From NCBI RefSeq assembly GCF_030413595.1, contig NZ_CP129238.1, positions 868,001 through 932,000 on the forward strand: a DNA stretch of 64,000 nt. The letters are read 5' to 3'. This stretch comes from Planococcus liqunii (GTDB taxonomy: Bacteria > Bacillota > Bacilli > Bacillales_A > Planococcaceae). The notes under the pieces were generated by a model that saw only the letters and a list, made by a program, of their open reading frames with translations, was not told the DNA's origin and did no database searches. A program made the translations under genes and the position numbers. Every line of letters begins with the position of its first letter. Within the stretch, counting starts at the first letter, position 1. Positions 1 to 64,000 of the stretch are shown one piece after another.

Positions 1-2
1 AT

Positions 3-788
3 CGGGTTACGCAGGAATCCCATGGTTTTCTGACTCGGGATGGCATCAAGCCTGAAGAATTCCGAACCATTGCAATTGATCAGTTAAAGCCTTATTCCTC
101 CGTCGAACATTTCTCCAAAACGGTATCGGCCATTGAACGGCTGGAAAATGGTTCTTTTACAATTTCAGCCGCCGGCGAAGAATTTAAAGCGGAAAAAGTA
201 ATCCTGGCTACAGGCGTCCAGGAAGCATTTCCGGATATTCCAGGCATCCGCGATTATTACGGCAAAAGCCTTTACAGCTGCCCGTACTGTGACGGTTGGG
301 AAATGAGAGATCAGCCGCTCGTGGTCATTGCTGAAATAGAAGCGCATGCTTTGCATTTAGGAAAGCTCGTGTACAACTGGACAGAAAATCTTGTCATTGC
401 AAGCAATGGGCACGATTTCACAGCCGAAACGCTGCAAGAGTTCAAGCGGAAAAACATTCACGTCAAAAGCGGTAAAATTGCTGCTCTGGAAGGAAAAGAC
501 GGCTATTTAAAGAAACTGGTGTTTGAGGGCGGAGAAGAACTGGAGCGGACAGGCGGGTTTGTCGTGCCATCTTATTACCGTCCAAATCCTTTTGCGGAAC
601 AACTGGGGTGTGAACTCGACAGCAACGGCGCCTTGGTAATGGATCCTTTTGGGCGGACTTCTGTGCCCGGCGTTTATGCAGCCGGGGAAAACGTTACCGG
701 CGGCCCTTCATCGCTAATTATTGCAGCAGCAGAAGGAAGCAAGGCGGCGACCGCCGCAAACATGGAGCTGGTTTTGGAACGCTATTGA
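3..788 (+). CDS. NAD(P)/FAD-dependent oxidoreductase, thioredoxin-reductase-like (5' end outside window)
   Basis: The reading frame is open from base 3, so the N-terminal FAD-binding part lies upstream of the window. What is visible is the C-terminal two thirds of a TrxB-type flavoprotein: an ILATGV segment, then the redox-active CPYCDGWE motif (CxxC at 279-290), and near the end the PGVYAAGE segment that binds FAD in this family. Proteins of this fold pass electrons from NAD(P)H through FAD to a disulfide. The CPYCDGWE form is usual in stand-alone relatives of TrxB whose partner is often unknown, so I do not call it trxB. It ends at a TGA about 70 bp before the next gene. Confidence 0.85.
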   Translation, partial: RVTQESHGFLTRDGIKPEEFRTIAIDQLKPYSSVEHFSKTVSAIERLENGSFTISAAGEEFKAEKVILATGVQEAFPDIPGIRDYYGKSLYSCPYCDGWEMRDQPLVVIAEIEAHALHLGKLVYNWTENLVIASNGHDFTAETLQEFKRKNIHVKSGKIAALEGKDGYLKKLVFEGGEELERTGGFVVPSYYRPNPFAEQLGCELDSNGALVMDPFGRTSVPGVYAAGENVTGGPSSLIIAAAEGSKAATAANMELVLERY

Positions 789-858
789 TTTTGAGCCATT
801 CCGAGTAGTGGTCACTTCGGCTATAATGGTTGTTAAAAGGGAAAAAGGATGGGGACAA

Positions 859-1755
859 ATGAAGCGATTTTCAACTGAACATAGAATTACGGCATTTTCA
901 AAAAAACACGAACCGGCATATTTTGTGGAACTGGGTGAGGCAGTGGCGGTGGAAACGATGGATTGCTACGACGGACAGGTGCAGGACAGCTCTACGCTCC
1001 GCGGGGATTTTGACAGAAGCCGGCTGAATCCGGCAACCGGGCCCATTTACATTAACGGCATTCAAAAAGGAGACACCTTATGTGTCGAGGTGCTGTCAAT
1101 CGAAACGGGGGACTTTGGTATCATGATGGCTGCCCCTGGACTTGGTCCGTTGGGCGAGCATGTCACGGATTCGACGACAAAAATTTTGCCGATCCGGAAT
1201 GGCCAAATAGAGTTTGCCGAATCGCTCAAGTTGCCGGTAAGTTCGATGATCGGTGTGGCCGGCGTTGCGCCGGCGGAAGGGGAAATCTCGACAGCCCTTC
1301 CAGGGGAACATGGCGGAAATCTCGATACAAAAGATATCAAAGCGGGCAATAAATTGTATCTGCCTGTGTTTGCAGACGGAGCACTTGCGGCGTTTGGAGA
1401 TTTGCATGCGGCAATGGGAGACGGGGAACTGAGCGGCACTGGTGTTGAAACAAGCGGAGTTATCGGGCTGCGCTTCACGAAAGCGCCTGTCCTAATTGAA
1501 AACCCGCTGGTCGAAGATGACGATTTTCTATACTTCCTTGCCTCTGCAAAATCTTACGAAGAAGCCATCGATACGGTTTTGTACCAGACGGCGAAGCAAT
1601 TGGCCGACTGGCTCGGTTTGCCGTTTGATGACGGCTACCGTTTATTGAGCGCAGTCTGTGATTTGAAATTCAGCCAGATTGTCAATGACTTGGTGACGGT
1701 AAGAGTCGCAGTGCCAAAATCTTTATTTGCCGGTTCTTTTCCTTGGGAGCAATGA
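859..1755 (+). CDS. acetamidase/formamidase family protein
   Basis: A 298-residue protein of the FmdA/AmdA family, enzymes that hydrolyse short amides such as formamide or acetamide to ammonia and the acid. Family features seen are the early G-x-I-Y-I-N-G-I segment, the GDTL-V-V turn, a D-LHA-MGDGE segment in the second half, and a C-terminal region with YRLLSAVCDLKFSQIVN. The start at 859 is preferred because AAAGGATGGGG lies just upstream. An in-frame ATG at 826 would add 11 residues but lies before that site. The substrate cannot be told from sequence. It may be transcribed with the flavoprotein gene upstream. Confidence 0.85.
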   Translation: MKRFSTEHRITAFSKKHEPAYFVELGEAVAVETMDCYDGQVQDSSTLRGDFDRSRLNPATGPIYINGIQKGDTLCVEVLSIETGDFGIMMAAPGLGPLGEHVTDSTTKILPIRNGQIEFAESLKLPVSSMIGVAGVAPAEGEISTALPGEHGGNLDTKDIKAGNKLYLPVFADGALAAFGDLHAAMGDGELSGTGVETSGVIGLRFTKAPVLIENPLVEDDDFLYFLASAKSYEEAIDTVLYQTAKQLADWLGLPFDDGYRLLSAVCDLKFSQIVNDLVTVRVAVPKSLFAGSFPWEQ

Positions 1756-1843
1756 AGTAAGAAATCCGACTTTTTCCAACCTGTGCACATCGGATGAGTC
1801 GATTCGATTCCTCGTACAATGAAAAGGGAAAGGAGGTCAGCAA

Positions 1844-2719
1844 ATGGATATGCTAAAAGATATGAATGAAGCCTTGCGCTATATTGAAGAACAGTTGGAC
1901 GCGGACATTGATTTTGAGGAAGTAGCGGCGATTGCAGGTGTTTCGGAATACCATTTCCGCAAATTGTTTTCGTATTTGTCCGGCATGAGCCTGAATTCGT
2001 ATATCCGAAACCGGCGATTGTCCCAGGCAGCCTTCGATCTGCAGCAGGGCGGCGAGCGGGTATTGGACGTTGCCGTCAAATATGGCTACGATTCAGCGGA
2101 CGGTTTTAGCCGGGCATTTCGTGACTGGTCTGGCATGAATCCGTCGGAAGTGAAAAATAGCGATTTGTTCAAAGTGTTTCCAAAGCTGACTTTCCAACTG
2201 ATTGTACAAGGAGGAATTGATATGGAATATCGCATTGTAGAGAAAGAGCCATTTAAATTAGTGGGAATCAAAAAACGCGTGCCGATTGTTTTTGAAGGCG
2301 AAAATCCGGAGATCATGAAAATGGTGCAGTCCATTACACCGGAACAGCGGGAGCAGCTGCAGCAATTGCGCAACACGGAAGTGAAAACCGTCGTCAACGC
2401 TTCGTTCAATTTTGACGAAGGGCGCAACATCGAAAAAGGGCAATTGGACCATTTGATCGGCTCCATCACGACAGAAGATCGCGATTTTGAAGATTTTGAT
2501 GTAGTGGAAGTGCCGGCAGGAAGCTGGGCTGTTTTCAGCTCAGAAGGGCCGTTTCCCCAAACGCTCCAACAGACATGGGCGAAAATCTTTTCGGAATGGC
2601 TGCCTTCGTCCCATTATGAACTGGAAGACGGACCGGAAATCTCTTTTAACGGCGGCTTTTCAAATCCGCAGAAAGTCTATAGCGAGATTTGGGTTCCAGT
2701 GAAAGAAATGACGAAATAA
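1844..2719 (+). CDS. AraC-family regulator with GyrI-like effector-binding domain
   Basis: A 291-residue regulator. Residues about 5-105 hold the paired helix-turn-helix of the AraC family (IAGVSEYHFRKLF, then a second helix pair with GYDSADGFSRAFR). Residues about 125-291 match the GyrI-like/AraC effector-binding fold (EPFKLVGIKKRVP, then PAGSWAVFSSEGPFP, ending SEIWVPV). This architecture is that of SoxS/Rob-like multidrug or small-molecule sensors, which bind a ligand in the C-terminal domain. A perfect AAAGGAGG sits 8 bases before the ATG. It is followed by a strong terminator, so it is the last gene of its transcript. The target genes are unknown. Confidence 0.9.
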   Translation: MDMLKDMNEALRYIEEQLDADIDFEEVAAIAGVSEYHFRKLFSYLSGMSLNSYIRNRRLSQAAFDLQQGGERVLDVAVKYGYDSADGFSRAFRDWSGMNPSEVKNSDLFKVFPKLTFQLIVQGGIDMEYRIVEKEPFKLVGIKKRVPIVFEGENPEIMKMVQSITPEQREQLQQLRNTEVKTVVNASFNFDEGRNIEKGQLDHLIGSITTEDRDFEDFDVVEVPAGSWAVFSSEGPFPQTLQQTWAKIFSEWLPSSHYELEDGPEISFNGGFSNPQKVYSEIWVPVKEMTK

Positions 2720-2741
2720 CAGCTTCGAAACCCCATAAATC

Positions 2742-2786
2742 AAAAAGCCGATGTTTCTGCAGAAAGCAGAACATCGGCTTTTTTAG
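2742..2786. terminator. bidirectional intrinsic terminator
   Basis: AAAAGCCGATGTT and AACATCGGCTTTTTT form a GC-rich hairpin with flanking A and T runs. It lies between the convergent AraC-type gene and the anti-sigma gene and can end both. Confidence 0.85.
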
Positions 2787-2807
2787 GGAACAATTGATTT
2801 TGGGAGT

Positions 2808-3788
2808 TTATTTTATTTCTATTGATACGGAAGAAGCATCCACCGGACTACCTTCATCTTCAAAGTTCTCAACATACGTAATGGTTGGAATGATGGTTAC
2901 AGAAGAAGCTGCCGGATCCATGGCTTCAAAGGTGAATTGTTGCCGGGACTCGTTGCCGGTTCCAAACCGCATAGGATAGATATTTCCGAGGTCGTCTTTC
3001 AATTGCCAATCAGTCATATAGTGATTTTCATCAATTTCGTCTTTCGACAGCGTCATCACGGTGGACAGTTTCGTTAACTTCAGTTTATCCAAAGCATAGC
3101 TGCCGCCTTCAAAGAAAATCTCTTTGCCGATTGGCACCTTTTCGCTGTCAATGGCTTTGAGTTTAAACTCAAATGCCCAATCTCCAGCTACGCGTGTGCC
3201 GGTTTCCATATCTTCGAAAGCCTCGGGTTTCCAAGAAAGTTTCAAGGTGCTGGGCGGACCGAAAAAGAAATCCGGAGCCATCGTGATCATGCCGGCATAA
3301 GTTGTATCATCCACTTTCTCCATGGCGGTGGCAGAGCCTGAACCGCCGGCACCAGATGCTTCCAGCAGGCCGCTTGCGTTAGGGAACTCACCCAGGTCTT
3401 TTTCGGTCTTCAATGCAAAACTGATGGTGACCGATGTGCCGTCGTAAACGGCTTCTTCGATAGCTACCGTCGTGCCATTGCTTGTCTTTGCCAATCCGAT
3501 CGGCTGGGCCATTTCACTGAAATGATTGAAAATCAATTCGTCTCCATCAAAATAGGATACGATATTCTGCAAAACCGGAATCTGGGAAGCAAGTGAAGGA
3601 AAAGCGATCGTTGCTGTAGCAGCGGATGCCAGAAAAATACCGGCTGCAAGTGCGAGTTTGGCAAACCATGGGGATTTGCGCTTTTTGCCGAGGAGGCTTT
3701 TGTGCATCTGCTTTTTTTCAGAGCTGGAAACTTCAGCTTCCGGAAAGTCTTCAATATCGGTCATCAGCCATTTCTTTACGTCACTCAT
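2808..3788 (-). CDS. DUF4179 anti-sigma factor-like membrane protein
   Basis: 326 residues. An acidic N-terminal cytoplasmic part of about 40 residues is followed by one hydrophobic segment (residues about 42-65, LALAAGIFLASAATATIAF) and a large extracytoplasmic domain. This layout and the sequence just after the membrane segment match DUF4179 proteins, which are usually the anti-sigma partner of an adjacent ECF sigma factor. The start overlaps the end of the sigma gene by 4 bases, so the two are translationally coupled. By inference it holds the sigma factor at the membrane until an envelope signal arrives. Ligand and release mechanism are unknown. Confidence 0.85.
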   Translation of the reverse strand: MSDVKKWLMTDIEDFPEAEVSSSEKKQMHKSLLGKKRKSPWFAKLALAAGIFLASAATATIAFPSLASQIPVLQNIVSYFDGDELIFNHFSEMAQPIGLAKTSNGTTVAIEEAVYDGTSVTISFALKTEKDLGEFPNASGLLEASGAGGSGSATAMEKVDDTTYAGMITMAPDFFFGPPSTLKLSWKPEAFEDMETGTRVAGDWAFEFKLKAIDSEKVPIGKEIFFEGGSYALDKLKLTKLSTVMTLSKDEIDENHYMTDWQLKDDLGNIYPMRFGTGNESRQQFTFEAMDPAASSVTIIPTITYVENFEDEGSPVDASSVSIEIK

Positions 3789-4339
3789 ATGAATCGCTCC
3801 TTTCGTTCCATCAAATGCCCCAGTTTCCTCTTGCCGCGGTAGAGCCGGTTTTCGACTGCAGAAAGGGTGATGCCGAGTGCTTCTGCAATTTCATTGTTTG
3901 ACAGGTCCAAATAATACCGCATCAAAAACAATTCACGGTCTGCTTCCGGCAGTTGATGGAGCCGGACCAGCATTTCCTCGCGTGATTCGTTCTTCAGGAC
4001 GGCTTCTTCCGTGGAGTGCCGGCCGCCGCTTGCCACATTCTCATCGGTCAATGTTTCCCGCAGCTGCTGTTTTGTCTCCCGGCGATACCGGTCGATTGCT
4101 TTGTATTTGGCAACCATGCCAGCCCATTTGCGGAAATCCTCATTGCTGCCTTCAAACTGGTGGGATTTTTGCCAAATCGTCAGGAATACATCGTTCAGGC
4201 ATTCTTCTGCCGCTTGTTTTCCACAGCTTTTGGCTAGAATATGCTGGCAAATCCCTTTGAGAAAAGGCATGTATGTATCAATCAAAAATGCCAAGGCTTC
4301 TTCATCCCGCCGCTTTAACCGACCGATAAAATTCTCCAC
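3785..4339 (-). CDS. ECF-type RNA polymerase sigma factor
   Basis: 184 residues, the normal size for an ECF sigma factor. Region 2 spans about residues 10-85 (AAEECLNDVFLTIWQ, then KYKAIDRYRR). Region 4 spans about 120-175 (LPEADRELFLMRYY, then NNEIAEALGITLSAVENRL, the -35-binding helix-turn-helix). The start is a GTG with GGGAGGG seven bases upstream. It forms a two-gene operon with the DUF4179 protein downstream. In this family the sigma factor commonly drives its own promoter, but I could not identify a convincing ECF-type promoter upstream. Confidence 0.92.
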   Translation of the reverse strand: MENFIGRLKRRDEEALAFLIDTYMPFLKGICQHILAKSCGKQAAEECLNDVFLTIWQKSHQFEGSNEDFRKWAGMVAKYKAIDRYRRETKQQLRETLTDENVASGGRHSTEEAVLKNESREEMLVRLHQLPEADRELFLMRYYLDLSNNEIAEALGITLSAVENRLYRGKRKLGHLMERKERFI

Positions 4340-4552
4340 TTGAATCCCTCCCTTGCCTTGTTACTGAATACAACGAAGCCATATGAACAAACCTCGCGAA
4401 CTTTTTTAAAAAAATGGCCAGACAAAAAGCAGAAGCCGAAATAGTGGCCTCCGAGAAAGCGGGGAGTTGTGCGCTGGAGTCCTGTATATTGTTGAAAAGT
4501 ATAATGGACCTGACGGTGACATACAATGGAATTTTAAGCGCGGAAAAGACAA

Positions 4553-4593
4553 AAAGGAGCTGCAGGACCCATTCGGGTTTCCTGCAGCTCCTT
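4553..4593 (-). terminator. intrinsic terminator of the YqcI/YcgG-family gene
   Basis: AAGGAGCTGCAGGA pairs with TCCTGCAGCTCCTT around a short loop. It lies directly downstream of the minus-strand gene ending at 4599. Confidence 0.75.
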
Positions 4594-4598
4594 ATCGG

Positions 4599-5336
4599 TT
4601 ATTCAGCCATCTCTTTATGATGGAATGGGCATTTGCCTTTGATCGGTTCGCTGTCGTCTCCAATGAAGAATTGCTTCCATTCATTGTGCGTCGGGTCACC
4701 AAAATGGCTGATGTCCGGGTGGGTCGGCAAGTGGTCCCAAGCTTCCACACGGGAACGCACTTTGTCGCGCGACATGATGCCGCCTTTTTCGGTCCCTTTC
4801 AAGCCTTCAAAAATGCGGCGCGGCTGGAACCCGAGCACCATCGCGTTGCCGAGATGCCGCGTTTTGCGCTGTTTGTATGCCGGGGCGTTGCCGAACACGA
4901 AAATCGGTTCGCCGTCGAAGGTAAAGTCCCACAGGTAATGGTCCGGATCTTTCGGTGCATCTTTCGGCCATTCGGTTTTATCGGTATCGTGCATGTATTG
5001 CAGCAGATCCCAGAATTGCTTCCGGTATTCTTCAAGAGAACCTTCCGTTTCAAAAGGCTCGACAAACACAAAAAGGCCGTGGCGCTTATGCTTTGGATCC
5101 TTAAACAGCTGAAGAAATGCCGAAACTGCTTCCGGCAAATTGCGCCAGTCGTCCTGGGTGACATAAGCGTAGCGGAGCTCACCTTTCAACTCGCCGCTCA
5201 TCCCGAAATAGCAGGGGAACGTTTTATCGGTTACCGTGTTATGGAAGGTTTGGTATTCGTTAAGCAGCCATTCAGGCAAATCGCTGCGGTTTTGAAAATC
5301 TTCTTTTGTCAATAAAGCGTCAACAGTCGTCGTCAA
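4599..5336 (-). CDS. YqcI/YcgG family protein
   Basis: 245 residues with the hallmarks of the YqcI/YcgG family: an early FPCYFG segment, a central GLFVFVEPF and WDLLQYMH, GNAPAYKQRKTRHLGN in the middle, and a C-terminal cysteine-containing KCPFHH ending. The biochemical role of the family is not established to my knowledge. The protein is soluble, with no signal peptide or membrane segment. It is a single-gene unit between its own terminator and a 312-bp spacer. A 282-codon frame on the opposite strand is a shadow. Confidence 0.85.
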   Translation of the reverse strand: MTTTVDALLTKEDFQNRSDLPEWLLNEYQTFHNTVTDKTFPCYFGMSGELKGELRYAYVTQDDWRNLPEAVSAFLQLFKDPKHKRHGLFVFVEPFETEGSLEEYRKQFWDLLQYMHDTDKTEWPKDAPKDPDHYLWDFTFDGEPIFVFGNAPAYKQRKTRHLGNAMVLGFQPRRIFEGLKGTEKGGIMSRDKVRSRVEAWDHLPTHPDISHFGDPTHNEWKQFFIGDDSEPIKGKCPFHHKEMAE

Positions 5337-5648
5337 TGAAATTCCTCCAATTTGCTCTACATGTATCTCTGTAAAGCATTCCCTAATTGGATGGAATAAA
5401 ACGGCCAGAAGACCAGCGGCCAGGTGATTCAGTAAATGGCATCGGTTGCTTTTGCATATAGTTGAATAAATAAATGGCTCTGAATAGAAGAAATTTCAAT
5501 GAAATCATTCTTTGTCATTAATGAGTGAATTGATTTTTATACATAAAATCAAATAAAAATTTATTGACTGACTTTTTTATTCATAGTAACCTTTAACATG
5601 TGTTTAATGGAGAAATTAAAGCTAATGCTAAAAAGGTGAGGGGATAAA
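5337..5648. other. AT-rich intergenic region upstream of the YfcC-type carrier
   Basis: No gene is visible. It separates two divergent genes and must hold both promoters. TTGACT at 5564-5569 with TAACCT at 5587-5592 (17-bp spacer) is a weak candidate for the carrier gene. A TGAAT/TTTTTATACAT segment at about 5526-5544 resembles half of an ArgR box, but not well enough to call. Confidence 0.35.
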
Positions 5649-7064
5649 ATGGCTACAGTAAACGAACACATCAATATAGAGAAAAAGAAGAAAGAATCCT
5701 TGCATCCATTTGTTATCATGTTTGGTGTAATTCTGGTTATGGCTTTGTTAACTTATATTATTCCTGCAGGCGAATATGAACGTGTAACAAACGAAGCGGG
5801 CCAAACGGTTGTTGTGGATGGATCTTATAAGGAAGTTGCAGCACCGTCGGCTGGATTTTTGGATATTTTCCAATCCATCCATAAAGGGATGGTGCAAAGT
5901 GCACCAATCATTTTCTTTATCTTCATAGTTGGCGGTGCCTTTCATGTGTTCCGGGACACGAAAGCGATAGAAGGGGCATTTGCAAGTATTTCAAGTAAAA
6001 CAAAAGGCAAAGAAATGCTGATGATTCCAATTGTCATGATGTTCTTTGGGGTCGCTGGTGCATCAATAGGAATGTTTGAGGAAGCATTGCCATTCGTAAT
6101 GATCATGATTCCATTTGCTATCTTGTTGGGCTATGATTCGATGGTCGGAGCAGCAATGGTTCTTGTAGGGGTGGCTGCGGGCTTTACAGCGGCATTTATG
6201 AACCCATTCACAGTAGGGGTAGCTCAGGGCTTGGCGGAATTGCCGCTGTTTTCAGGCATGTTGCCAAGAATCGGCTTTTGGCTGGTTTATATGGCTGCAG
6301 CCATTACCTTTGTCATGATTTATGCGCATAAAGTGAAAAAAGACCCAACAAAAAGTGTGGTTTACGAAGAAGACAAAGCACGCCAAATAGACACGGCTGC
6401 TATGAATCAACAAAAAATAACGAAAAACCAAATCGCCGTTCTGGCTGTCCTTGGAGCCACATTGATCATCCTTGCTTACTCGGTTATCAAGTTTGGCTGG
6501 TACATAGGAGAAATTGCAGGGTTGTTCTTGATTATGGCAATTGTAATGGGTTTGGTTTACCGGATGAGTTTTAATCAAATGGCTCGGTCATTTGTCAAAG
6601 GCTGCGAGGAAATGGCGACGGGGGCATTGATTGTCGGCTTTGCTTACGGGGCGCTAGTTCTGCTGCAGGAAAGCTTGACGATTGATACGATTTTATACAA
6701 TATATCCAATGTCGTTTCTTCTCTCCCAGGAACCTTGAGTGCAGTAGCTATGTTTGCCACTCAAACTCTTTTGAATATGATCATCACTTCAGGCAGCGGG
6801 CAGGCTGCATTGAGTATGCCAATCATGACGCCGCTTGCTGATTTGATTGGAGTCAGCCGCCAGACTGCGGTCCTTGCTTACCAAATGGGCGATGGGGTAA
6901 CGAATATTTTCTCGCCGACAAGCGGGTTGCTGTTTGCTGCACTAGCGATGGCCGGCATTCCCATTACCAAATGGTTCAAATGGGTTTGGCCGCTGATTTT
7001 GGTGCAAACGGTTTTGAGCATTATTTTCGTGACGGTTGCTCATTTGTTTATCTGGACGGTGTAA
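5649..7064 (+). CDS. YfcC/DcuC-type membrane carrier
   Basis: 471 residues with about 11-12 membrane segments, after a charged N-terminus (IEKKKKES). The opening HPFVIMFGVILVMALLTYIIPAGEYER and the GQAALSMPIMTPLADLIG segment near residue 385 are typical of the YfcC branch of the DcuC (C4-dicarboxylate carrier) superfamily. Several YfcC relatives lie near arginine or ornithine genes and are thought to move amino acids, but nothing here fixes the substrate. The gene has its own terminator and no partner, so it is a single-gene transporter. AAGGTGAGGGG precedes the ATG. Confidence 0.85.
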   Translation: MATVNEHINIEKKKKESLHPFVIMFGVILVMALLTYIIPAGEYERVTNEAGQTVVVDGSYKEVAAPSAGFLDIFQSIHKGMVQSAPIIFFIFIVGGAFHVFRDTKAIEGAFASISSKTKGKEMLMIPIVMMFFGVAGASIGMFEEALPFVMIMIPFAILLGYDSMVGAAMVLVGVAAGFTAAFMNPFTVGVAQGLAELPLFSGMLPRIGFWLVYMAAAITFVMIYAHKVKKDPTKSVVYEEDKARQIDTAAMNQQKITKNQIAVLAVLGATLIILAYSVIKFGWYIGEIAGLFLIMAIVMGLVYRMSFNQMARSFVKGCEEMATGALIVGFAYGALVLLQESLTIDTILYNISNVVSSLPGTLSAVAMFATQTLLNMIITSGSGQAALSMPIMTPLADLIGVSRQTAVLAYQMGDGVTNIFSPTSGLLFAALAMAGIPITKWFKWVWPLILVQTVLSIIFVTVAHLFIWTV

Positions 7065-7072
7065 TATAGAAG

Positions 7073-7110
7073 AAACTGCCTCACAAATAAAAATGTGAGG
7101 CAGTTTTTTT
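7073..7110 (+). terminator. intrinsic terminator of the carrier gene
   Basis: AAACTGCCTCACA and TGTGAGGCAGTTTTTTT form a perfect 13-bp stem followed by a T run. The T run overlaps a candidate SigB -35 element. Confidence 0.9.
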
Positions 7111-7128
7111 AATTGGATTAAAGGGTAT
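7103..7128 (+). promoter_or_regulatory. candidate sigma-B promoter
   Basis: GTTTTT at 7103-7108, a 14-bp spacer and GGGTAT at 7123-7128 fit the SigB consensus GTTTAA-N12-15-GGGTAT in the -10 and partly in the -35. It would drive the 78-residue hydrophilic protein downstream with a leader of about 110 nt. Confidence 0.5.
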
Positions 7129-7246
7129 AAAAAAGATTAAGAATTTAATCCAGTAGGGCTTGGAACAATGGGAGAGCGCTGCCTTGACAGGATAGAGGTC
7201 GCTCGTTTAGTCCCCAGCCATTAAACTTCTAAGGGAGGGATAAGCT

Positions 7247-7483
7247 ATGAAAACAAACTCTTCAGATGGAAACACTTTAAACAATAAAACAACGATGGAC
7301 AAAATCACCAAGAAAGCAAAAGATGCTTTTGGAAAAGACGACAGCCGTGAAATCGGTGTCGATGGGCCGTTCCAAAATGCACCGGATGAAGGCAGAGAAG
7401 ATGTTCCAAAAGGAGATAAAGTTATTACAGACCATAAGACCGGGGAAAAGAAGCATATTGAAAATACAGGAGACAAATATTAA
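7247..7483 (+). CDS. small hydrophilic protein of unknown function
   Basis: 78 residues, strongly charged and without membrane segments or cysteine. The N-terminal half is rich in Lys, Asn and Thr, and the C-terminal half has an acidic, Gly/Asp-rich composition (REIGVDGPFQNAPDEG). GGGAGGGATAAGCT precedes the ATG and a terminator follows, so the gene is well framed. I recognise no domain. The composition resembles small general-stress proteins of Bacillales, which agrees with the candidate SigB promoter upstream; that is inference only. Confidence 0.65.
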   Translation: MKTNSSDGNTLNNKTTMDKITKKAKDAFGKDDSREIGVDGPFQNAPDEGREDVPKGDKVITDHKTGEKKHIENTGDKY

Positions 7484-7488
7484 AAAGC

Positions 7489-7525
7489 GAATGCGGCAGC
7501 TGCCTTAGCTGCCGCATCCGTTTTT
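7489..7525 (+). terminator. intrinsic terminator
   Basis: ATGCGGCAGCT and AGCTGCCGCAT form an 11-bp stem with a T run. It ends the small-protein transcript and faces the amino-acid ABC operon. Confidence 0.85.
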
Positions 7526-7534
7526 CCCTGGGAA

Positions 7535-8284
7535 TCAGGCTCTTCTCAGCAAGACCTTCTGCAAAAATTTCTGCGTCCGTTCCTCAGTAGGCGCTGTGAA
7601 AATATCTTCCGGTTTCCCTTGTTCGATAATATGGCCGTCTGCGATAAAGATGACACGGTCCGATACTTCGCGGGCAAAATCCATTTCATGCGTCACGATG
7701 ACCATCGTTTGCCCTTCCAAAGCCAACTCTTTGATGACCGTCAATACTTCGCCGACCAGTTCCGGGTCAAGTGCGGAAGTCGGTTCGTCAAACAACAGGA
7801 GGTCCGGTTTTAAGGCAAGAATGCGGGCGATGGCGGCCCGTTGTTTCTGGCCGCCTGACAATTGTTCCGGATATTGGTTTTTATGGTTGAGCAGTCCGAC
7901 TTTCTGCAGCAGCCCTTCTGCTTCGCGCACCAAGTCCAGCTTGTTCCTTTTCTGCACAACAAGCGGCGCTTCGATAATGTTTTCAATTACCGTCTTATGC
8001 GGGAATAAGTGAAAATGCTGAAACACCATGCCTGAGAATTGGCGGATGTCGATTTTTTGTTTTTTGCTTGGCGTTTTTCCAGTGAATGTGACGCGGACGT
8101 CATTAATCTGGAGTGACCCACGCGACGGGGTTTCCAAAAGGTTCAAGCAGCGGAGCAAAGTGGTTTTGCCGGAACCCGATGGCCCGATGATGCTGACGAC
8201 TTCACCTTTATTAATCTCTAAGGAGATCGATTTCAGCACTTCCACGTCATCAAATTGTTTGCTTAAATTTTCAACTTTGATCAT
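7535..8284 (-). CDS. polar amino-acid ABC transporter, ATP-binding protein
   Basis: 249 residues of the GlnQ/TcyN type. Walker A is GPSGSGKTT (34-42), the signature is LSGGQKQR near residue 143, Walker B is [14 protein letters not shown], and the switch histidine is in VTHEMDFA. It powers import with the permease and binding protein encoded just upstream. The gap to the permease gene is 15 bp with a Shine-Dalgarno in it. As the third gene of an S-box-controlled operon it is most likely part of a methionine, cystine or related sulfur amino-acid importer (inference from the riboswitch). Confidence 0.92.
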
Positions 8285-8299
8285 ATAAATGGCCTCCTA

Positions 8300-8983
8300 T
8301 CACGCTGCCACATAGCGGTTTGCTTTTTTCTCGAGGTAATCCTGCAACAGCGTCACCAGTGCACAGATGGCCCAGTAGATGAGTGCGACCAGGATATACA
8401 AAGTGAGGCTTTCATACGTTTGCCCGACCACTACTTTGGCGCGGTAGAACATTTCGGAAACGGTGATGACCATAGCGAGCGAAGTCCCTTTGATGATATC
8501 CATAAACGTGCTCGATAACGGCGGAAGAGCGATGCGCGTCGCTTGCGGCAAAATGATGCGGGTCATCGTTTGCCAGTAGCTCATCCGCAAAGTCTCGGCT
8601 GCTTCCCACTGGCCTTTTGAGACAGAAGAGATGGCAGAGCGGATAATTTCTGCAGTGTAGGCGGAAAAATGGATGCTGATGCCGATGATGGCAGCAGTCA
8701 GCGGTTCCATTTCAATGCCGACCATCGGAAAGCCGAAATACAGGATGAACAAAATGACCAACAGCGGAGTGCCCCGCATAAAGGAAATGAACAACCGGGC
8801 AGGCAGGGACAAGCCGATAAAGCGGTTCATGCGGGCAAGGGCGACGAACAGCCCCATGATCAGCGCAAAAAACATACTGACCAATGCAATCAAGATGGTC
8901 TGCCAGGCCCCTTCCAATATGAAAGGAAGGGAGTCCAGTGCGATTTCTACATTAAAAAGATATTCCCATTTAAAGTCGGCCAT
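8300..8983 (-). CDS. polar amino-acid ABC transporter, permease
   Basis: 227 residues, about five membrane helices. The N-terminal segment (LPFILEGAWQTILIALVSM) is typical of the HisM/GlnP permease family. The EAA loop that contacts the ATPase is near residues 130-150 (EAAETLRMSYWQTMTRIILPQA is longer than the core; the key residues are EAA...G-position replaced, then LPQA). It lies between the binding-protein and ATPase genes in the same direction, and the three form one importer. Confidence 0.92.
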   Translation of the reverse strand: MADFKWEYLFNVEIALDSLPFILEGAWQTILIALVSMFFALIMGLFVALARMNRFIGLSLPARLFISFMRGTPLLVILFILYFGFPMVGIEMEPLTAAIIGISIHFSAYTAEIIRSAISSVSKGQWEAAETLRMSYWQTMTRIILPQATRIALPPLSSTFMDIIKGTSLAMVITVSEMFYRAKVVVGQTYESLTLYILVALIYWAICALVTLLQDYLEKKANRYVAA

Positions 8984-9042
8984 CGGAAAACTCCTTTGCT
9001 TATTATGTATAAAAGGGGAACCCGAAGATTCCCCAAAAATGA

Positions 9043-9891
9043 TTACTCTTTCTCAAGCGGCTGAGTCACATCGGCACCCAGGAATTTAGTGGAGATTTCT
9101 TTAAGCGTTCCGTCAGCCAGCAATTCTTCAAGCGCAGCATCGAGTTTTTCTTTCAGTTCTGGACTGTCTTTCGGCATAACGATGGCACTGCTGCTGAAGG
9201 AGAACTTAACGCCTTCAGCCAGTTTCAAGCCGGGCTTGTCATACTGCTCAAGTGAGCGCATCAATACCAGGTAATCGTTCAGCGTCGCATCCACGCGGCC
9301 ATTGACGATTTCCGGAAGAACTGTATCAGAACCGGTATAAACAATCACTTCAGCTCCTTGTTCCTGGGCAAATTTCGAATAGTTGCTTGTAGCAGAACCG
9401 CCGACTTTTTTGCCTTTCAAATCTTCCACTGATTCAATGCCGGAGTTGTCGCTTTCACGTACAATGGCAGAACCGTAGGAATGTTTCACCGGAACCGTGA
9501 AATCGAATTTTTCTTTGCGTTCATCTGTAATGGCGAAATCATTGGCCGCAATATCAATTTGGCCATTGCGAAGCGCCGGAAGCAAGCCATCGAATTCCAT
9601 TTCTTTGAACTCAACTTCAAGCCCAAGTTTCTCGCCTAGAGCACGGGCAACTTCCACATCATACCCAGTCAATTCTTTCGTTGTTTCATCATGATATGTA
9701 ATCGGATAATAAAGGCCTTCTGTTCCGACAACGATTTTGCCGGCTTCTTCGATGCGCTCCCACGCGTTTTGTTCTTTGTTTTCTGATGAGGCTGCTGCTT
9801 CGTTCGATGTTTCTTTGCTGCCGCATGCGGCCAACAAGATAACGGCTGCCAGAACTGCCAGCAACAATAAAAGATGTTTCGTGTTTTTCAT
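9043..9891 (-). CDS. polar amino-acid ABC transporter, substrate-binding lipoprotein
   Basis: 282 residues from the ATG at 9891, which has AAGGAAGG upstream; a frame extension of 24 residues further upstream has no signal-peptide logic. The signal peptide ends in the lipobox LAAC with the modified cysteine at 23. The mature part is a family-3 solute-binding fold (IVVGTEGLYYPITYHDE, then LTGYDVEVARALGEKLG, then NGQIDIAANDFAITDERKE). It captures the ligand outside the membrane and delivers it to the permease. It is the first gene after the SAM riboswitch. Confidence 0.93.
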   Translation of the reverse strand: MKNTKHLLLLLAVLAAVILLAACGSKETSNEAAASSENKEQNAWERIEEAGKIVVGTEGLYYPITYHDETTKELTGYDVEVARALGEKLGLEVEFKEMEFDGLLPALRNGQIDIAANDFAITDERKEKFDFTVPVKHSYGSAIVRESDNSGIESVEDLKGKKVGGSATSNYSKFAQEQGAEVIVYTGSDTVLPEIVNGRVDATLNDYLVLMRSLEQYDKPGLKLAEGVKFSFSSSAIVMPKDSPELKEKLDAALEELLADGTLKEISTKFLGADVTQPLEKE

Positions 9892-9965
9892 AAATTTTGC
9901 ACCTTCCTTTTCTATTGGTTTACTTGGTTTTAAGTTAATAGAACTGTTCCAACATGAAGGCAAAC

Positions 9966-10132
9966 AAAAAGCCTCTTCTATAAGAAGAGGCAGGCATGTG
10001 AAAACACATTGAAATTCCGGCTCTTCTTATCTCTCAAGCTAAAAAAGCTTGTTGGATTTGGCACAGTGCTCTGGTTGCGAGCCCGCTGCCGAGGTTTCGT
10101 AGGGCCAATCCCTCCACCTCTCATGATAAGAA
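9966..10132 (-). ncRNA. SAM-I (S-box) riboswitch with terminator
   Basis: Read on the minus strand from 10132, the leader starts TTCTTATCATGAGAGGTGG, continues AGGGATTGGCCCTACGAAAC and CTCGGCAGC, and closes P1 with GAGATAAGAAGAG at about 10023-10035. This is the S-box core: kink-turn, conserved GGCCC, and the P3/P4 elements. The expression platform is a terminator hairpin (GCCTCTTCT/AGAAGAGGC, 9971-9991) with a T run at 9966-9970. S-boxes end transcription when S-adenosylmethionine is plentiful, so the importer downstream should be made when methionine is short. Confidence 0.95.
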
Positions 10133-10158
10133 CAAATTGCTATTAAACTATGTTGAAA

Positions 10159-10187
10159 ACTTTACCACCGTTAGATTTAATCGTCAA
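10159..10187 (-). promoter_or_regulatory. sigma-A promoter of the S-box operon
   Basis: On the minus strand TTGACG (10187-10182), a 17-bp spacer, and TAAAGT (10164-10159). Transcription would begin about 20 bp before the riboswitch core. Confidence 0.65.
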
Positions 10188-10275
10188 CACAATATTCTGA
10201 TAGAAATCATTTGTTTTTTTCTTTAGACGAAAAGTGAACAGCACTTAAGTTGTGTCGATAGCGATTGGACGAGAT

Positions 10276-11175
10276 TTAATTCGTGAAGTTGAAACTTACT
10301 CCGGTCAGTTTTTCTGAGATTTCCCACAGCCTCTGGCTCACTGCTTCGTTATGGGCTGCCTTATGAGGAGTTTCAATAATGGGATAACCTCGGCGCTGGC
10401 CTTTGCCGTCCGGGCCGATATATTCGCCGCCCTTTAAGCCGGGTTCAGTTGCTGCATAGATGGTGGGGAGCGCACCCATTACTGCAGGCTGGAAATACCG
10501 GTTCATCAACCCTTTGAAAATCCGCGGAGCTTCCCGTTTGCCGAACTTGAACAAATTGGTCGCAGAAATCCCGGGATGGCAGGCGATACTGATTGTTGGC
10601 AGGCCATGCTGCTTCAATCTTTTATCGAGTTCCTGGGCGAACATCAAATTGGCCAGCTTGCTTTGGCCATAAAATTTCATGCCTTTATAGCCTTTTGCGC
10701 CGTCAAGGTTATCAAAATCAATGGCAGCACCGCGATGAGCCAGGCTGCTGAGTGTCACTACCCGAGACTCCGGTGCCTTTAAAAGAAGAGGCAATAAGAG
10801 GCCGGTCAATGCAAAATGGCCTAAGTGATTGCTGGCAAACTGCAGCTCGATTCCCTCTTTTGTCTGGGTGAAAGGGGGAACCATGACGCCCGCGTTATTG
10901 ATCAGTAAATCCAATGACTCTATTGTTCTATTTGCCTGTTCAGCAAATGCCCGAACGCTGTCAAGGTCTGACAAATCGAGCTGCATAACTTCAGCGGAAG
11001 CACCAGGTGCTTCTTTTTTTATGTCTTCCAGGGCGGTTTGCCCTTTATCTATGTCCCGAACAGCAAGAATGACATGTGCACCTTGTCCGGCAAAAACTTT
11101 TGCGGTCTCAAGGCCGAGTCCGCTGTTCGCTCCTGTAATGATGGCCGTCTTTCCCGTTAATCGGTTCTCTTCCAA
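10276..11175 (-). CDS. short-chain dehydrogenase/reductase, retinol-dehydrogenase-like (copy 1)
   Basis: 299 residues. The NAD(P) motif TGANSGLG is at 14-21, the NNAG motif near residue 93, and the catalytic FYGQSKLAN with Tyr and Lys near residues 169-173. Conserved C-terminal GGEYIGPDGKGQRRGYP and a long loop place it with the RDH11-14/WWOX-like bacterial SDRs. It reduces a carbonyl or oxidises an alcohol; the substrate is unknown. A close paralogue of similar length lies at 15094-15999 in the same orientation, sharing CHPGISATN and the GGEYIGPDGKG ending. AAGGAGCGGATCG precedes the start. Confidence 0.88.
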   Translation of the reverse strand: MEENRLTGKTAIITGANSGLGLETAKVFAGQGAHVILAVRDIDKGQTALEDIKKEAPGASAEVMQLDLSDLDSVRAFAEQANRTIESLDLLINNAGVMVPPFTQTKEGIELQFASNHLGHFALTGLLLPLLLKAPESRVVTLSSLAHRGAAIDFDNLDGAKGYKGMKFYGQSKLANLMFAQELDKRLKQHGLPTISIACHPGISATNLFKFGKREAPRIFKGLMNRYFQPAVMGALPTIYAATEPGLKGGEYIGPDGKGQRRGYPIIETPHKAAHNEAVSQRLWEISEKLTGVSFNFTN

Positions 11176-11327
11176 ACGATCCGCTCCTTGTTTAATAAAT
11201 TCATTTTCTAAACCATTGTACCCCTATCTTGGTTTCGGTAATCCAAGCATTCATCCTATATGATGATTAAAAGAAATGAACGAGGGAAGGGAATAGAAAA
11301 CGAACTTAAAAAGGAGACTTGCCATTT

Positions 11328-12227
11328 ATGGATTATCGAAAAATCACAGTTGCCGGAAGCGGCGTACTTGGAAGCCAGATTGCCTATCAGACAGCATTCA
11401 AAGGGTTTGAGGTGACGGTTTACGATATCAATGATGAAGCTCTTGAAAAAGCGAAGAATAGAATGGCCAAGCTGAAAGCCAATTACAAAACGGATTTAGG
11501 CGCAACCGATGCGGAAGTCAACGGAGCTTTTGACCGTCTGACATTCAATTCGGACTTGGCACAAGCAGTAGCAGACGCAGACCTTGTCATTGAAGCGATT
11601 CCGGAAGTAGTCGATATCAAAAGCGCTTTTTACAAAGAATTAGGGGAATTGGCTCCCGACAAAACTGTCTTTGCCACGAACTCCTCAACTCTCTTGCCGA
11701 GCCAGTTTGCAGAAGCGACGGGGCGTCCGGAAAAGTTTCTTGCCCTCCATTTTGCGAATACGATTTGGATCAACAACACAGCGGAAATCATGAAGCATTC
11801 TGGAACGGATGAAAAAGTATTCAACGATTTGATCGACTTTGCGAAAGCGATCGGCATGGTTGCACTGCCGCTTCATAAGGAACAGCCGGGCTATATTCTG
11901 AACTCCTTGCTTGTGCCTCTCCTCAACGCGGCGGAATTGCTGCTGGTAAAAGAGGTGGCAGATGTCCAAACCATCGATAAAACATGGCAGATTGCGACCG
12001 GTGCGCCGCTCGGTCCGTTTGCTATTTTAGACGTGGTCGGCATCAATACAGCCCATAATATTGTTCAGGCAAAAGCAGCAGCTACCGGCAATCCCGACTT
12101 TGAAAAGCTGGCGAACTTGCTGAAGGCGGAGTACATCGACCAAGGAAAACTCGGAAGATCGACAGGGGAAGGGTTCTACAAATACCCGAACCCGGCGTTC
12201 CTTGATCCCGAATTTTTAAAGAATTAA
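11328..12227 (+). CDS. 3-hydroxyacyl-CoA dehydrogenase
   Basis: 299 residues. The N-terminal Rossmann domain has ITVAGSGVLGSQIAYQTAFKG with GxGxxG near residues 9-14 and an Asp at the end of strand 2 (VYDIN), favouring NAD. The family segments VIEAIPE, FATNSSTLLPSQ and LALHFANTIW follow, then the helical C-terminal domain with PLGPFAILDVVG and GRSTGEGFYKYPNP. The start at 11328 has AAAAAGGAG 12 bases upstream; a TTG at 11319 is too close to it. It oxidises 3-hydroxyacyl-CoA in beta-oxidation or a related path. No other fatty-acid gene is near. Confidence 0.92.
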   Translation: MDYRKITVAGSGVLGSQIAYQTAFKGFEVTVYDINDEALEKAKNRMAKLKANYKTDLGATDAEVNGAFDRLTFNSDLAQAVADADLVIEAIPEVVDIKSAFYKELGELAPDKTVFATNSSTLLPSQFAEATGRPEKFLALHFANTIWINNTAEIMKHSGTDEKVFNDLIDFAKAIGMVALPLHKEQPGYILNSLLVPLLNAAELLLVKEVADVQTIDKTWQIATGAPLGPFAILDVVGINTAHNIVQAKAAATGNPDFEKLANLLKAEYIDQGKLGRSTGEGFYKYPNPAFLDPEFLKN

Positions 12228-12260
12228 TGATGAAGTGACCTGCAAAAGATAAGGTATGTA

Positions 12261-12299
12261 CAGAACCGGCAACTCTTAAAATTGGGAGCTGCTGGTTCT
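12261..12299 (+). terminator. probable terminator of the 3-hydroxyacyl-CoA dehydrogenase gene
   Basis: AGAACCGGCAACTC pairs with GAGCTGCTGGTTCT (with G-U pairs) around a 10-nt loop. The following T run is short (TATTTG), so strength is uncertain. Confidence 0.55.
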
Positions 12300-12450
12300 A
12301 TTTGCATAAACTTAACGGACAAATGGAAAACCCTATACTATTATAAAGGGACGGAAAATAATTTTTGCGCACAAGCAGTTCGTACTGATTGTGTAACTGA
12401 AATTCTTTAAAAACCCTTTTCTGCCAAGGGTTTTAAGCGATGTGTATCAG

Positions 12451-12478
12451 TTGACGAAAAAACAGTTTTGCATATAAT
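12451..12478 (+). promoter_or_regulatory. sigma-A promoter of the hsp20 remnant
   Basis: TTGACG (12451-12456), 16-bp spacer, perfect TATAAT (12473-12478). It would give a leader of about 185 nt before the hsp20 start at 12670. Confidence 0.75.
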
Positions 12479-12669
12479 TTTAAGTAGAAAGACCAATTAT
12501 GAAGAAAGGGGAAAGATAACCGTGTGGGCCTTGAAAGTCATCTCATGGCAAGCCCAAGTGTTAGAAGGGTGGCCATAGGAATCGATTGCTCCTGAAAAAG
12601 TGAGTAGGATCTTGTGACTTTTGAAAAGCTGGCATCGGCCAAAAAATTTAATATAAGGAGAAGATTGCA
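12479..12669 (+). other. long 5' leader of the hsp20 remnant, possible RNA structure
   Basis: Between the promoter and the hsp20 start lie about 190 nt without a credible gene apart from a seven-codon frame at about 12499. Pairings visible by eye include TGGGC/GCCCA (about 12525/12553), GGCCAT with ATCGGCC near 12572 and 12635, AGGA/TCCT, and AAAGT/ACTTT. A long structured leader before a small heat-shock gene could be a thermosensor. No CIRCE element is present. Confidence 0.4.
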
Positions 12670-13103
12670 ATGAGCACTTTGTTTCCAAGAAAACAAACAG
12701 ATTTATTCCCAAGCCTCTTTGGAAGCGGATTGGAATCAGACTTCTTTAATAAGTTTTTGGGGAAAACACCTATCCTCAAGTTGATATAAAAGAGAAGGCA
12801 GGCCAGTATGAGTTTATGGTCGATCTTCCAGGGTTCTCCAAAGATGAAGTCGAAGTGGAGTACAAAGACGGCTACTTGGAAATTCGCGGTGAACGTGAAC
12901 AGAATTAGGAGTCCAATGACACGGAAGGGCGCTACGTACGAAAAGAACGTTCTTATGGTGCCTTTAAACGCAGCTTCTATATTGGCGAAATTGATGAAAA
13001 ACAAATTGCCGGTTCGTTTGAAAAAGGGGTATTAATGCTTCAAGTGCCGAAATCCAATGAACAGGCAAAAAAAGATAAAGGCTATCGCATTCCAATTGAA
13101 TAA
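12670..13103 (+). pseudogene. Hsp20/alpha-crystallin small heat-shock protein, broken by a frameshift and a stop
   Basis: The ATG at 12670 (AAGGAGAAGATTGCA upstream) opens MSTLFPRKQTDLFPSLFG, but this frame stops after 39 codons. From about 12770 another frame continues the same protein: YPQVDIKEKAGQYEFMVDLP, GFSKDEVEVEYKDGYLEIRG, then a TAG at 12906-12908 within EREQN, and on to SYGAFKRSFYIGEIDEKQI and a proper C-terminus at 13103. The whole alpha-crystallin domain is recognisable, so one frameshift and one nonsense codon have inactivated an ordinary IbpA-type chaperone of about 145 residues. Promoter, Shine-Dalgarno and terminator still look intact, which suggests recent loss or a sequencing error. 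Confidence 0.88.
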
Positions 13104-13142
13104 GCAACGCCTCATATTCCCCTAATTTATCGGGAAGCACAA

Positions 13143-13184
13143 AACCGGTGTGCAGCTGAAAGATAGCTGCATACGGGTTTTTTT
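13143..13184. terminator. bidirectional terminator between hsp20 remnant and msrAB
   Basis: CCGGTGTGCAGCT and AGCTGCATACGGG form the stem, with TTTTTTT on the plus side and a weaker T tract on the minus side. Confidence 0.8.
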
Positions 13185-13211
13185 CGTGATTTAGTTAATT
13201 TTATTCTGCTT

Positions 13212-14318
13212 TCACAGCAGCCCTTTCAAATACCCATAACCTTCTGCTTCCATTTCCGCTTCAGGAATGAACAGGATCGAAGCGCTATTGATGCAATAGC
13301 GCAAGCCGCCTTTGTCTTTCGGCCCGTCATTGAAAACATGGCCCAAATGGCTGTCGCCGGAACGGCTCCGTACTTCAATGCGCACCATATTGTAGCTGGT
13401 GTCTTTATGTTCGGTTACGACATCCGGTTCAATCGGCTGAGTGAAGCTCGGCCAGCCGCATTTGGAATCGTATTTGTCTCGGGACGAGAACAGCGGCTCA
13501 CCGGTTGCAACGTCCACGTAAATGCCAGGCTCGTAATTGTCCCAGTATTCGTTGGAGTAGGCAGTTTCGGTGTCGTTTTTCTGTGTCACTTGGTACTGGG
13601 CATCAGTCAGTGTCGCCTTCAGTTCCTCGTCGCTTGGCTTCGGATAAAGCGCCGGGTCGATCAAAGCTGGGACTTCCTGGTCTTCAAGTGAATCAAATTC
13701 CACATGGCAATAGCCATTCGGGTTTTTCTCCAGGTAATCCTGATGGTATTCCTCTGCCAGGTAATAATGTTCAAGCGGCTCTACTTCTGTAACAAGAGGA
13801 TCGTCGTATTTCGGTGCCTCGTTCGCCATCACGGCTTCAATGATTGCGCGGTCGGCTTCATCTTTGTAGTAGACGCCGGTGCGGTATTGTTCGCCGCGGT
13901 CATTGCCTTGCTGATTCAATAACGTCGGATCGATAATCATGAAGTAATGGGACAGCAATTTTTCAAGATCGATGCGTTCGGGATCGTAGCGGACATGGAC
14001 GGTTTCCGCGTGTCCTGTATTTTTGCGTGTTACGTCTTCATAACTGGGGTTTTCGGTATTGCCATTGGCGTAGCCGGAAGTGACGTCATAAACACCGAAT
14101 ACCCGCGCCATATAGGCTTCGACGCCCCAGAAGCAGCCGCCTGCAAGCCAAATATCCTTTAAGTTTTCTTCATCAAAAGTTAAGCCCTCATTCGGATTGT
14201 CGGGAAACCGTGATTCAGATTCGGCAGCAGTGGTTTCACCTGCATTGTTAAAGTTTGGCACGGAACAGCCGGCCAGCAACACGATCAATAGCAGGAGACA
14301 GGCGTGTTTAAGTTTCAT
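13212..14318 (-). CDS. msrAB: peptide methionine sulfoxide reductase MsrA/MsrB fusion, lipoprotein
   Basis: 368 residues from the ATG at 14318, chosen because AAAGGCGG lies ten bases upstream and the protein then starts with a clean lipoprotein signal ([18 protein letters not shown], cysteine 18). The MsrA domain carries GCFWG (catalytic Cys62) and GYANG. The C-terminal MsrB domain carries CGWPSF and the catalytic Cys in [11 protein letters not shown]; the zinc-binding CxxC pair of many MsrB domains is absent ([10 protein letters not shown] instead). It repairs both S- and R-methionine sulfoxide in proteins outside the membrane. An ATG seven codons earlier overlaps the stop of the thioredoxin-like gene, so the two genes are an operon, and that protein probably supplies reductant. 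Confidence 0.93.
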
Positions 14319-14338
14319 GGTTGGGTAACCGCCTTTCA

Positions 14339-14869
14339 TTATTGGATGCTTTCAAAGGTCTCATAAATTTGGTCGTTGCTGAAATGGCCGGGAGCGCTTT
14401 TTACCATGACGCCGTCAGAACCGATGTAAGTGGAAGTTGGATAGGCAAGGACTCCATATTCATCGAAGACAGCACCGCCTTCATCCAATAGGACGGTAAT
14501 GTTCGATGCGTTGTCCAGTCCACTGAACCATTTGGCGAAAGACGCACTGTCTTTTTCGGCATTTGAACTTGGCGACACGATGGTCAGCACTTCAAAGTCG
14601 GGATCTTCACCAGCCAGCGTATTCAATTCTTCCATGCCGGCGAGGCAGATAGAGCACCAGGATGCCCAGAATTTCACGTATACTTTTTTGCCGACATACT
14701 GAGACAATTCGTGCGGATTGCCTTCCAAATCGACCAGGTCAAAAGCAGGCGCCGGTTCGCCTTTATTCACCGGTTGTGCAGAAGTGGCAGCGTTTTCAGG
14801 ATTGCTGGAACAAGCAGCCAATAAACAAATTAATGCGGTGACCAGGAACATTTTAGAGAATGGTTTCAT
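14339..14869 (-). CDS. TlpA/ResA-like thioredoxin lipoprotein
   Basis: 176 residues from the ATG at 14869, which has AAAGGA at the right distance; an ATG three codons earlier abuts that site. The signal peptide ends in LAAC (cysteine 20). The thioredoxin fold follows, with [16 protein letters not shown] giving a CSIC active site near residue 72 and the cis-Pro loop at YPTSTYIG. It is anchored outside the cell and by family role passes electrons to a periplasm-like target. Its position directly before msrAB points to keeping MsrAB reduced. No CcdA-type membrane partner is encoded nearby. Confidence 0.9.
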
Positions 14870-15039
14870 CGGACTCATCCTTTACTTGGGAATCTAGCGG
14901 CTGGGGAAAAGGCAATTGCGGATAGGGCAGCCATCTCTATTTACAAATATCATATAGCGGATTGGCAATAAAAGACATTGAATGGACTCAGACTAGGGAA
15001 TAAAGAGCAGAGGACTGTCCACATTCCGGACAATAGATG

Positions 15040-15075
15040 AAAACCGGCAGCCCATTTCTCGAAGCTGCCGGTTTT
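15040..15075 (-). terminator. terminator of the second SDR gene
   Basis: AAAACCGGCAGC and GCTGCCGGTTTT form a symmetrical hairpin just downstream of the minus-strand SDR. Confidence 0.75.
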
Positions 15076-15093
15076 GTGTAAATGGAAAACATT

Positions 15094-15999
15094 CTATTTG
15101 TAGTTGTCAAAATCAAACTGCACACCTGTCAGCTTTTCGGAAACGTTCCAAAGTTTCTGGGCAACGGCTGCATCCAGCGCAACATCGTGCGGCGTTTCAA
15201 GCGTCGGGTAGCCTTTTCGGTAGCCTTTGCCGTCCGGTCCAATGTACTCACCGCCTGTTAGGGAAGGATGGGTTGCCGCGTAAATCGTTGCAAGAGCACC
15301 CATTTCCGGCGGCTGCAAATAGAAGTTGGCGGCGTTTCTTAAAAACTTAGGAGCATCCCGTTTTCCAAGTTTGAATATGTTGGTGGCGGAAATGCCGGGA
15401 TGGCAGGCCACGCTGATGGTTTGGCAGCCATGCTCTTTTAATTTCTTGTCCAGTTCGAGCGCAAACATCAGATTGGCGAGTTTGCTTTGGTTGTAAAATT
15501 TCTTAGCCTTATAGCCTTTGGAACCGTCCAAATTGTCAAAGTTGATTTTCCCTCGGTTATGGGCCAGGGAAGCAATGGTTACTACGCGCGAAAAAGGCGT
15601 TTTATTCAGCAACGGCAGCAAGAGGCCGGTCAATGCAAAATGGCCAAGATGATTGCCGCCGAACTGCAGTTCAAAGCCGTCTTTGGTTTTGGTATATGGA
15701 GGCATCATGACACCGGCATTGTTGATCAGCAAGTCGAGCGAATCGTTTTCGCTCCGGAAGCGCTCGGTAAAAAAACGGATGTTGGTCAAATCGGTGAGAT
15801 CCAATTGCATCAGTTCTACTTGAGCCTGCGGATGGCGGCCGATTATTTCTTGACGTGCCGCATTTCCTTTTTGCAGATTGCGGACAGCCATCACAATCCG
15901 TGCCCCTTTGCCGGCTAAGTCTTTTGCCGCTTCCAGGCCGATGCCGCTATTGGCGCCTGTAATGACGGCGGTTTTTCCTGCCAGTAGATGTTTTTCCAC
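15094..15999 (-). CDS. short-chain dehydrogenase/reductase, retinol-dehydrogenase-like (copy 2)
   Basis: 301 residues. TGANSGIG is at 14-21, NNAGVMMPPYTKTKDGFELQ in the middle, FYNQSKLANLMFALELDKKL carries the catalytic Tyr and Lys, and GGEYIGPDGKGYRKGYPT sits near the C-terminus. It is a clear paralogue of the SDR at 10276-11175 over the full length, with the same CHPGISATN segment. The two copies differ in the loop after the active site. Both are single genes and neither has a pathway partner next to it, so the substrate remains open. Confidence 0.88.
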   Translation of the reverse strand: MEKHLLAGKTAVITGANSGIGLEAAKDLAGKGARIVMAVRNLQKGNAARQEIIGRHPQAQVELMQLDLTDLTNIRFFTERFRSENDSLDLLINNAGVMMPPYTKTKDGFELQFGGNHLGHFALTGLLLPLLNKTPFSRVVTIASLAHNRGKINFDNLDGSKGYKAKKFYNQSKLANLMFALELDKKLKEHGCQTISVACHPGISATNIFKLGKRDAPKFLRNAANFYLQPPEMGALATIYAATHPSLTGGEYIGPDGKGYRKGYPTLETPHDVALDAAVAQKLWNVSEKLTGVQFDFDNYK

Positions 16000-16191
16000 A
16001 AAATCAGCTCCTGCTATAGAGTGCGAATCCTTTTCAACTTATCATGAGAGCAGCATCAGAACAAATATAAAAAAAAGATTTATTTCTCTTAGCGGATATT
16101 GTAAGATGAAGGTGACATTAATCTGATAATTCTAATAATTTTACATAGCACTCTTTGCAATCTAATGCTATTAGGAAAGAAGGAGAACAGC

Positions 16192-16692
16192 GTGGCAGAG
16201 ATTATGCAAAAATTCACGACGTGCTTGTGGTTTAATATGCAAGCGGAAGAGGCAGCAAAATTTTATGTTTCAATTTTCAAGGATTCAAGCATTAGCCGAA
16301 TTACCCGGTATGTGAAGGCGGGGCAGGAAATTCACGGCAAAGAACCTGGTTCCATCATGTCCGTTGAATTTCGAATCGCCGGGCAAGAGTTCATGGCTTT
16401 GAACGGTGGGCCAATGTTCAAATTTTCGGAAGCCGTTTCGTTTATCATCAATTGCGAAACTCAAGAGGAAATCGACTATTATTGGGACAAACTGACCGAA
16501 GGCGGAGATGAGAGTGCCCAAGTATGCGGCTGGCTAAAGGATAAGTTTGGCGTTTCGTGGCAAGTGGTTCCGATTGCGATGAATGAGATGCTGGTAGATC
16601 CAGATACGGAAAAAGTGGAGCGCGTCACCAACTCATTTATGCAAATGAAGAAGCTGGATCTGAATGAACTTCAACGGGTGTATGAAGGTTAA
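16192..16692 (+). CDS. PhnB-like VOC-fold protein
   Basis: 166 residues. The start is a GTG with AAGAAGGAGAACAGC upstream; an upstream in-frame ATG at 16165 lies before that site. The sequence opens FTTCLWFNMQAEEAAKFYVS and continues with MALNGGPMFKFSEAVSF and KLTEGGDESAQVCGWLKDKFGVSWQV, the usual run of the PhnB/'3-demethylubiquinone-9 3-methyltransferase'-like branch of the VOC (glyoxalase) superfamily. That name is historical and methyltransferase activity should not be assumed. These are dimeric metal or ligand-binding folds of mostly unknown role. A second, shorter member is at 27722. Confidence 0.85.
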   Translation: MAEIMQKFTTCLWFNMQAEEAAKFYVSIFKDSSISRITRYVKAGQEIHGKEPGSIMSVEFRIAGQEFMALNGGPMFKFSEAVSFIINCETQEEIDYYWDKLTEGGDESAQVCGWLKDKFGVSWQVVPIAMNEMLVDPDTEKVERVTNSFMQMKKLDLNELQRVYEG

Positions 16693-16738
16693 AGTTTTCG
16701 GGAGTGGCTGAATAATTTTAAAGCAACGCTTAAAAAAA

Positions 16739-16769
16739 TCAAGCTCCTTTAGAAAAAGGAGCTTGATTC
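16739..16769. terminator. bidirectional terminator
   Basis: TCAAGCTCCTTT and AAAGGAGCTTGA form a 12-bp stem between the VOC gene and the convergent charged-protein gene; the A run on its left serves the minus strand. Confidence 0.8.
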
Positions 16770-16788
16770 AGAGTTCTGATTTTGGCTA

Positions 16789-17154
16789 TTAATGTTTATG
16801 GTGATGTTTGAAACGTTTGTTGTCGTGTTTGCCGTGTTTGTAATGCCGTTTGTCTTTGCAGTCATCATTATAACGATCGCGTTTGTGTTTTTTGTGATAT
16901 TTTTTATTGTGTTTATGGTGTTTCCGATCATATTTGTCGTCTTTATCGTATCTATCGCGATCTTTATACTTATTGTGTTTGTTATAGTCTTTGTCATGGT
17001 CATAGTCTTTGTTGTAGTCTTTATCATGGTTATAGTCTCTGTCATGATAGCCATCTTTGTCGTGTCCAGAATCATCACCATGTGCTAATGCAGCAGTTGA
17101 TGAAAATCCGAATACTAAAAAGAATGCCATCAAAATCGTTAAGTACTTTTTCAT
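16789..17154 (-). CDS. secreted His/Lys/Asp-rich low-complexity protein
   Basis: 121 residues from the ATG at 17154 (GGAGAGACAAAAC upstream). A signal peptide (MKKYLTILMAFFLVFGFSS...ALA) is followed by about 95 residues made almost only of His, Lys, Asp, Tyr, Asn and Arg, with repeated D-K-D-Y-N and H-D-K-D-Y units early and a basic, His-rich tail (HKHNKKYHKKHK). One cysteine. I recognise no domain. The composition suggests an extracytoplasmic metal- or polyanion-binding, disordered protein; this is inference. Its signal peptide shares the FLVFGFSS core with the protein at 18666-19310, and its leader shares an element with that gene. Confidence 0.75.
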   Translation of the reverse strand: MKKYLTILMAFFLVFGFSSTAALAHGDDSGHDKDGYHDRDYNHDKDYNKDYDHDKDYNKHNKYKDRDRYDKDDKYDRKHHKHNKKYHKKHKRDRYNDDCKDKRHYKHGKHDNKRFKHHHKH

Positions 17155-17546
17155 GTTTTGTCTCTCCATTTCATAATTAGATTTTGTTTACTCTCTGGAC
17201 AGGAGTGTCGTGGAGTCATAAACTTGCCTATTTATGTACTTTTAGAGAGTAGGACCTCCTTCTTAAATAAATTATGAAGCGGTTTCAAGAAATTTCTATA
17301 AATGTTGATTTAATAGGAATTCCTTGTCCTTGAAGCTATTGTACAACATAAATCAAAAATTTACTACAATTATTAGAAAATTATAAAAAATAAATTTATT
17401 TTAGTTTCTTGGGATAATAGTTGGGCTAGAGCAGGAATGCTCTCAATACATAGTTGTGTTTTAGTTTAGGAAGAAAATAACATCTAGCAGGCCGCTCTAT
17501 TTCAGTAAACAATTTTACTGCTATAACGCAAAAAGGAGGGGAAATC
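17155..17546. other. intergenic region between divergent genes
   Basis: About 390 bp without a gene. It holds the structured leader of the minus-strand charged protein (17176-17227), then AT-rich sequence with several TA-rich candidate -10 boxes, none with a convincing -35. The plus-strand gene at 17547 has AAAAGGAGGGG before a GTG start. Confidence 0.4.
17176..17227 (-). promoter_or_regulatory. leader element shared with the other charged secreted protein (copy A)
   Basis: On the minus strand GCAAGTTTA, then a hairpin GTTT-ACTC...GAGT-AAAC, then AAAATCTAAT, about 20 nt before the Shine-Dalgarno. The same order occurs at 19333-19381 with a changed but still paired stem (TCTC/GAGA). CTCC in the 5' stem could instead pair with the Shine-Dalgarno GGAG. 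Confidence 0.55.
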
Positions 17547-18605
17547 GTGAAAAAAATTTTAATTTACGGGGTAGGGCCGTTCGGCAGCTTGTTTGCCGAG
17601 CGCCTTTCAGAAGCGGGGCACTCCGTATTCTTGCTGGATCATGGGGACAGGCAGCAAGAGTTGAAGACATACGGCGTTGTGACAGAAAATACAGTGACGG
17701 GTGAGCGGACAGTGACGAGGCTTCCAGTGGTAGAGCGTCTGGAAAAAGATGATGCGTATGATCTGGTTATTGTGCCGATCCGTAAAAATTCGGTTGCGGA
17801 TGTGTTGCCGGCACTGGCAGCCAATAAAAAGATTCCAACTTTCTTGTTCATGATGAACAACGCCATGGGCCAGCAGCAATTTGTTGAAGCTCTCGGCAAA
17901 GAACGGGTGATGGCCGGTTTTCCGCTCCCGGGCGGGTATAAAAAAAGCTATGTCATGTACATGATACCGGTGGAAGAAAAGAAACCCACAATTTTGCCGA
18001 TTGGCGAAGTCGATGGAAACGTTCTTCCCCGTACTTGTGAAGTGGCAGACATTTTAAGTTCGATGCGCGGCTACCGGGCAGAAATCCGGAAAGACATTGA
18101 CGATTGGCTAAAAACGCATGTCGCCTTGCTGATTCCGACGCTTGCTCCGGCGGTCTATGCGTGCAATACGGATCTGGAGCATTTTGCCGCCACTCGGGAT
18201 GCTCATGTGCTTTTAAGACGAGCATTACCTGAAGCTTTCCGGGCAATTCAAAATGCAGGAGTGCCCATCACTCCTCCAGCACTTCGCATCATCGGATGGA
18301 TTCCGGAACCGGTGTTTGTCCTAGCCCTTGGACAAATGGCGAAAGGCAAGACATTTGAAAATGTAATGGAGCATTTGGAAAGCGTTTCGGATGAAGTCCG
18401 TCATTTAACCGATGAGTTTTTTGAGCTGATCCGGCACGGCAATACCCCGACACCGACTTTGGATAAACTCGCTGAATATACTTATGATACGAAAGAGGCG
18501 ATTCCTTTTGGATCAAAAAGCATTCCTCTTCAATGGGGAGGAATTTATGGAGTGGCAATTGGAGCGGTTATCTTGGCGGGTTTACTCAAGAAAGCAAGGA
18601 AGTGA
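17547..18605 (+). CDS. ketopantoate reductase (ApbA/PanE) family protein
   Basis: 352 residues with a GTG start. The N-terminal Rossmann domain reads ILIYGVGPFGSLFAERL (GxGxxG at 8-13), followed by the DLVIVPIRKNSV segment and FLFMMNNAMG where PanE has its conserved Asn. The C-terminal half is helical, as in the family, but longer, and the last 20 residues are hydrophobic (WGGIYGVAIGAVILAGLL), a possible membrane anchor. Because many ApbA-fold proteins act on other 2-oxo acids, and the anchor is unusual, I would not assign panE. It lies between the two charged secreted-protein genes, but divergent from one and convergent with the other. Confidence 0.8.
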   Translation: MKKILIYGVGPFGSLFAERLSEAGHSVFLLDHGDRQQELKTYGVVTENTVTGERTVTRLPVVERLEKDDAYDLVIVPIRKNSVADVLPALAANKKIPTFLFMMNNAMGQQQFVEALGKERVMAGFPLPGGYKKSYVMYMIPVEEKKPTILPIGEVDGNVLPRTCEVADILSSMRGYRAEIRKDIDDWLKTHVALLIPTLAPAVYACNTDLEHFAATRDAHVLLRRALPEAFRAIQNAGVPITPPALRIIGWIPEPVFVLALGQMAKGKTFENVMEHLESVSDEVRHLTDEFFELIRHGNTPTPTLDKLAEYTYDTKEAIPFGSKSIPLQWGGIYGVAIGAVILAGLLKKARK

Positions 18606-18627
18606 GCTTAACTAGACGGACTAAAAA

Positions 18628-18658
18628 GAACAGGCTCCATAATGGCTGGAGCCTGTTC
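18628..18658. terminator. bidirectional terminator
   Basis: GAACAGGCTCC and GGAGCCTGTTC form a perfect 11-bp stem between the convergent genes ending at 18605 and 18666. Confidence 0.8.
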
Positions 18659-18665
18659 TCAACTA

Positions 18666-19310
18666 TTAATGGCGTTTTTTGCCTTTGTCTTTGCCGTGTT
18701 TCTCCCATTTGCCGTAAGTTGTCTCAACATCTACAACTTTTTTGTCATAATGGGTTTGTTCATTTTTCTTGAATGTTTCTTTGTGTTTGGTCACTTCTTT
18801 GGTTGTTTTACCGAATTCTTTATCAAAGAATTTTTCAGTTGTTTTGCTGATGATTTTGCCGTTGCTTCCTGGTTTGCCGCGGTGCTTAATGGTAGTAACA
18901 GTTGTTTTGGTGATTTTAACTGGAGTCGTGAATTTTTTAACGGTGTGAATAGCTGTCACTTGATCCCAAGAAGTCGTTTTGGTGATTTCATAAGTGGTTT
19001 TAACATATACGTCTCGATACCAATCGTGTTTTGGATGTTTTTCACGTTTCTTTTCAACTTTTGATTCAGTGTAAGTGTCTTTTTTAAATTTCTTCTCGGT
19101 TTTGTAATCCGTGTCTTTTTCTACTTTGACAACCTTATCATAGCTTACTTCTTTTGTCGTTTTTACAATGGTCGTGACGCCTTTATGGAAAGTCACTTTT
19201 TCGGTTGTATTGTTATCCCCTTTATGACCGTCATCGTTGCCAGCAAAGGTCATAGAAGAAAAACCGAATACCAATATAAAAGTCAATAAAATCATCGCAA
19301 ACTTTTTCAT
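18666..19310 (-). CDS. secreted Lys/Thr-rich charged protein
   Basis: 214 residues from the ATG at 19310 (GGGAGAA upstream); an in-frame extension of 17 residues is unlikely. A signal peptide MKKFAMILLTFILVFGFSS...FAG is followed by a short acidic stretch and about 180 residues dominated by Lys, Thr, Val and Glu in alternating patterns (TTIVKTTKEVSYDKVVKVEK), suggesting beta-strands rather than disorder. It ends with a basic GKDKGKKRH tail. No domain is recognised and there is no cysteine in the mature part. Signal peptide and leader resemble those of the protein at 16789, so the two are probably regulated together. Confidence 0.78.
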   Translation of the reverse strand: MKKFAMILLTFILVFGFSSMTFAGNDDGHKGDNNTTEKVTFHKGVTTIVKTTKEVSYDKVVKVEKDTDYKTEKKFKKDTYTESKVEKKREKHPKHDWYRDVYVKTTYEITKTTSWDQVTAIHTVKKFTTPVKITKTTVTTIKHRGKPGSNGKIISKTTEKFFDKEFGKTTKEVTKHKETFKKNEQTHYDKKVVDVETTYGKWEKHGKDKGKKRH

Positions 19311-19724
19311 GACTGATTCTCCCTTGTTTAAAATTAGATTTTTGTTCGTCTCTTCGTTCATGGCTTGGAGATTAAACTTGCAATCGTCATTTTAAAGTAT
19401 TTTTTGAGAGAAATTCGGCCCCCCTTTTATACGGCTTGTGACAAAAACGATTGAACTTGCACGATAATTATACTATAAAGGTCAAATAATTCATATAATT
19501 TAGAATAAATAATTTAAATATTTTTACTAATATCAAGGTATTCTTTAGTAGGATAAAGTGTTTGCTTTTTATAACATTTCAAGCTCGTTGCAGCAAAGAA
19601 GTTCCTTTCACTCTTCTGACCTAAATCTGTTAATCCCGTTTAAAAGGTGAAGTTTCCAGAATGCTTTCACAATTTTCATGTAGAATAGAGGTAACTACTT
19701 TAAATCCGAAAGGAGCTCATACAT
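19311..19724. other. intergenic region between divergent genes
   Basis: About 410 bp without a gene. It contains leader copy B (19333-19381) for the minus-strand gene and AT-rich DNA. GTAGAATAG near 19680 could be the -10 of the aminotransferase gene, whose Shine-Dalgarno AAAGGAGCTC is at about 19710. Confidence 0.4.
19333..19381 (-). promoter_or_regulatory. leader element shared with the other charged secreted protein (copy B)
   Basis: On the minus strand GCAAGTTTA, a hairpin GTTT-TCTC...GAGA-GAAC, then AAAATCTAAT, ending about 12 nt before GGGAGAA. Compared with copy A the inner stem has changed from ACTC/GAGT to TCTC/GAGA, a compensatory change. TCTCC can also pair with the GGAGA of the Shine-Dalgarno. 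Confidence 0.55.
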
Positions 19725-20936
19725 ATGAAACAGAATTTTCCTTTTTCCAAAGACATAAAACTGGCCTTCCAAAATGATCCGCCGGGGCAATGGATGACTG
19801 CCGTACCAACGGGGTGCATTCGCCTGAACTCAGGGTATCCGCAGCCGAGCCTGGTGCCTTCCAAAGAAATAAAAGAGGCAGTTGCGCGCTTGCTTGATGA
19901 AGAACAGGATTTACCGCTCCACTATATCGGCAGCCCCAGAATTCCGGAGTTGAAAAAATTCATCCAGCAGCGCATGCAAAAACGAGAAGTCATTCTTTCC
20001 GAGGAAGAGCTTTTGGTCACGTCAGGAGCTTGTCAGGCCATTGACTTGATCTCCCGCATTTTGCTTGATGACGAAGCCGTTGTAGCAATTGAGGCACCGA
20101 CCTACATGGAGGCATTGGAGGTATTCGGAAATTATACCGACCAATTCATGAGTGTGCCGATTGATGCAAAGGGGCTCAATACCGACCGCTTTGAAGAAAT
20201 GCTGGCAGACAGAGAAGCGAAAGGGGAAACTTTGCCGCGCTTGCTTTACACCATCCCGACATTTCAAAATCCTACGGGGACGACAATGACGCTGGAACGG
20301 AGAGAAAAGGTGCTGGAATTGGCCGAACGCTACAATTTTCTGGTTTTAGAAGATGATGCCTACGGTGAACTGGCTTTTGGGGAACAAGCGCGTTTGTTGA
20401 AAGCGATGGATCCGGGCAACCGGGTGCTCTACGTCGGTTCCTTATCGAAAGTTGTCGCGCCTGGCATGCGGATCGGCTGGGTGGCAGGAGCGGAGGAATT
20501 GGTCACGGCTATGGAATGGTTCAAAAAAGATTTGCACCATCCATTCGCTCAGGCAACGATGGCTTCCTATTTAGAAGGACTGGATTTTGACAGCCATCTT
20601 CAAGAGCTTCAGGATGCTTATCAGCGAAAAAGCAGTGTAATGGTTGCGGCATTGGAAAAATTCTTGCCGAAGTCGGTTTCCTGGTATACACCGGGCGGCG
20701 GCTACTTTATTTGGGTCCAAGTGCCGGAAGTGGACACAGCCCAAATGCTGCCAGAAGCAATCGCGGCTGGTGTGGCATATGTGCCTGGCAGATACTTTTT
20801 CCTGAACCAAAAGGAAGGTCGTGAATTCCTCCGGTTGTCATTCAGTTATGCGGACGAAGAGCAGATTGTAAAGGGGATCGAACTTTTAGGGCAAGTAATC
20901 GGGAGAACGGTTCCACAGGAAAACATTAACCCGTAG
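19725..20936 (+). CDS. PLP-dependent aminotransferase, MocR/LysN-like, without HTH
   Basis: 403 residues, fold-type I aminotransferase. Motifs in order: NSGYPQPSLVPSKEI, LLVTSGACQAIDLISRIL, AIEAPTYMEALEVF, YTIPTFQNPTGTTMTLERRE (Asn and Pro that contact PLP), LEDDAYGEL (Asp), and VGSLSKVVAPGMRIGW with the PLP lysine. This is the subgroup that includes 2-aminoadipate and aromatic/branched-chain transaminases and the catalytic half of MocR regulators, but no DNA-binding domain is attached here. Substrate is open. The next gene starts 16 bp downstream and is probably co-transcribed. Confidence 0.88.
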   Translation: MKQNFPFSKDIKLAFQNDPPGQWMTAVPTGCIRLNSGYPQPSLVPSKEIKEAVARLLDEEQDLPLHYIGSPRIPELKKFIQQRMQKREVILSEEELLVTSGACQAIDLISRILLDDEAVVAIEAPTYMEALEVFGNYTDQFMSVPIDAKGLNTDRFEEMLADREAKGETLPRLLYTIPTFQNPTGTTMTLERREKVLELAERYNFLVLEDDAYGELAFGEQARLLKAMDPGNRVLYVGSLSKVVAPGMRIGWVAGAEELVTAMEWFKKDLHHPFAQATMASYLEGLDFDSHLQELQDAYQRKSSVMVAALEKFLPKSVSWYTPGGGYFIWVQVPEVDTAQMLPEAIAAGVAYVPGRYFFLNQKEGREFLRLSFSYADEEQIVKGIELLGQVIGRTVPQENINP

Positions 20937-20951
20937 AAAAGGAGAAATCCC

Positions 20952-21386
20952 TTGGAAAAATATATCGTCATTCAGGATATAGAAGCTGAGCCGGAATGGC
21001 CGAAGCTTTTTGGCACCGCACTGTCGGTCTGCGGCAGTTTTCAAATCATGTACCCGGACGGAGAATGGGATAAAGAAAACCCATTGCTGACAGGTAAATC
21101 CGAGTTTGAAAAATTGGAAGAGATTCAAAATTTTCCATGGAGTGGCATGAAAGACAGCACCATTTACAGCGGCCCTTTGAATGCAGAGTCCAGAGAATTG
21201 TTTTGGCATCATATGGTTCCGAGAGAGGATGACTATGTGTATCCGCTTTGGAATTTCAATCTCTACCGGGAAGGCAAGCTCGTTTTTTCGATCCAGGATT
21301 TTTCAGTCTGCCTTGCCTATTCCTACCCCGAGATGCTGGAGATTTTTGCAGAGCATGGAATTGATCTATTAAGTTTAGAAGGCTAG
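20952..21386 (+). CDS. hypothetical protein, co-transcribed with the aminotransferase
   Basis: 144 residues starting at a TTG with AAAAGGAGAAATCCC upstream. Acidic (many Glu and Asp), rich in Trp, Phe and Tyr, with two cysteines and no signal or membrane segment. I do not recognise a family. It follows the aminotransferase gene by 16 bp and is followed by a terminator, so the two make a short operon. Confidence 0.65.
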   Translation: MEKYIVIQDIEAEPEWPKLFGTALSVCGSFQIMYPDGEWDKENPLLTGKSEFEKLEEIQNFPWSGMKDSTIYSGPLNAESRELFWHHMVPREDDYVYPLWNFNLYREGKLVFSIQDFSVCLAYSYPEMLEIFAEHGIDLLSLEG

Positions 21387-21389
21387 TAA

Positions 21390-21419
21390 AAAGGAGGCAC
21401 CCTAAGGGATGCCTCCTTT
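21390..21419 (+). terminator. terminator hairpin, first of two identical copies
   Basis: AAAGGAGGCA-CCCTAAGGGA-TGCCTCCTTT: a 10-bp stem whose loop is itself a small palindrome. The same 30 nt recur at 22018-22047. Confidence 0.75.
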
Positions 21420-21573
21420 GAGTTTGTAGATAAAAGGTCATTTAGGATAAATGAATGAAAAATAACTGGACATCCTGGAACCTCCGTTACAGCCGGACGC
21501 GTTCCGTGGGCTCACGCCGAACTAACCCGGAATTAACGTCCCGAGTGGATTTCGGCACTTCGTCGCTACGCTG

Positions 21574-21650
21574 CCCCGCAGGAAAGGCATTGAACGAAGG
21601 TACTGAGGCCAAGCCTTTGCGACGAAGCTAGCGAAGCGATGCAGGAGCAG
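21574..21650 (+). repeat. interspersed repeat core, copy 1
   Basis: A 77-nt core from CCCCGCAGG to GCAGGAGCAG that aligns without gaps to 21829-21905 with 11 mismatches. An inner stem AAAGGC/GCCTTT is present. It belongs to the family of structured, GC-richer repeats (CCTGTGGGA...CCCCGCAGG...GGAAAGCGAAG) scattered in Bacillaceae and Planococcaceae genomes, recognised from general knowledge. Its left part is degenerate. Confidence 0.75.
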
Positions 21651-21828
21651 TGGTTTACCGCCGGTTTTCACTCCGGATCCTGAACATGAAGGCTATCTAG
21701 AGGTGTCACATTTCTTCTTGAGCTGTCTGTTTAAGCTTCAATCGAATGAGCATTCTGTTTCTAATCCAAGAGAGACACCCCAACCGGTTCGGCCACGGAG
21801 ACTCCTGTGGGACAGCGAAAGCTGAAGA

Positions 21829-21905
21829 CCCCGCAGGCAAGACATTGGCCGAATGCAGTGAGGTCATGTCTTTGCGACGAAGCTAGCGCAGCGATGCAGG
21901 AGCAG
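21829..21905 (+). repeat. interspersed repeat core, copy 2
   Basis: Second 77-nt core, same orientation. Here the left arm is intact: CCTGTGGG at about 21814 pairs with CCCCGCAGG, enclosing AGC-GAAA-GCT, a GNRA-capped hairpin. The inner stem is AAGAC/GTCTT, a compensatory change against copy 1. The whole unit appears bounded by CAACCGG (21781-21787) and CCGGTTG (21965-21971), an inverted pair. No coding potential. Confidence 0.75.
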
Positions 21906-22017
21906 CGGGTTTTCAAAGCGGCGAGGAGGCTGAAGCTGAGCCCACGGAAAGCGAAGTGGCAGATCCGGTTGGTTTTATGTGTTTGTATTCATTTAATTTA
22001 AACTTTTCTACAGTATG

Positions 22018-22047
22018 AAAGGAGGCACCCTAAGGGATGCCTCCTTT
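22018..22047. terminator. terminator hairpin, second identical copy
   Basis: Identical 30 nt to 21390-21419, followed by TTTT on the plus strand. It lies just downstream of the minus-strand BsuPI lipoprotein gene and can end that transcript. Confidence 0.7.
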
Positions 22048-22055
22048 TACATTTT

Positions 22056-22535
22056 TTATTCCACCACGTATTCAGTTTCTGTTCGGAAGGCAGGTCCTTG
22101 TTCAGGCGTCAACCAGGCCTCCAGTGTGTAGGTGCCGGGTTCAAGTTCCAGCGGCGGCACTTCGATTTCATATTGCAATTCTTCCGCTTGTTTCACCGTT
22201 TCTTCTCCAAGCGCCTGGGCATACATGCTGACAGAAGACTGCAGGAAAACCTCCTCGCCTGATTCATCGAGCAAAGCGAAATCATAGCGCTGGCTGCTGG
22301 TGAAATCAAAAGTCAGCGGCTTTTCCGTTTGGTTTTTTACCGTATACAGATAGGTTCTAGCATCCAACTGTTTAATCGCCGGTTCCGGTTCGCCGGCTGC
22401 AATGCCGCCGGAAGTGCCTTCGTTTGTTTCGGGTTCTTCAGGCATTTTCTCCGAATCCTCCTCCATGCCGCATGCTGCTCCAAAGAATGCCAGCAACAAC
22501 AGCGATAATGCCAAAAACCATGAGCGTTTTCTCAT
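22056..22535 (-). CDS. BsuPI-domain lipoprotein (proteinase-inhibitor-like)
   Basis: 159 residues from the ATG at 22535; the codon before it is a GTG, and AAAGGAGGTACG precedes both. A lipoprotein signal peptide with GAACG around the cysteine is followed by an acidic Glu/Pro-rich linker (residues about 25-50). The C-terminal domain has FDFTSSQRYDFALLDESGEE and PLELEPGTYTLEAWL, typical of the BsuPI family named after the intracellular proteinase inhibitor of Bacillus subtilis. Here the domain is displayed outside the cell; whether it inhibits a protease is not known. Confidence 0.85.
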   Translation of the reverse strand: MRKRSWFLALSLLLLAFFGAACGMEEDSEKMPEEPETNEGTSGGIAAGEPEPAIKQLDARTYLYTVKNQTEKPLTFDFTSSQRYDFALLDESGEEVFLQSSVSMYAQALGEETVKQAEELQYEIEVPPLELEPGTYTLEAWLTPEQGPAFRTETEYVVE

Positions 22536-22623
22536 CACCGTACCTCCTTTGAAACTTCAACGGAATCTCTTCCGTATCCCTTTAGTATAAGACCGTTAAT
22601 CGAAGAGAAAAGTTACAAAAGAA

Positions 22624-22669
22624 AAAAGCGCCGGCGGCAACCTGTCAAAGGCCACCAGCGACGCTTTTT
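22624..22669 (-). terminator. terminator of the class I aldolase gene
   Basis: On the minus strand GCGTCGCTGGTGGCC and GGTTGCCGCCGGCGC pair with several G-U pairs and one mismatch, followed by TTTTTT. Confidence 0.8.
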
Positions 22670-22675
22670 AATCAC

Positions 22676-23563
22676 TCACGTAATCGACGCTTCGTAAATT
22701 GTTCGGATTGAATCGGCAATGCCTTCGTTGAATTCGTCATCGCTTTGGTCAGCGCTGACGCCTTCAGATAAACCGCGGGAGAAGCTGGCGATCAAGCCGT
22801 TGTTTCGTGCCAATTTCTCGTTCGCTTCTTTCCGTGTATAACCCCCCGAAAGAGCCACTACTCGGACCACACGGGGATGTTCGATCAATTCTTTATAGAA
22901 GTTATCAACTGTCGGAATCGATAATTTCAGCATCACCGGCTGTTCTTCGCTGAGATTATCCAGTTCTTTTAAAATTTCTTCTTTTAATAAGGATTCAATT
23001 TTTTCTTTGTCGGCACTGTGAATGTCTACTTCCGGTTCAATGATGGGCACAAGTCCGGCATCAATGATTTGCTTGCCAACTTCAAATTGCTGGGCCACGA
23101 CTTGCTTAATGCCCTCAGGGTTCGCTTCTTTAATGACTGAACGCATTTTCGTGCCGAACACTTTGCGTTCAACTGCTCTCTTTAATAGTTCATCTAAATT
23201 TGGGATGGGTTTCATTAATTGGATGCCGCCTTCTTCATCTGCCAAGCCTTTATCGACTTTCAAGAAGGGCACAACGCCTTTTTCTTCCCATAAGTAATCG
23301 GGTGTGTATTTGCCTTCCACTTTCCGGTCCATCGTCTGTTCGAATAGGATGGCTCCAAGAATGGAATCGGAATTGAACGCAGGAGCGGTCATGACACGCG
23401 TCCGCATTTCGTGGATCAAATCGTACATTTCCTCTTCGTTGGAATAGGCATCTTCCGGAACGCCATACAATTTCAACGCTTTTGGTGTACTGCCGCCGCT
23501 TTGGTCAAGCGCTGCGATAAAACCTTGTCCGTTTTTAACCAATTCTAACTGCTCTGTGTTCAT
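22676..23563 (-). CDS. fda: fructose-bisphosphate aldolase, class I
   Basis: 295 residues, the size of the prokaryotic class I aldolase of staphylococci and relatives. It opens with [20 protein letters not shown] and carries PVMLKLSIP with the Schiff-base lysine, [20 protein letters not shown], and [10 protein letters not shown] near the end, which binds phosphate. It splits fructose 1,6-bisphosphate into glyceraldehyde 3-phosphate and dihydroxyacetone phosphate without a metal. AGGAGCTGGGAAG precedes the ATG. It stands alone with its own terminator. Confidence 0.94.
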
Positions 23564-23788
23564 CTTCCCAGCTCCTTAGATAAATTTTTTTGAATAAAAC
23601 CTTCATAAAAACTTTAACTAAAAGTAACCTCTTACAATAATTAGTGTAACAATAATCGATTTAAACTACAAAAGAATATATAACGCCTGAAGCACTGAAT
23701 TTTCACACGGTTCCAGTAATTAATGGTAACGATTTCAAAATGAAAGGAGGAAGGGAGTGAATAATGATTTTTCTCCCGTTTGACGCAG

Positions 23789-24156
23789 ATGAAAAACAAT
23801 AAGAACTTTTATATTTTTGCCATTACTTTAGTGGCTACTTTAGGGGGACTTTTGTTTAGCTATTAGGTCTTGCTGTCCGAGATTTTCCTGAACAAAATCA
23901 GGGCCAAGCACTGGTGATCGCTGTCGCAGCTCAATGGGCCGCCAATTATTTCACTTCTTCTGCATATCCAATGATGATGGAAGTAAGCGGGGCGATGACA
24001 TATTCGTTCTACGGAATCATGAGCTTGTTTTCGGCATTATTCGTTTGAAAGTTCATCCCGGAGACAAAAGGCAAATCGCTGGAAGAACTTGAAATCCTGC
24101 TGAAAAAATCACATGCTTCAAAACAAGGGAAGCCGCCTGTTGTTCTTTTGAAATGA
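23789..24156 (+). pseudogene. remnant of an MFS sugar:proton symporter
   Basis: The first frame gives an N-terminal transporter segment (NFYIFAITLVATLGGLLFSY) and stops at 23864-23866. It is followed at once by the near-C-terminal segment VLLSEIF-NKIRAK, a frame change near 23912, VIAVAAQWAANYF, PMMMEVSGAMTYSFYGIMSL, a TGA where the family has Trp (24046-24048), and KFIPETKGKSLEELE with a natural end. These are the two ends of an IolT/AraE/XylE-type symporter, so roughly nine central membrane helices are deleted and at least three further lesions are present. Clearly dead. Confidence 0.88.
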
Positions 24157-24291
24157 AGTGAAAAACTAAGCTTGAATGGAGGCAATTAATAGTAAAAACG
24201 GCACTTTCGCATAATTGTCAAAATTTTTTATCAATAATTTGCTTCTTTGTGTTAGAGTAGTGAAATAACTAAATTCAAAAGGGTGATTCAG

Positions 24292-25581
24292 ATGACGAGA
24301 AGCAATACGACAGAGCTTGAAAGAGCAACAGACGCAGCGAAAGTGACAGTGGCAGACATCATGGTGGCGAATCAGGCACTGAAAGACGTCATTGTGAAAA
24401 CGCCGCTGCAGCGCAACGAAATTCTGTCCGCCCGCTACGGCTGCAACGTCTTTTTAAAACGGGAAGACCAGCAGGTTGTGCGGTCTTTTAAATTACGCGG
24501 AGCGTATAATTTTATCTCCAGCATGACCATGGAAGAACGAAGCAGAGGCGTCGTCTGTGCCAGTGCGGGCAACCATGCACAAGGTGTGGCTTATTCCTGC
24601 AAGGCGCTGGGCATCGAAGGGAAAATCTTCATGCCGCTCACCACACCAAGCCAAAAAGTGTCCCAAGTCAAGCGATTCGGTGGTGACCAAGTTTCCGTAG
24701 TTCTGACAGGAGATTCGTTTGATGATGCGTTTGCGGCGGCAATGGAACTTTGCACAGCGGAAGGAAAAACTTTTGTCCATCCATTCAACAGCACCCAAGT
24801 CATTGCGGGACAAGGAACGGTCGCGCTTGAAGTGCTGAATGAAATGCAGGAGCCGGTCGATTACATGTTTTGTGGAATCGGAGGCGGGGGGCTTGCTTCC
24901 GGCGTAGGTTCTTATTTAAAAGGAATCAGCCCTTCCACCAAACTGATTGGTGTGGAACCGGCGGGCGCCGCCAGCATGAAAGCTTCCTTAAAAAACGGAG
25001 AAGTGACACGCCTCGATGAGATTGATACTTTCGTTGACGGAGCCGCCGTCAAGCAGGTAGGTGATTTGACGATGGCCATCTGCGAAGACGTTGTTGATGA
25101 CATCATTCCCGTGCCCGAAGGAAAAGTGTGTACGACCATTCTGGAACTGTATAACGAAAATGCCATTGTCGCAGAACCCGCTGGCGCTTTATCGGTAGCT
25201 GCACTGGATTTTTATAAAGAGCATATCAAAGGCAAAAACGTGGTCTGCGTAATCAGCGGAGGCAATAACGATATCGAACGGATGCAGGAAATCAAAGAAA
25301 AGTCGCTAATTTATGAGGGCTTAAAACATTATTTCATCGTTACATTCCCGCAGCGTGCAGGTGCGCTCCGCAAATTTATGGAGCAAGTGCTTGGTGAAGA
25401 AGACGATATCACTCATTTCGAGTACACGAAACGGACCAACCGGGAGCAAGGGCCTGTCATTGTCGGCATCGAATTGAAACGCCGGGAAGACTACGAACCG
25501 CTTGTTACACGGATGGCGGAAAACGGCTTCCCATACAAAGACATCAATAATGATGCTTTATTGTTTAACTTATTGATCTAG
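24292..25581 (+). CDS. ilvA: threonine ammonia-lyase (threonine dehydratase), biosynthetic
   Basis: 429 residues from the ATG at 24292, with AAAGGGTG upstream. The catalytic domain has the PLP lysine in VVRSFKLRGAYNF (Lys67), SAGNHAQGVAYSC, the glycine loop CGIGGGGLASGVG and ISGGNNDIERM. A single C-terminal ACT-like regulatory domain (about 340-429, FIVTFPQRAGALRKFM) marks the short form found in Bacillus. It deaminates threonine to 2-oxobutanoate for isoleucine synthesis and is normally inhibited by isoleucine. No other ilv gene is near and no T-box leader was seen. Confidence 0.95.
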   Translation: MTRSNTTELERATDAAKVTVADIMVANQALKDVIVKTPLQRNEILSARYGCNVFLKREDQQVVRSFKLRGAYNFISSMTMEERSRGVVCASAGNHAQGVAYSCKALGIEGKIFMPLTTPSQKVSQVKRFGGDQVSVVLTGDSFDDAFAAAMELCTAEGKTFVHPFNSTQVIAGQGTVALEVLNEMQEPVDYMFCGIGGGGLASGVGSYLKGISPSTKLIGVEPAGAASMKASLKNGEVTRLDEIDTFVDGAAVKQVGDLTMAICEDVVDDIIPVPEGKVCTTILELYNENAIVAEPAGALSVAALDFYKEHIKGKNVVCVISGGNNDIERMQEIKEKSLIYEGLKHYFIVTFPQRAGALRKFMEQVLGEEDDITHFEYTKRTNREQGPVIVGIELKRREDYEPLVTRMAENGFPYKDINNDALLFNLLI

Positions 25582-25584
25582 TCG

Positions 25585-25613
25585 AAGAGCCCCTTTTCGC
25601 TAAAGGGGCTCTT
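25585..25613 (+). terminator. ilvA terminator
   Basis: AAGAGCCCCTTT and AAAGGGGCTCTT, a 12-bp stem with a short loop directly after the stop codon. Confidence 0.85.
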
Positions 25614-25754
25614 GGCTATTCTGGTGCTTTTGTGAGCATTTGGTGATTTTTTGGCAAATGCTCTTTTCTTTTGGGGCATTTCAAATCATAATATAGAAGG
25701 AAAATTCATCAAGGATGAGTTGAGAAAAAAAGCAGCGCAAAAGGATGGAAATCA

Positions 25755-26354
25755 TTGCCTAAACGATTAATAAGAAAAACTATGCAAGTGCTGATGCTGG
25801 CGCTTTTTGCATTTACAGTGTTTGCGGCTTATGGCATTTGGACATATGCTGCAGAAACAGAAAATATAAAAACCGATGCGGCCATTGTCCTTGGCACCAA
25901 AGTGATCGGGAACGAGCCTTCACCGGTACTGCGGGAACGCATCAACCATTCGGTCTGGCTTTACGAAAATGAGTTTGTGGACAAAATCATTTTTACCGGC
26001 GGCAAAACGGACGGCGCCGAAATGGCGGAATCGGAAGTATCCCGCAATTATGCTTTAGGACTGGGAATTCCGGATGAAGATATTCTCATTGAAACCAAAT
26101 CCATGATTACAGAAGAAAATTTTCTGTATGCCTATGAAGTTGCAGAAGAAAATGGACTGGACAGCTTTCTGGTGGTTAGTGACCCTTTACATATGAAACG
26201 TGCGTTATTGATGGCGCAAGTGACGGGAATCGATGCTCATTCTTCACCGACACAGAGTTCAATTTATCAGACATTCAGCACCCAGCTGCCATTTTTCATC
26301 CGGGAAACCGTATGCTACGTCGGCTATGTGCTGTCATTCGCATTTTTCCGTTAA
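25755..26354 (+). CDS. YdcF/SanA family (DUF218) membrane-anchored protein
   Basis: 199 residues starting at a TTG with AAAGGATGG upstream. One N-terminal membrane segment (about 10-30) is followed by the DUF218 fold: DAAIVLGTKVIG, LYENEFVDKIIFTGGK, a conserved SRNYALGLGIPDEDILIE and LVVSDPLHMKRALLMA. Relatives include SanA and YdcF, linked to envelope permeability and SAM-binding, but a biochemical reaction is not settled. It lies alone between terminators. Confidence 0.85.
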   Translation: MPKRLIRKTMQVLMLALFAFTVFAAYGIWTYAAETENIKTDAAIVLGTKVIGNEPSPVLRERINHSVWLYENEFVDKIIFTGGKTDGAEMAESEVSRNYALGLGIPDEDILIETKSMITEENFLYAYEVAEENGLDSFLVVSDPLHMKRALLMAQVTGIDAHSSPTQSSIYQTFSTQLPFFIRETVCYVGYVLSFAFFR

Positions 26355-26360
26355 ACCATA

Positions 26361-26396
26361 AAAGAGCGCCTTTGCTTTAGCAGAGGCGCTCTTTTT
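26361..26396. terminator. bidirectional terminator
   Basis: AAAGAGCGCCTTTGCT and AGAGGCGCTCTTTTT between convergent genes ending at 26354 and 26405. Confidence 0.85.
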
Positions 26397-26404
26397 GTTA
26401 TTTC

Positions 26405-27421
26405 TTATACGATTCTCCGGCCGCTTTTTCCGAGGGCATAGTAAATGCCATGCTGCAAGGATTGCAGGCATTCGAATTTTTTTAAGCTGGTCAAAGTTTG
26501 CGAAATGATCAATGCCAATTCAGGCGAGACGCCGACCAAAATTACTTCAGTTCCTAGAAGCCGTGCAGAAGCACCAAGTTTGTCAATCAGTTCTGCCGTA
26601 TAGGCTGTAATGTTTTTATTCAAGCCGGTTAAATCCAAAAGCAGGTAATTGGCCTGGTGTTTTGGCAAATGGCTCAAGGTTTTGTAAATCAAATCTTCAG
26701 CCCGTTCCATGTCATACGTGCCGATCATCGGCACGACGATAATGCCTTCAAGTACCGGAATGATAGGAGAAGAAAGTTCTTTCACAAGTTTCTGCAGCAT
26801 TTGGGTGTTGTCATTTACGAGCATTTCAAGTTTGTTGATCTGTTCAGCTTCCTGCCGCCTCGACAGTTCGTGGATATTGCGTTGGACGGTTACATCGGAA
26901 GGGAAGTATTCAACAATGCTGTATGGATTTTCGCTGTTCTGGTATTGAACCGTCTTGTACCAGAAATTGAGGCCGAAAATACCTGTTAAAACACCGGCGT
27001 AATGAGAAGGGACAAAAATCCCTTTTGTTTGTTGTTCATCCAGCTGATTCAGTTTGTATTCCCAGTCATCCTGGATATGCAAAGTGAACGTATTTTTTTC
27101 GGCATCCATTTTTACAATTTCGACTTTCCCCCAGCCGGCAGGGGCGTATGTATCGGAAATCCATTCCACAATATTCGACGTATCGATATGCTTCATTTCT
27201 GCGAAGCCTTCGCCAACAATGATACCTTGGCGAAAACCCGTGGTCTCCAGAACGAGGTTGGTTGCTTCAACGCCTGAGATTTCTTTGATGGTATCAAAGA
27301 AGGTTTTCATGGCACTGATCCAAAAGAAGACTACGTCTCCGCCTTCAAAAAGCACTTCTCCTGAATCCAGATCCCATTTCAATTCGATTCCGCCAACTGT
27401 TATGTTTTTCTTTTGCGTCAT
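26405..27421 (-). CDS. RsbR-like STAS-domain protein with V4R-like sensor domain
   Basis: 338 residues. The N-terminal ~185 residues resemble the sensor part of activators with a V4R-type domain (FDTIKEISGVEATNLVLETT early, SHYAGVLTGIFGLNFWYKTV late). A coiled segment (about 185-220) joins it to a STAS domain (about 220-335: IIPVLEGIIVVPMIGTYDME, YLLLDLTGLNKNITAYTAEL, GTEVILVGVSPELALIISQ) like that of RsbR stressosome proteins. A Thr sits at the position of the RsbR phosphosite region (NITAYTAEL). It may modulate the general stress response by sensing a small molecule; the ligand is unknown. GGAGGAACAACA precedes the ATG. Confidence 0.82.
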   Translation of the reverse strand: MTQKKNITVGGIELKWDLDSGEVLFEGGDVVFFWISAMKTFFDTIKEISGVEATNLVLETTGFRQGIIVGEGFAEMKHIDTSNIVEWISDTYAPAGWGKVEIVKMDAEKNTFTLHIQDDWEYKLNQLDEQQTKGIFVPSHYAGVLTGIFGLNFWYKTVQYQNSENPYSIVEYFPSDVTVQRNIHELSRRQEAEQINKLEMLVNDNTQMLQKLVKELSSPIIPVLEGIIVVPMIGTYDMERAEDLIYKTLSHLPKHQANYLLLDLTGLNKNITAYTAELIDKLGASARLLGTEVILVGVSPELALIISQTLTSLKKFECLQSLQHGIYYALGKSGRRIV

Positions 27422-27540
27422 TGTTGTTCCTCCATATCAGCAAGATAAATTAATTATATAGTTTAGATTTCTGAATGTCTCTTTTAACACTTAAATGCAG
27501 GAAGAATAGGAAAAATGTCTGAATAAACTGAAAAAAACAC

Positions 27541-27569
27541 TTTTCATCCGACGAGAATGAGTGTATAAT
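27541..27569 (+). promoter_or_regulatory. candidate sigma-A promoter
   Basis: TTTTCA (27541-27546), 17-bp spacer and perfect TATAAT (27564-27569). The next gene starts 150 bp downstream at 27722. The remaining 300-bp spacer 27422-27721 shows no gene. Confidence 0.5.
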
Positions 27570-27721
27570 TAGAAATACAAGAACACTTGTTCCTTTTGGT
27601 TGTCTGCATAAGATGTATGCAAGGCGTCTGACTAATTCAGCAGGATTATGCGTAGCAGGGAAAAATAGCTTCTCCCTGAATACGTAAAATATATAAGGGA
27701 TAAAAGAAAGGAGCGATTTAT

Positions 27722-28156
27722 GTGCCGGTAGTTGCTTATATGGTGTTCAACGGGAATTGTGAAGAAGCAGTCAAGTACTATGCGGATGTTTTTGGAGCAG
27801 AACAGCAGGAAATCATGCATTTCGGGGACATGCCTCCGGAGGAAGGCTTTGAGATGCCGGAAGAGACAAAGAACTTGGTCATGCATACGGCTTTAAATAT
27901 CGAAGGCAGTGAAGTGATGTTTTCGGATGGAATGCCGGATTCGGAAGTGCCGTTTGGCAAAAATCTCAATTTGACGATCGTCTCAAATGATTTGGACAAA
28001 GTGAAGTCTCAATTTAGCCGATTGGGAGCAGACGGCAAGGTGACGATGGAATTGCAGGAAACTTTCTGGAGTCCGGCGTATGGGGCACTTGAAGATAAAT
28101 TCGGCATTGTGTGGCAGTTCAATTACGATGACGGGTCTTATGGCCAGCAGCAATAA
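27722..28156 (+). CDS. PhnB-like VOC-fold protein
   Basis: 144 residues starting at a GTG, with AAAGGAGCGATTTAT upstream. It reads VVAYMVFNGNCEEAVKYYAD, then VMFSDGMPD, then LNLTIVSNDLDKVKSQFSRL and WSPAYGALEDKFGIVWQFNY at the end, the usual pattern of the PhnB-like VOC proteins. It shares family, but little direct identity, with the protein at 16192. Function unknown; members bind metal or small ligands. A terminator follows. Confidence 0.85.
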   Translation: MPVVAYMVFNGNCEEAVKYYADVFGAEQQEIMHFGDMPPEEGFEMPEETKNLVMHTALNIEGSEVMFSDGMPDSEVPFGKNLNLTIVSNDLDKVKSQFSRLGADGKVTMELQETFWSPAYGALEDKFGIVWQFNYDDGSYGQQQ

Positions 28157-28190
28157 TACCACAATATGGGGGAAATGACAGCACGCGCCT

Positions 28191-28211
28191 GCCTTTAGGC
28201 GCGTGCTTTTT
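28191..28211 (+). terminator. intrinsic terminator
   Basis: GCACGCGCCT... AGGCGCGTGC closes a tight GC-rich hairpin followed by TTTTT. Confidence 0.88.
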
Positions 28212-28219
28212 GCTTGTGC

Positions 28220-28252
28220 GTTTCGACTGCTTGGCAGTTAGGGTATGGGTAT
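28220..28252 (+). promoter_or_regulatory. candidate sigma-B promoter of the hydrolase operon
   Basis: GTTTCG (28220-28225), 15-bp spacer, GGGTAT (28241-28246), immediately repeated as a second GGGTAT (28247-28252). The first fits the SigB consensus GTTTAA-N12-15-GGGTAT. Confidence 0.65.
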
Positions 28253-28311
28253 AAAAAACCTTGAAATGCGTACCCCGTATGCTTTTTCGTCTATAGGAGT
28301 GAATCGTTGTT

Positions 28312-29118
28312 ATGCCGCATATTTCGATTGATGAATCAGTTTCGCTTTACTATCATGTTAAAGGACAAGGCATGCCCATCGTTTTTATCCATCCATTTGT
28401 TATGGGGCATAATGTATTCCATAACCAGGAAGCTCTCGCAGAAAACTATCAATTGATTTTCTATGATCTTGCCGGGCATGGACTCAGTTCAAGAGGCGGC
28501 GAACCGGTGACCATCCATCTGCTGGCTGCACATTTGAAGAGAATGCTCGATAAGCTCGGTATTAGACAAGTAGTTCTTTGCGGTTATTCCCACGGAGGAT
28601 TGATCGCTCAGGAATTTGCCTTGAACTATCCGGAGCGCACCATCGCTTTAATCCTGTCCGGAGGCTACTCGGAATTGAATAATTTTACTCCTAAATTCTT
28701 TATCAAATCCGTCATGTACATGGCGAAATTTCGGCAAATCCCCATGGCTGCGAAACTGCAGGCTAAATTAAACCGGAAACTGCCGGGAGATGAACAAGCG
28801 ATTTACCGATTGGCCAAGAAGTCGGATCCCCAGGCTTCTTATGAATTTTGCAAAACGGGGCTGCACTATATTTCCACCCATTCGCTTCATCGTTTGAAAA
28901 TGCCGATTCTTCTTCTATATGGAACGCTTGAAAAACCGATGCACCATTACCGGATTCCATTTTTGAAAGCAGCGCCCCAAACACAGGTGGTTTTTATCGA
29001 AGGGGGTACCCATCAGTTGCCGCCTCGGTCGTTTAAGGAATTCAATGCGGCAGTAGATTGTTTTTTGCGGCCGATTAAGAAGCGAGATAAATCAGCAAAG
29101 ACCGGTGATGCACGATGA
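28312..29118 (+). CDS. alpha/beta hydrolase
   Basis: 268 residues, alpha/beta-hydrolase fold. The oxyanion region FIHPFVMGHNVF, the nucleophile elbow CGYSHGGLIAQ (Ser near residue 92), the acid in LLLYGTLEKPMH region and the catalytic His in EGGTHQLP are all present. No signal peptide. Esterase, lipase or lactonase activity is possible; RsbQ-like hydrolases in Bacillales are also of this fold, but there is no RsbP partner here. It is first of a three-gene unit; its stop overlaps the next start by 4 bases. Confidence 0.88.
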   Translation: MPHISIDESVSLYYHVKGQGMPIVFIHPFVMGHNVFHNQEALAENYQLIFYDLAGHGLSSRGGEPVTIHLLAAHLKRMLDKLGIRQVVLCGYSHGGLIAQEFALNYPERTIALILSGGYSELNNFTPKFFIKSVMYMAKFRQIPMAAKLQAKLNRKLPGDEQAIYRLAKKSDPQASYEFCKTGLHYISTHSLHRLKMPILLLYGTLEKPMHHYRIPFLKAAPQTQVVFIEGGTHQLPPRSFKEFNAAVDCFLRPIKKRDKSAKTGDAR

Positions 29119-29747
29119 AGAACGCTTTGCGTTTGATTGGGCCGACGATGATGATTTTTATCGGGCTTCAAGTCATGGAAAATGTCGCAATTACTTTTTT
29201 GCTTTTTTACAGCTGGCTGCTGTTTGTGCCGTTGATTGACCGAGCATTTCCGGTGGAACAGCTGAAGCTGGATAAACAGGGAGTTGCCTTAGGCTTTGGA
29301 AGCGGGTTGCTTTTTTTCATTTTTATCTTTTGGGGGTTAAGTTGGCTGCATGTCTACCTATTGGATATTGAATATTTGCGGACCTTGCTTATGGACTGGG
29401 GATTTTCAGGCCGAGGTGAAATCCTCTTGGTTCTCGTTTTGCTGTTGGCAAATCCGGTATTGGAAGAACTTTACTGGCGAGGCTATATGTTTAACCGGCT
29501 GCGGATGAAAGGAAGCGCTTTGTATGCCGTTGGAATGTCAGCTGCTTTTTACACCTTGTATCATCTGCTTTCGATCATTCCGATTTTTGAAGCTGGGTTT
29601 AGTTTTGTCGCCGTACTGCCTGTGTTTATCGCTGGGCTATTCTGGGGGTTCATTCGGGAAAAATCGGGTTCGATGACCGCAACCATTATCAGCCATGTGC
29701 TATCGGATTTCGGAATTGTTTGTGTCTACTGGTTTATTGTGAGATAA
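29115..29747 (+). CDS. CPBP-family intramembrane metalloprotease-like protein
   Basis: 210 residues with about six membrane helices. The diagnostic motifs of the CPBP (Abi/CAAX protease) family are present: VLEELYWRGYMF (EExxxR), then FYTLYHLL with a conserved His, and a third motif HVLSDFGIV near the C-terminus. Family members cut membrane substrates or protect against bacteriocins. It starts 4 bases inside the hydrolase gene and is followed by the SRPBCC gene, so the three are co-translated. Confidence 0.88.
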   Translation: MKNALRLIGPTMMIFIGLQVMENVAITFLLFYSWLLFVPLIDRAFPVEQLKLDKQGVALGFGSGLLFFIFIFWGLSWLHVYLLDIEYLRTLLMDWGFSGRGEILLVLVLLLANPVLEELYWRGYMFNRLRMKGSALYAVGMSAAFYTLYHLLSIIPIFEAGFSFVAVLPVFIAGLFWGFIREKSGSMTATIISHVLSDFGIVCVYWFIVR

Positions 29748-29760
29748 GGGGGACGACGGA

Positions 29761-30222
29761 ATGGTGGCAGTCCAAAAAAGTATTGTGATCAATCGGCCAA
29801 TTGACGAAGTATATCGATATGCAACAGATCCGGAGCATTGGTATCAATGGTATTCCGGTTTATCCGAACCACGGAATCTAAGTGGGCAAGGCGAAGCGGG
29901 GACAACGATGGATTTGGATATTCATCTGTTCGGCATGCAGCTTCCTGTTATCGTTGCAGTGACGGAAAATTCACGGACGGGCAGCGGCTACACGTGGAAA
30001 GGGCTTATCAAAGGATCAATCGATTCTCTCCAGAGCTGGACTTATACGCCAGAAGGCACCGCAACCCGAATTGACTATGCGGAAGAGTATGAATTGCCAA
30101 AGAGTCTGATGACGAAACTGGCAGATAAGCTGATTATCAAAAAAGTGATGAATAATGCCATGGAACAGAGTTTAAAGAATTTAAAGGACATTTGTGAGAC
30201 AACGGAACTCAGAACCAATTAG
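29761..30222 (+). CDS. SRPBCC (polyketide cyclase/START-like) protein
   Basis: 153 residues with the START-like pattern: VQKSIVINRPIDEVYRYATD at the start, WYQWYSGLSEPRNL, GSGYTWKGLIKGS and a C-terminal helix MEQSLKNLKDICE that closes the ligand cavity. It probably binds a hydrophobic ligand. It is third in the operon with the hydrolase and CPBP protein (14-bp gap) and ends before a terminator. Confidence 0.85.
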   Translation: MVAVQKSIVINRPIDEVYRYATDPEHWYQWYSGLSEPRNLSGQGEAGTTMDLDIHLFGMQLPVIVAVTENSRTGSGYTWKGLIKGSIDSLQSWTYTPEGTATRIDYAEEYELPKSLMTKLADKLIIKKVMNNAMEQSLKNLKDICETTELRTN

Positions 30223-30229
30223 AGAAAGC

Positions 30230-30271
30230 GGCTACGTCTGGCAGTATCTATGCCAAGGTGTAGCTTTTTTT
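30230..30271 (+). terminator. terminator of the hydrolase operon
   Basis: GCTACGTCTGGCA and TGCCAAGGTGTAGC pair with one bulge, followed by TTTTTTT. Confidence 0.75.
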
Positions 30272-30343
30272 ATTTTAACGGATGGACTACTAAAGTTGTG
30301 GGTATACAAATAACAGATTAGAAACACGGTAAGGAGCGATGAA

Positions 30344-31090
30344 ATGATAAAAGAGAATACGAAAGTCGGCATCAGCTTGTTGCTGCTGGGGTTAGGGCTT
30401 GGCGTGGCTGCGCTTTTCCTGGTGATATTTACGGAACTGGCCGAAGAAGTCATGGAAAATGAAATGAGAAGATTTGATGGATCAATTATCAATTACTTTA
30501 AAGCAATTGACCATCCTTATCTCGACACGGCCATGATTTTGATCACGGAGCTTGGATCGGTCTGGTTTTTAACAATGCTGTCCGTTGCAACGGTCCTCGT
30601 ATTAGGGATTAAATACAAAGATAAATGGGGGATTTTGTTTTTCCTCCTGGCAGTTGGAGTTGGCGGTTTATTGACGAAAATGCTGAAGCAATTGTATGAA
30701 AGAGGCCGCCCGTCCATCAATCCGGAAATTGATGCGGTCGGCTACAGCTTCCCGAGCGGCCATTCCATGGGATCCCTTATCTTCTATGGCTTTATCATGT
30801 ATCTCGTCATGCGCGGCAATGGGAGTGCTGCCTTTAAGCGGCTTTCCATCATATTAATGGGGATTTTGGTGCTGCTCATCGGTTCAAGCCGTGTGTACCT
30901 GGGCGCCCATTTTCCGAGTGATGTGCTGGCCGGTTATATAGCTGGTACGATTTGGCTAATTTTGTGTCTGGTTGCTTTAGAGTGGATTCAGTGGCAAAGC
31001 AAAAGTGATGTGCGTCCTGTACATTCCATCCGTAACATGCTAGCGTCAATGTGGAATGCAATCAGAAAGCGATTTCCGGCAAATAAATAG
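30344..31090 (+). CDS. PAP2-family membrane phosphatase
   Basis: 248 residues, about six membrane helices. The three PAP2 phosphatase motifs are visible: KQLYERGRPS (motif 1), SFPSGHSMGS (motif 2, catalytic His) and SSRVYLGAHFPSDVLAG (motif 3, second His and Asp). It likely removes phosphate from a lipid such as undecaprenyl pyrophosphate, phosphatidate or phosphatidylglycerophosphate on the outer face of the membrane. AAGGAGCGATGAA precedes the ATG. Confidence 0.92.
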   Translation: MIKENTKVGISLLLLGLGLGVAALFLVIFTELAEEVMENEMRRFDGSIINYFKAIDHPYLDTAMILITELGSVWFLTMLSVATVLVLGIKYKDKWGILFFLLAVGVGGLLTKMLKQLYERGRPSINPEIDAVGYSFPSGHSMGSLIFYGFIMYLVMRGNGSAAFKRLSIILMGILVLLIGSSRVYLGAHFPSDVLAGYIAGTIWLILCLVALEWIQWQSKSDVRPVHSIRNMLASMWNAIRKRFPANK

Positions 31091-31227
31091 CATGTAAAAA
31101 TTTTCCCAACCCGGTCCTCTCCTTTTTATTTTGATGAAAGATTGAGACTGTAGTATGGTTATCTTAATAATGTTTCATCTGCACAGTATCCATAAATTTC
31201 GGTTGAATTCTAAGGAGGCATCAGCCT

Positions 31228-31788
31228 GTGAACGAAAAGATTGCAAACCTGGCAAAAACATTGAATGTAACAGGCAAGGGCCACATTTTTTATAGTTCCA
31301 ACAGTTTGGAAGATTATATCCGCAATGCCGTTTCTTTTATCGTATATGGCATTCAGCAAGGAGACTACGTGCTGTTTGTAGAAAATTCCCGTATATTTCC
31401 GATGATTCAAAAACATTTGAAAGAGAGACTGACAGAAGAAGAACAATCAGCTTTGCACTACATCAATAATTTTGATTTTTATTGGCGAAATGGGAATTTT
31501 CATCCGCCTACCATTTTGGCTTATTTAGATGAAGTGATGGCTGCAGGAAATGGGACTAAGCGCAATGTCCGTACATGGGGGCATGTCGAGTGGAGCGACT
31601 CGCAGGATATCGAGCGGGAAATCGCAGTGTATGAAAACGAACTTGACCGGATGGTGTTTCATAATGAAGCAATTTCTGTTTGTGCATATAATGCGGAGCG
31701 AATTTCCGAAGAGCTTAAGAATAAGCTCTTGAGCTGCCATGGCTACTTGATGACAGACAACAGCATTATTTCCTTGGCGAATAAATAG
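31228..31788 (+). CDS. MEDS-domain sensory protein
   Basis: 186 residues starting at a GTG with AAGGAGGCATCAGCCT upstream. It follows the MEDS (methanogen/methylotroph, DcmR sensory) pattern: GHIFYSSNSLEDYIRNAVSF, GIQQGDYVLFVENSRIFP in the first half, and VRTWGHVEWSDSQDIEREIA later. MEDS domains are thought to sense small molecules upstream of signalling outputs; here the domain stands alone. No partner is adjacent, the next gene being an RDD membrane protein. Confidence 0.8.
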   Translation: MNEKIANLAKTLNVTGKGHIFYSSNSLEDYIRNAVSFIVYGIQQGDYVLFVENSRIFPMIQKHLKERLTEEEQSALHYINNFDFYWRNGNFHPPTILAYLDEVMAAGNGTKRNVRTWGHVEWSDSQDIEREIAVYENELDRMVFHNEAISVCAYNAERISEELKNKLLSCHGYLMTDNSIISLANK

Positions 31789-31861
31789 CAGCGAAGGCTG
31801 TTGTAAACCGTTCTTTCTTTTTTTAATCTTGAGATAGAACGCAATCAAAAGGAGGAGTTGG

Positions 31862-32251
31862 ATGAAAGAGTTGTCAAAGAAAAGGTCAAAAGCGATGTTT
31901 ATTGATTTTCTTGCAGTGACCGCAGCGTTAACGGTTTTAGAAGCAGCCGTGCCAAAGAAAGTCAAAAGCAATGCAGTATATTCACTTGTTGTACCATCGT
32001 TAGTGGTGTGGGGATTGGAGTATGTGCAGCTGGCCAAATCAGGGCAAACGCTCGGCTACAAAACACAAGGGCTCGTTTTGGAAAGTGAAGACGGCCAAAA
32101 ACCAAGCGGCGAACAAATTGCCAAGCGTTTCCTTTACCGTGATTTTATCAGCACCATTGATTATTTTAAAGACCGTAAAGGCTTTGAACAACTAGACGGG
32201 GCAAGCTTCCCGCATGATGCTTATGCCCGCACAGTAGTCAGAGAAAAATAA
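31862..32251 (+). CDS. RDD-family membrane protein
   Basis: 129 residues. The N-terminal KRSKAMFIDFLAVTAALT carries the Arg and Asp typical of RDD proteins, and a second hydrophobic segment (about 40-55) is followed by SGQTLGYKTQGLVLE and a late LYRDFIS. It is shorter than many RDD proteins, with two membrane segments rather than three. RDD proteins include ion antiporters, but role here is unknown. AAAGGAGGAGTTGG precedes the ATG. Confidence 0.78.
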   Translation: MKELSKKRSKAMFIDFLAVTAALTVLEAAVPKKVKSNAVYSLVVPSLVVWGLEYVQLAKSGQTLGYKTQGLVLESEDGQKPSGEQIAKRFLYRDFISTIDYFKDRKGFEQLDGASFPHDAYARTVVREK

Positions 32252-32275
32252 GGCCATTTACAATCGTCCTATTCT

Positions 32276-32315
32276 GCCGCTCTTTTGAGGATCACTCAAA
32301 AGAGCGGCGTTTTTT
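32276..32315 (+). terminator. terminator of the RDD gene
   Basis: GCCGCTCTTTTGA and TCAAAAGAGCGGC, perfect 13-bp stem followed by TTTTTT. Confidence 0.9.
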
Positions 32316-32424
32316 ATTTTTGCGCCGTGTCTCTCTTTGACTAGTTGAAGCTCTGGATTTCCGCTAAGATAAAAGAAAGAATGTATAGAAATGGATAATA
32401 ATTTTAAAGGCAGGAGGGAAGCAC

Positions 32425-33114
32425 ATGTTCAAAATCATGATAGTTGAAGACGATGAGACGATTGCCGGCATACTGAAGAAAGAACTGCAGAAATGGAATT
32501 ACGAAGCCTTTGCAGTAGAGGATTTTAACGGTGTGCTTGATGTGTTCAAAGAACAGGCGCCGCAATTGATCTTGCTGGATATCCAATTGCCTTCGTTCAA
32601 TGGCTATTACTGGTGCCAGGAAATCCGGAAATTGTCTCAAGTGCCGATTATTTTCATTTCTTCTCGGAATGAAAATTTGGATATCGTCATGGCCATTCAA
32701 ATGGGAGCCGACGATTTCATCTCAAAACCATTCGATTTAACCGTTGCTATTGCCAAAACACAGGCGTTGTTGAGAAGAACATATGATTTTAATGAAGCAG
32801 ATAACTTTCTAAACTTTAATCGTACAGTTTTAAAGCCGGGTGAATCGAAGCTCTATTACGAAAAGCGGGAAGTGGATTTAACTCGTACAGAACTGAAAAT
32901 CCTTGAACTGTTGTTTCACCAAAAGGGAAAGTATGTTACGCGGGAAGAAATTATGGTCAAGCTATGGGAGGACGAATCGTTCATTGATGACAATACCTTG
33001 GCTGTGAATGTGGCGCGACTGCGAAAAAAGCTGGCAAAGGCAGAACTGGCCGACTTTATTGTGACTAAAAAAGGGGTTGGGTATGCACTAAACAAGGAGG
33101 CAGCCCATGCGTAG
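32425..33114 (+). CDS. bceR-like: Bce-type response regulator
   Basis: 229 residues, OmpR/PhoB class. The receiver domain has the acidic pocket VEDDE (8-12), the phospho-acceptor Asp52 in LILLDIQLPS, and KPFD. The winged-helix domain (about 130-225) has LTRTELKILELLFHQKGKYV and a recognition helix NTLAVNVARLRKKL. The partner kinase overlaps by 8 bases and is of the intramembrane-sensing type, which together with the transporter at 36.2-38.9 kb places this in the BceRS family for cell-wall antibiotic sensing. Confidence 0.9.
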   Translation: MFKIMIVEDDETIAGILKKELQKWNYEAFAVEDFNGVLDVFKEQAPQLILLDIQLPSFNGYYWCQEIRKLSQVPIIFISSRNENLDIVMAIQMGADDFISKPFDLTVAIAKTQALLRRTYDFNEADNFLNFNRTVLKPGESKLYYEKREVDLTRTELKILELLFHQKGKYVTREEIMVKLWEDESFIDDNTLAVNVARLRKKLAKAELADFIVTKKGVGYALNKEAAHA

Positions 33115-34123
33115 TTTTTGGGGCAGTGCTGTTTTAAATAACTTCTTGCAGGCCATACGTCATCAAGTATTTGTTTTTGCTGGGATGGCTGTCATATTCG
33201 GTTTGATTTTTGTGTTGGGCCGCCTGCCCCTCGACCTTTTTCTCTATACTATGGAGTTATCGCTGTTCTTGTTTACTGTGTTTTTGCTTGTCCAGTATAT
33301 TCGATATACAAAGCGCTACGAGAGATTGCAGGAACTCCAGACAGCAAACAGCGACAAAGTGGAAAAGCTTTTAGAAAGTGTGGATCCTGCTGACAAATTA
33401 TACATAGAAAAATTAGCGGCAGTGATGAGGGAACAGCGTGAAGCAGAAACAGCCTATGCAGACCGGCAAACCAATCAACTGGATTATTTCACTTTATGGC
33501 TGCATCAAATCAAGACGCCGATTTCTGCGATCAGTTTGCTGAACCAAAGTTCCAGCGGGAAAGAGGCAAGGCAGATTTCACAGGAATTGCTTAGGCTAGA
33601 GGATTATACCCATATGGCATTAAATTATGTGAAGCTGGAAGAACCGGGTTCTGAACTTGATTTGAGCCAGGTGGACCTTGATGGTGTTATTAAAAAAGCT
33701 CTCAAAAAATATTCTATTTTGTTTATCTACAACGGCATTAAATTAGAATACGAACCGCTTCAGATGACTGTTTTATCCGATGAAAAATGGCTGCAAAATT
33801 TGCTTGAACAGTTGATATCCAACAGCTTGAAATACACGCCAAACGGCAAAATCTCCATTTACAAAGATTCAGAGAAAGAAGGAAGGCTGATCATTGAAGA
33901 TACGGGCATCGGCATTCGCCCTGAAGATTTGCCGAAGATTTTCAACAAGGGCTATTCAGGTTTCAATGGCCGTCTTTATGAAAAATCGACGGGACTAGGA
34001 TTGTTTCTCAGCAGAAAAATCTGTGAACGGTTGGGGTATAAGCTCGATATTCAGTCGGAACTAGGCAAAGGAACAAAGGTGCTGATCGATCTGTCGAGAG
34101 AGGAATTACGGGTATTTGATTGA
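33107..34123 (+). CDS. bceS-like: Bce-type intramembrane-sensing histidine kinase
   Basis: 338 residues. Two membrane helices (about 22-40 and 44-66) with only a few residues between them leave no extracellular sensor, the hallmark of BceS-type kinases, which learn of the antibiotic through the BceAB transporter. The H box is LWLHQIKTPISAI with His133. The ATPase domain shows LISNSLKYTPNGK (N box), IIEDTGIGI (G1) and STGLGLFLSRKICE (G2). It overlaps the response regulator gene by 8 bases. No transporter gene follows directly, unlike the usual bceRSAB order. Confidence 0.9.
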   Translation: MRSFWGSAVLNNFLQAIRHQVFVFAGMAVIFGLIFVLGRLPLDLFLYTMELSLFLFTVFLLVQYIRYTKRYERLQELQTANSDKVEKLLESVDPADKLYIEKLAAVMREQREAETAYADRQTNQLDYFTLWLHQIKTPISAISLLNQSSSGKEARQISQELLRLEDYTHMALNYVKLEEPGSELDLSQVDLDGVIKKALKKYSILFIYNGIKLEYEPLQMTVLSDEKWLQNLLEQLISNSLKYTPNGKISIYKDSEKEGRLIIEDTGIGIRPEDLPKIFNKGYSGFNGRLYEKSTGLGLFLSRKICERLGYKLDIQSELGKGTKVLIDLSREELRVFD

Positions 34124-34259
34124 GGAACGAGAATGCAGTTGGATAAAGAGAAAAGAACCAAAAACAGAAAAACGATTGGTGATTTTAGTAGAAAGTCGGA
34201 TGAAACTTAAAAAACACGAACTATAAATAGATAATAAGATATAAATGTTCGTTTTTGTG

Positions 34260-34288
34260 TTGACTCCCTGTTGGGTGCTTGTTATATT
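34260..34288 (+). promoter_or_regulatory. sigma-A promoter of the riboswitch transcript
   Basis: TTGACT (34260-34265), 17-bp spacer, TATATT (34283-34288). Transcription would start about 20 bp before the purine aptamer. Confidence 0.8.
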
Positions 34289-34312
34289 AGCAAAGTGTTA
34301 AAAATGAATAAT

Positions 34313-34494
34313 AATTCTCGTATATGCCCGGTAATATGGTCCGGGCGTTTCTACCAAGTTCCCAAAAAATGAACTGGACTACGGGTTGAAGTATTTGGCG
34401 ATGGCGATTTTAACCGACTATTGGTTTGCCTCGTTCACACTTTAACTTTGCAGGTCCAGAAGGTTAGCGCAAGCTAACTTCTCTGGCTTTTTTT
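34313..34494 (+). ncRNA. purine riboswitch, guanine type, with terminator
   Basis: The aptamer begins TTCTCGTATAT; P2 is GCCCGG/CCGGGC with the loop TAATATGGT; the joining segment is GTTTCTACC; P3 is CAAGTTC/GAACTGG; the P1 side closes with GGACTACGG. The base that selects the ligand is C (ACTACG rather than ATTACG), which in known purine riboswitches gives guanine/hypoxanthine recognition. A terminator (CCAGAAGGTTAGC/GCTAACTTCTCTGG with T7, 34456-34494) follows. Guanine binding should switch off the nucleosidase-like gene downstream. Confidence 0.93.
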
Positions 34495-34540
34495 GTGTGG
34501 ACAGCCGTGGGGAGGACTTAACAACTAGGAGGAAGACAGC

Positions 34541-35413
34541 ATGAGAAAAGTGAAAACCTATCAAATTTGGGTACTGGCAATGGCGATCTTGCTAATTCTT
34601 GCAGGATGCAGTTCAACAGGCGAAACAGAAGCGAAAGAAAAACCGCAACGTCCGATTTTAATTCAAGGGCCAATGCCGATTGAAGCGGAAAAGTTTGCTG
34701 AACGTTTGGAAAATGTGAAAGTAGAAGAAGCAGGGTCGACCTTTGAATTTTACATTGGGACAGTGGAAGGGTATCCGGTGATTGTAACCAAGACAGGGAA
34801 AGGGACGGCAAATACCGGTGCCGCAACTGCATTGGCCATTGAAAAATACAATCCCGCAGCAATCATCAACCAAGGAACATCAGGCGGACACGATCCAGCA
34901 CTGAACGTCTTTGATATTGTGCTTGGCGAACGTTCTGTAAATATAGGAGCTTTGAAAACAGGGGATTTAGCAAAAGGTGAAGGCATCGAGCCAACGGAAT
35001 GGAAGCCGATGGACTTGATGGCTTCAGAAGGCAGTGCCGGAGAAGATCCGGATGCTGAAAATATCCGTTACTATGAAGGCGACAAAGAATTATTGGCTGC
35101 AGCTAATGCAGTAAAAGATACGCATACTAAAGGGAAAGTTGTAGAAGGAACAATCGGTTCCGCTGATTTCTGGAACAATGAAGTGGACCGCATCAATTGG
35201 ATCCATGAGAAATATGGCACCTCTGTTGAAGAAATGGAAACTGCATCCGCTGCGCAAATTTCTGCAGCATACGATATTCCATTCCTCGGCATTCGCATTT
35301 TATCAAATAATAAAACAAACGACGGTGCTTACAATCCGGATACAGCAGCAGCGAATCAGGATTATGTGTTTGAAGTGGTAAAAGAATACATTTCCAGTCT
35401 TTCAAGCAAGTAA
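34541..35413 (+). CDS. extracytoplasmic nucleosidase-like lipoprotein (MTA/SAH nucleosidase fold)
   Basis: 290 residues. A lipoprotein signal peptide ends LAGC (Cys23). The rest is the PNP/MTAN fold: LIQGPMPIEAEKF, with Glu48 at the position of MTAN Glu12; NQGTSGG; GSADFWN; VEEMETASAAQ with Glu233 at catalytic Glu174; and RILSNNK, where MTAN has Ser-Asp and this protein Ser255-Asn256. It thus keeps the ribose and catalytic glutamates but lacks the Asp that protonates adenine N7; Asn here is typical of 6-oxopurine phosphorylases. With the guanine riboswitch upstream, the likely role is release of guanine or hypoxanthine from nucleosides outside the cell. Database names for such proteins as MTA/SAH nucleosidase may be misleading. 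Confidence 0.82.
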   Translation: MRKVKTYQIWVLAMAILLILAGCSSTGETEAKEKPQRPILIQGPMPIEAEKFAERLENVKVEEAGSTFEFYIGTVEGYPVIVTKTGKGTANTGAATALAIEKYNPAAIINQGTSGGHDPALNVFDIVLGERSVNIGALKTGDLAKGEGIEPTEWKPMDLMASEGSAGEDPDAENIRYYEGDKELLAAANAVKDTHTKGKVVEGTIGSADFWNNEVDRINWIHEKYGTSVEEMETASAAQISAAYDIPFLGIRILSNNKTNDGAYNPDTAAANQDYVFEVVKEYISSLSSK

Positions 35414-35450
35414 GTAAATTAAAAGATGCCTATAAAAACATATAAGGTTT

Positions 35451-35485
35451 GAAGGCTATCGAGTGTTTCTCGATAGCCTTTTTCT
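35451..35485. terminator. bidirectional terminator
   Basis: AAGGCTATCGAG and CTCGATAGCCTTTTT between the nucleosidase-like gene and the convergent 151-residue gene. Confidence 0.85.
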
Positions 35486-35537
35486 TTTCGCTTCATGTGG
35501 CCGCTTTCCACTGCGCCTTCACTCGGGTCTGAAAGTT

Positions 35538-35993
35538 TCAATGCCAATTCATCTGTTCAATCAATCGCGCAATCAGAATCTGGAAATCGCGTTCGGGATA
35601 GCGTTCCTTGCTCTTCTTGAGTTCTTCAGCAGCATAGCTGGCTGCTTCTTCGTAGTTCGAGTGGGTAGCTACAGCGCCTTGGCTTGTGTACATGGGAGAA
35701 GTTCCATTGATCTGCACAAACCGGAATGTTATATAAGGGCGTTGCTCATTTGGATGTTTCGTATCTTCAGATGTCAAAACATCATTTTCCCCAAAGTAAG
35801 ACTGCTGATTTTCGGTGGCCAGGCCGATGCGCTTCAATAGCCACAAGGCGGTGTAGCCCATCGGTGCTTCTTCACGCAGGTTGTGGAAAATTTCTGGAAT
35901 CGTCTGGGCAACTTTTGGGAACGGGTTTGCTCCATTCGTTAAGTAGACAAAATAAGCAGGAGCGGATTGGTCTTTCAGTAACTTTTCAATCAT
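35538..35993 (-). CDS. hypothetical protein
   Basis: 151 residues, soluble, acidic, no signal peptide or cysteine. It opens LLKDQSAPAYFVYLTNGANP and has a charged C-terminal helix (EEAASYAAEELKKSKERYPE). I recognise no family. GGAGGCAGACCA precedes the start at 35993. It faces the nucleosidase-like gene and is divergent from the BceAB-like operon. Confidence 0.65.
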   Translation of the reverse strand: MIEKLLKDQSAPAYFVYLTNGANPFPKVAQTIPEIFHNLREEAPMGYTALWLLKRIGLATENQQSYFGENDVLTSEDTKHPNEQRPYITFRFVQINGTSPMYTSQGAVATHSNYEEAASYAAEELKKSKERYPERDFQILIARLIEQMNWH

Positions 35994-36109
35994 TGGTCTG
36001 CCTCCTAAAAAATTGCTTTATAAAGAAACAAAGGTCTCTAAGAATAGTATAACAATAAAATCGAAACAACCTTCAGAGTTCCCTTTATTTGGATTTGGAG
36101 AGGTTGAAA

Positions 36110-36135
36110 GGTATCTTACGATTTCGTAAGATACC
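36110..36135. promoter_or_regulatory. perfect 12-bp palindrome, candidate BceR operator
   Basis: GGTATCTTACGA-TT-TCGTAAGATACC. Its centre reads TTACG-N4-CGTAA, the same architecture as the TNACA-N4-TGTAA sites reported for BceR-like regulators. It lies about 60 bp upstream of TATAGT (36183-36188), a -10 without a good -35, as expected of an activated promoter. Because TTTTT follows, it could instead act as a terminator. Confidence 0.55.
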
Positions 36136-36210
36136 TTTTTCGATTGTAAGAAACGGTACAGGCAGTCCGCATTTTTCTGTCGTATAGTTAAAAGCAAGGA
36201 GGGGTTAACA

Positions 36211-36978
36211 ATGGCCTTATTAGAAATTAAGAATCTGAAAAAAGTATATACGGCTCGTTTTTCCAACCAGCAAACCGAAGCACTATCGACGGTCAACTTC
36301 TCAGTGAAAAAAGGCGAGTTCGTCTCCATCATGGGCGAGTCGGGTTCCGGGAAAACGACGCTTCTGAATATCATTTCGACTTTGGACGAGGCGACTGGCG
36401 GAGAAGTTTATCTCGAAGGTAAGCCCCTATCCAACATTAAAGACAAAGAAATATCCGCTTTCCGCCGGAACACCTTGGGCTTTGTGTTCCAGGACTTTAA
36501 TTTGCTGGATAATTTTACAATCAAAGACAACGTTCTGCTGCCGCTCGTGCTGTCAAAAACTCCGGTAGCGGAAATGGAAGAGCGGCTGATCCCCATTGTC
36601 CGCAAGCTTGGAATTGAAGCCCATATCAACAAATACCCATATGAAGTTTCAGGCGGACAAAAGCAGCGGGTAGCTGTGGCGCGGGCATTGATCACACAAC
36701 CGAAAATCATTCTGGCAGACGAACCGACCGGTGCGCTCGATTCGAAGGCTTCACAAAACTTAATGGAAATATTAAAGGGGATCAATGAAACAGGCCAGAC
36801 GATTTTGATGGTCACACACAGTACGCGCGCAGCAAGTTTTTCAAGCCGGGTCTTATTCATCCGCGATGGATCCGTCTACCACGAAATTTACCGCGGCGAG
36901 CAGACTTCGGACGAATTCATGGAGCGCATTTCCCAATCATTGACGGTGTTGTCGAGCCGGGGTGGAAAAGATGAATAG
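36211..36978 (+). CDS. bceA-like: Bce-type ABC transporter, ATP-binding protein
   Basis: 255 residues. Walker A GESGSGKTT (42-50), signature VSGGQKQRVAVARAL, Walker B IILADEPTGALDSKA and the switch His in VTHSTRAA are intact. The opening ALLEIKNLKKVYTARF and the position of the gene before a large FtsX-type permease identify the Peptide-7 exporter family, which frees cell-wall precursors from antibiotics such as bacitracin and signals to BceS. AAGGAGGGG precedes the ATG; its end overlaps the permease gene by 17 bases. Confidence 0.93.
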   Translation: MALLEIKNLKKVYTARFSNQQTEALSTVNFSVKKGEFVSIMGESGSGKTTLLNIISTLDEATGGEVYLEGKPLSNIKDKEISAFRRNTLGFVFQDFNLLDNFTIKDNVLLPLVLSKTPVAEMEERLIPIVRKLGIEAHINKYPYEVSGGQKQRVAVARALITQPKIILADEPTGALDSKASQNLMEILKGINETGQTILMVTHSTRAASFSSRVLFIRDGSVYHEIYRGEQTSDEFMERISQSLTVLSSRGGKDE

Positions 36979-38947
36979 CCGCTTTTTCATTTCTTTGGCC
37001 GTTCGCAACATCAAATCGAACCAGCAACTGTATATGCCTTATTTGCTGTCGTCGACCGCGATTATCACGATGTTCTATTTGATGTCTTCTCTTTTAACGA
37101 ATAAATTCGTCCAGGAACGTTCAAGTGTGTTGCCGACGCTTTTTGCAATGGGGACGATTGTCATTGGAATTTTTTCGTTTATCTTTATTTTGTATATCAA
37201 TAGTTTTTTGATCAAAAGAAGAAAAAAGGAGATCGGCCTCTACGGAATACTGGGCTTGGAGAAAAAGCATGTGGCGAAAATCTTGTTTTTTGAGACGCTC
37301 ATCACGACGTTTGTGAGCATTGCCGGAGCGCTGATTTTAGGGCAGATTTTTGGGCGCTTGTTTTTCATGCTGCTGAATTATCTGCTCCGTTTGCCGACAA
37401 ATATCAATTATTCGACAAGCCCGATGACGGCTTTGGTCACGGCAGGCTTGTTCGCTGGAGTTTTTGCGATTACCTATCTGTACAACGTCAGCCAGTTTAC
37501 ATTCGCCAATCCGATTAAATTGTTGAAAGGCAAAAAAGAAGGGGAAAAAGAACCGAAAGGATCGATTCTCCTCTTTGTCTTGTCTATCGTTTTGATAGGT
37601 TGGGGCTACGGCATTTCGCTGACAATTGCCGACCCGCTCAGCGCGATTTCAAAGTTTTTCCTTGCAGTCCTGCTGGTTATTATGGGAACCTATTTACTGT
37701 TTATCACGGGCTCGATTTATATTTTGAAGGCGCTGAAGAAAAACAAACGGATCTACTATCGGCCGGGGCCGTTCATCTCCATTTCAGGCATGTTGTACCG
37801 GATGAAGCAAAATGCGGTGGGGTTAGCGAATATCTGTATTTTGGCTTCGATGGTGATCATTGCCGTGTCGACAACAGTCACTATTTTTGTAGGGACAGAA
37901 GAAACATTGGAAAATCGTTTTCCGAATGAGAACAATATGACCCTTAACGGGACAGACTTATCACAGGAAGAGCTGAATACACAATTTGTGGGGCTTCAGG
38001 GCAAGTTCCGTGAAGAAGCACAGAAAATGGAGCTTAAAGTGACAGACATGGAAAGTTATCGCTACTTGACTGTGTTTGGTAATTTGGAAGGCGATCGCCT
38101 CGTATTTGAAGAAGGGTTCCCGGCAGCCAATGCCCCTTTATATATCCAGGTGCTCTTATTGGAAGACTTTAATGAAATGGCTGGAAAACAGGTCGAGCTT
38201 TCAGAAGGCGAAGCGCTGTACTACCATTCAGAGGGAGCTCTCAATCAGCAGAATATTGTAATCGGGGATCAGAAGTTCAATTTGAAGGAAGCCGACTACG
38301 ATTTTGAAGGCGAAGCGGCAATTGTCACGACAATGGTTCTGATTGTTCCTGAACTTTCCCAGATCGAAATGATTTCGGAAATTAATAAGAAGGAACTTCC
38401 GCAGGGCAACCCAGCGAGCATTGATGCCTTCATCGGCTGGAATACAGACGGGACCAATGCGCAAAAGAAAGCATTTGGCGAGCAGATGAAACAGTTATCG
38501 TTCGGTTCCGAATCGCTCAGTTTCGAATCCAGAGAGGCATTTCGGGAGGAATGGTACAGCATGAATGGCGGGTTCCTGTTTCTCGGGATATTCCTTGGAT
38601 TGCTGTTTATGATCGGCACAGTCTTGATCACTTATTTCAAGCAAGTATCGGAAGGCTTTGATGACCGGGAGAAATTCCAAATCATGCAAAAAGTAGGCCT
38701 CGACAAAGACATGATCCACGAATCGACCCGTTCACAAATTGTCTGGATGTTCCTGCTGCCAATCGTCACAGCTACCATCCATGTCATTTTTGCCTATCCC
38801 ATTGTCCGCAAAATGCTGACGGTGTTCGGTGTGACGAGTGAAATCACCTGGCTGTTGTCGTTCACAGGAGTCGTAATTGCATTCAGCGCCATTTACTGGA
38901 TGATTTACCGCATCACTTCAAGAGTCTATTACAGTATTGTGAAATAA
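36962..38947 (+). CDS. bceB-like: Bce-type ABC transporter, permease
   Basis: 661 residues, ten predicted membrane helices. The N-terminal FISLAVRNIKSNQQLYMPYL, the RRKKEIGLYGILGLEK FtsX-like segment and the long extracellular domain (about residues 310-530) between helices VII and VIII are diagnostic for BceB. That large domain is thought to contact the peptide antibiotic or its lipid target. An alternative start a few codons downstream (ATGAATAGC at 36971) would have the Shine-Dalgarno GGGGTGG and may be the true one. Confidence 0.93.
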   Translation: MEKMNSRFFISLAVRNIKSNQQLYMPYLLSSTAIITMFYLMSSLLTNKFVQERSSVLPTLFAMGTIVIGIFSFIFILYINSFLIKRRKKEIGLYGILGLEKKHVAKILFFETLITTFVSIAGALILGQIFGRLFFMLLNYLLRLPTNINYSTSPMTALVTAGLFAGVFAITYLYNVSQFTFANPIKLLKGKKEGEKEPKGSILLFVLSIVLIGWGYGISLTIADPLSAISKFFLAVLLVIMGTYLLFITGSIYILKALKKNKRIYYRPGPFISISGMLYRMKQNAVGLANICILASMVIIAVSTTVTIFVGTEETLENRFPNENNMTLNGTDLSQEELNTQFVGLQGKFREEAQKMELKVTDMESYRYLTVFGNLEGDRLVFEEGFPAANAPLYIQVLLLEDFNEMAGKQVELSEGEALYYHSEGALNQQNIVIGDQKFNLKEADYDFEGEAAIVTTMVLIVPELSQIEMISEINKKELPQGNPASIDAFIGWNTDGTNAQKKAFGEQMKQLSFGSESLSFESREAFREEWYSMNGGFLFLGIFLGLLFMIGTVLITYFKQVSEGFDDREKFQIMQKVGLDKDMIHESTRSQIVWMFLLPIVTATIHVIFAYPIVRKMLTVFGVTSEITWLLSFTGVVIAFSAIYWMIYRITSRVYYSIVK

Positions 38948-38954
38948 ATTCATT

Positions 38955-38997
38955 GGAGAGCTGTTCGAGGACCCTGTCCCCTGAATGGCTCTTTTTT
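38955..38997 (+). terminator. probable terminator of the BceAB-like operon
   Basis: AGAGC...GCTCT with an inner GAGG/CCTC-type pairing, followed by TTTTTT. Confidence 0.55.
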
Positions 38998-39145
38998 CAG
39001 CCTAAAGACTGAAATGGTGTTCAAAATGAGCATATTAATACCTTTTTGTCTTATTTTCAAATAGCATTTACCTATAAAGGAAACGGAAACTATTCCCGCT
39101 TTCCAACAATGGCAACTGGGTATAGACCTTTAAGGAGGAATTCAT

Positions 39146-40267
39146 TTGAAAATTAAAACAGAAAACATATTCGAACCGTTTACATTTACATCGGGCTTAA
39201 CCGTGAAAAATCGGGTTATGATGGCGCCGATGACAATCTCCTCTTCAGATGCAAACGGAGACGCGACGGACGCCGAACTGGCGTATTACAATCGCCGGGC
39301 TAAAAGTGGACTGGGAGCTGTCATCACCGCTTGTGCATTCGTTGAACCGTTAGGCGCCGGATTCCCGGATTCCATTGGAGCGGACAGCGATGAGCGCATT
39401 CCAAGTTTGGTGCGATTGGCTGAATCCATCCACGACGGCGGAGCCAAAGCAATTCTTCAGATTTTCCATGCCGGCCGTATGTCCAATTCGAAATTGCTGA
39501 ACGGCGAACAGCCGGTGTCAGCAAGCAATATCGCGGCCCCGCGTCCGAATGCGGAAATACCGCGTGAAATGGCGCCTGAAGAAATCGAAGCCACGATTGC
39601 TGCTTTCGGTGAAGCCACAAGACGGGCGATACAGGCAGGATTCGACGGAGTCGAAATCCACGGAGCCAATACGTACTTGGTGCAGCAATTTTTCTCCCCT
39701 CATTCCAACCGCCGCAATGACAAATGGGGCGGGGATGTAAACGCACGGATGGCGTTTCCACTAGCGGTTATTGAATCAATTCAAGAAGCGGTGGCTAAAT
39801 ATGCCGAGAAGCCGTTTGTAATCGGCTACCGAATCAGCCCGGAAGAACGGGAAGAACCGGGCATTACGATGGACGACACACTGCTGTTTTTGTCGGCCAT
39901 CGTGGACAAAGGCATTGATTATATCCATGCATCTGTCGGCAATTTCTTCGGCGGATCCATACGGGAAGACGATGTCCGTTCGCGCGTGGAAATGATCCAG
40001 GAACATGTCGGAGACCGTGTGCCGGTCATCGGCGTCGGCAGCCTGCAGACGCTTGAACAAGTGAAAAAGGCGCTTGAAATCATGCCGCTTGTATCACTTG
40101 GCCATGCTTTGATCATGGATCCGGAATGGTTAGTGAAAGTGAAGAAAAGCCAGGAGAAAGAAATTTTCCAAGCGCTTCACCGCAGCAAAAAGGATGAACT
40201 GGATATTCCTGAAAACTTATGGAATATGGTTGCCAATGCACCAGGCTGGTTCCGCGTAGAAGACTGA
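39146..40267 (+). CDS. old-yellow-enzyme family NADH:flavin oxidoreductase
   Basis: 373 residues starting at a TTG with AAGGAGGAATTCAT upstream. FMN-binding TIM barrel: FEPFTFTSGLTVKNRVMMAP at the start, ILQIFHAGRMS with the conserved His, DGVEIHGANTYLVQQFFSPH (active-site His-x-x-Asn), NRRNDKWGG, and VPVIGVGSLQTLEQVKKALE for phosphate binding. These enzymes reduce activated C=C bonds or related substrates with NAD(P)H. No iron-sulfur domain is attached, so it is not a 2,4-dienoyl-CoA reductase. Single gene with a terminator. Confidence 0.9.
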   Translation: MKIKTENIFEPFTFTSGLTVKNRVMMAPMTISSSDANGDATDAELAYYNRRAKSGLGAVITACAFVEPLGAGFPDSIGADSDERIPSLVRLAESIHDGGAKAILQIFHAGRMSNSKLLNGEQPVSASNIAAPRPNAEIPREMAPEEIEATIAAFGEATRRAIQAGFDGVEIHGANTYLVQQFFSPHSNRRNDKWGGDVNARMAFPLAVIESIQEAVAKYAEKPFVIGYRISPEEREEPGITMDDTLLFLSAIVDKGIDYIHASVGNFFGGSIREDDVRSRVEMIQEHVGDRVPVIGVGSLQTLEQVKKALEIMPLVSLGHALIMDPEWLVKVKKSQEKEIFQALHRSKKDELDIPENLWNMVANAPGWFRVED

Positions 40268-40272
40268 GCGAA

Positions 40273-40314
40273 AAAAGCCGCGTTTCCAGTGAATATACTG
40301 GAAACGCGGCTTTT
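40273..40314. terminator. bidirectional terminator
   Basis: AAAAGCCGCGTTTCCAG and CTGGAAACGCGGCTTTT, a perfect 17-bp stem between convergent genes. Confidence 0.92.
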
Positions 40315-40325
40315 CTGCTGCGGAA

Positions 40326-40541
40326 TCATTGCGCGTCTTCTGAAAAAGACAGCCTTTTTTCGTGAAGAGCCTCGCGCAGAATTCTGATCGCTTTTGGCCC
40401 AACGCCGTGCAACTTCAAAAGATCTTTTTCTGAAACAGTGGTGAATTGCTCCAGATGCGTGAAGCCGGCGAGCAATAAAGCATTGGTTGCAGGGCGTCCT
40501 ATGCCCTGCGGCAAACTGTGTTCAACTTCCTGCTGTGCCAT
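40326..40541 (-). CDS. small helix-hairpin-helix DNA-binding protein
   Basis: 71 residues, nearly all a tandem HhH unit: LPQGIGRPATNALLLAGF and DLLKLHGVGPKAIRILREAL, where GIGRPA and GVGPKA are the hairpins that grip the DNA backbone. It resembles the C-terminal domain of RNA polymerase alpha and the small Cdd1-like proteins. Likely a non-specific DNA-binding protein; role unknown. GGAGGGATTAAA precedes the start. Confidence 0.82.
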   Translation of the reverse strand: MAQQEVEHSLPQGIGRPATNALLLAGFTHLEQFTTVSEKDLLKLHGVGPKAIRILREALHEKRLSFSEDAQ

Positions 40542-40667
40542 TTTAATCCCTCCAGCCCTTCTTGCTGTAAATATACTGCCAGCCTAAGAAAATTGCAATG
40601 CTTAGAATATCAGGGGCGATTCCTGAACTCTTGGAAAATAGGAATGCGGTCAATTCGTTATACCATT

Positions 40668-40700
40668 AAAAAGCTGCAGCCCATAAGTTTGGCTGCAGCT
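40668..40700 (-). terminator. terminator of the EamA transporter gene
   Basis: On the minus strand AGCTGCAGCC... GGGCTGCAGCTTTTT, just downstream of the stop at 40716. Confidence 0.85.
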
Positions 40701-40715
40701 ATCGTTTGGATGAAG

Positions 40716-41627
40716 TTACGAAGATTCGGCAGTCCGGCTTGAATGCATGCGCCGGCTTCTTCTGCTGAGCACATTGACGATCAATACCCCGGAGATGGCA
40801 ATCACTCCGCCGATAAGCGAAAGTCCGGTCGGCAGTTCATGCAGCCACATCCAGGCAACCAGGATCGCAACGGCCGGTTCCAAATAAATCATGCTCGATA
40901 CGGAGCTGGCACTGCTCAAAGACAAGGCAGTGGACCACGTGACATAAGCGATGGCAGCCGGGAAAATGCCGACATACAGCGTGGATAAATGGGCTTCCAG
41001 CGTCGCATTTTGCAGTGCTGTGAAAATGCCCGGCGAAAAGATGAAAAACGGCAATGTGCCGGCCCAAGTGAAATAAGCCGTCAGTTCGATTGCCGAGTAG
41101 CGCCCCAGCAAATTTTTCTGGTACACAAAAAAGATGGATGTCGCAAAAGCCGCAATCAGGACCAGCAAGGCGCCTTTATTGAGCGTCAGCGATGCGCCTG
41201 CAGCCCCAAACGCAATCAGGACAATGCCGATAAAGCCGACGCCAAGGCCGATCCAGCCGATTCCCGTCAAGCGCTCTTTCAGCACAACGGCTGCAATCAA
41301 TGCAGTGAAAATCGGCCCGGAGCCAACCAGCATGCCTGCGGTGCCGGCAGAAATGGTCTCCATCCCGAAAGTGACGCAGATATGGTAAATGCTGATGCCA
41401 ATCCAGCCAAGAACCAATATGCTCCAAATATCTTGCTTGCGTGGAAGCCGGAATTTCGTGCCGGGCCACAATGCATAAGCGAGGAATAGCAGCGAAGCAA
41501 TGACAAACCGCACCAAGACCATTTGTCCCGCATCGTAGCCGCCTTGCAAGCTAACGCGGATGGCTGCAAAAGATGATCCCCATATAAGAACTGAAAATAA
41601 TGCCAGTGAAAATGCTTTTGTATTCAA
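40716..41627 (-). CDS. EamA/DMT-family transporter
   Basis: 303 residues and ten membrane helices in two EamA repeats. The first starts FSLALFSVLIWGSSFAAIRV and the second around residue 150 with GALLVLIAAFATSIFFVYQK; PAVAILVAWMWLHELPTG near the end is the typical conserved turn. I chose the TTG at 41627 because GGAGG lies eight bases before it; an ATG 13 codons upstream has no ribosome site. Family members export amino acids or metabolites; substrate unknown. Confidence 0.88.
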   Translation of the reverse strand: MNTKAFSLALFSVLIWGSSFAAIRVSLQGGYDAGQMVLVRFVIASLLFLAYALWPGTKFRLPRKQDIWSILVLGWIGISIYHICVTFGMETISAGTAGMLVGSGPIFTALIAAVVLKERLTGIGWIGLGVGFIGIVLIAFGAAGASLTLNKGALLVLIAAFATSIFFVYQKNLLGRYSAIELTAYFTWAGTLPFFIFSPGIFTALQNATLEAHLSTLYVGIFPAAIAYVTWSTALSLSSASSVSSMIYLEPAVAILVAWMWLHELPTGLSLIGGVIAISGVLIVNVLSRRSRRMHSSRTAESS

Positions 41628-41847
41628 AAAATTTCCTCCAGTAAACACGATGTATTTATAAAACAACAGTTTCTATTATATTCGGAAAGGATGGAAATGT
41701 CTTTTATTCCATCCCTACGCTTGCTGTATAATGAAAAAATATTCCAGTTCCTCTTTTATATGTTTCAATAGTTCTATATTTTTATTAAAAAGCTTCATCT
41801 ATAATTTAAAGGGTAAAGGGAAATGGTGAGTGAAATGGGGGAAGACA

Positions 41848-42300
41848 ATGGCATCGCAAAAATTTACAGACACAGAGATAAAAAAATCAATCGATGAGTT
41901 ATTGGAAAAAACAGATCATCGGACAGCGGCATGTTGGGCAGCTGACTGTGCTGAGCGTGTTCTTTCTTATTATGAGCAGTATCACCCTCAAGACGGGCGG
42001 CTGCGAAAGGCGGTTCAAGCAGCTCAGCGATGGGGAAAAGGAGAGCTCCCGACTCGAGACGCCCGCGAAGCGGCTTTCCCCGCTCATGCAGCAGCACGTG
42101 AAGCGACGGATGAAATTGCAATTGCAGCAGCCCAAGCAGCAGGGCAGGCAGGCGCTACACCTCATAGCATCGGCCATGCAGTCCATGCTTCCACTTATGC
42201 CGTCAAAGCGGTGGCCATTGCCACCGATTTCGATGAAGCGGCGATTGCAGAAGAACGGAATTGGCAGTATGCCTGCTTAAAAGAATGGATCCGCTCATAA
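41848..42300 (+). CDS. Imm-5-like putative immunity protein
   Basis: 150 residues from the ATG at 41848 (GGGGGAAGACA upstream). The alanine-rich helical pattern RTAACWAADCAERVLSYYEQ, then REAAFPAHAAAREA and SIGHAVHASTYAVKAVAIA, matches proteins annotated as putative immunity protein, Imm-5-like. No toxin gene or polymorphic-toxin cassette is visible within the window, so this is an orphan, and its immunity role is an assumption from the family name. Terminator downstream. Confidence 0.75.
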   Translation: MASQKFTDTEIKKSIDELLEKTDHRTAACWAADCAERVLSYYEQYHPQDGRLRKAVQAAQRWGKGELPTRDAREAAFPAHAAAREATDEIAIAAAQAAGQAGATPHSIGHAVHASTYAVKAVAIATDFDEAAIAEERNWQYACLKEWIRS

Positions 42301-42326
42301 AACGGAATTCCGCTATTTGTAACTAC

Positions 42327-42372
42327 AAAAAACAGCCTGTCTTCTGCTCATCAGCAGGAGCGGCTGTTTTTT
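42327..42372 (+). terminator. intrinsic terminator
   Basis: AACAGCC...GGCTGTT outer stem with CTGCT-CATC-AGCAG inner stem, then a run of seven T. Confidence 0.8.
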
Positions 42373-42515
42373 TATGCTATGAAGTTTACAAACCTGCCAT
42401 ACATATTGTCTTTTCCGTCGTTTGTCATCCAATAAGACGGGTAATCTAGTGAAGAACGCTAATTTTTTAATGAATAATAAAGGTGGAACCATCAGTTTAT
42501 ATAAGGAGGAATAGT

Positions 42516-43376
42516 ATGGATTTGAACAAATACCGGATTGAACCGGATGAACAAGTTGAGTTGTCCAAATACCAGACGGCTGAGCAAAATCGGCCCACCG
42601 AAGAAGAATTGCGGGATAAGTTAATTCCTGAAAGCCTCGAGAAATTGAAAGTGCTCTACACAAAATTGCGTGCAGAAGAAGAAAAAGGGATTGTCGTTGT
42701 CCTCCAGGCAATGGACGCCGCAGGGAAAGATGAAGCCATCAGTTATGTTTTTTCAAATCTGGCGGCACAGGGATTAAAAACGACGTCTTTTAAAAAGCCG
42801 ACAGAAGACGAACTGAAACACGATTACCTCTGGAGATTTCACAAAGGGCGCCCGGCAAGAGGGGAAATTGGCATTTTCAATCGCTCCTATTACGAAGAAG
42901 TGATTGCACCGAGAGTCCACAACCTATTGGAAGATACGCCGCTGCCGAATGAACTGATCGGTGATGATATTTGGAAAGTACGATACCGCCAAATCAATGA
43001 TTTTGAAAGATACTTAGTGGAAAACGGATTCCCCGTCGTTAAATTCTTTTTTAATATGTCCAAGGGCGAACAGAAAAAACGCTTGCTGGAGCGCATGAAA
43101 GATCCCGAAAAAAACTGGGAATTCTCGTTTAACGATGTAAAAGAACGGGAGCATTGGGACGGATATCAGGACATTTTTGAAGACTTGATCAATCATACTT
43201 CTACAGAGTACGCGCCATGGTATGTGCTGCCTGCCGATGATGAATGGTATTCGCGTTACCTAATTTCTGAAGTGATGGTCGAGTTGCTTGAGAAAATCAA
43301 TCCGCAATACCCGGTCATTTCAGGTGAAGAAAAAGAGCAATTGGATGAAGCCATAAAAAAATTGGAAAATGAATAG
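42516..43376 (+). CDS. polyphosphate kinase 2 (PPK2) family protein
   Basis: 286 residues from the ATG at 42516, eight bases after AAGGAGG. PPK2 hallmarks: Walker A-like QAMDAAGKDEAI (Lys71), KHDYLWRFHKGRPARG, the Walker B-like IGIFNRSYYEEV, and ERMKDPEKNWEFS with WAPWY-like APWYVLPADDEWYSRYL at the C-terminus. It uses polyphosphate to phosphorylate nucleoside mono- or diphosphates; class cannot be fixed here. It is a single gene. Confidence 0.93.
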   Translation: MDLNKYRIEPDEQVELSKYQTAEQNRPTEEELRDKLIPESLEKLKVLYTKLRAEEEKGIVVVLQAMDAAGKDEAISYVFSNLAAQGLKTTSFKKPTEDELKHDYLWRFHKGRPARGEIGIFNRSYYEEVIAPRVHNLLEDTPLPNELIGDDIWKVRYRQINDFERYLVENGFPVVKFFFNMSKGEQKKRLLERMKDPEKNWEFSFNDVKEREHWDGYQDIFEDLINHTSTEYAPWYVLPADDEWYSRYLISEVMVELLEKINPQYPVISGEEKEQLDEAIKKLENE

Positions 43377-43383
43377 TGCTGCT

Positions 43384-43428
43384 ACTGCCCTAACCTTCTG
43401 AAAAGCGACGGTTAGGGCAGTTTTCTTT
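43384..43428 (+). terminator. terminator of the PPK2 gene
   Basis: ACTGCCCTAACC and GGTTAGGGCAGT with a 14-nt loop, then TTTTCTTTTT. Confidence 0.85.
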
Positions 43429-43494
43429 TTGCAGGAAAAGAAGTAAACTAATAAAAAGTTCGAAAAGTCAGTTAATATACCTTTACAAGAATAT

Positions 43495-43504
43495 TCCTCG
43501 AGGA
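43495..43504. promoter_or_regulatory. palindrome overlapping the ArsR-type gene's Shine-Dalgarno, possible operator
   Basis: TCCTCGAGGA, flanked by ATAT on the left and TATAT on the right. It lies 14 bp before the ATG of the ArsR-family gene and covers GAGGAG. ArsR regulators often bind such sites in their own promoter. Confidence 0.4.
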
Positions 43505-43517
43505 GTATATTGTAACT

Positions 43518-43844
43518 ATGAAAACACTATTGAATTCATTGGGTGAACCTAATCGTTGGAATATAGTCGAACTGTTGAAGGAAGGGCCTTTGACAGTTGG
43601 AGAAATTGCCAGGAAACTGGAGCTCCCGCAGCCGCAAGTATCCAAGCATTTAAAAGTATTAAGCGAAGCCGGGATTGTGGCAGTCCATCCTATCGCGAAC
43701 CGCCGCGTCTATCAGCTGAATCCCGAGCCGTTTCAGGAATTGCAGGAATGGATTGAATCTTACCGCCAACTCTGGGAAGAACGGTTCGACCGATTGGATG
43801 ACTATTTAATAAAAGTTCAAAAACATGGAGAGGAGGACAAATGA
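43518..43844 (+). CDS. ArsR-family transcriptional regulator
   Basis: 108 residues, a single winged helix-turn-helix: LNSLGEPNRWNIVELLKEGP, VGEIARKLELPQPQVSKHLK as the helix-turn-helix, and VAVHPIANRRVYQLNPEPF as the wing. There is no metal-binding ELCVCDL motif, so it belongs to the non-metal group that is paired with AHSA1/SRPBCC proteins, as here (43903). It most likely represses its own operon. Its stop overlaps the start of a 14-codon frame. Confidence 0.9.
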   Translation: MKTLLNSLGEPNRWNIVELLKEGPLTVGEIARKLELPQPQVSKHLKVLSEAGIVAVHPIANRRVYQLNPEPFQELQEWIESYRQLWEERFDRLDDYLIKVQKHGEEDK

Positions 43845-43885
43845 TTGCACTTGCCAGCCGCCTCAGCCAATGGAGTGAAACCTAA
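43841..43885 (+). CDS. 14-residue micro-ORF between arsR-like and SRPBCC genes
   Basis: ATG at 43841 overlaps the regulator's TGA (ATGA). GGAGAGGAGGACAA gives a strong Shine-Dalgarno, and the frame MIALASRLSQWSET ends at 43885, 18 bp before the SRPBCC start. It may be a coupling leader peptide, the remnant of a gene, or chance. Confidence 0.3.
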   Translation: MIALASRLSQWSET

Positions 43886-43902
43886 CCAAAGGAGGAATTA
43901 CA

Positions 43903-44403
43903 ATGTCATTCAACGAAGGGTCAAATGAGACTTTTACAAAAGTCGAAGGATTGGAAATGGTGATGGAGCGGTTTTTCATGGCGCCGAGGGAGCTTGTCTT
44001 TTCAATGTACACCGACCCGGAACACATTCAAAATTGGTGGGGGCCAATTGGCTGGAATACTACGATTTATCAAATGGATGTGCGGCCAGGCGGTATTTGG
44101 CATTACTGCATGCGTTCAGAAGATGGGCAAGAAGCGTGGGGGAAAAGCACTTATTTGGAAGTGGAAAAACCAGAACGGCTCGTTTATGAAGATATGTTCT
44201 CCGATGAAAACGGGAATGATGCGGAAGGTTTTCCAGTTATGAAAATCACAGTCGACTTTGTGGAAGAGGGCAATGGGACCCGGATTGTCAGCCGGACCCT
44301 GTTTGAAACCGAAGAAGATTTAAAACAGGTCATGGAAATGGGCGTAGTCGAAGGCATGACGGAAACCTTTGATCGCCTCGAACAATACTTGAATCAACAG
44401 TAG
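43903..44403 (+). CDS. SRPBCC/AHSA1-family protein
   Basis: 166 residues. The pattern is FFMAPRELVFSMYTDPEHIQ, NWWGPIGWNTT, RPGGIWHYCM and a late MTETFDRLEQYL helix, typical of the AHSA1 branch of the START-like fold found beside ArsR regulators. Such proteins bind hydrophobic ligands; activity is not known. GGAGGAATTACA precedes the ATG. Operon with the regulator upstream. Confidence 0.88.
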   Translation: MSFNEGSNETFTKVEGLEMVMERFFMAPRELVFSMYTDPEHIQNWWGPIGWNTTIYQMDVRPGGIWHYCMRSEDGQEAWGKSTYLEVEKPERLVYEDMFSDENGNDAEGFPVMKITVDFVEEGNGTRIVSRTLFETEEDLKQVMEMGVVEGMTETFDRLEQYLNQQ

Positions 44404-44427
44404 CAGAAAGCACAGTGGAAATAGAAC

Positions 44428-44469
44428 CAGCCACCCTAGAAATGAGATTCATGGGCGGCTGTTTTTTTT
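44428..44469 (+). terminator. terminator of the arsR/AHSA1 operon
   Basis: CAGCCACCC...GGGCGGCTG followed by TTTTTTTT. Confidence 0.8.
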
Positions 44470-44472
44470 ATG

Positions 44473-44559
44473 TTAGAGAAATAGCAGATTGATCAGGACG
44501 GTCAGGATAATTGAAAGAACAATTGAAATGATAATACTCCCCATACAAGACATGCGCAT
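44473..44559 (-). CDS. small hydrophobic membrane peptide
   Basis: 28 residues (start at 44559): MRMSCMGSIIISIVLSIILT and a further NLLFL-type tail, a single membrane helix with one cysteine before it. GGTGGGAAGGCT precedes the ATG. Small one-helix proteins like this are common in Bacillales and often missed. A longer upstream extension of the frame looks non-coding. Confidence 0.4.
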   Translation of the reverse strand: MRMSCMGSIIISIVLSIILTVLINLLFL

Positions 44560-44712
44560 AGCCTTCCCACCTTTTTTCCAGTTTCTCTCCTTTTCCTGCT
44601 TTCCATGTACATTAAACAATTTTTCTTGCAGATCCTGCGTTTGGCTGATGCAGCTGAAAGGGAAAAGGGGAACCATTCTTGATAAAAACTTAAAAAAGGT
44701 GGAGGAATGCTC

Positions 44713-45513
44713 ATGGCTATTTTTTCGAACGACTCATTAACACAAAAACATGTGCTGATTACAGGCGCTACTGGCGGCATCGGATATGAAACGGCGAAGG
44801 TGCTGGCAAGCATGGGGGCCAGGCTTACCATAACAGGCAGAAACGAAGAAAAGTTGCTCGAGTTGAAGCAGGAACTCATCTCATTAGCGGGGGAAGAAAA
44901 TATTTTTGTGAAAACAGCAGATTTGACGGATCAGGCAAGCCGTGAAGAACTTGTGGAAAGTTCTGCGAAAGCCCTTGGATTTATAAACGGCCTCGTCAAT
45001 TCAGCCGGCATCGGAGGAGGCGGCGTAGTGGAAGAGCTGGATGAAGAAACAGTGGAACGGGTTATGGATGTGAATTTCAAATCCACGCTTTTTCTGACGC
45101 AACTGGTATACCGCAAAATGCTTGAACAAAAAGAAGGCGACATCGTTAATCTGTCTTCGCTGTCAGGACTTCGGGGTACGCACGGCAACACAGCTTATGC
45201 CGCCAGTAAATTTGCGGTCATTGGCTGGACGCAATCAATGGCGCTGGAAGCGATTGAACACAATATCCGGGTCAATGCCGTTTGTCCAGGATATGTAGAA
45301 ACAGAAATGGCCTGGAACAGCATCCGGAAGAAAGCGGAAAAGAACGGCATATCGTTTGAAGAAGGAATGAAGGAAGCCGCCGCTGCGATTCCGTCCGGCC
45401 GCATATCAACAACGGAAGAAGTGGCAAATACGATTGCGTTCCTGCTGACAGATGCGGCCCGAAATATTGTTGGCGAGTCATTGAAAATTTCAGGCGGGAA
45501 CTTCATGAGATAA
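44713..45513 (+). CDS. short-chain dehydrogenase/reductase, classical
   Basis: 266 residues from the ATG at 44713 (GGAGG seven bases upstream; the ATG at 44707 is too close). TGATGGIG at the nucleotide site, NSAGIGGGG, LSSLSGLRGTHGNTAYAASK with Ser, Tyr and Lys of the catalytic set, and a PGYVETEM loop. It ends GESLKISGGNFM, the usual classical-SDR tail. A 3-oxoacyl-reductase-like or sugar-alcohol dehydrogenase is likely; substrate unknown. Confidence 0.9.
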   Translation: MAIFSNDSLTQKHVLITGATGGIGYETAKVLASMGARLTITGRNEEKLLELKQELISLAGEENIFVKTADLTDQASREELVESSAKALGFINGLVNSAGIGGGGVVEELDEETVERVMDVNFKSTLFLTQLVYRKMLEQKEGDIVNLSSLSGLRGTHGNTAYAASKFAVIGWTQSMALEAIEHNIRVNAVCPGYVETEMAWNSIRKKAEKNGISFEEGMKEAAAAIPSGRISTTEEVANTIAFLLTDAARNIVGESLKISGGNFMR

Positions 45514-45531
45514 AAAATTTTGCATGGCAAA

Positions 45532-45568
45532 AAAGATGGGACTGGCAGACGCTGCAGTCCCATCTTTT
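45532..45568. terminator. bidirectional terminator
   Basis: AAAGATGGGACTG and CAGTCCCATCTTTTT between the convergent SDR and isomerase genes. Confidence 0.88.
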
Positions 45569-45573
45569 TCTAT

Positions 45574-46542
45574 TTAAGCCCACCACATTTTAGCCGTAGG
45601 TTCTCTCAGCAAAAGCGGCTTTAAATTATCCACCGCTTTCGTAAATCCTTCTTCTACAGACATCAATCCGTCTTCATGTTCGATACTGACGACGTAATCG
45701 TAATCGTATAGCCGCAAGGTGCTGATAATATCCGCCCAGGTTTTTTGATCATGGCCAAAACCGACCGTCCGGAAATACCAGGCCCGATCGCGCATCTGGG
45801 AATAATCGGTCATATCGGTAAGGCCGTTGCGGTTCATGTTTTGCTGGTCAATGATGGTATCTTTGGCATGGAAATGGTGAATGGCGTTTTCCCGCCCGAG
45901 TATTTTGATGGCTTCGACCGGGTCGATGCCTTGCCACCACATATGGCTTGGATCCAGGTTGGCGCCGATTGCAGGGCCGCAAGCTTCACGCAGACGGAGC
46001 ATGGTAGCAGGCGTATGCACGGAAAATCCGCCGTGGAGCTCCAGGCCGATTTTGACGTTCAGGGATTCGGCCAGCTCATTTTTTTCTTTCCAGTAAGGAA
46101 TCAGCTTTTCTTCCCACTGCCATTTCAGTATCTCCTGAAAATCGGATGGCCAGGCAGCTACGGGCCAGTTCGGGTAAAGCGCATGTTCATGGTCGCCTGG
46201 GCACCCTGAAAATGTATTGACGACAGGCACACCAAGCTTCGATGCGAGTTTCATCGTCTTCACCAACAGTTCATCCGCCGGCTCAGCAAACTTTTTTTGC
46301 GGATGAAGCGGATTTGTGTGGCAGCTCAAGGCACTGATAACGAGTCCATGGTCGCTGATCTGCTGCTTGAAACGCTGGAGGCTGTCTGCGTCATCCAGCA
46401 GTTCATCCACTTTGCAATGCGCGTTTCCTGGATAGCCGCCCGTCCCAAGCTCTATTGCTTCAATGCCTTTTGACATTACGTAGTCCAGCATTTCCTCAAA
46501 GCTCTTCTCCGAAAACAAAACCGTAAAGACGCCTAATTTCAA
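45574..46542 (-). CDS. sugar phosphate isomerase/epimerase (AP endonuclease 2 fold)
   Basis: 322 residues. I place the start at the TTG at 46542, eight bases after AAAGGAGG; another TTG two codons earlier is too close. TIM barrel with the usual metal ligands: GLELHGGFSVH (Glu), GANLDPSHMWWQG (Asp, His), HFHAKDT (His) and VSIEHEDG (Glu). Similar enzymes epimerise or isomerise ketoses or act in inositol catabolism. It is divergent from the LacI-type regulator, and a matching operator lies in front of it, so it belongs to the sugar locus. Confidence 0.88.
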   Translation of the reverse strand: MKLGVFTVLFSEKSFEEMLDYVMSKGIEAIELGTGGYPGNAHCKVDELLDDADSLQRFKQQISDHGLVISALSCHTNPLHPQKKFAEPADELLVKTMKLASKLGVPVVNTFSGCPGDHEHALYPNWPVAAWPSDFQEILKWQWEEKLIPYWKEKNELAESLNVKIGLELHGGFSVHTPATMLRLREACGPAIGANLDPSHMWWQGIDPVEAIKILGRENAIHHFHAKDTIIDQQNMNRNGLTDMTDYSQMRDRAWYFRTVGFGHDQKTWADIISTLRLYDYDYVVSIEHEDGLMSVEEGFTKAVDNLKPLLLREPTAKMWWA

Positions 46543-46580
46543 TACCAAAACCTCCTTTTAAAATATCAGAAAATACAGAA

Positions 46581-46596
46581 ATGTAATCCGTTACAT
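46581..46596. promoter_or_regulatory. LacI-type operator 1
   Basis: ATGTAATCCGTTACAT, a near-perfect palindrome with central CG, about 40 bp upstream of the isomerase start. Confidence 0.8.
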
Positions 46597-46655
46597 CTTT
46601 AACATAACCAAATCTTTCTCTGAAATCAATAGATTATGTCCTATAAAAAAACATA

Positions 46656-46684
46656 TTGACAGATAATTCTGAATAAATTACTAT
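46656..46684 (+). promoter_or_regulatory. sigma-A promoter of the LacI-type gene
   Basis: TTGACA (46656-46661), 17-bp spacer, TACTAT (46679-46684); operator 2 follows immediately and would block transcription start. Confidence 0.8.
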
Positions 46685-46688
46685 GAAA

Positions 46689-46704
46689 ATGTAATCGATT
46701 TCAT
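46689..46704. promoter_or_regulatory. LacI-type operator 2
   Basis: ATGTAATCGATTTCAT, matching operators 1 and 3, located at the expected transcription start of the regulator gene; implies autoregulation. Confidence 0.78.
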
Positions 46705-46741
46705 TTTATTTTTAATGGAATTCTGGAAAGTAGGAAAGCAT

Positions 46742-47731
46742 ATGGCCAATATCCAGCAGGTAGCAAAACAGGCGGGAGTATCTGTAGCCACAGTTTCAAG
46801 AGTGTTGAATGGGCAAAACACGGTTTCGTCGAAAACAAAAACGAAAGTGGAAGAGGCGATAAAATTCCTGAATTATGAACCCAGCATGCTGGGACGGAAT
46901 TTGCGGAATTCCGAAAGCCGGATCATCCTGATTTTAATCCCGAACATCTCCAATCCGTTTTACCTGGATATCATTAAAGGGATTGAAAACATGGCGCTCA
47001 GCCAAGGCTATAACATCCTGTTGTGCGAAACCGATTCGAATCCGGACAAAGAAAATATTTATTTTGATCTGGTGAGAAAAAAGATGGCAGACGGCATTGT
47101 GTCGATGGACCCGGCAGTCAATGTAGACACCTTAAAAGAACTTGCCAAAACATACGCCATTATTCAATGCAGCGAATACGGAGGCGGCATTGGCATTCCC
47201 TATGTGACAATTGACAGCGAAGAAGCTTCTTACCGCGCGGTAAAGCATTTGATCCAAATCGGGCATACAAAAATTGCACTGATGAATTCGGATGAGAAGT
47301 TTTTATATGCCAGAGAACGGAAAGCCGGCTATCAGCGGGCATTGAAAGAGCATGGCATGGCTTTGGACAATGGCTATATGGTCTATACCCAGGAACTTAG
47401 CTTTGAACATGGCCAGCAGGCGATGAAAAAAATTTTGGCTTTGCGGGACCGGCCGACAGCCGTTTTTGCGGTATCGGATTTGTTGGCAATCGGGGCATTA
47501 AAGGAAATTAATGCTTCCGGCCTCCACGTACCAAATGATATTGCCGTAGTCGGGTTTGACAAAATTGATTTTTCCAATATGACCAATCCGACTTTGACAA
47601 CCGTTGCTCAGCCCATGTATAAAATGGGGACGACGGCGGCAGCCATGCTGATTGATAAGATTAAAGGCAAGGAAGTGGACAGCGTTATACTTGACTATGA
47701 ACTCATTATCAGGGAATCCACATCTGGATAA
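46742..47731 (+). CDS. LacI-family transcriptional repressor
   Basis: 329 residues from the ATG at 46742, chosen because the helix-turn-helix then starts at once: IQQVAKQAGVSVATVSRVLN with the hinge VEEAIKFLNYEPSMLGR. The effector domain is the ribose-binding fold (IILILIPNISNPFYLDIIKG, then TAVFAVSDLLAIGALKEINA, then DIAVVGFDKIDFSNMTNPTL). It likely binds the three TGTAATCGNTTACA-like sites around it and releases them when its sugar is present. The flanking genes give its regulon: isomerase, ABC importer, dehydrogenase. Confidence 0.93.
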   Translation: MANIQQVAKQAGVSVATVSRVLNGQNTVSSKTKTKVEEAIKFLNYEPSMLGRNLRNSESRIILILIPNISNPFYLDIIKGIENMALSQGYNILLCETDSNPDKENIYFDLVRKKMADGIVSMDPAVNVDTLKELAKTYAIIQCSEYGGGIGIPYVTIDSEEASYRAVKHLIQIGHTKIALMNSDEKFLYARERKAGYQRALKEHGMALDNGYMVYTQELSFEHGQQAMKKILALRDRPTAVFAVSDLLAIGALKEINASGLHVPNDIAVVGFDKIDFSNMTNPTLTTVAQPMYKMGTTAAAMLIDKIKGKEVDSVILDYELIIRESTSG

Positions 47732-47772
47732 ACAATGGCAAGAGGCAATGATGTAATCGGTTCGGACATTTG

Positions 47773-47787
47773 TGTAATCGCTTACAT
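47773..47787. promoter_or_regulatory. LacI-type operator 3
   Basis: TGTAATCGCTTACAT directly upstream of the binding-protein gene, with a partial copy (ATGTAATCGGTTC) about 20 bp before it. Confidence 0.8.
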
Positions 47788-47822
47788 TTAAGCAGTTTTA
47801 AAAAAATAAAGGGGTGAATCGA

Positions 47823-48794
47823 ATGAAGAAATTGTTGATGTTATCGTTGATTACCGTGTTCGGTTTGGCAGGCTGCGGCAGCAATGAAGAAACCGCGTCA
47901 AGCGGAGGCGGCAGTGCAGAAGATGATACACTGACGATCGGCATATCCTTGCCTTCTGCAACGCATGGCTGGATGGGGGCGTTGATCGACAGCGCTGAAA
48001 AACAGGCACAGGCTTTAAAAGAAAGCGACGGCATTGAATACGTCATGACCAATGCTGCAGACCCGAACAAGCAAGCGAACGATGTGGATGACTTGATCGC
48101 ACAGGATGTTGATGTCATTGTCATGCTGCCGATCGAATCAGCAGCGCTGACACCGGTCGGCCAAAAAATAAAAGATGCCGGCATACCATTGGTCATCGTT
48201 GACCGGGAATTGGAAAATGATGCGGCAACCGTAGTGGTCAAAGGCGACAATGAAGGCATCGGTGTTAATGCCGGCAAATATTTTATCGAACAACTGCAGG
48301 GCAAAGGGAAGATTGTTGAAATCAGCGGACCGCCAAGTTCGGTTACGGAACAGCGTGGCTCCGGATTTAAAGAAGCGGTAGACGGGCAGGAGGGCATGGA
48401 AATCATTGCTTCACAAAGCGGCGATTTCTCTACTGAAAAATCTCTGGAGGTCATGCAGAATATCTTGCAGGCCAATCCTCAAATTGACGCAGTATTTACA
48501 CAAGATGACGGAATGGCATTAGGCGTCTTGCAGGCGATTAAAGAAGCAGGCCGCACCGACATCAAATTCGTTACAGGAGCAGGCGGCGCAAAAGAAGTGT
48601 TTGAAGACATGAAAAATGATGGCTTGATGAAAGCGACATTCCTGTATTCGCCGACAATGGTGGAGGATGCAGTAAAAATTGCCGCTGATATTGCGCAAGG
48701 GGAAGAACCGGCAGAACCGATGGTCGTCAAAGAAGCAACGCAAGTGACCAAAGAAAATGTAGACGAGTATTACGATCCCGAATCTAAATTCTAA
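47823..48794 (+). CDS. sugar ABC transporter, substrate-binding lipoprotein (RbsB-like)
   Basis: 323 residues from the ATG at 47823 (AAAGGGGTG upstream). A lipoprotein signal with LAGC near residue 19 is followed by a short Ser/Gly-rich linker and a type I periplasmic-binding fold: TIGISLPSATHGWMGALIDS, DDLIAQDVDVIVMLPIES, VDRELENDAATVVV and GNDDGMALG-like QDDGMALGVLQAI. It belongs with ribose/xylose/inositol-type binding proteins. First gene of the importer operon. Confidence 0.92.
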   Translation: MKKLLMLSLITVFGLAGCGSNEETASSGGGSAEDDTLTIGISLPSATHGWMGALIDSAEKQAQALKESDGIEYVMTNAADPNKQANDVDDLIAQDVDVIVMLPIESAALTPVGQKIKDAGIPLVIVDRELENDAATVVVKGDNEGIGVNAGKYFIEQLQGKGKIVEISGPPSSVTEQRGSGFKEAVDGQEGMEIIASQSGDFSTEKSLEVMQNILQANPQIDAVFTQDDGMALGVLQAIKEAGRTDIKFVTGAGGAKEVFEDMKNDGLMKATFLYSPTMVEDAVKIAADIAQGEEPAEPMVVKEATQVTKENVDEYYDPESKF

Positions 48795-48862
48795 CAGGAT
48801 GCCAGGAAATACAATGAGGTTCATTGTATTTCCTCTTTTCCTATATAAGGGGAGTTTGCGCA

Positions 48863-50377
48863 ATGGATAGACAGTCTTTCCTGATCATGCAAAATATGGA
48901 GAAGTCATTCAACGGTGTGCCGGTTTTAAAAAATGTCACACTGGAAGTTGAAAAAGGGGAAATTCATGCCTTATTAGGCGAAAACGGGGCAGGAAAGTCC
49001 ACATTGATGAATCTATTGGGCGGCGTCCATCAACCCGATGGAGGAACCATCCACATAAATGGCCAAGAAGTGAAAATGGCCAACCCGCGGGTGTCCCAAG
49101 AACATGGAATCAGCTTTATCCATCAAGAGCTTAATATGGTGTCAGATTTGCGGGTCTATGAAAATATGTTTCTGGGCTCAGAGCTCCGAAATAAAATGGG
49201 CTTTTTAAAAGTGGAAGAAATGTGCCAAAAAACATACGAAGTAATGGCAAAGCTGGGCGTCGCCATCGACCCGAAAGAGTATGTGCGGAATCTGGCTACG
49301 TCCTATAAACAGCTGATTGAAATTTCGAAAGCCCTGCTCCACAACTCCACGCTCATCATCATGGACGAACCCACCACTTCACTGGCCGAACACGAAGTAA
49401 ACCGTTTGTTTGAACTGATGAGAAATCTGAAAAAGTCCGGCGTTTCGATTATCTATATTTCCCATAAATTGAAGGAAATCAAAACGGTGTGCGACCGCTT
49501 TACGGTTTTGCGGGATGGGGAGCGGGTGAAGACCGGCGCCATTGAAGAGGAAGATATTGAAACCATTACACGCCTGATGGTCGGAAAATCCATATCGCAG
49601 GACCGCTTTATCCATGAACATCAATTCGGTCCAGTGTCATTGGAAGTCGTCAACTTGACAAGCCCGGGCTTGTTCCGAAATATCCATTTCGCACTAAGGC
49701 AAGGCGAAGTCCTTGGGTTTACGGGCCTTAGCGGCGACGGGAGGACCGAACTTTTTGAAAGCTTATTTGGGTACCGCAAAAAATACAGCGGCGAAGTGCG
49801 GATCCACGGCAAAGCGGTAAAAATAGATCATCCCCGAAAAGCGGTCAAAGCAGGGATCGGCCTGGTGCCAAAAGACCGGAAAGAAAATGCCATCATCAAA
49901 GACTTGAGCGTCATCCACAACATGAGCCTGTCTTCCATGGGGCATTTTGAGAAATCCGGATTTATTCAGGACCGGATGGAACGCAAAAAATTCCAGAAGT
50001 ACAAAGAAATGCTCAATATCAAAGTGCACAATCCCCGGATCACCATCGACAAATTAAGCGGGGGCAATCAGCAAAAAGTGATTATTGCCAAATGGCTCGA
50101 AGTGGGCGCAGACATACTCATCTTTGACAACCCGACACAAGGAATTGACGTGGGCGCCAAGCAGGAAATTTATCATGAAATTGCCGAACTGGCCAAGTTG
50201 GGGAAATCAGTCATTATTCTCTCATCGGAAGCGCCGGAAGTGCTTCGGATTTGCCATAACATCAATGTGATGTACCAAGGCGAAATAACGGCCAGATTTA
50301 GCGGTGATGAAGCTACCGAAGAAGAAATTATGAATTATGCCACTGGTTCAAAAAGGGAGGCTGCGAAAATTGGCTAA
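48863..50377 (+). CDS. sugar ABC transporter, double ATPase (RbsA-like)
   Basis: 504 residues from the ATG at 48863 (AAGGGGAG upstream). Two ATPase domains: the first has GENGAGKSTLM, an LATSYKQLIEISKAL signature region and LIIMDEPTTSL; the second has GLSGDGRTEL in place of a full Walker A and LSGGNQQKVIIAKWL with FDNPTQGIDVGAKQEIY. That second-site decay is normal in RbsA/MglA/XylG proteins. It energises the permease that overlaps its end by 8 bases. Confidence 0.94.
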   Translation: MDRQSFLIMQNMEKSFNGVPVLKNVTLEVEKGEIHALLGENGAGKSTLMNLLGGVHQPDGGTIHINGQEVKMANPRVSQEHGISFIHQELNMVSDLRVYENMFLGSELRNKMGFLKVEEMCQKTYEVMAKLGVAIDPKEYVRNLATSYKQLIEISKALLHNSTLIIMDEPTTSLAEHEVNRLFELMRNLKKSGVSIIYISHKLKEIKTVCDRFTVLRDGERVKTGAIEEEDIETITRLMVGKSISQDRFIHEHQFGPVSLEVVNLTSPGLFRNIHFALRQGEVLGFTGLSGDGRTELFESLFGYRKKYSGEVRIHGKAVKIDHPRKAVKAGIGLVPKDRKENAIIKDLSVIHNMSLSSMGHFEKSGFIQDRMERKKFQKYKEMLNIKVHNPRITIDKLSGGNQQKVIIAKWLEVGADILIFDNPTQGIDVGAKQEIYHEIAELAKLGKSVIILSSEAPEVLRICHNINVMYQGEITARFSGDEATEEEIMNYATGSKREAAKIG

Positions 50378-51344
50378 CATCGATGCAAAAGAATACAAAC
50401 CCCAAAGTTCAACAGCCAAAAGCCGGCTTTCCTGGCTTTGGTCGGAATACAGCGTCATTATTGCCTTTGTCGTTATTTTTATCGCATCAGCAATTATGAA
50501 CCCAAGATTTCTGGATATGAACAACCAGCTGAATATTTTGATGCAGGTGTCGATCATCGGCATTATTGCGATGGGAATGACGGTTGTCATGCTGTCAGGC
50601 GGCATTGACTTGTCAGTCGGCTCCGTCCTGGCTTTGGCAGGTGTAATTTCCGTCTTGGCGCTGAATGCGTCCGGCAGCATTCTTGTCGGCGTCTTCACGG
50701 CTTTATTGGTCGGTTCGTTTGCTGGATTCTTAAATGGGCTGATGGTGGCTAAAGGCAGGATTGCCTCATTTATTGCCACACTCGGCATGATGGCAGGCGC
50801 GCGGTCGATTGCGCTTTATATCGCAGACGGCGGCAGCGTCTCCGGGGAAGTTACCGGATTTACCGCCATTGCCAATAGCGATTTCTGGATATTTGATGTG
50901 CCAGTACTCATTTTCATCGCGATGACTGCGCTCGTCTTTATCCTGATGCACAAAACCCGCTTTGGCCGTTACGTCTATGCGCTTGGCAGCAATGAAAAAG
51001 CGGCGTTGCTGTCCGCAATCCGGGTAGACCGCATTAAAATCGGCGTTTATACCTTGATCGGGACATTGGTCGGCGTAGCGGCTGTCATTGAAACGTCCCG
51101 CTTGAATTCCATTTCATCCTCGAGTTCAGGCGCCCAGTATGAATTGGATGCCATTGCGGCTGTCATTATCGGGGGCACGCGGATGACCGGAGGGCGTGGA
51201 AAAATCATCGGTACCCTTTTTGGTGTTCTGATTTTAGGTATTTTGAATAATATGATGAACCTGATGAATGTTTCGCCGCATCTTCAAGGATTTGTGAAAG
51301 GCCTGATCATTATCATAGCGGTCGTCTTTCAAAAAAGGGAATAG
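50370..51344 (+). CDS. sugar ABC transporter, permease (RbsC-like)
   Basis: 324 residues. The start is the TTG at 50370 inside the end of the ATPase gene, with AAAGGGAGG nine bases upstream. About eight to ten membrane helices; GMTVVMLSGGIDLSVGSVLA near residue 70 and AAVIIGGTRMTGGRGKIIGT near residue 265 are the conserved RbsC segments. It forms the channel of the importer. Confidence 0.93.
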   Translation: MANIDAKEYKPQSSTAKSRLSWLWSEYSVIIAFVVIFIASAIMNPRFLDMNNQLNILMQVSIIGIIAMGMTVVMLSGGIDLSVGSVLALAGVISVLALNASGSILVGVFTALLVGSFAGFLNGLMVAKGRIASFIATLGMMAGARSIALYIADGGSVSGEVTGFTAIANSDFWIFDVPVLIFIAMTALVFILMHKTRFGRYVYALGSNEKAALLSAIRVDRIKIGVYTLIGTLVGVAAVIETSRLNSISSSSSGAQYELDAIAAVIIGGTRMTGGRGKIIGTLFGVLILGILNNMMNLMNVSPHLQGFVKGLIIIIAVVFQKRE

Positions 51345-51355
51345 GGGGCAACAAT

Positions 51356-52414
51356 ATGGGCTATCGAGTAGGCATCATTGGGTGCGGCTCCATCACGAAA
51401 ATGCGCCATGCACCGGAATATACGGCGAATCCGTATGTAGATGAAATTGTTTTTTACGACCGCAATCTGGACCGCGCGGAAGCATTGGCAGCTTTATTCG
51501 GCGGAAAAGTTGCGGAAACGGTGGATGAATTGATGGAGGATCCAACAATCGACATCATCAGCGATTGTTCCTCAAATGAATATCACCATATCTTCTCTTC
51601 CAGAGCATTGCTGAGCGGCAAGCATGTGCTGTGCGAAAAGCCCATTTCGTTGACCATCGAGCATGCCAAAGAAATTCTGGATGCACAAAAAAAATCCGGC
51701 AAGAAACTGATGATCGACCACAACCAGCGGTTTACGCGCGCCCATCAAAAAGCGAAAGAAATCATCGCGGGCGGAGAACTCGGAAACGTTCTGACGTTCC
51801 GTACCACGTTCGGACATTCCGGCCCCGAACAATGGGGGCACAATAAAACCAACTCGACCTGGTTTTTCAAAAAAGAACGCTCAGGCCTCGGTGTGGCAGG
51901 AGATTTAGGAATCCATAAAGTGGATATGCTCCATTACTTGCTGGATGATGAAATTGAGCAAGCCAGCGCTTTTCAAGGTGCCTTGCATAAAGTCAACGAA
52001 CAGGGCCAGCCGATTGAAGTGTGCGACAACATCGTCTGCAGTTTGAAAACAAAAAAAGGGCGGTTAGGAACAGCTTCTTTTTCCTGGACGCATTACGGCC
52101 AAGAAGACAATAGCACAGTCCTCTACTGCGAAAAAGGCATCTTGAAAATATACAATAGCGATGCCTATCAATTGGAAGTGCTGACAAACAACGGCGAAAA
52201 AATCAATTACGAGTTGGAAAGCATCCAGACAAACGACAACCAGACCAATACCGGCATGATTGATGCTTTTATTGAAAGCATCCGGCTGGACCACCCGCCG
52301 ATGGTGACGGGGCAGGAGGCCTTATCGTCATTAGCGGTTATTCTGGCTATTTTAGAAGCAGCGGAGACAGGGCGTGTGGTAACGGTTGAAAGCGGGTCTC
52401 TCCAGTATTTTTAA
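51356..52414 (+). CDS. Gfo/Idh/MocA-family oxidoreductase
   Basis: 352 residues. The N-terminal Rossmann fold opens YRVGIIGCGSITKMRHAPEY; ISDCSSNEYHHIFSSRALLS and VLCEKPISLTIEHAKE carry the EKP motif whose Lys takes part in catalysis. The C-terminal domain has GVAGDLGIHKVDMLHYLL. It oxidises a hydroxyl of a sugar, inositol or similar compound with NAD(P). It follows the permease by 11 bp and so is the fourth gene of the operon; together with the isomerase it suggests oxidation and isomerisation of a polyol or rare sugar. Confidence 0.92.
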   Translation: MGYRVGIIGCGSITKMRHAPEYTANPYVDEIVFYDRNLDRAEALAALFGGKVAETVDELMEDPTIDIISDCSSNEYHHIFSSRALLSGKHVLCEKPISLTIEHAKEILDAQKKSGKKLMIDHNQRFTRAHQKAKEIIAGGELGNVLTFRTTFGHSGPEQWGHNKTNSTWFFKKERSGLGVAGDLGIHKVDMLHYLLDDEIEQASAFQGALHKVNEQGQPIEVCDNIVCSLKTKKGRLGTASFSWTHYGQEDNSTVLYCEKGILKIYNSDAYQLEVLTNNGEKINYELESIQTNDNQTNTGMIDAFIESIRLDHPPMVTGQEALSSLAVILAILEAAETGRVVTVESGSLQYF

Positions 52415-52467
52415 GGAGGGCTTTTAATAAGGAAAAGAAACGCCAGCAGGAAGAAGGAGCGAGCGAA

Positions 52468-52929
52468 GTGAAGGTGCGCGAAGCAACCGAATAGGAATAT
52501 GAAAAAATCTACAGACAAGGTTACCGGGAATGGGCAAAAGGGCGTTCTCTTCAGCAATATATAACGGACAATCAAAAAGAAGAAACGCTGGGCAAACGGT
52601 ATGTCTTAGTGGATGGCAAGGAAGACATCATCGCTTCACTGCTGCTGCTGGAGTTCAAGCCTCGGTTGTTCGGGATTGGCTCAATTGTCGTGGAGCCGGA
52701 ATTTCGCGGGAAAGGTGTAGGGGCGCAATTGATCCAGGAAAGCTTGAAGCTTCATCCGGATGCGGCTTTCATGCTTTACAGCGAAATCGGCGCCGCTTAT
52801 TATGAACGCTTCGGGTTCCGGGCACTGCCGGAGTCCCATCAAAGTTCGCTTCAAGCCATCTGCATGATCCGAGCGGATGAGGGATTATGCACACAGATTC
52901 TGAAAGAGCCGGTCCCTCCATATTTTTAA
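52468..52929 (+). pseudogene. GNAT N-acetyltransferase with amber codon at position 9
   Basis: A GTG at 52468 with AAGAAGGAGCG upstream reads MKVREATE, then TAG (52492-52494), then continues in the same frame EYEKIYRQGYREWAKGRSLQ through the acetyl-CoA-binding VVEPEFRGKGVGAQLIQESL to a natural stop at 52929. All the GNAT core is intact, so only one base change separates it from a working gene of about 153 residues. Restart at GTG 52609 would remove the N-terminal part of the fold. Recent inactivation is most likely. Confidence 0.82.
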
Positions 52930-52940
52930 AGGTACAGAAA

Positions 52941-52978
52941 AAAGAAGAACCAAAAGCCGAGGGCTTTTGGTTCTTCTT
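52941..52978. terminator. bidirectional terminator
   Basis: AAGAAGAACCAAAAGCC and GGCTTTTGGTTCTTCTT, a perfect 17-bp stem between convergent GNAT genes. Confidence 0.9.
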
Positions 52979-52983
52979 GCTGG

Positions 52984-53862
52984 TTACGCACCCTTTTCTG
53001 CTTTTGTCCGTCCGGTGCCGTACAGCATCCAGGGAGAAGGAAGGTCAAACTGGTGATTTTCCGGCAAGGACAGGGCTTGTTCTTTGGTGAAGTCCATCCA
53101 GATCAACGCATCTTCTCCAACTTCCCGGCACAATTCTTTGTAGGCAGAAGCGATAGTTTCCCACAGGCCGGGTTGATCCATCAAGTCTTCCCATGGATAA
53201 ATGGCGTGCAGGTAATGAGCCGTTTTAATATCCCGTTTAACAATCACGACTCGTGTGGCGTCTTCGCTTTCGAAAAACGACCACGTTTCCAGTTCGTCTT
53301 CTGCAAATAACTCTGGAGAAGCAGGTAACAGATAATAGCATTCGTAAGGGAAAACGGAGCCGTTTTTGACATACAAATCGTAAACCCATTGTTTTTTCCG
53401 CTTTAAATCACTCAATTTGTTCCAGGCAAGAGAACCGTTTTCCAGCGGGGACACATCTTTTGCAATAGCTCCGTAAATAACTACCTGAGGCGAGAGCCCG
53501 AGCTTTTCCAAAACACGCCGCGCCGGAAGATTCTCTTCCTGCGTGTTGGCGCCGACCCACTGGATATCGGGAAGCTTGAACGCTTCATCCATGACTTGGG
53601 AAGTCAGCGCGGTCGCCAGGTCTTTGCCTCGATATCGGATGTCGCTGCGGATTCTCCCAAGTATCGCGTAATGCTTGGCAAATATCGAATAGCCGCAGAC
53701 GCTGGCCAATTGGTCATCCAAAAATAAACCGAACAGGCGGTCTTGGTCAGTGGTGACCAGCCGCTCAAAAATCCGTGTGACGTAATCGTCTTCAATTCCG
53801 GTTTGCATCGCTTCCATATAGGGCAAATCTTCAAGGCCCAGTACACGTATCGTTTTTTCCAT
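52984..53862 (-). CDS. GNAT-family N-acetyltransferase
   Basis: 292 residues from the ATG at 53862 (GCAGGGAGTGCAGGCA upstream); a frame extension of 53 residues upstream looks non-coding. The GNAT domain is N-terminal (about 1-150): TIRVLGLEDLPYMEAM, LASVCGYSIFAKHYAILGRI, RIRSDIRYRGKDLATALTSQ for acetyl-CoA and NLPARRVLEKLGL. The C-terminal half (about 150-292) is a second domain with many Trp and acidic residues that I do not recognise. Substrate unknown. Confidence 0.82.
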   Translation of the reverse strand: MEKTIRVLGLEDLPYMEAMQTGIEDDYVTRIFERLVTTDQDRLFGLFLDDQLASVCGYSIFAKHYAILGRIRSDIRYRGKDLATALTSQVMDEAFKLPDIQWVGANTQEENLPARRVLEKLGLSPQVVIYGAIAKDVSPLENGSLAWNKLSDLKRKKQWVYDLYVKNGSVFPYECYYLLPASPELFAEDELETWSFFESEDATRVVIVKRDIKTAHYLHAIYPWEDLMDQPGLWETIASAYKELCREVGEDALIWMDFTKEQALSLPENHQFDLPSPWMLYGTGRTKAEKGA

Positions 53863-53960
53863 TGCCTGCACTCCCTGCTTCTGTCGGATTGACTGGTTCT
53901 CCTGTTTATTATAACTTTGAACAAAGGGACTGTGCATGCAATTTGCTGCTGCAGCCAAAA

Positions 53961-53989
53961 CAAAAAGCCATTGGAAAAACCAACGGCCT
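53961..53989 (-). terminator. terminator of the secreted protein gene
   Basis: On the minus strand GCCGTTGG-TTTTT-CCAATGGC followed by TTTTTG. Confidence 0.7.
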
Positions 53990-54007
53990 TCTAAGCTTGG
54001 GGAGGCG

Positions 54008-54496
54008 CTATTTAATGGCACAGGAGTTCGGCGACCATTCGGTGTGAGTGGCTCCGGTACTGACCCAATGGATTTGATTCAGGATTTTATAGCTTCCAGA
54101 TGGCAGGCTCTTGAAAGATGTGAAATTCAATCTTCCGTCATTTGACGTGTTGCGCCAACCCGGTTTGGTATCCGGATTAAATCCGTATAAAGTCACGTAC
54201 GCATAGCCCGGCCACTCCGCCAGGGATTTAAATTGCTCATACTTCGAGCCATTATAGCGATAAAGGACAGGTTTCCAAAAAACCGTATCCGTTTCGCGCC
54301 CTTTCCAGGCAGTCACATAGCGAGGAGGTTCGGCTTTGACAATTTTTCCGGCACAAGACATGGAGCCAACCGCGTGTGAAGGCCAGTTGCCTTCACCATT
54401 ATGGGCTTCTGCTGGTTCAGCCGCAAAACCGATGGCAAAAAATATAGAAACAGATGCTAATAGTTTGGTGGCAGTAGAGAATTTTTTGAAAGCCAT
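54008..54496 (-). CDS. secreted protein of unknown function
   Basis: 162 residues. A signal peptide (basic MAFKKF, hydrophobic LLASVSIFFAIGF, cleavage after AEPAEA at about 31) precedes a mature domain of about 130 residues rich in Trp, Tyr, Gly and Ser (VGSMSCAGKIVKAEPPRYVT, then WRNTSNDGRLNFTSFKSLPS). Two cysteines, near the two ends of the domain, could form a disulfide. I know no family for it. GGAGGAATTACC precedes the start. Confidence 0.75.
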   Translation of the reverse strand: MAFKKFSTATKLLASVSIFFAIGFAAEPAEAHNGEGNWPSHAVGSMSCAGKIVKAEPPRYVTAWKGRETDTVFWKPVLYRYNGSKYEQFKSLAEWPGYAYVTLYGFNPDTKPGWRNTSNDGRLNFTSFKSLPSGSYKILNQIHWVSTGATHTEWSPNSCAIK

Positions 54497-54750
54497 GGTA
54501 ATTCCTCCTCTGGAATATGTAGAATAAAGAAAAATAGGTATTGGTTAGAAATTAAAATATACGGGAATAATAAATAATGGAAAATTCAGATATTGAATAT
54601 AATATCATATTTTTACCAAGAAACCTAGTGTTAGAATAAAAACGAAGAAATTTTTTCATGAATTTTGTCGAAGAAGAAAAAAGTGGAAATGGCTGCTATG
54701 CGTTTTTAAAATGGTTGCCTGTTGCAAAGCAGATATATGGGGGTGGAAAA

Positions 54751-54906
54751 ATGGGTTTCAGGAAAACAAGGAGTTTTCTATACAAGATCGACCGGTTAAG
54801 CGGAGATTTCAAGGCCGTGAAAAATGGCACCATCGGAAACAGGATCGGCAAACGAATTCTTAGAAAAACGATTAACCGATTATTGTGGAAGTTCTTTAAA
54901 ATATAA
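54751..54906 (+). CDS. small basic conserved-looking protein
   Basis: 51 residues from the ATG at 54751 (GGGGGTGGAAAA upstream), very basic: GFRKTRSFLYKIDRLSGDFK, then a KNGTIGNRIGKRILRKTINR tail. Similar short basic proteins occur in Bacillales without known function; a nucleic-acid-binding role would suit the charge. A terminator follows at once. The region 54497-54750 before it is AT-rich and shows nothing else. Confidence 0.6.
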   Translation: MGFRKTRSFLYKIDRLSGDFKAVKNGTIGNRIGKRILRKTINRLLWKFFKI

Positions 54907-54916
54907 TCAGCGAAGG

Positions 54917-54946
54917 GCCGTCTGCAGTTTTTTTGCAGACGGCTTT
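54917..54946 (+). terminator. terminator
   Basis: GCCGTCTGCA and TGCAGACGGC with a T-rich loop and a short TTT after it. Confidence 0.7.
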
Positions 54947-54961
54947 ATGATGCGCTGTAGA

Positions 54962-55489
54962 TTATTTTCTTTTTAAAACACCCAAGTAATTTGCCCATGG
55001 ACCGACGTCTTCCCGGTACCTTTCTGCCATCACGCGGACGATTTGCGATAGATGGGTCATGTCGTGGACAACCCAGGTTGAAAGCAATTCCCGCAGTTTG
55101 ACAGAACCGAATTCCGGATGAATGCCGGTCAGTTCAAAGTGAATTTCCGGATTTACAAGCTGTTTCAGTTTTTCGATATTTTGCAAGCGGAGGGTTTTGA
55201 ATTCCTGCAACTTTTCTTCAAGTGTAATCTGTGCACCGTTTTTCAAATGAGCAAAGCGGTCAAATGGCGGAAAAGGCTTGTTTTCTCCATATTGCAAAAT
55301 GGTTTCGAGCCTCGGCAGCCAATTGCTTTTCTCGGCTTCAATCAAATGTGACACAACTTCTTCTGCATTCCATGTGCCTTCGCCTTCGCGGTTTTGCAGC
55401 CAGCCTTCAGATAACCCTGACAAGAAGTGGGTAAGTATGACAGGGGTACGCTCCAAAATTTCAATTGCTTCTTCAAGTTTCAACTCCAT
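54962..55489 (-). CDS. DinB-family protein
   Basis: 175 residues from the ATG at 55489 (AAAGGAGCATATTA upstream; a 12-residue extension is less likely). Four-helix DinB/YfiT-like bundle with the three metal-binding histidines in EEVVSHLIEAEKSN (first) and VVHDMTHLSQIVRVMAERYR (second and third). DinB proteins bind a divalent metal and some act as bacillithiol transferases. Function here is not known. Confidence 0.85.
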   Translation of the reverse strand: MELKLEEAIEILERTPVILTHFLSGLSEGWLQNREGEGTWNAEEVVSHLIEAEKSNWLPRLETILQYGENKPFPPFDRFAHLKNGAQITLEEKLQEFKTLRLQNIEKLKQLVNPEIHFELTGIHPEFGSVKLRELLSTWVVHDMTHLSQIVRVMAERYREDVGPWANYLGVLKRK

Positions 55490-55758
55490 TAATATGCTCC
55501 TTTCCGTGGTTAAGTAAATAAGCAATTAAACATGTTGGATTCATTATATAGTAATCTGAATTTTTAGGTAAGATATAGTTTTATTCTTTATTAAAGCGTA
55601 TAATGAGTACGAATTTAAAACGGAAAATGATAGCATAGTTTGACTAAAATAGAGAAAGGAGAAAAGGCAAACAAAATTTTCTCGTGTTCCTTTGCCAATT
55701 GCCCGAGCTTTAAAGCCACTCAAATGAAATGACAGCCACTAGAAAAGGAGAAAAAAAG

Positions 55759-56334
55759 ATGCTGTATAATGTCGTATTGTTCTTGCACATTTTAGGAGCG
55801 GTCATCATGTTTATGGCCATCAGTATCCTCGCATTATCCATGCTTTCCTTGCTGCATGCCAAAGAAACGGAAGATGTAAAGCGCTGGGCGGGACTTGCAG
55901 TGAAAACGGACGCGCTGTTTCCGTTAAGTACACTCATCATTATTGTGCCAGCGCTGTATCTTGTATTTTCGACATGGGGATGGGGGATGGCATGGATTAA
56001 TGTATCTTTAGCAGCGCTTTTGGGCACCAGCTTTTTAGGGCCAGTCATCAACTTGCGCCGCCTTAAAGGAATTCTTGCCGCCGCCGAGGCAGAAACCGAT
56101 CGGGTTCCTTCTGGAGATTTGATGAAAAAACTGAGAGATCCGGTGCTTTGGAATTCCGTTTCAGTTATGGCGATGCTGGTTTTCGGTATTCTGTTTTTAA
56201 TGGCCGTCAAATTGCCCTTAGTGGGGTCGCTCATTACAATGGCCATTGCTTTAGTCGCCGGACTTGTATTTGCCCGCGTTATGCTGGCGAAAACTAAACC
56301 AAGTAGTTCTGCGGATACTGTCTCATTTCGATGA
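55759..56334 (+). CDS. DUF2269-like integral membrane protein
   Basis: 191 residues from the ATG at 55759 (AAAAGGAG upstream). Four membrane helices: LYNVVLFLHILGAVIMFMAI, a second near residue 52, a third near 78 and a fourth and fifth near the C-terminus (VMAMLVFGILFLMAVKLPLV). The LHILGAVIMF opening with its His is usual in DUF2269 proteins. No function is established. Lies alone; terminator at 56372. Confidence 0.75.
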   Translation: MLYNVVLFLHILGAVIMFMAISILALSMLSLLHAKETEDVKRWAGLAVKTDALFPLSTLIIIVPALYLVFSTWGWGMAWINVSLAALLGTSFLGPVINLRRLKGILAAAEAETDRVPSGDLMKKLRDPVLWNSVSVMAMLVFGILFLMAVKLPLVGSLITMAIALVAGLVFARVMLAKTKPSSSADTVSFR

Positions 56335-56371
56335 GTTTAGCTGCACATCAAAAAACATTTGCTGCATACAG

Positions 56372-56403
56372 ACCGTGCTGATGATTCATCAGCATGGTTT
56401 TTA
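56372..56403 (+). terminator. terminator of the DUF2269-like gene
   Basis: ACCGTGCTGAT and ATCAGCATGGT around GATTC, followed by TTTTT. Confidence 0.85.
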
Positions 56404-56457
56404 TCTTTTGACTAGATAATTCTTATATTAAATTATTATGAATAATCAGAAAATATA

Positions 56458-56486
56458 TTGAAAGCAAAAATTTTGATACGTATAAT
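56458..56486 (+). promoter_or_regulatory. sigma-A promoter of the lactonase/dehydrogenase operon
   Basis: TTGAAA (56458-56463), 17-bp spacer, perfect TATAAT (56481-56486). Confidence 0.82.
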
Positions 56487-56490
56487 GAAA

Positions 56491-56506
56491 ATGTAAGCGC
56501 TTTTTA
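56491..56506. promoter_or_regulatory. catabolite-responsive element (cre-like site)
   Basis: ATGTAAGCGCTTTTTA matches the CcpA cre pattern (TGNAANCGNNNNCA) in its left half and centre. It sits at the expected transcription start, where CcpA binding represses. Confidence 0.65.
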
Positions 56507-56529
56507 TTTTGGAAAGGGAGTGGGGAGAT

Positions 56530-57633
56530 GTGAACGATAACCATGCAAAAGGAAGAGTGGCCGTAATGGATGAACCGGAGAAGTTGAGCTACCGGGAATA
56601 CGACTTGCCGGAGCCGGGACCGGGAGCGGTTCTTCTGAAAGTGCTGCGTTCCAATATTTGCGGGTCGGAGCTGCATATATGGAGAGGCCAGCATCCGACA
56701 AAAAAGAAGGGCGTACTTGGCCATGAGATGATTGGTGAAGTCCATTCTCTAGGAGACGGCGTTACGACCGACTATGCAGGCGAACCTATTCAAAAAGAAG
56801 ACCGCATCGTTTCCGCTTATTACATTACATGCAGAAAATGCACTGCATGTCGGGAAGGGCATTTTCACTTGTGTGAACATGCTTACGATTTCTGGAACCA
56901 GCCGCCGGAAGTAAGCCCCCATTTTCATGGCACTTTTGCTTCGCACTATTACATCCACCCAGACCAATACTTCTATAAAGTGCCGGACAATGTATCAGAA
57001 GCTTCAGCAGCCAGTGCAAACTGCGCTTTGTCGCAGGTTTATTTCGGCTTGGACAAAGCGGGTGTGACGTATGGCCAAACCATTGTTATCCAGGGAGCAG
57101 GCGGCCTTGGATTGAACGCGACGGCAGTAGCCAAGGAAAAAGGAGCAAGAGTGATTGTGGTCGATGGTGTAGAAAGCCGTCTGGAGCAAGCCAAACTTTT
57201 TGGGGCCGACTATACGCTTAACTTAAACGACTACGGCTCTGTCGAAGAACGGGCAAAAGCAGTGCTTAATCTTACGGATGGAAAAGGGGCTGAATTTGCG
57301 ATGGAAGTGGCAGGCGTCCCTGCCGCTTTTGTAGAAGGCATCCATTACATCCGGCCTGGCGGCAAATACGTAACCATTGGGAATATAACACCGGGCAAAC
57401 TGGTGGAATTCGATCCGGGTCTACTAACCAGAAAGTCGATTCAAATTATTCCGGTCGTCCGCTACAATCCCTGGTACTTATACAAAGCCTTGAAATTTCT
57501 TTCAGACACCCAAGGGAAATATCGGTTTGACGGCATGATTGATGCTGAATTTTCAATGGATGATATTAAACTCGCACTGGATAAATCCGCAGCGCGGGAA
57601 GTGACGAGAGCGACCATTATTATGGACCGGTAA
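56530..57633 (+). CDS. zinc-dependent alcohol dehydrogenase (MDR family)
   Basis: 367 residues starting at the GTG at 56530; TTG 56509 is excluded because the Shine-Dalgarno AAAGGGAGTGGGGA lies after it. Zinc ligands: GHEMIGEV for the catalytic site and CRKCTACREGHFHLC for the structural site. NAD site GAGGLGLNATAVAKEKGARV, with an Asp after it (VVDG) favouring NAD. First gene of a four-gene unit with a lactonase-like enzyme, an aldehyde dehydrogenase and another alcohol dehydrogenase. It probably oxidises the hydroxyl of a lactone-derived hydroxy acid or a sugar alcohol. Confidence 0.9.
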   Translation: MNDNHAKGRVAVMDEPEKLSYREYDLPEPGPGAVLLKVLRSNICGSELHIWRGQHPTKKKGVLGHEMIGEVHSLGDGVTTDYAGEPIQKEDRIVSAYYITCRKCTACREGHFHLCEHAYDFWNQPPEVSPHFHGTFASHYYIHPDQYFYKVPDNVSEASAASANCALSQVYFGLDKAGVTYGQTIVIQGAGGLGLNATAVAKEKGARVIVVDGVESRLEQAKLFGADYTLNLNDYGSVEERAKAVLNLTDGKGAEFAMEVAGVPAAFVEGIHYIRPGGKYVTIGNITPGKLVEFDPGLLTRKSIQIIPVVRYNPWYLYKALKFLSDTQGKYRFDGMIDAEFSMDDIKLALDKSAAREVTRATIIMDR

Positions 57634-57698
57634 CGATTCTTCAGAAAGCCTGATCATATAATCAAAAGGTTCAAAAATTAGCAGACGGAGGTCATACA

Positions 57699-58532
57699 AT
57701 GGATAAACCAAAATTATACGTACTGGATACAGGAACAATGAAAATGGATAAAAACTTCATGGTGGCTGCCCATAATCCGGCAAGCATCGACAATCCCAAT
57801 CCACCGGCTGAATTTGTTGAATTCCCGGTGTATGCGGTATTGATTGACCATCCGGATGGAAAAATTTTGTTCGATACCGGCTGCAACCCGGAAGGAATGG
57901 GGGAAAACGGAAGATGGCCAGAAGGCGTCCAAAAGTTGTTCCCGGCGTTCCAGGATGAATCCTGTTATTTGATCAACCGGCTGGAGCAATTGAATCTGCG
58001 GCCTGATGATATTAAATACGTCGTTGCTTCCCATTTGCATCTTGATCATGCGGGCTGTCTCGAGCTGTTTACGAATGCGACAATTATCGTGCACGATTCT
58101 GAACTGAAAAACACGATGAAGCAATATGCGATGACAAAAGACATGGGCGCCTACATATGGGCGGACATCAATGCTTGGATCGGCAACGACTTGAAATGGA
58201 AAACCGTCATGCCGCATGAAGATGAATTGGAGCTTGTAAAAGGCGTTAAGATTTTAAACTTCGGACCGGGCCATGCCTGGGGACTTTTGGGGCTCCATAT
58301 TGATCTTCCGGGAGAAGGCGGCGTTATTTTGGCGTCGGATGCTGTGTATTCAGCTGAGAACTACGGACCGCCGGTTAAAATTCCGGGAATCATCTATGAT
58401 TCTTTAGGTTATTTAAGTGCAGTGGAAAAAATCAAAAAATACGCTGAACGCACCAATTCGCAAGTATGGTACGGGCACGATTCCAAGCAGTTCCGCAGTT
58501 TCATCAAATCCACCGAGGGCTTTTATGAATAA
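57699..58532 (+). CDS. metallo-beta-lactamase-fold lactonase-like hydrolase (AHL lactonase family)
   Basis: 277 residues. The metal site is SHLHLDHAG (His112, His114, Asp116, His117), with GPGHAWGLLGLHI, LASDAVYS and a C-terminal YGHDSKQF His completing the pattern of the N-acyl-homoserine-lactonase (AiiA/AttM/BlcC) family. The early YAVLIDHPDGKILFDTGCNP is typical. Without a quorum-sensing context and with dehydrogenases on both sides, a sugar or gamma-lactone is a likelier substrate than acyl-homoserine lactone. GGAGGTCATACA precedes the ATG. Confidence 0.87.
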   Translation: MDKPKLYVLDTGTMKMDKNFMVAAHNPASIDNPNPPAEFVEFPVYAVLIDHPDGKILFDTGCNPEGMGENGRWPEGVQKLFPAFQDESCYLINRLEQLNLRPDDIKYVVASHLHLDHAGCLELFTNATIIVHDSELKNTMKQYAMTKDMGAYIWADINAWIGNDLKWKTVMPHEDELELVKGVKILNFGPGHAWGLLGLHIDLPGEGGVILASDAVYSAENYGPPVKIPGIIYDSLGYLSAVEKIKKYAERTNSQVWYGHDSKQFRSFIKSTEGFYE

Positions 58533-58545
58533 GGCAGTTTAATTG

Positions 58546-58588
58546 GACCGGCCCTGCGACATCTGGACATCAGCTGTTAGGGCCGGTC
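58546..58588 (+). terminator. hairpin inside the operon (possible attenuator)
   Basis: GACCGGCCCT and AGGGCCGGTC, a 10-bp GC-rich stem with a 23-nt loop, followed by TTCTTT. It stands between the lactonase and aldehyde dehydrogenase genes and could lower expression of the last two genes. Confidence 0.65.
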
Positions 58589-58618
58589 TTCTTTAATTGA
58601 AAAAGGGAGGACGAGTGG

Positions 58619-60067
58619 ATGATTGACGTAAAAAGTTATTATTTTGGCTCGATTATCGATGGGGAAGAACTCAGCAAAGAAGGCAGAACAGACCTCGAAG
58701 TTTTTAATCCATATACAAATGAGGCCATCGGAAAAATATCCTGCGCGACACCTGAAGACGTAAAGCGTGCGGTGGACACAGCGCAGCGTGTATACACAGA
58801 AACGACTAAAAAGATGCCAGCCCATAAACGTTCGGAAATTTTGCGGAAAGCCGCTGATTTGCTGGAGCAAAGAGTGGAAGAGTTTGCCCGCACCCTGGTA
58901 CTGGAAGCGGGAAAGCCGATTAAAGAAAGCCGGGTCGAAGTGCAGCGGGCAATCCAGGTTCTCCGTTTTGCTTCAGAAGGAGCCAAAGCGATTTATGGTG
59001 AAACCATTCCGCTCGACAGCGCCATTGGCGGCGAAAATCAAATCGGCATCGCCAAACGGGTGCCTTTAGGCGTTGTAGCAGCCATCACACCGTTTAACTT
59101 CCCACTCAACCTGGCACTGCATAAAATAGCACCAGCACTTGCAGTCGGCAATACAGTCGTGTTAAAGCCAGCTGAAAAAACGCCGTTTTCTTCGGTGCTG
59201 CTGTATCATTTGCTGGAAGAAGCCGGACTGCCAAAAGGTGCGTTAAATATCGTTATGGGGCCGGGGCAGGAACTGGTGGAACCTTTGGTGACGCATCCCG
59301 ACGTCAAAAAAGTCTCGTTTACCGGAAGCAGCGCAGTCGGATGGAAAATCCATGAAATGGCAAAGCGGAAAAAAGTGACGCTTGAACTGGGGTCCAATGC
59401 ACCGAATATTATTTTCGAAGACGGGGATATCGAGGTCGCGGTCAATGCAATTGTGCTCGGCGGCTATACATACGCCGGACAGGCCTGCGTTTCCGCACAG
59501 CGGATTTATGTCCACGAAACCATTTACGAAAAATTCCTTGATAAGCTTGTTGAAAAAGTAAGTGCGCTGAAAACAGGAGATCCGCTGGAAGAATCGACCG
59601 ATATGGGTCCGATGATTACGGAAGAAGCTGCAGAGCGTGCAGAGTCCTGGGTAAAAGAAGCCGAAGATCAGGGGGCTGCGATCCTGACCGGCGGCAGCCG
59701 AAAAGGGGCGATGCTTGAACCTACTGTTATCAGCAATGTTACACCTGCTATGAAAGTCGTCTGTGTGGAAGTGTTTGCGCCGATTGTCAGCGTCATGCCG
59801 TTTTCAACGGAAGAAGAAGTGGTGGCTCATGCCAACGATACGGACTTCGGCCTCCATGCCGGCGTCTTTACCGCCGACATCAACCGGGCGATGCGCATGG
59901 CAGATGCCATTGAGACAGGCGGCGTCTGGATCAATGAAGTCTCGGTACGGCGCTACGACCATATTCCATATGGCGGCATCAAAAGCAGCGGAATCGGCAA
60001 AGAAGGCGTGAAATATGCAATTGAAGAAATGACGGACTTGAAATTTGTCGGGATCAAGCTGTATTGA
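58619..60067 (+). CDS. NAD(P)-dependent aldehyde dehydrogenase
   Basis: 482 residues, normal for the ALDH superfamily. ITPFNFPLNLALHKIAPALA, FTGSSAVGWKIHE, LELGSNAPNI with Glu256 and GGYTYAGQACVSAQ with the catalytic Cys290 are all present; EVFAPIVSVMPFS and GGIKSSGIGKEG follow. It resembles lactaldehyde, glyceraldehyde and succinate-semialdehyde type enzymes. It would oxidise the aldehyde made by the neighbouring alcohol dehydrogenase. GGGAGG is eight bases before the ATG. Confidence 0.92.
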   Translation: MIDVKSYYFGSIIDGEELSKEGRTDLEVFNPYTNEAIGKISCATPEDVKRAVDTAQRVYTETTKKMPAHKRSEILRKAADLLEQRVEEFARTLVLEAGKPIKESRVEVQRAIQVLRFASEGAKAIYGETIPLDSAIGGENQIGIAKRVPLGVVAAITPFNFPLNLALHKIAPALAVGNTVVLKPAEKTPFSSVLLYHLLEEAGLPKGALNIVMGPGQELVEPLVTHPDVKKVSFTGSSAVGWKIHEMAKRKKVTLELGSNAPNIIFEDGDIEVAVNAIVLGGYTYAGQACVSAQRIYVHETIYEKFLDKLVEKVSALKTGDPLEESTDMGPMITEEAAERAESWVKEAEDQGAAILTGGSRKGAMLEPTVISNVTPAMKVVCVEVFAPIVSVMPFSTEEEVVAHANDTDFGLHAGVFTADINRAMRMADAIETGGVWINEVSVRRYDHIPYGGIKSSGIGKEGVKYAIEEMTDLKFVGIKLY

Positions 60068-60121
60068 TTTCATAAAAAAGTATTGAATGGATTAACCAAT
60101 TCCAGATAGGGAGAGGATTAA

Positions 60122-61246
60122 ATGAAGGTGAAGTCAGCGGTATTGCGTGAAATTGGAGCCCAGACTCCGTATGAAGAAAGCCAGCCGATTCAGATTGAAG
60201 AATTGGAACTAGATTCTCCGGAGCGGGGAGAAGTATTGATCCAGATAAAAGCAGCGAGCCTTTGCCATTCCGATTTATCGGTGATGAACGGCAGCCGTCC
60301 GCGTCCGTTGCCAATGGCGCTTGGACACGAAGCGGCAGGCGTTATCGTTGAAGTCGGAGAAGGCGTCGTCGACTTGGAAGTCGGCGACCATGTGGCGTGC
60401 GTATTTGTGCCGAGCTGCGGACAGTGCGGGCCCTGCCGTGAAGGGCGCCCGGCTTTATGCGAGCCTGGAGCTATCGCGAATACAGCAGGGACCTTGCTTG
60501 GCGGCGGTCAGCGGCTCCACAATTCTGAAGGTGTGGTCAATCACCACGTCGGCGTATCGGCTTTTTCCGAATATGCGGTGGTTTCCCGGAATTCCGTCGT
60601 GAAAGTCAGCAAAGACATTCCATTTGAAAAAGCGGCGTTGTTTGGCTGTGCCGTCATTACCGGCGTTGGAGCTGTAGTGAATACAGCCGGTATAAAACTC
60701 GGCAGCACCGTTGCGATTGTCGGTCTTGGAGGTGTGGGGCTCAGTGCGCTGCTTGGCGCCATTGCTGCAGGCGCAAGCCGGATTGTCGCAGTGGATATTA
60801 ACGAAACGAAGCTTAAGCAGGCAAAAGAACTTGGCGCGACCGACACGTTCAACTCCAAAGATCCGGACGTGGTGGAGCAGATCCGCCAAGCTACCGGCGG
60901 AGGCTTGGACTATGCCTTTGAAACAGCCGGAGTGGTGCCGGCGATGGAAGTGGCTTACTCCATTACGAAGCGCGGCGGAACTACCGTCACAACCGGGCTT
61001 CCGCATCCGGAACACAAATTTTCTTTCCCGTACCTTTCGTTGACGGCGGAAGAACGGACGCTCAAAGGCTCGTATATCGGCAGCTGCGTGCCGAGCCGGG
61101 ACATCCCGCGGTATATGAATTTGTTCCAGGAAGATCGGCTGCCGGTTGATAAGCTGATCACTGATTTTATTTCTTTGGATGAAGTAAACAAGGGCTTTGA
61201 CATTCTGGCGAAAGGGGATTCGTCCCGCATCATCATAAAATTCTAA
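60122..61246 (+). CDS. zinc-dependent alcohol dehydrogenase, class III-like
   Basis: 374 residues. Catalytic zinc: CHSDLSVMNG and GHEAAGVIVEVG; structural zinc: CGQCGPCREGRPALC. The NAD site is VAIVGLGGVGLSALLGAIAAG with VAVDI, so NAD. The long GTLLGGGQRLHNSEGVVNHH insertion and the C-terminal GSYIGSCVPSRDIPRYMNLF are those of the long-chain, class III-related (formaldehyde or aryl/gamma-hydroxybutyrate) dehydrogenases. Fourth gene of the cre-controlled operon. It differs clearly from the dehydrogenase at 56530, so the operon has two distinct alcohol oxidation steps. Confidence 0.9.
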   Translation: MKVKSAVLREIGAQTPYEESQPIQIEELELDSPERGEVLIQIKAASLCHSDLSVMNGSRPRPLPMALGHEAAGVIVEVGEGVVDLEVGDHVACVFVPSCGQCGPCREGRPALCEPGAIANTAGTLLGGGQRLHNSEGVVNHHVGVSAFSEYAVVSRNSVVKVSKDIPFEKAALFGCAVITGVGAVVNTAGIKLGSTVAIVGLGGVGLSALLGAIAAGASRIVAVDINETKLKQAKELGATDTFNSKDPDVVEQIRQATGGGLDYAFETAGVVPAMEVAYSITKRGGTTVTTGLPHPEHKFSFPYLSLTAEERTLKGSYIGSCVPSRDIPRYMNLFQEDRLPVDKLITDFISLDEVNKGFDILAKGDSSRIIIKF

Positions 61247-61263
61247 GGAAATCCATAAAAAAT

Positions 61264-61309
61264 CCGCAGCCGGTGAAATCATCGATTTCATACTGGCTGC
61301 GGGTTTTTA
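61264..61309. terminator. terminator of the operon (bidirectional)
   Basis: CCGCAGCCGGT-GAAATCATCGATTTC-ATACTGGCTGCGG, a long near-perfect palindrome followed by TTTTT. Confidence 0.85.
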
Positions 61310-61326
61310 TTTTTTTATGGAAAGGT

Positions 61327-62544
61327 CTATTCAATAAGCAAAAAATCATGGTCGAAAATAAATGCATAACTAATATCCACAAACAAAAAATACTTGTCGG
61401 ATAGCGGAAAGCTGAACGTGCGGATCATTTCAGCCGTTTCGATATCTGCGTACGGATCGGAAAGAATTCCTTTATGCCATGTCCGCATGTGCAGGATGTT
61501 TTCCAGGAAATAAGGGCGAAATGCCCAGTGCGACCCTTTTTGATCCGTTTCCGTCGTCCAGCTGCCATCCTGCTTCCTGAAGTTTGAAGACACTTGCTGG
61601 CCATCGCTGTTGCAGACATAAATGCGGAAACTTTCTTCTTCGAATGCTTCGGTCACAGAAGCAATAAAGGCATCGGCCGTTTCCGGACCCTGCCATTTCG
61701 CCGGCATTTTTTTCATCTTTTCCTCGCAGGCTAAAGCAAATGCCAAGCGTTCTTTGACCAGGGATTTTTCCCTTTGGATAAAACCGAGCACTTTTTCGCC
61801 GACATTGATTAGCAGCGAGTCATCAAGCAACGGCGTAAAAGACGGCCTTGCCAAATGGAAGCCCTGGTAATAATGGCCGCCGTTTTTCCAGGCAAAATAC
61901 AGTTGATGGTCGTCCTCTATATTTTCGTACGAAAGCTTTGCGCCAATTCGGCGCGCAAGCAGCGACACAGAATAGAGAATGTCCTGAAAAACATCCGGGC
62001 TGCTCTGGCGGATAATGCCGGTATCGATTTTTAGAATATGCGGTTTAAGTTGGCGTATCCGATCGATGTTCGAGCTTTTGGCCCCGACATGATCGACGGC
62101 AATCTGGATACCGTATGTTTTGTAATAAAGCAGCAGATGATTCAGCACATCGAATCGTTCTTCAAAATCATGTTCGGTAATTTCCAGCACCAACCGGTTC
62201 ATGGAGAATCCTTGTTTTTCAAATTCCAGTAAAGTATGCAAAAAATCTTCCCCGCCGTTGATCAGCAGCTGTTTCGCATTTCGGTTGATGAATAAAGAGC
62301 CCTCAGTGCCTGATTGGACCATCTCAGTGATGGCCAATTGCAAAAGATGATGATCAACTTCTACTTTGTACTCGTCCGGCACATCGGCATCGTGGAAAAA
62401 GTCTGCCAGGCTGAGCCATTCGCTATCCGATTGGTAACGGCCGAAAATCTCATAGCCGATAATGGTGTGTTTCACTGCACTGACAATAGGCTGAAAGGCA
62501 GGCTTTACATGATCGAGGTTTTCAAGAATGTCTAAAGGATCCAA
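61327..62544 (-). CDS. ykuI: degenerate EAL-domain c-di-GMP-related protein
   Basis: 405 residues starting at a TTG (AAGGAGG seven bases upstream). The EAL domain (about 1-250) is followed by a PAS/CACHE-like C-terminal domain (about 255-400: SFRIYVCNSDGQQVSSNFRK, then FRPYFLENILHMRTWHKGIL), as in Bacillus subtilis YkuI, which it matches throughout. The active-site motifs are altered: EIFGR for E-x-L-x-R, FINRNAK, LEITEHDFEE and AVDHVGAKSSN for the DDFG loop. YkuI binds c-di-GMP but has little or no hydrolytic activity, and the same is likely here. 24 bp downstream of the RsbR paralogue. Confidence 0.92.
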   Translation of the reverse strand: MDPLDILENLDHVKPAFQPIVSAVKHTIIGYEIFGRYQSDSEWLSLADFFHDADVPDEYKVEVDHHLLQLAITEMVQSGTEGSLFINRNAKQLLINGGEDFLHTLLEFEKQGFSMNRLVLEITEHDFEERFDVLNHLLLYYKTYGIQIAVDHVGAKSSNIDRIRQLKPHILKIDTGIIRQSSPDVFQDILYSVSLLARRIGAKLSYENIEDDHQLYFAWKNGGHYYQGFHLARPSFTPLLDDSLLINVGEKVLGFIQREKSLVKERLAFALACEEKMKKMPAKWQGPETADAFIASVTEAFEEESFRIYVCNSDGQQVSSNFRKQDGSWTTETDQKGSHWAFRPYFLENILHMRTWHKGILSDPYADIETAEMIRTFSFPLSDKYFLFVDISYAFIFDHDFLLIE

Positions 62545-62568
62545 AAGTCCGCCTCCTTACGGGAGCTT

Positions 62569-63393
62569 TTATGCAATCAAGTATTCTTTTAAGGCTTGTT
62601 GAAGCGTGCCGAGCGTTTGTGTTTTCGAATCGAATGTTAAGTCCAAATTGATCATCTTTCTGACGACTTCTGCTCTTAATCCGGTAATGATCGATTTGCA
62701 GCCCATCATAGCGGTACCGTCGATAATTTTCATCAAGTGGTGAATAACTTCAGGTTCCATGTCAGCGATGCCGGATAAATCGATGATCAATGTCTGTATG
62801 CGGGATCTGCCGATTTCCGTCAACACTTTTTCTTCCAGGATGTTCGTACGGAACGAATCGACTGTACCAATCAGCGGCAGGATGCAAACCGAAGCATTAA
62901 TCGGAATGATTGGAACGGACAAGTTTTCAACCAGCTGGCGGTGAGCCAGAATCAGGGAATCTTTATAAGTGGAATAACTGATGAAAAATGTATTCAGGAA
63001 TTTATCCACACCGTTGTTCACAACTTCTTCTAATTTGAAAAAGTCAGGAGCCAAATCGCCTTTGGATAATTGATTGTATTTGTTGATGAAAGTCCAAAGT
63101 GTACGGCGGATGGCCTGCACCCATTCCAATTTGAAAGCCAAATCGATTGAATGGGTTGCCCAGGCAATCCCTTCTTGCTTAGCAAACAGATTTAGTTTTT
63201 CTTCTTCGCCGTCTACGATATAACCGACTACTTTGTGGGCATTGGCAACCAAGTCAATATTCCCGATAGCCAAGATTTCATCAATTTTATCTTTAACGTT
63301 CACAGCCTCTGACAATAACTTTTCTTCAAAGGCATGTTTGTTTTCTGCAAAAAATGCTTTTACTTGTTTAGAATTCTGTAAGGCCTGTGCCAT
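62569..63393 (-). CDS. RsbR paralogue (RsbRD-like stressosome protein)
   Basis: 274 residues with AAAGGAGCAGGGAAA before the ATG. The N-terminal half (about 1-150) is a helical globin-like sensor domain (FFAENKHAFEEKLLSEAVNV, then HSIDLAFKLEWVQAIRRTLW) without an obvious haem His, and the C-terminal half is a STAS domain: VPIIPINASVCILPLIGTVD, LIIDLSGIADMEPEVIHHLM, MGCKSIITGLRAEVVRKMIN. The phosphosite position next to MEPEVIHHL holds Glu rather than Thr. It would join RsbS and RsbT in the stressosome controlling SigB. Those partners are not in the window. It is co-oriented with ykuI. Confidence 0.85.
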   Translation of the reverse strand: MAQALQNSKQVKAFFAENKHAFEEKLLSEAVNVKDKIDEILAIGNIDLVANAHKVVGYIVDGEEEKLNLFAKQEGIAWATHSIDLAFKLEWVQAIRRTLWTFINKYNQLSKGDLAPDFFKLEEVVNNGVDKFLNTFFISYSTYKDSLILAHRQLVENLSVPIIPINASVCILPLIGTVDSFRTNILEEKVLTEIGRSRIQTLIIDLSGIADMEPEVIHHLMKIIDGTAMMGCKSIITGLRAEVVRKMINLDLTFDSKTQTLGTLQQALKEYLIA

Positions 63394-63845
63394 TTTCCCT
63401 GCTCCTTTTATGAAATATTTAACTTATGTTTCTCTTAATTAAATCATATAACTGCTGAAATTAGAAATTAAGTATTTCCAATTTTGTTTAAACTAAACCA
63501 GTTGCCGAGGGTTTACCATGCCTGTAATTTTTCCCATTTTATTTTTCCATAAAACTAGTACCAGCTACTTTATTTTTATGTGCGAAAGTTGACAGGAATT
63601 AGAAGATATTGACTATTCCAAATATTAAATTTATACTAAAACATGAGACAGGTTTAATGAGAAACAGGGAGTATTACATAGAGTGGCGCAATTCTTACAC
63701 CTAAGAAAAATGTCCGGCAGCAAAAAGAGAAGAACCGGACTTGCACATAAAGAAATTTTCACCTTGCTTGATTCTGGCAGTAGCAAAACAGATTTCCTGT
63801 TTTGTTCACTATAGCAATTCAAACTTTTAAAAAGGGGGAATTTGC
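63394..63845. other. intergenic region with promoter and hairpins before the solute-binding protein gene
   Basis: About 450 bp without a gene. TTGACT (63609-63614), 17 bp, TATACT (63632-63637) is a good promoter and gives a leader of about 200 nt. In that leader GTCCGG/CCGGAC (about 63711-63741) and CAAAACAG-ATTTC-CTGTTTTG (63784-63804) form hairpins, the second a perfect palindrome 42 bp before the ATG. AAAAAGGGGG is the Shine-Dalgarno. Confidence 0.5.
63609..63637 (+). promoter_or_regulatory. sigma-A promoter of the solute-binding protein gene
   Basis: TTGACT, 17-bp spacer, TATACT; the only strong match in the 450-bp region. Confidence 0.65.
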
Positions 63846-64000
63846 ATGAAGAACCAAAAAAACGTGTGGAAAGTTCTGTTATTGGCATTTATCGTATTCA
63901 TTTTGGCAGCTTGCGGCGGTGATGGAGGAAGCGAAGAAAGCGGCGGAGAATCTGGGGGCTCCGATGATTCAGGAAGCCAAAAAATCACGGTTTTCAACCG
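63846..64000 (+). CDS. extracellular solute-binding lipoprotein (3' end outside window)
   Basis: Only the first 51 residues are visible. The signal peptide MKNQKNVWKVLLLAFIVFIL runs into the lipobox LAAC (Cys23), then a Gly/Ser/Glu/Asp linker and KITVFNR, the start of an ABC solute-binding domain of the sugar/peptide class. It should begin an importer operon that continues beyond the window. Confidence 0.82.
   Translation, partial: MKNQKNVWKVLLLAFIVFILAACGGDGGSEESGGESGGSDDSGSQKITVFN

Follow-up and report, generated by a model that had tools for sequence, protein, structure and literature searches.

The closest solved relatives of the protein described here are four structures from Aeromonas hydrophila (5b7g, 5b7n, 5b7p and 5b7q), which share 42% amino acid identity with it and carry the same Asn and Trp-Asn residues. 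The molecule name of all four is MTA/SAH nucleosidase, and the titles of 5b7p and 5b7q begin 'Structures and functional analysis of periplasmic' MTA/SAH nucleosidase; the periplasmic MTA/SAH nucleosidase of Aeromonas hydrophila is reportedly the subject of Xu et al. 2017. An Aeromonas MTA/SAH nucleosidase study is cited in the accessible portions of PMC6302742 and PMC6371041, and a review, in the part of its text at hand, suggests from the Aeromonas structures that MTA is available outside cells and reads the enzyme as a periplasmic MTA nucleosidase. On the regulatory side, the nearest published idea is the 2'-dG-III riboswitch, which the available sections of PMC9295807 present as a rare variant found with purine nucleoside hydrolase genes, represented by five aptamers and predicted to be an ON switch.

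The gene studied here occupies positions 34541..35413 (plus strand) of the window, that is, the whole stretch of 64,000 nucleotides that was analysed. Its ORF, Pfam match, alignment and export signals describe an exported lipoprotein nucleosidase of 290 aa with an MTAN-like fold, whose single domain is PF01048 (141 bits, Pfam). The signal peptide and the Cys of the lipobox LAGC (34598..34609, plus strand; Cys23) predict lipidation and hence a bacterial lipoprotein, and the product is presumably located outside the cell. A lipobox is present in 76 of the 79 homologous ORFs that contain the anchoring motif. In four members (L066, L075, L094 and L119) the lipobox Cys is replaced (LAGL, LAGF, LVGW), and these are perhaps secreted or membrane-anchored proteins rather than lipoproteins.

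Within the alignment, Glu48 (34682..34684, plus strand), the counterpart of MTAN Glu12, is conserved in 88/88 rows, and Glu233 (35237..35239, plus strand), the counterpart of MTAN Glu174, in 87/88. The position of MTAN Asp197 is occupied by Asn256 (35306..35308, plus strand), and Asn is found there in 87/87 family rows and in 80/80 loci. The original prediction had described exactly such a lipoprotein, with both Glu residues kept and Asn in place of Asp197, and had named another Asp at this position as the finding that would tell against it; alignment and lipobox bear the description out, and no such Asp is present in any of these rows or loci. A second base-site position differs as well, since Trp211-Asn212 (35171..35176, plus strand) aligns with Phe151-Ile152, in what we take to be E. 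coli MTAN numbering; the Trp-Asn pair is invariant (87/87 family rows; all 80 loci), and the genome's own MTAN has Phe-Met. By its kinship in sequence and fold, its Asn and Trp-Asn and its export signal, the window protein is grouped with the A. hydrophila structures in a family of exported Asn-type nucleosidases. In other relatives, P0227, P0234, P0235 and P0237, there is an extra PF07833 domain, P0237 carrying the name stalk domain-containing protein of Moorella naiadis. Two records named Acinetobacter phage MD-2021a (H9 and H10, 134 and 139 kb) contain an annotated nucleosidase that is 53% identical.

Upstream of the gene, Rfam RF00167 matches a guanine-type purine riboswitch aptamer at 34298..34401 (plus strand) with 75 bits, against a gathering score of 37. 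Folding forms its P1 helix from 34317-34322 and 34380-34385 (plus strand), and the specificity residue is the C at 34379 (plus strand), presumably position 74 in the usual purine-riboswitch numbering. The complete purine-riboswitch core with C at the specificity position, as first proposed from the sequence, was thereby confirmed. Alignment of the homologous aptamers gave C at this position in 75/75 and U51 (again, we assume, in the usual numbering) in 74/75. Judged by sequence, none of the 75 homologous leaders has U at the specificity position; an adenine-type switch, which would have spoken against the original prediction, was therefore rejected. The 2'-dG-III variant is marked by deviations from the guanine consensus in all three joining regions, whereas the joining-region letters of the window aptamer are the same as those of the ordinary xpt, guaA and purE aptamers of this genome; on this ground the variant, as far as the accessible part of its source describes it, was rejected too. 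Guanine is the probable ligand, given the class of the aptamer.

The remainder of the leader is consistent with transcriptional control. It is preceded by a sigma-70-type promoter-like site, TTGACT-17-TATATT (34260..34288, plus strand), identified by consensus match only (10/12, with TG before the second hexamer); sites of such quality number three in 34124-34560, compared with a mean of 0.8 in shuffles. A Shine-Dalgarno-like AGGAGG is located at 34527..34532 (plus strand). In prefixes ending at 34470 and 34482, folding predicts an antiterminator with a 5' side at 34374..34392 and a 3' side at 34439..34459 (both plus strand), in which 34374-34380 pairs with 34453-34459 and 34383-34392 with 34439-34448. 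The first of these 5' parts comprises the end of P3, J3/1 with the specificity C and the first base of the P1 3' strand; the second comprises the remainder of that strand and bases beyond it. The segment 34453-34459 overlaps the 5' arm of a predicted intrinsic terminator (34456..34494, plus strand; 5' arm from 34456, 3' arm 34473-34486, T run 34488-34494), which has a bulged stem and was missed by a consensus terminator scanner. Once the prefix reaches 34494, the completed terminator displaces the helix 34374-34380/34453-34459, and part of 34383-34392/34439-34448 stays. The terminator forms when the aptamer is held formed, and it also forms in the unconstrained full-length fold, alongside a shortened antiterminator, so that the switch would be kinetic. 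From the prefix folds and the aptamer-enforced fold, an OFF switch decided during transcription is the likelier mode in silico, in agreement with the repression at high guanine that had been predicted. Among homologous leaders, a hairpin of -8 kcal/mol or lower precedes at least five T in 70/75, and the strand in aptamer alignment columns 74-79 has a full complement downstream in 56/75 leaders versus 139/750 shuffles. A looser antiterminator test, which asks for a helix of 9 or more pairs, is passed by 72/75 leaders but also by 317/750 shuffles.

A scan of genome contigs yielded 481 relatives, and the best 80 of the 481, with 67-100% identity, were retained. A covariance model made from ten aptamers detected one upstream aptamer, in each case with C, at 75 of these best 80 loci; five of the 75 matches are not independent, because they lie in genomes that supplied the model (L039, L059 and L080, from the genomes of L008, L010 and L011) or have the window's own aptamer (L022 and L023). 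L076 likewise comes from the genome of L014. Regular-expression counts were 59/80 (strict) and 72/80 (loose, some spurious), and the covariance-model count is preferred. Changes on both sides are seen in 4 of 17 pairs of the 75-row alignment, which is fitted to the model, and 0/500 shuffles reach this number; counting further pair types gave no excess over shuffles (219/500), and in 37/73 rows the two bases of the outermost P2 pair do not pair. The tabulation of members that had been proposed as a check sets Asn at all 80 loci beside a C-type aptamer at all 75 that have one, with no adenine-type aptamer among them. Chance pairing of aptamer and gene is excluded by this recurrence, and a chance aptamer was rejected for the same reason.

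The five loci without an aptamer match (L028, L053, L076, L092 and L093) are scattered single tips in a tree of 79 of the 80 genes and three outgroups, and thus read as separate losses of the aptamer; L101, which is without the anchoring motif, was left out of this tree, and its Aeromonas branch is too long to trust. In L093, from Allobacillus halotolerans, antiterminator- and terminator-like stretches are kept at 3765-3900 and most of the aptamer is gone, a naturally decayed switch in which guanine control should be lost. L028, on a contig titled uncultured Halomonas sp., has a gene 73% identical that falls inside the Planococcus clade with no riboswitch match; either the gene was transferred recently and left the switch behind, or the contig is misbinned.

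The genes around this pair vary from locus to locus, and the most frequent of the other ORF clusters is present in 12/80 loci. The gene is also patchy in distribution (11/121 family genomes and 9/398 class genomes, partly the same genomes and including one broken fragment), and gene and aptamer are found together on a Metabacillus plasmid. The conserved pair, the varying neighbours, the patchy spread and the plasmid copy indicate that riboswitch and gene move together as a single unit. Among ten same-family loci an aptamer precedes four, and those without it are three at 71-72% and three at 40-44% identity; the best-80 set overlaps the genomes of these loci, so the aptamer counts of the two sets are not additive. 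One more locus from the class, L117, has the aptamer, and no aptamer match was obtained in the three gammaproteobacterial plasmid loci L120-L122. The link between riboswitch and gene fades outside the best-80 clade. Separately, Rfam matches to the small RNA BsrF were observed in two Planococcus relatives (L008:2869-2981 and L009:888-1000), on the strand opposite to the purine riboswitch and within a few hundred bases of it.

The genome is 3.96 Mb and Planococcus-like, and the encoded protein is identical in loci of Planococcus chinensis and P. glaciei. A response-regulator/kinase pair (32425-34123) lies upstream of the riboswitch gene; downstream, one reverse ORF is followed by a pair reading as an ABC transporter (36211-38947). 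We rejected the idea that the gene functions within an operon with these two-component or transporter genes, because it is served by a promoter-like site, a riboswitch and a terminator of its own and the neighbours differ between genomes. The genome contains six purine riboswitches, all with C. Besides the one described here, they stand before a Xan_ur permease, xpt-pbuX, guaA, an inosine-uridine-type nucleoside hydrolase (with a membrane-protein-like ORF next after it) and purE. A nucleosidase acting outside the cell fits in with this nucleoside hydrolase and the base permeases. One Bmp-type nucleoside-binding protein was found in the genome. A canonical MTAN (357 bits) is encoded as well, and methionine salvage would thus have no need of the lipoprotein. 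The only SAM riboswitch in the window (10024-10132, minus strand, 97.5 bits) is about 24 kb from the gene and is followed by ORFs that look like the binding lipoprotein (9043-9963), permease and ATPase of an ABC transporter of the amino-acid type.

The meaning of the Asn was assessed against other enzymes of the superfamily. In the 149 genomes searched, futalosine hydrolases scoring above the family cut-off have Asn at the base site in 14/14 cases, and the leaving base of futalosine hydrolase is hypoxanthine. The genome's own MTAN and both of its DeoD phosphorylases have Asp. DeoD-type phosphorylases accept 6-oxo- and 6-aminopurines, and an enzyme that has Asp yet takes both kinds of purine shows that Asp is not diagnostic. 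According to the accessible part of PMC6274182, N243D in trimeric phosphorylases adds adenosine to guanosine and inosine, and E. coli DeoD D204N gives traces only with 8-azaguanine, compared with about 1 for the wild type; such traces indicate that Asn by itself does not confer 6-oxopurine activity. The premise of the original prediction, that Asp serves adenine and Asn serves 6-oxopurines, is therefore too simple: the part concerning Asp fails with DeoD, and of the two residues Asn is the more informative state in an MTAN-like fold. We offer the narrower rule that Asn in an MTAN-like fold goes with a 6-oxopurine, a rule that the futalosine hydrolases follow independently.

By this rule the lipoprotein would release a 6-oxopurine. 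The reading that most directly contends with this makes it an exported nucleosidase for MTA/SAH or 5'-deoxyadenosine, with Asn still able to support the departure of adenine; as adenine too can be salvaged, the switch would then link the gene to the demand for purines in general. Guanine riboswitches do also control general purine genes, so that the switch does not fix the base. The MTA/SAH label is shared by the Aeromonas structures, is echoed by the periplasmic MTA nucleosidase of the review (in the part at hand), and agrees with the named homologues among the matches listed, which are mostly MTA/SAH, MTA or adenosylhomocysteine nucleosidases. For the lipoprotein itself this label rests on a marginal profile match: the protein scores slightly above the cut-off of the NCBIfam MTAN profile TIGR01704 (78.8 versus 73.8) and under that of PRK05584 (89.4 versus 169). 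With the futalosine hydrolase profile TIGR03664 it stays below the cut-off (63.5 bits versus 124.7). Its base site argues against adenine, because the Asn is fixed throughout the family rows and, where the genome's own MTAN has RHHDVDVTVFGY, the alignment shows a longer stretch that does not resemble it. Moreover, Asp-to-Asn mutants of canonical MTAN (PDB 1z5o from E. coli; 4p54 and 4oy3 from H. pylori) have titles that describe complexes with MTA or SAH, as expected if Asn is unable to support adenine loss. The absence of an A-type aptamer among the 75 leaders and the distance to the SAM riboswitch also count against this reading, which we consider unlikely.

Still within purine salvage, the enzyme could be a broad or differently tuned exported nucleosidase acting on xanthosine, 2'-deoxyguanosine or modified guanine nucleosides, in as much as Asn might accept any 6-oxopurine. 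The ordinary joining regions shared with xpt, guaA and purE, and a switch that is likelier OFF, unlike the predicted ON behaviour of the 2'-dG-III variant, make this quite improbable. A purine nucleoside phosphorylase, suggested by the common superfamily (PF01048), was rejected as scarcely credible, given that Glu48 and Asn110 stand where L019 has Arg residues, which we take to be the phosphate-binding Arg of purine nucleoside phosphorylase; the lipoprotein would thus act by hydrolysis rather than phosphorolysis.

Taken together, the gene probably encodes an exported 6-oxopurine nucleosidase in a guanine-riboswitch-controlled, self-contained purine-scavenging module. An enzyme that frees guanine or hypoxanthine and is repressed by guanine, as originally envisaged, is supported by genomic evidence and by analogy; with support of this kind, and with a periplasmic Asn-type relative named MTA/SAH nucleosidase, the base specificity stays an inferred property. 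In the mechanism that we propose, low intracellular guanine would allow the antiterminator to form and the gene to be transcribed. The product would be exported, anchored as a lipoprotein, and cleave extracellular guanosine and inosine, possibly also their deoxy forms, to guanine and hypoxanthine, which permeases of the same regulon would import. Plentiful guanine would then bind the aptamer, keep the antiterminator strand within it, and so let the terminator form and turn expression off.

If this is correct, the internal guanine level switches the scavenging of external nucleosides, an exported salvage step joins the guanine riboswitch regulon, and regulation and enzyme travel together as one unit. 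Extending the argument to the whole exported family now labelled MTA/SAH (the Bacillaceae lipoproteins, the proteins of Aeromonas, Shewanella, Vibrio, Photobacterium, Pantoea and Acinetobacter, and the 5b7 structures), we lean, with some reserve, towards regarding its members as 6-oxopurine nucleosidases. In Bacillales, gene and guanine riboswitch would then form a two-part module that moves among genomes and a plasmid. Annotation would be systematically wrong in a family with relatives that are taken to act on MTA/SAH, and a label in wide use would need correction. In the accessible parts of PMC9862385, PMC11477304, PMC6302742, PMC8910321, PMC6274182 and PMC6371041, no assays of the Aeromonas enzyme were found, and no description of the riboswitch-nucleosidase pair was found in the literature searched, which covers few subscription papers.

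The riboswitch class, the fold and one solved relative are already known; the conserved association of an exported Asn-type nucleosidase with an ordinary guanine riboswitch, and the proposal that the family is misnamed, appear to be new. The window protein resembles canonical MTAN (MtnN/Pfs) in its fold and catalytic Glu pair, and differs from it in having Asn for Asp197, Trp-Asn for Phe-Ile/Met, an export signal and a guanine-type riboswitch. With futalosine hydrolase (TIGR03664) it shares the Asn at the base site, whereas the Trp-Asn motif is absent from the nine aligned futalosine hydrolase rows. Its lipobox sets it apart from the Aeromonas-type, gammaproteobacterial protein P0121, which has a signal-like N-terminus without one. 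As in the 2'-dG-III system, so far as the accessible text describes it, a relative of the guanine riboswitch controls a gene whose product cleaves purine nucleosides, but here the core is that of an ordinary guanine riboswitch, the switch is likelier OFF and the target is a PF01048 lipoprotein. Finally, compared with the guanine riboswitches of xpt-pbuX, guaA, purE and the permease, the aptamer class and the regulon are the same, and it is the target, an exported nucleosidase, that distinguishes this locus.
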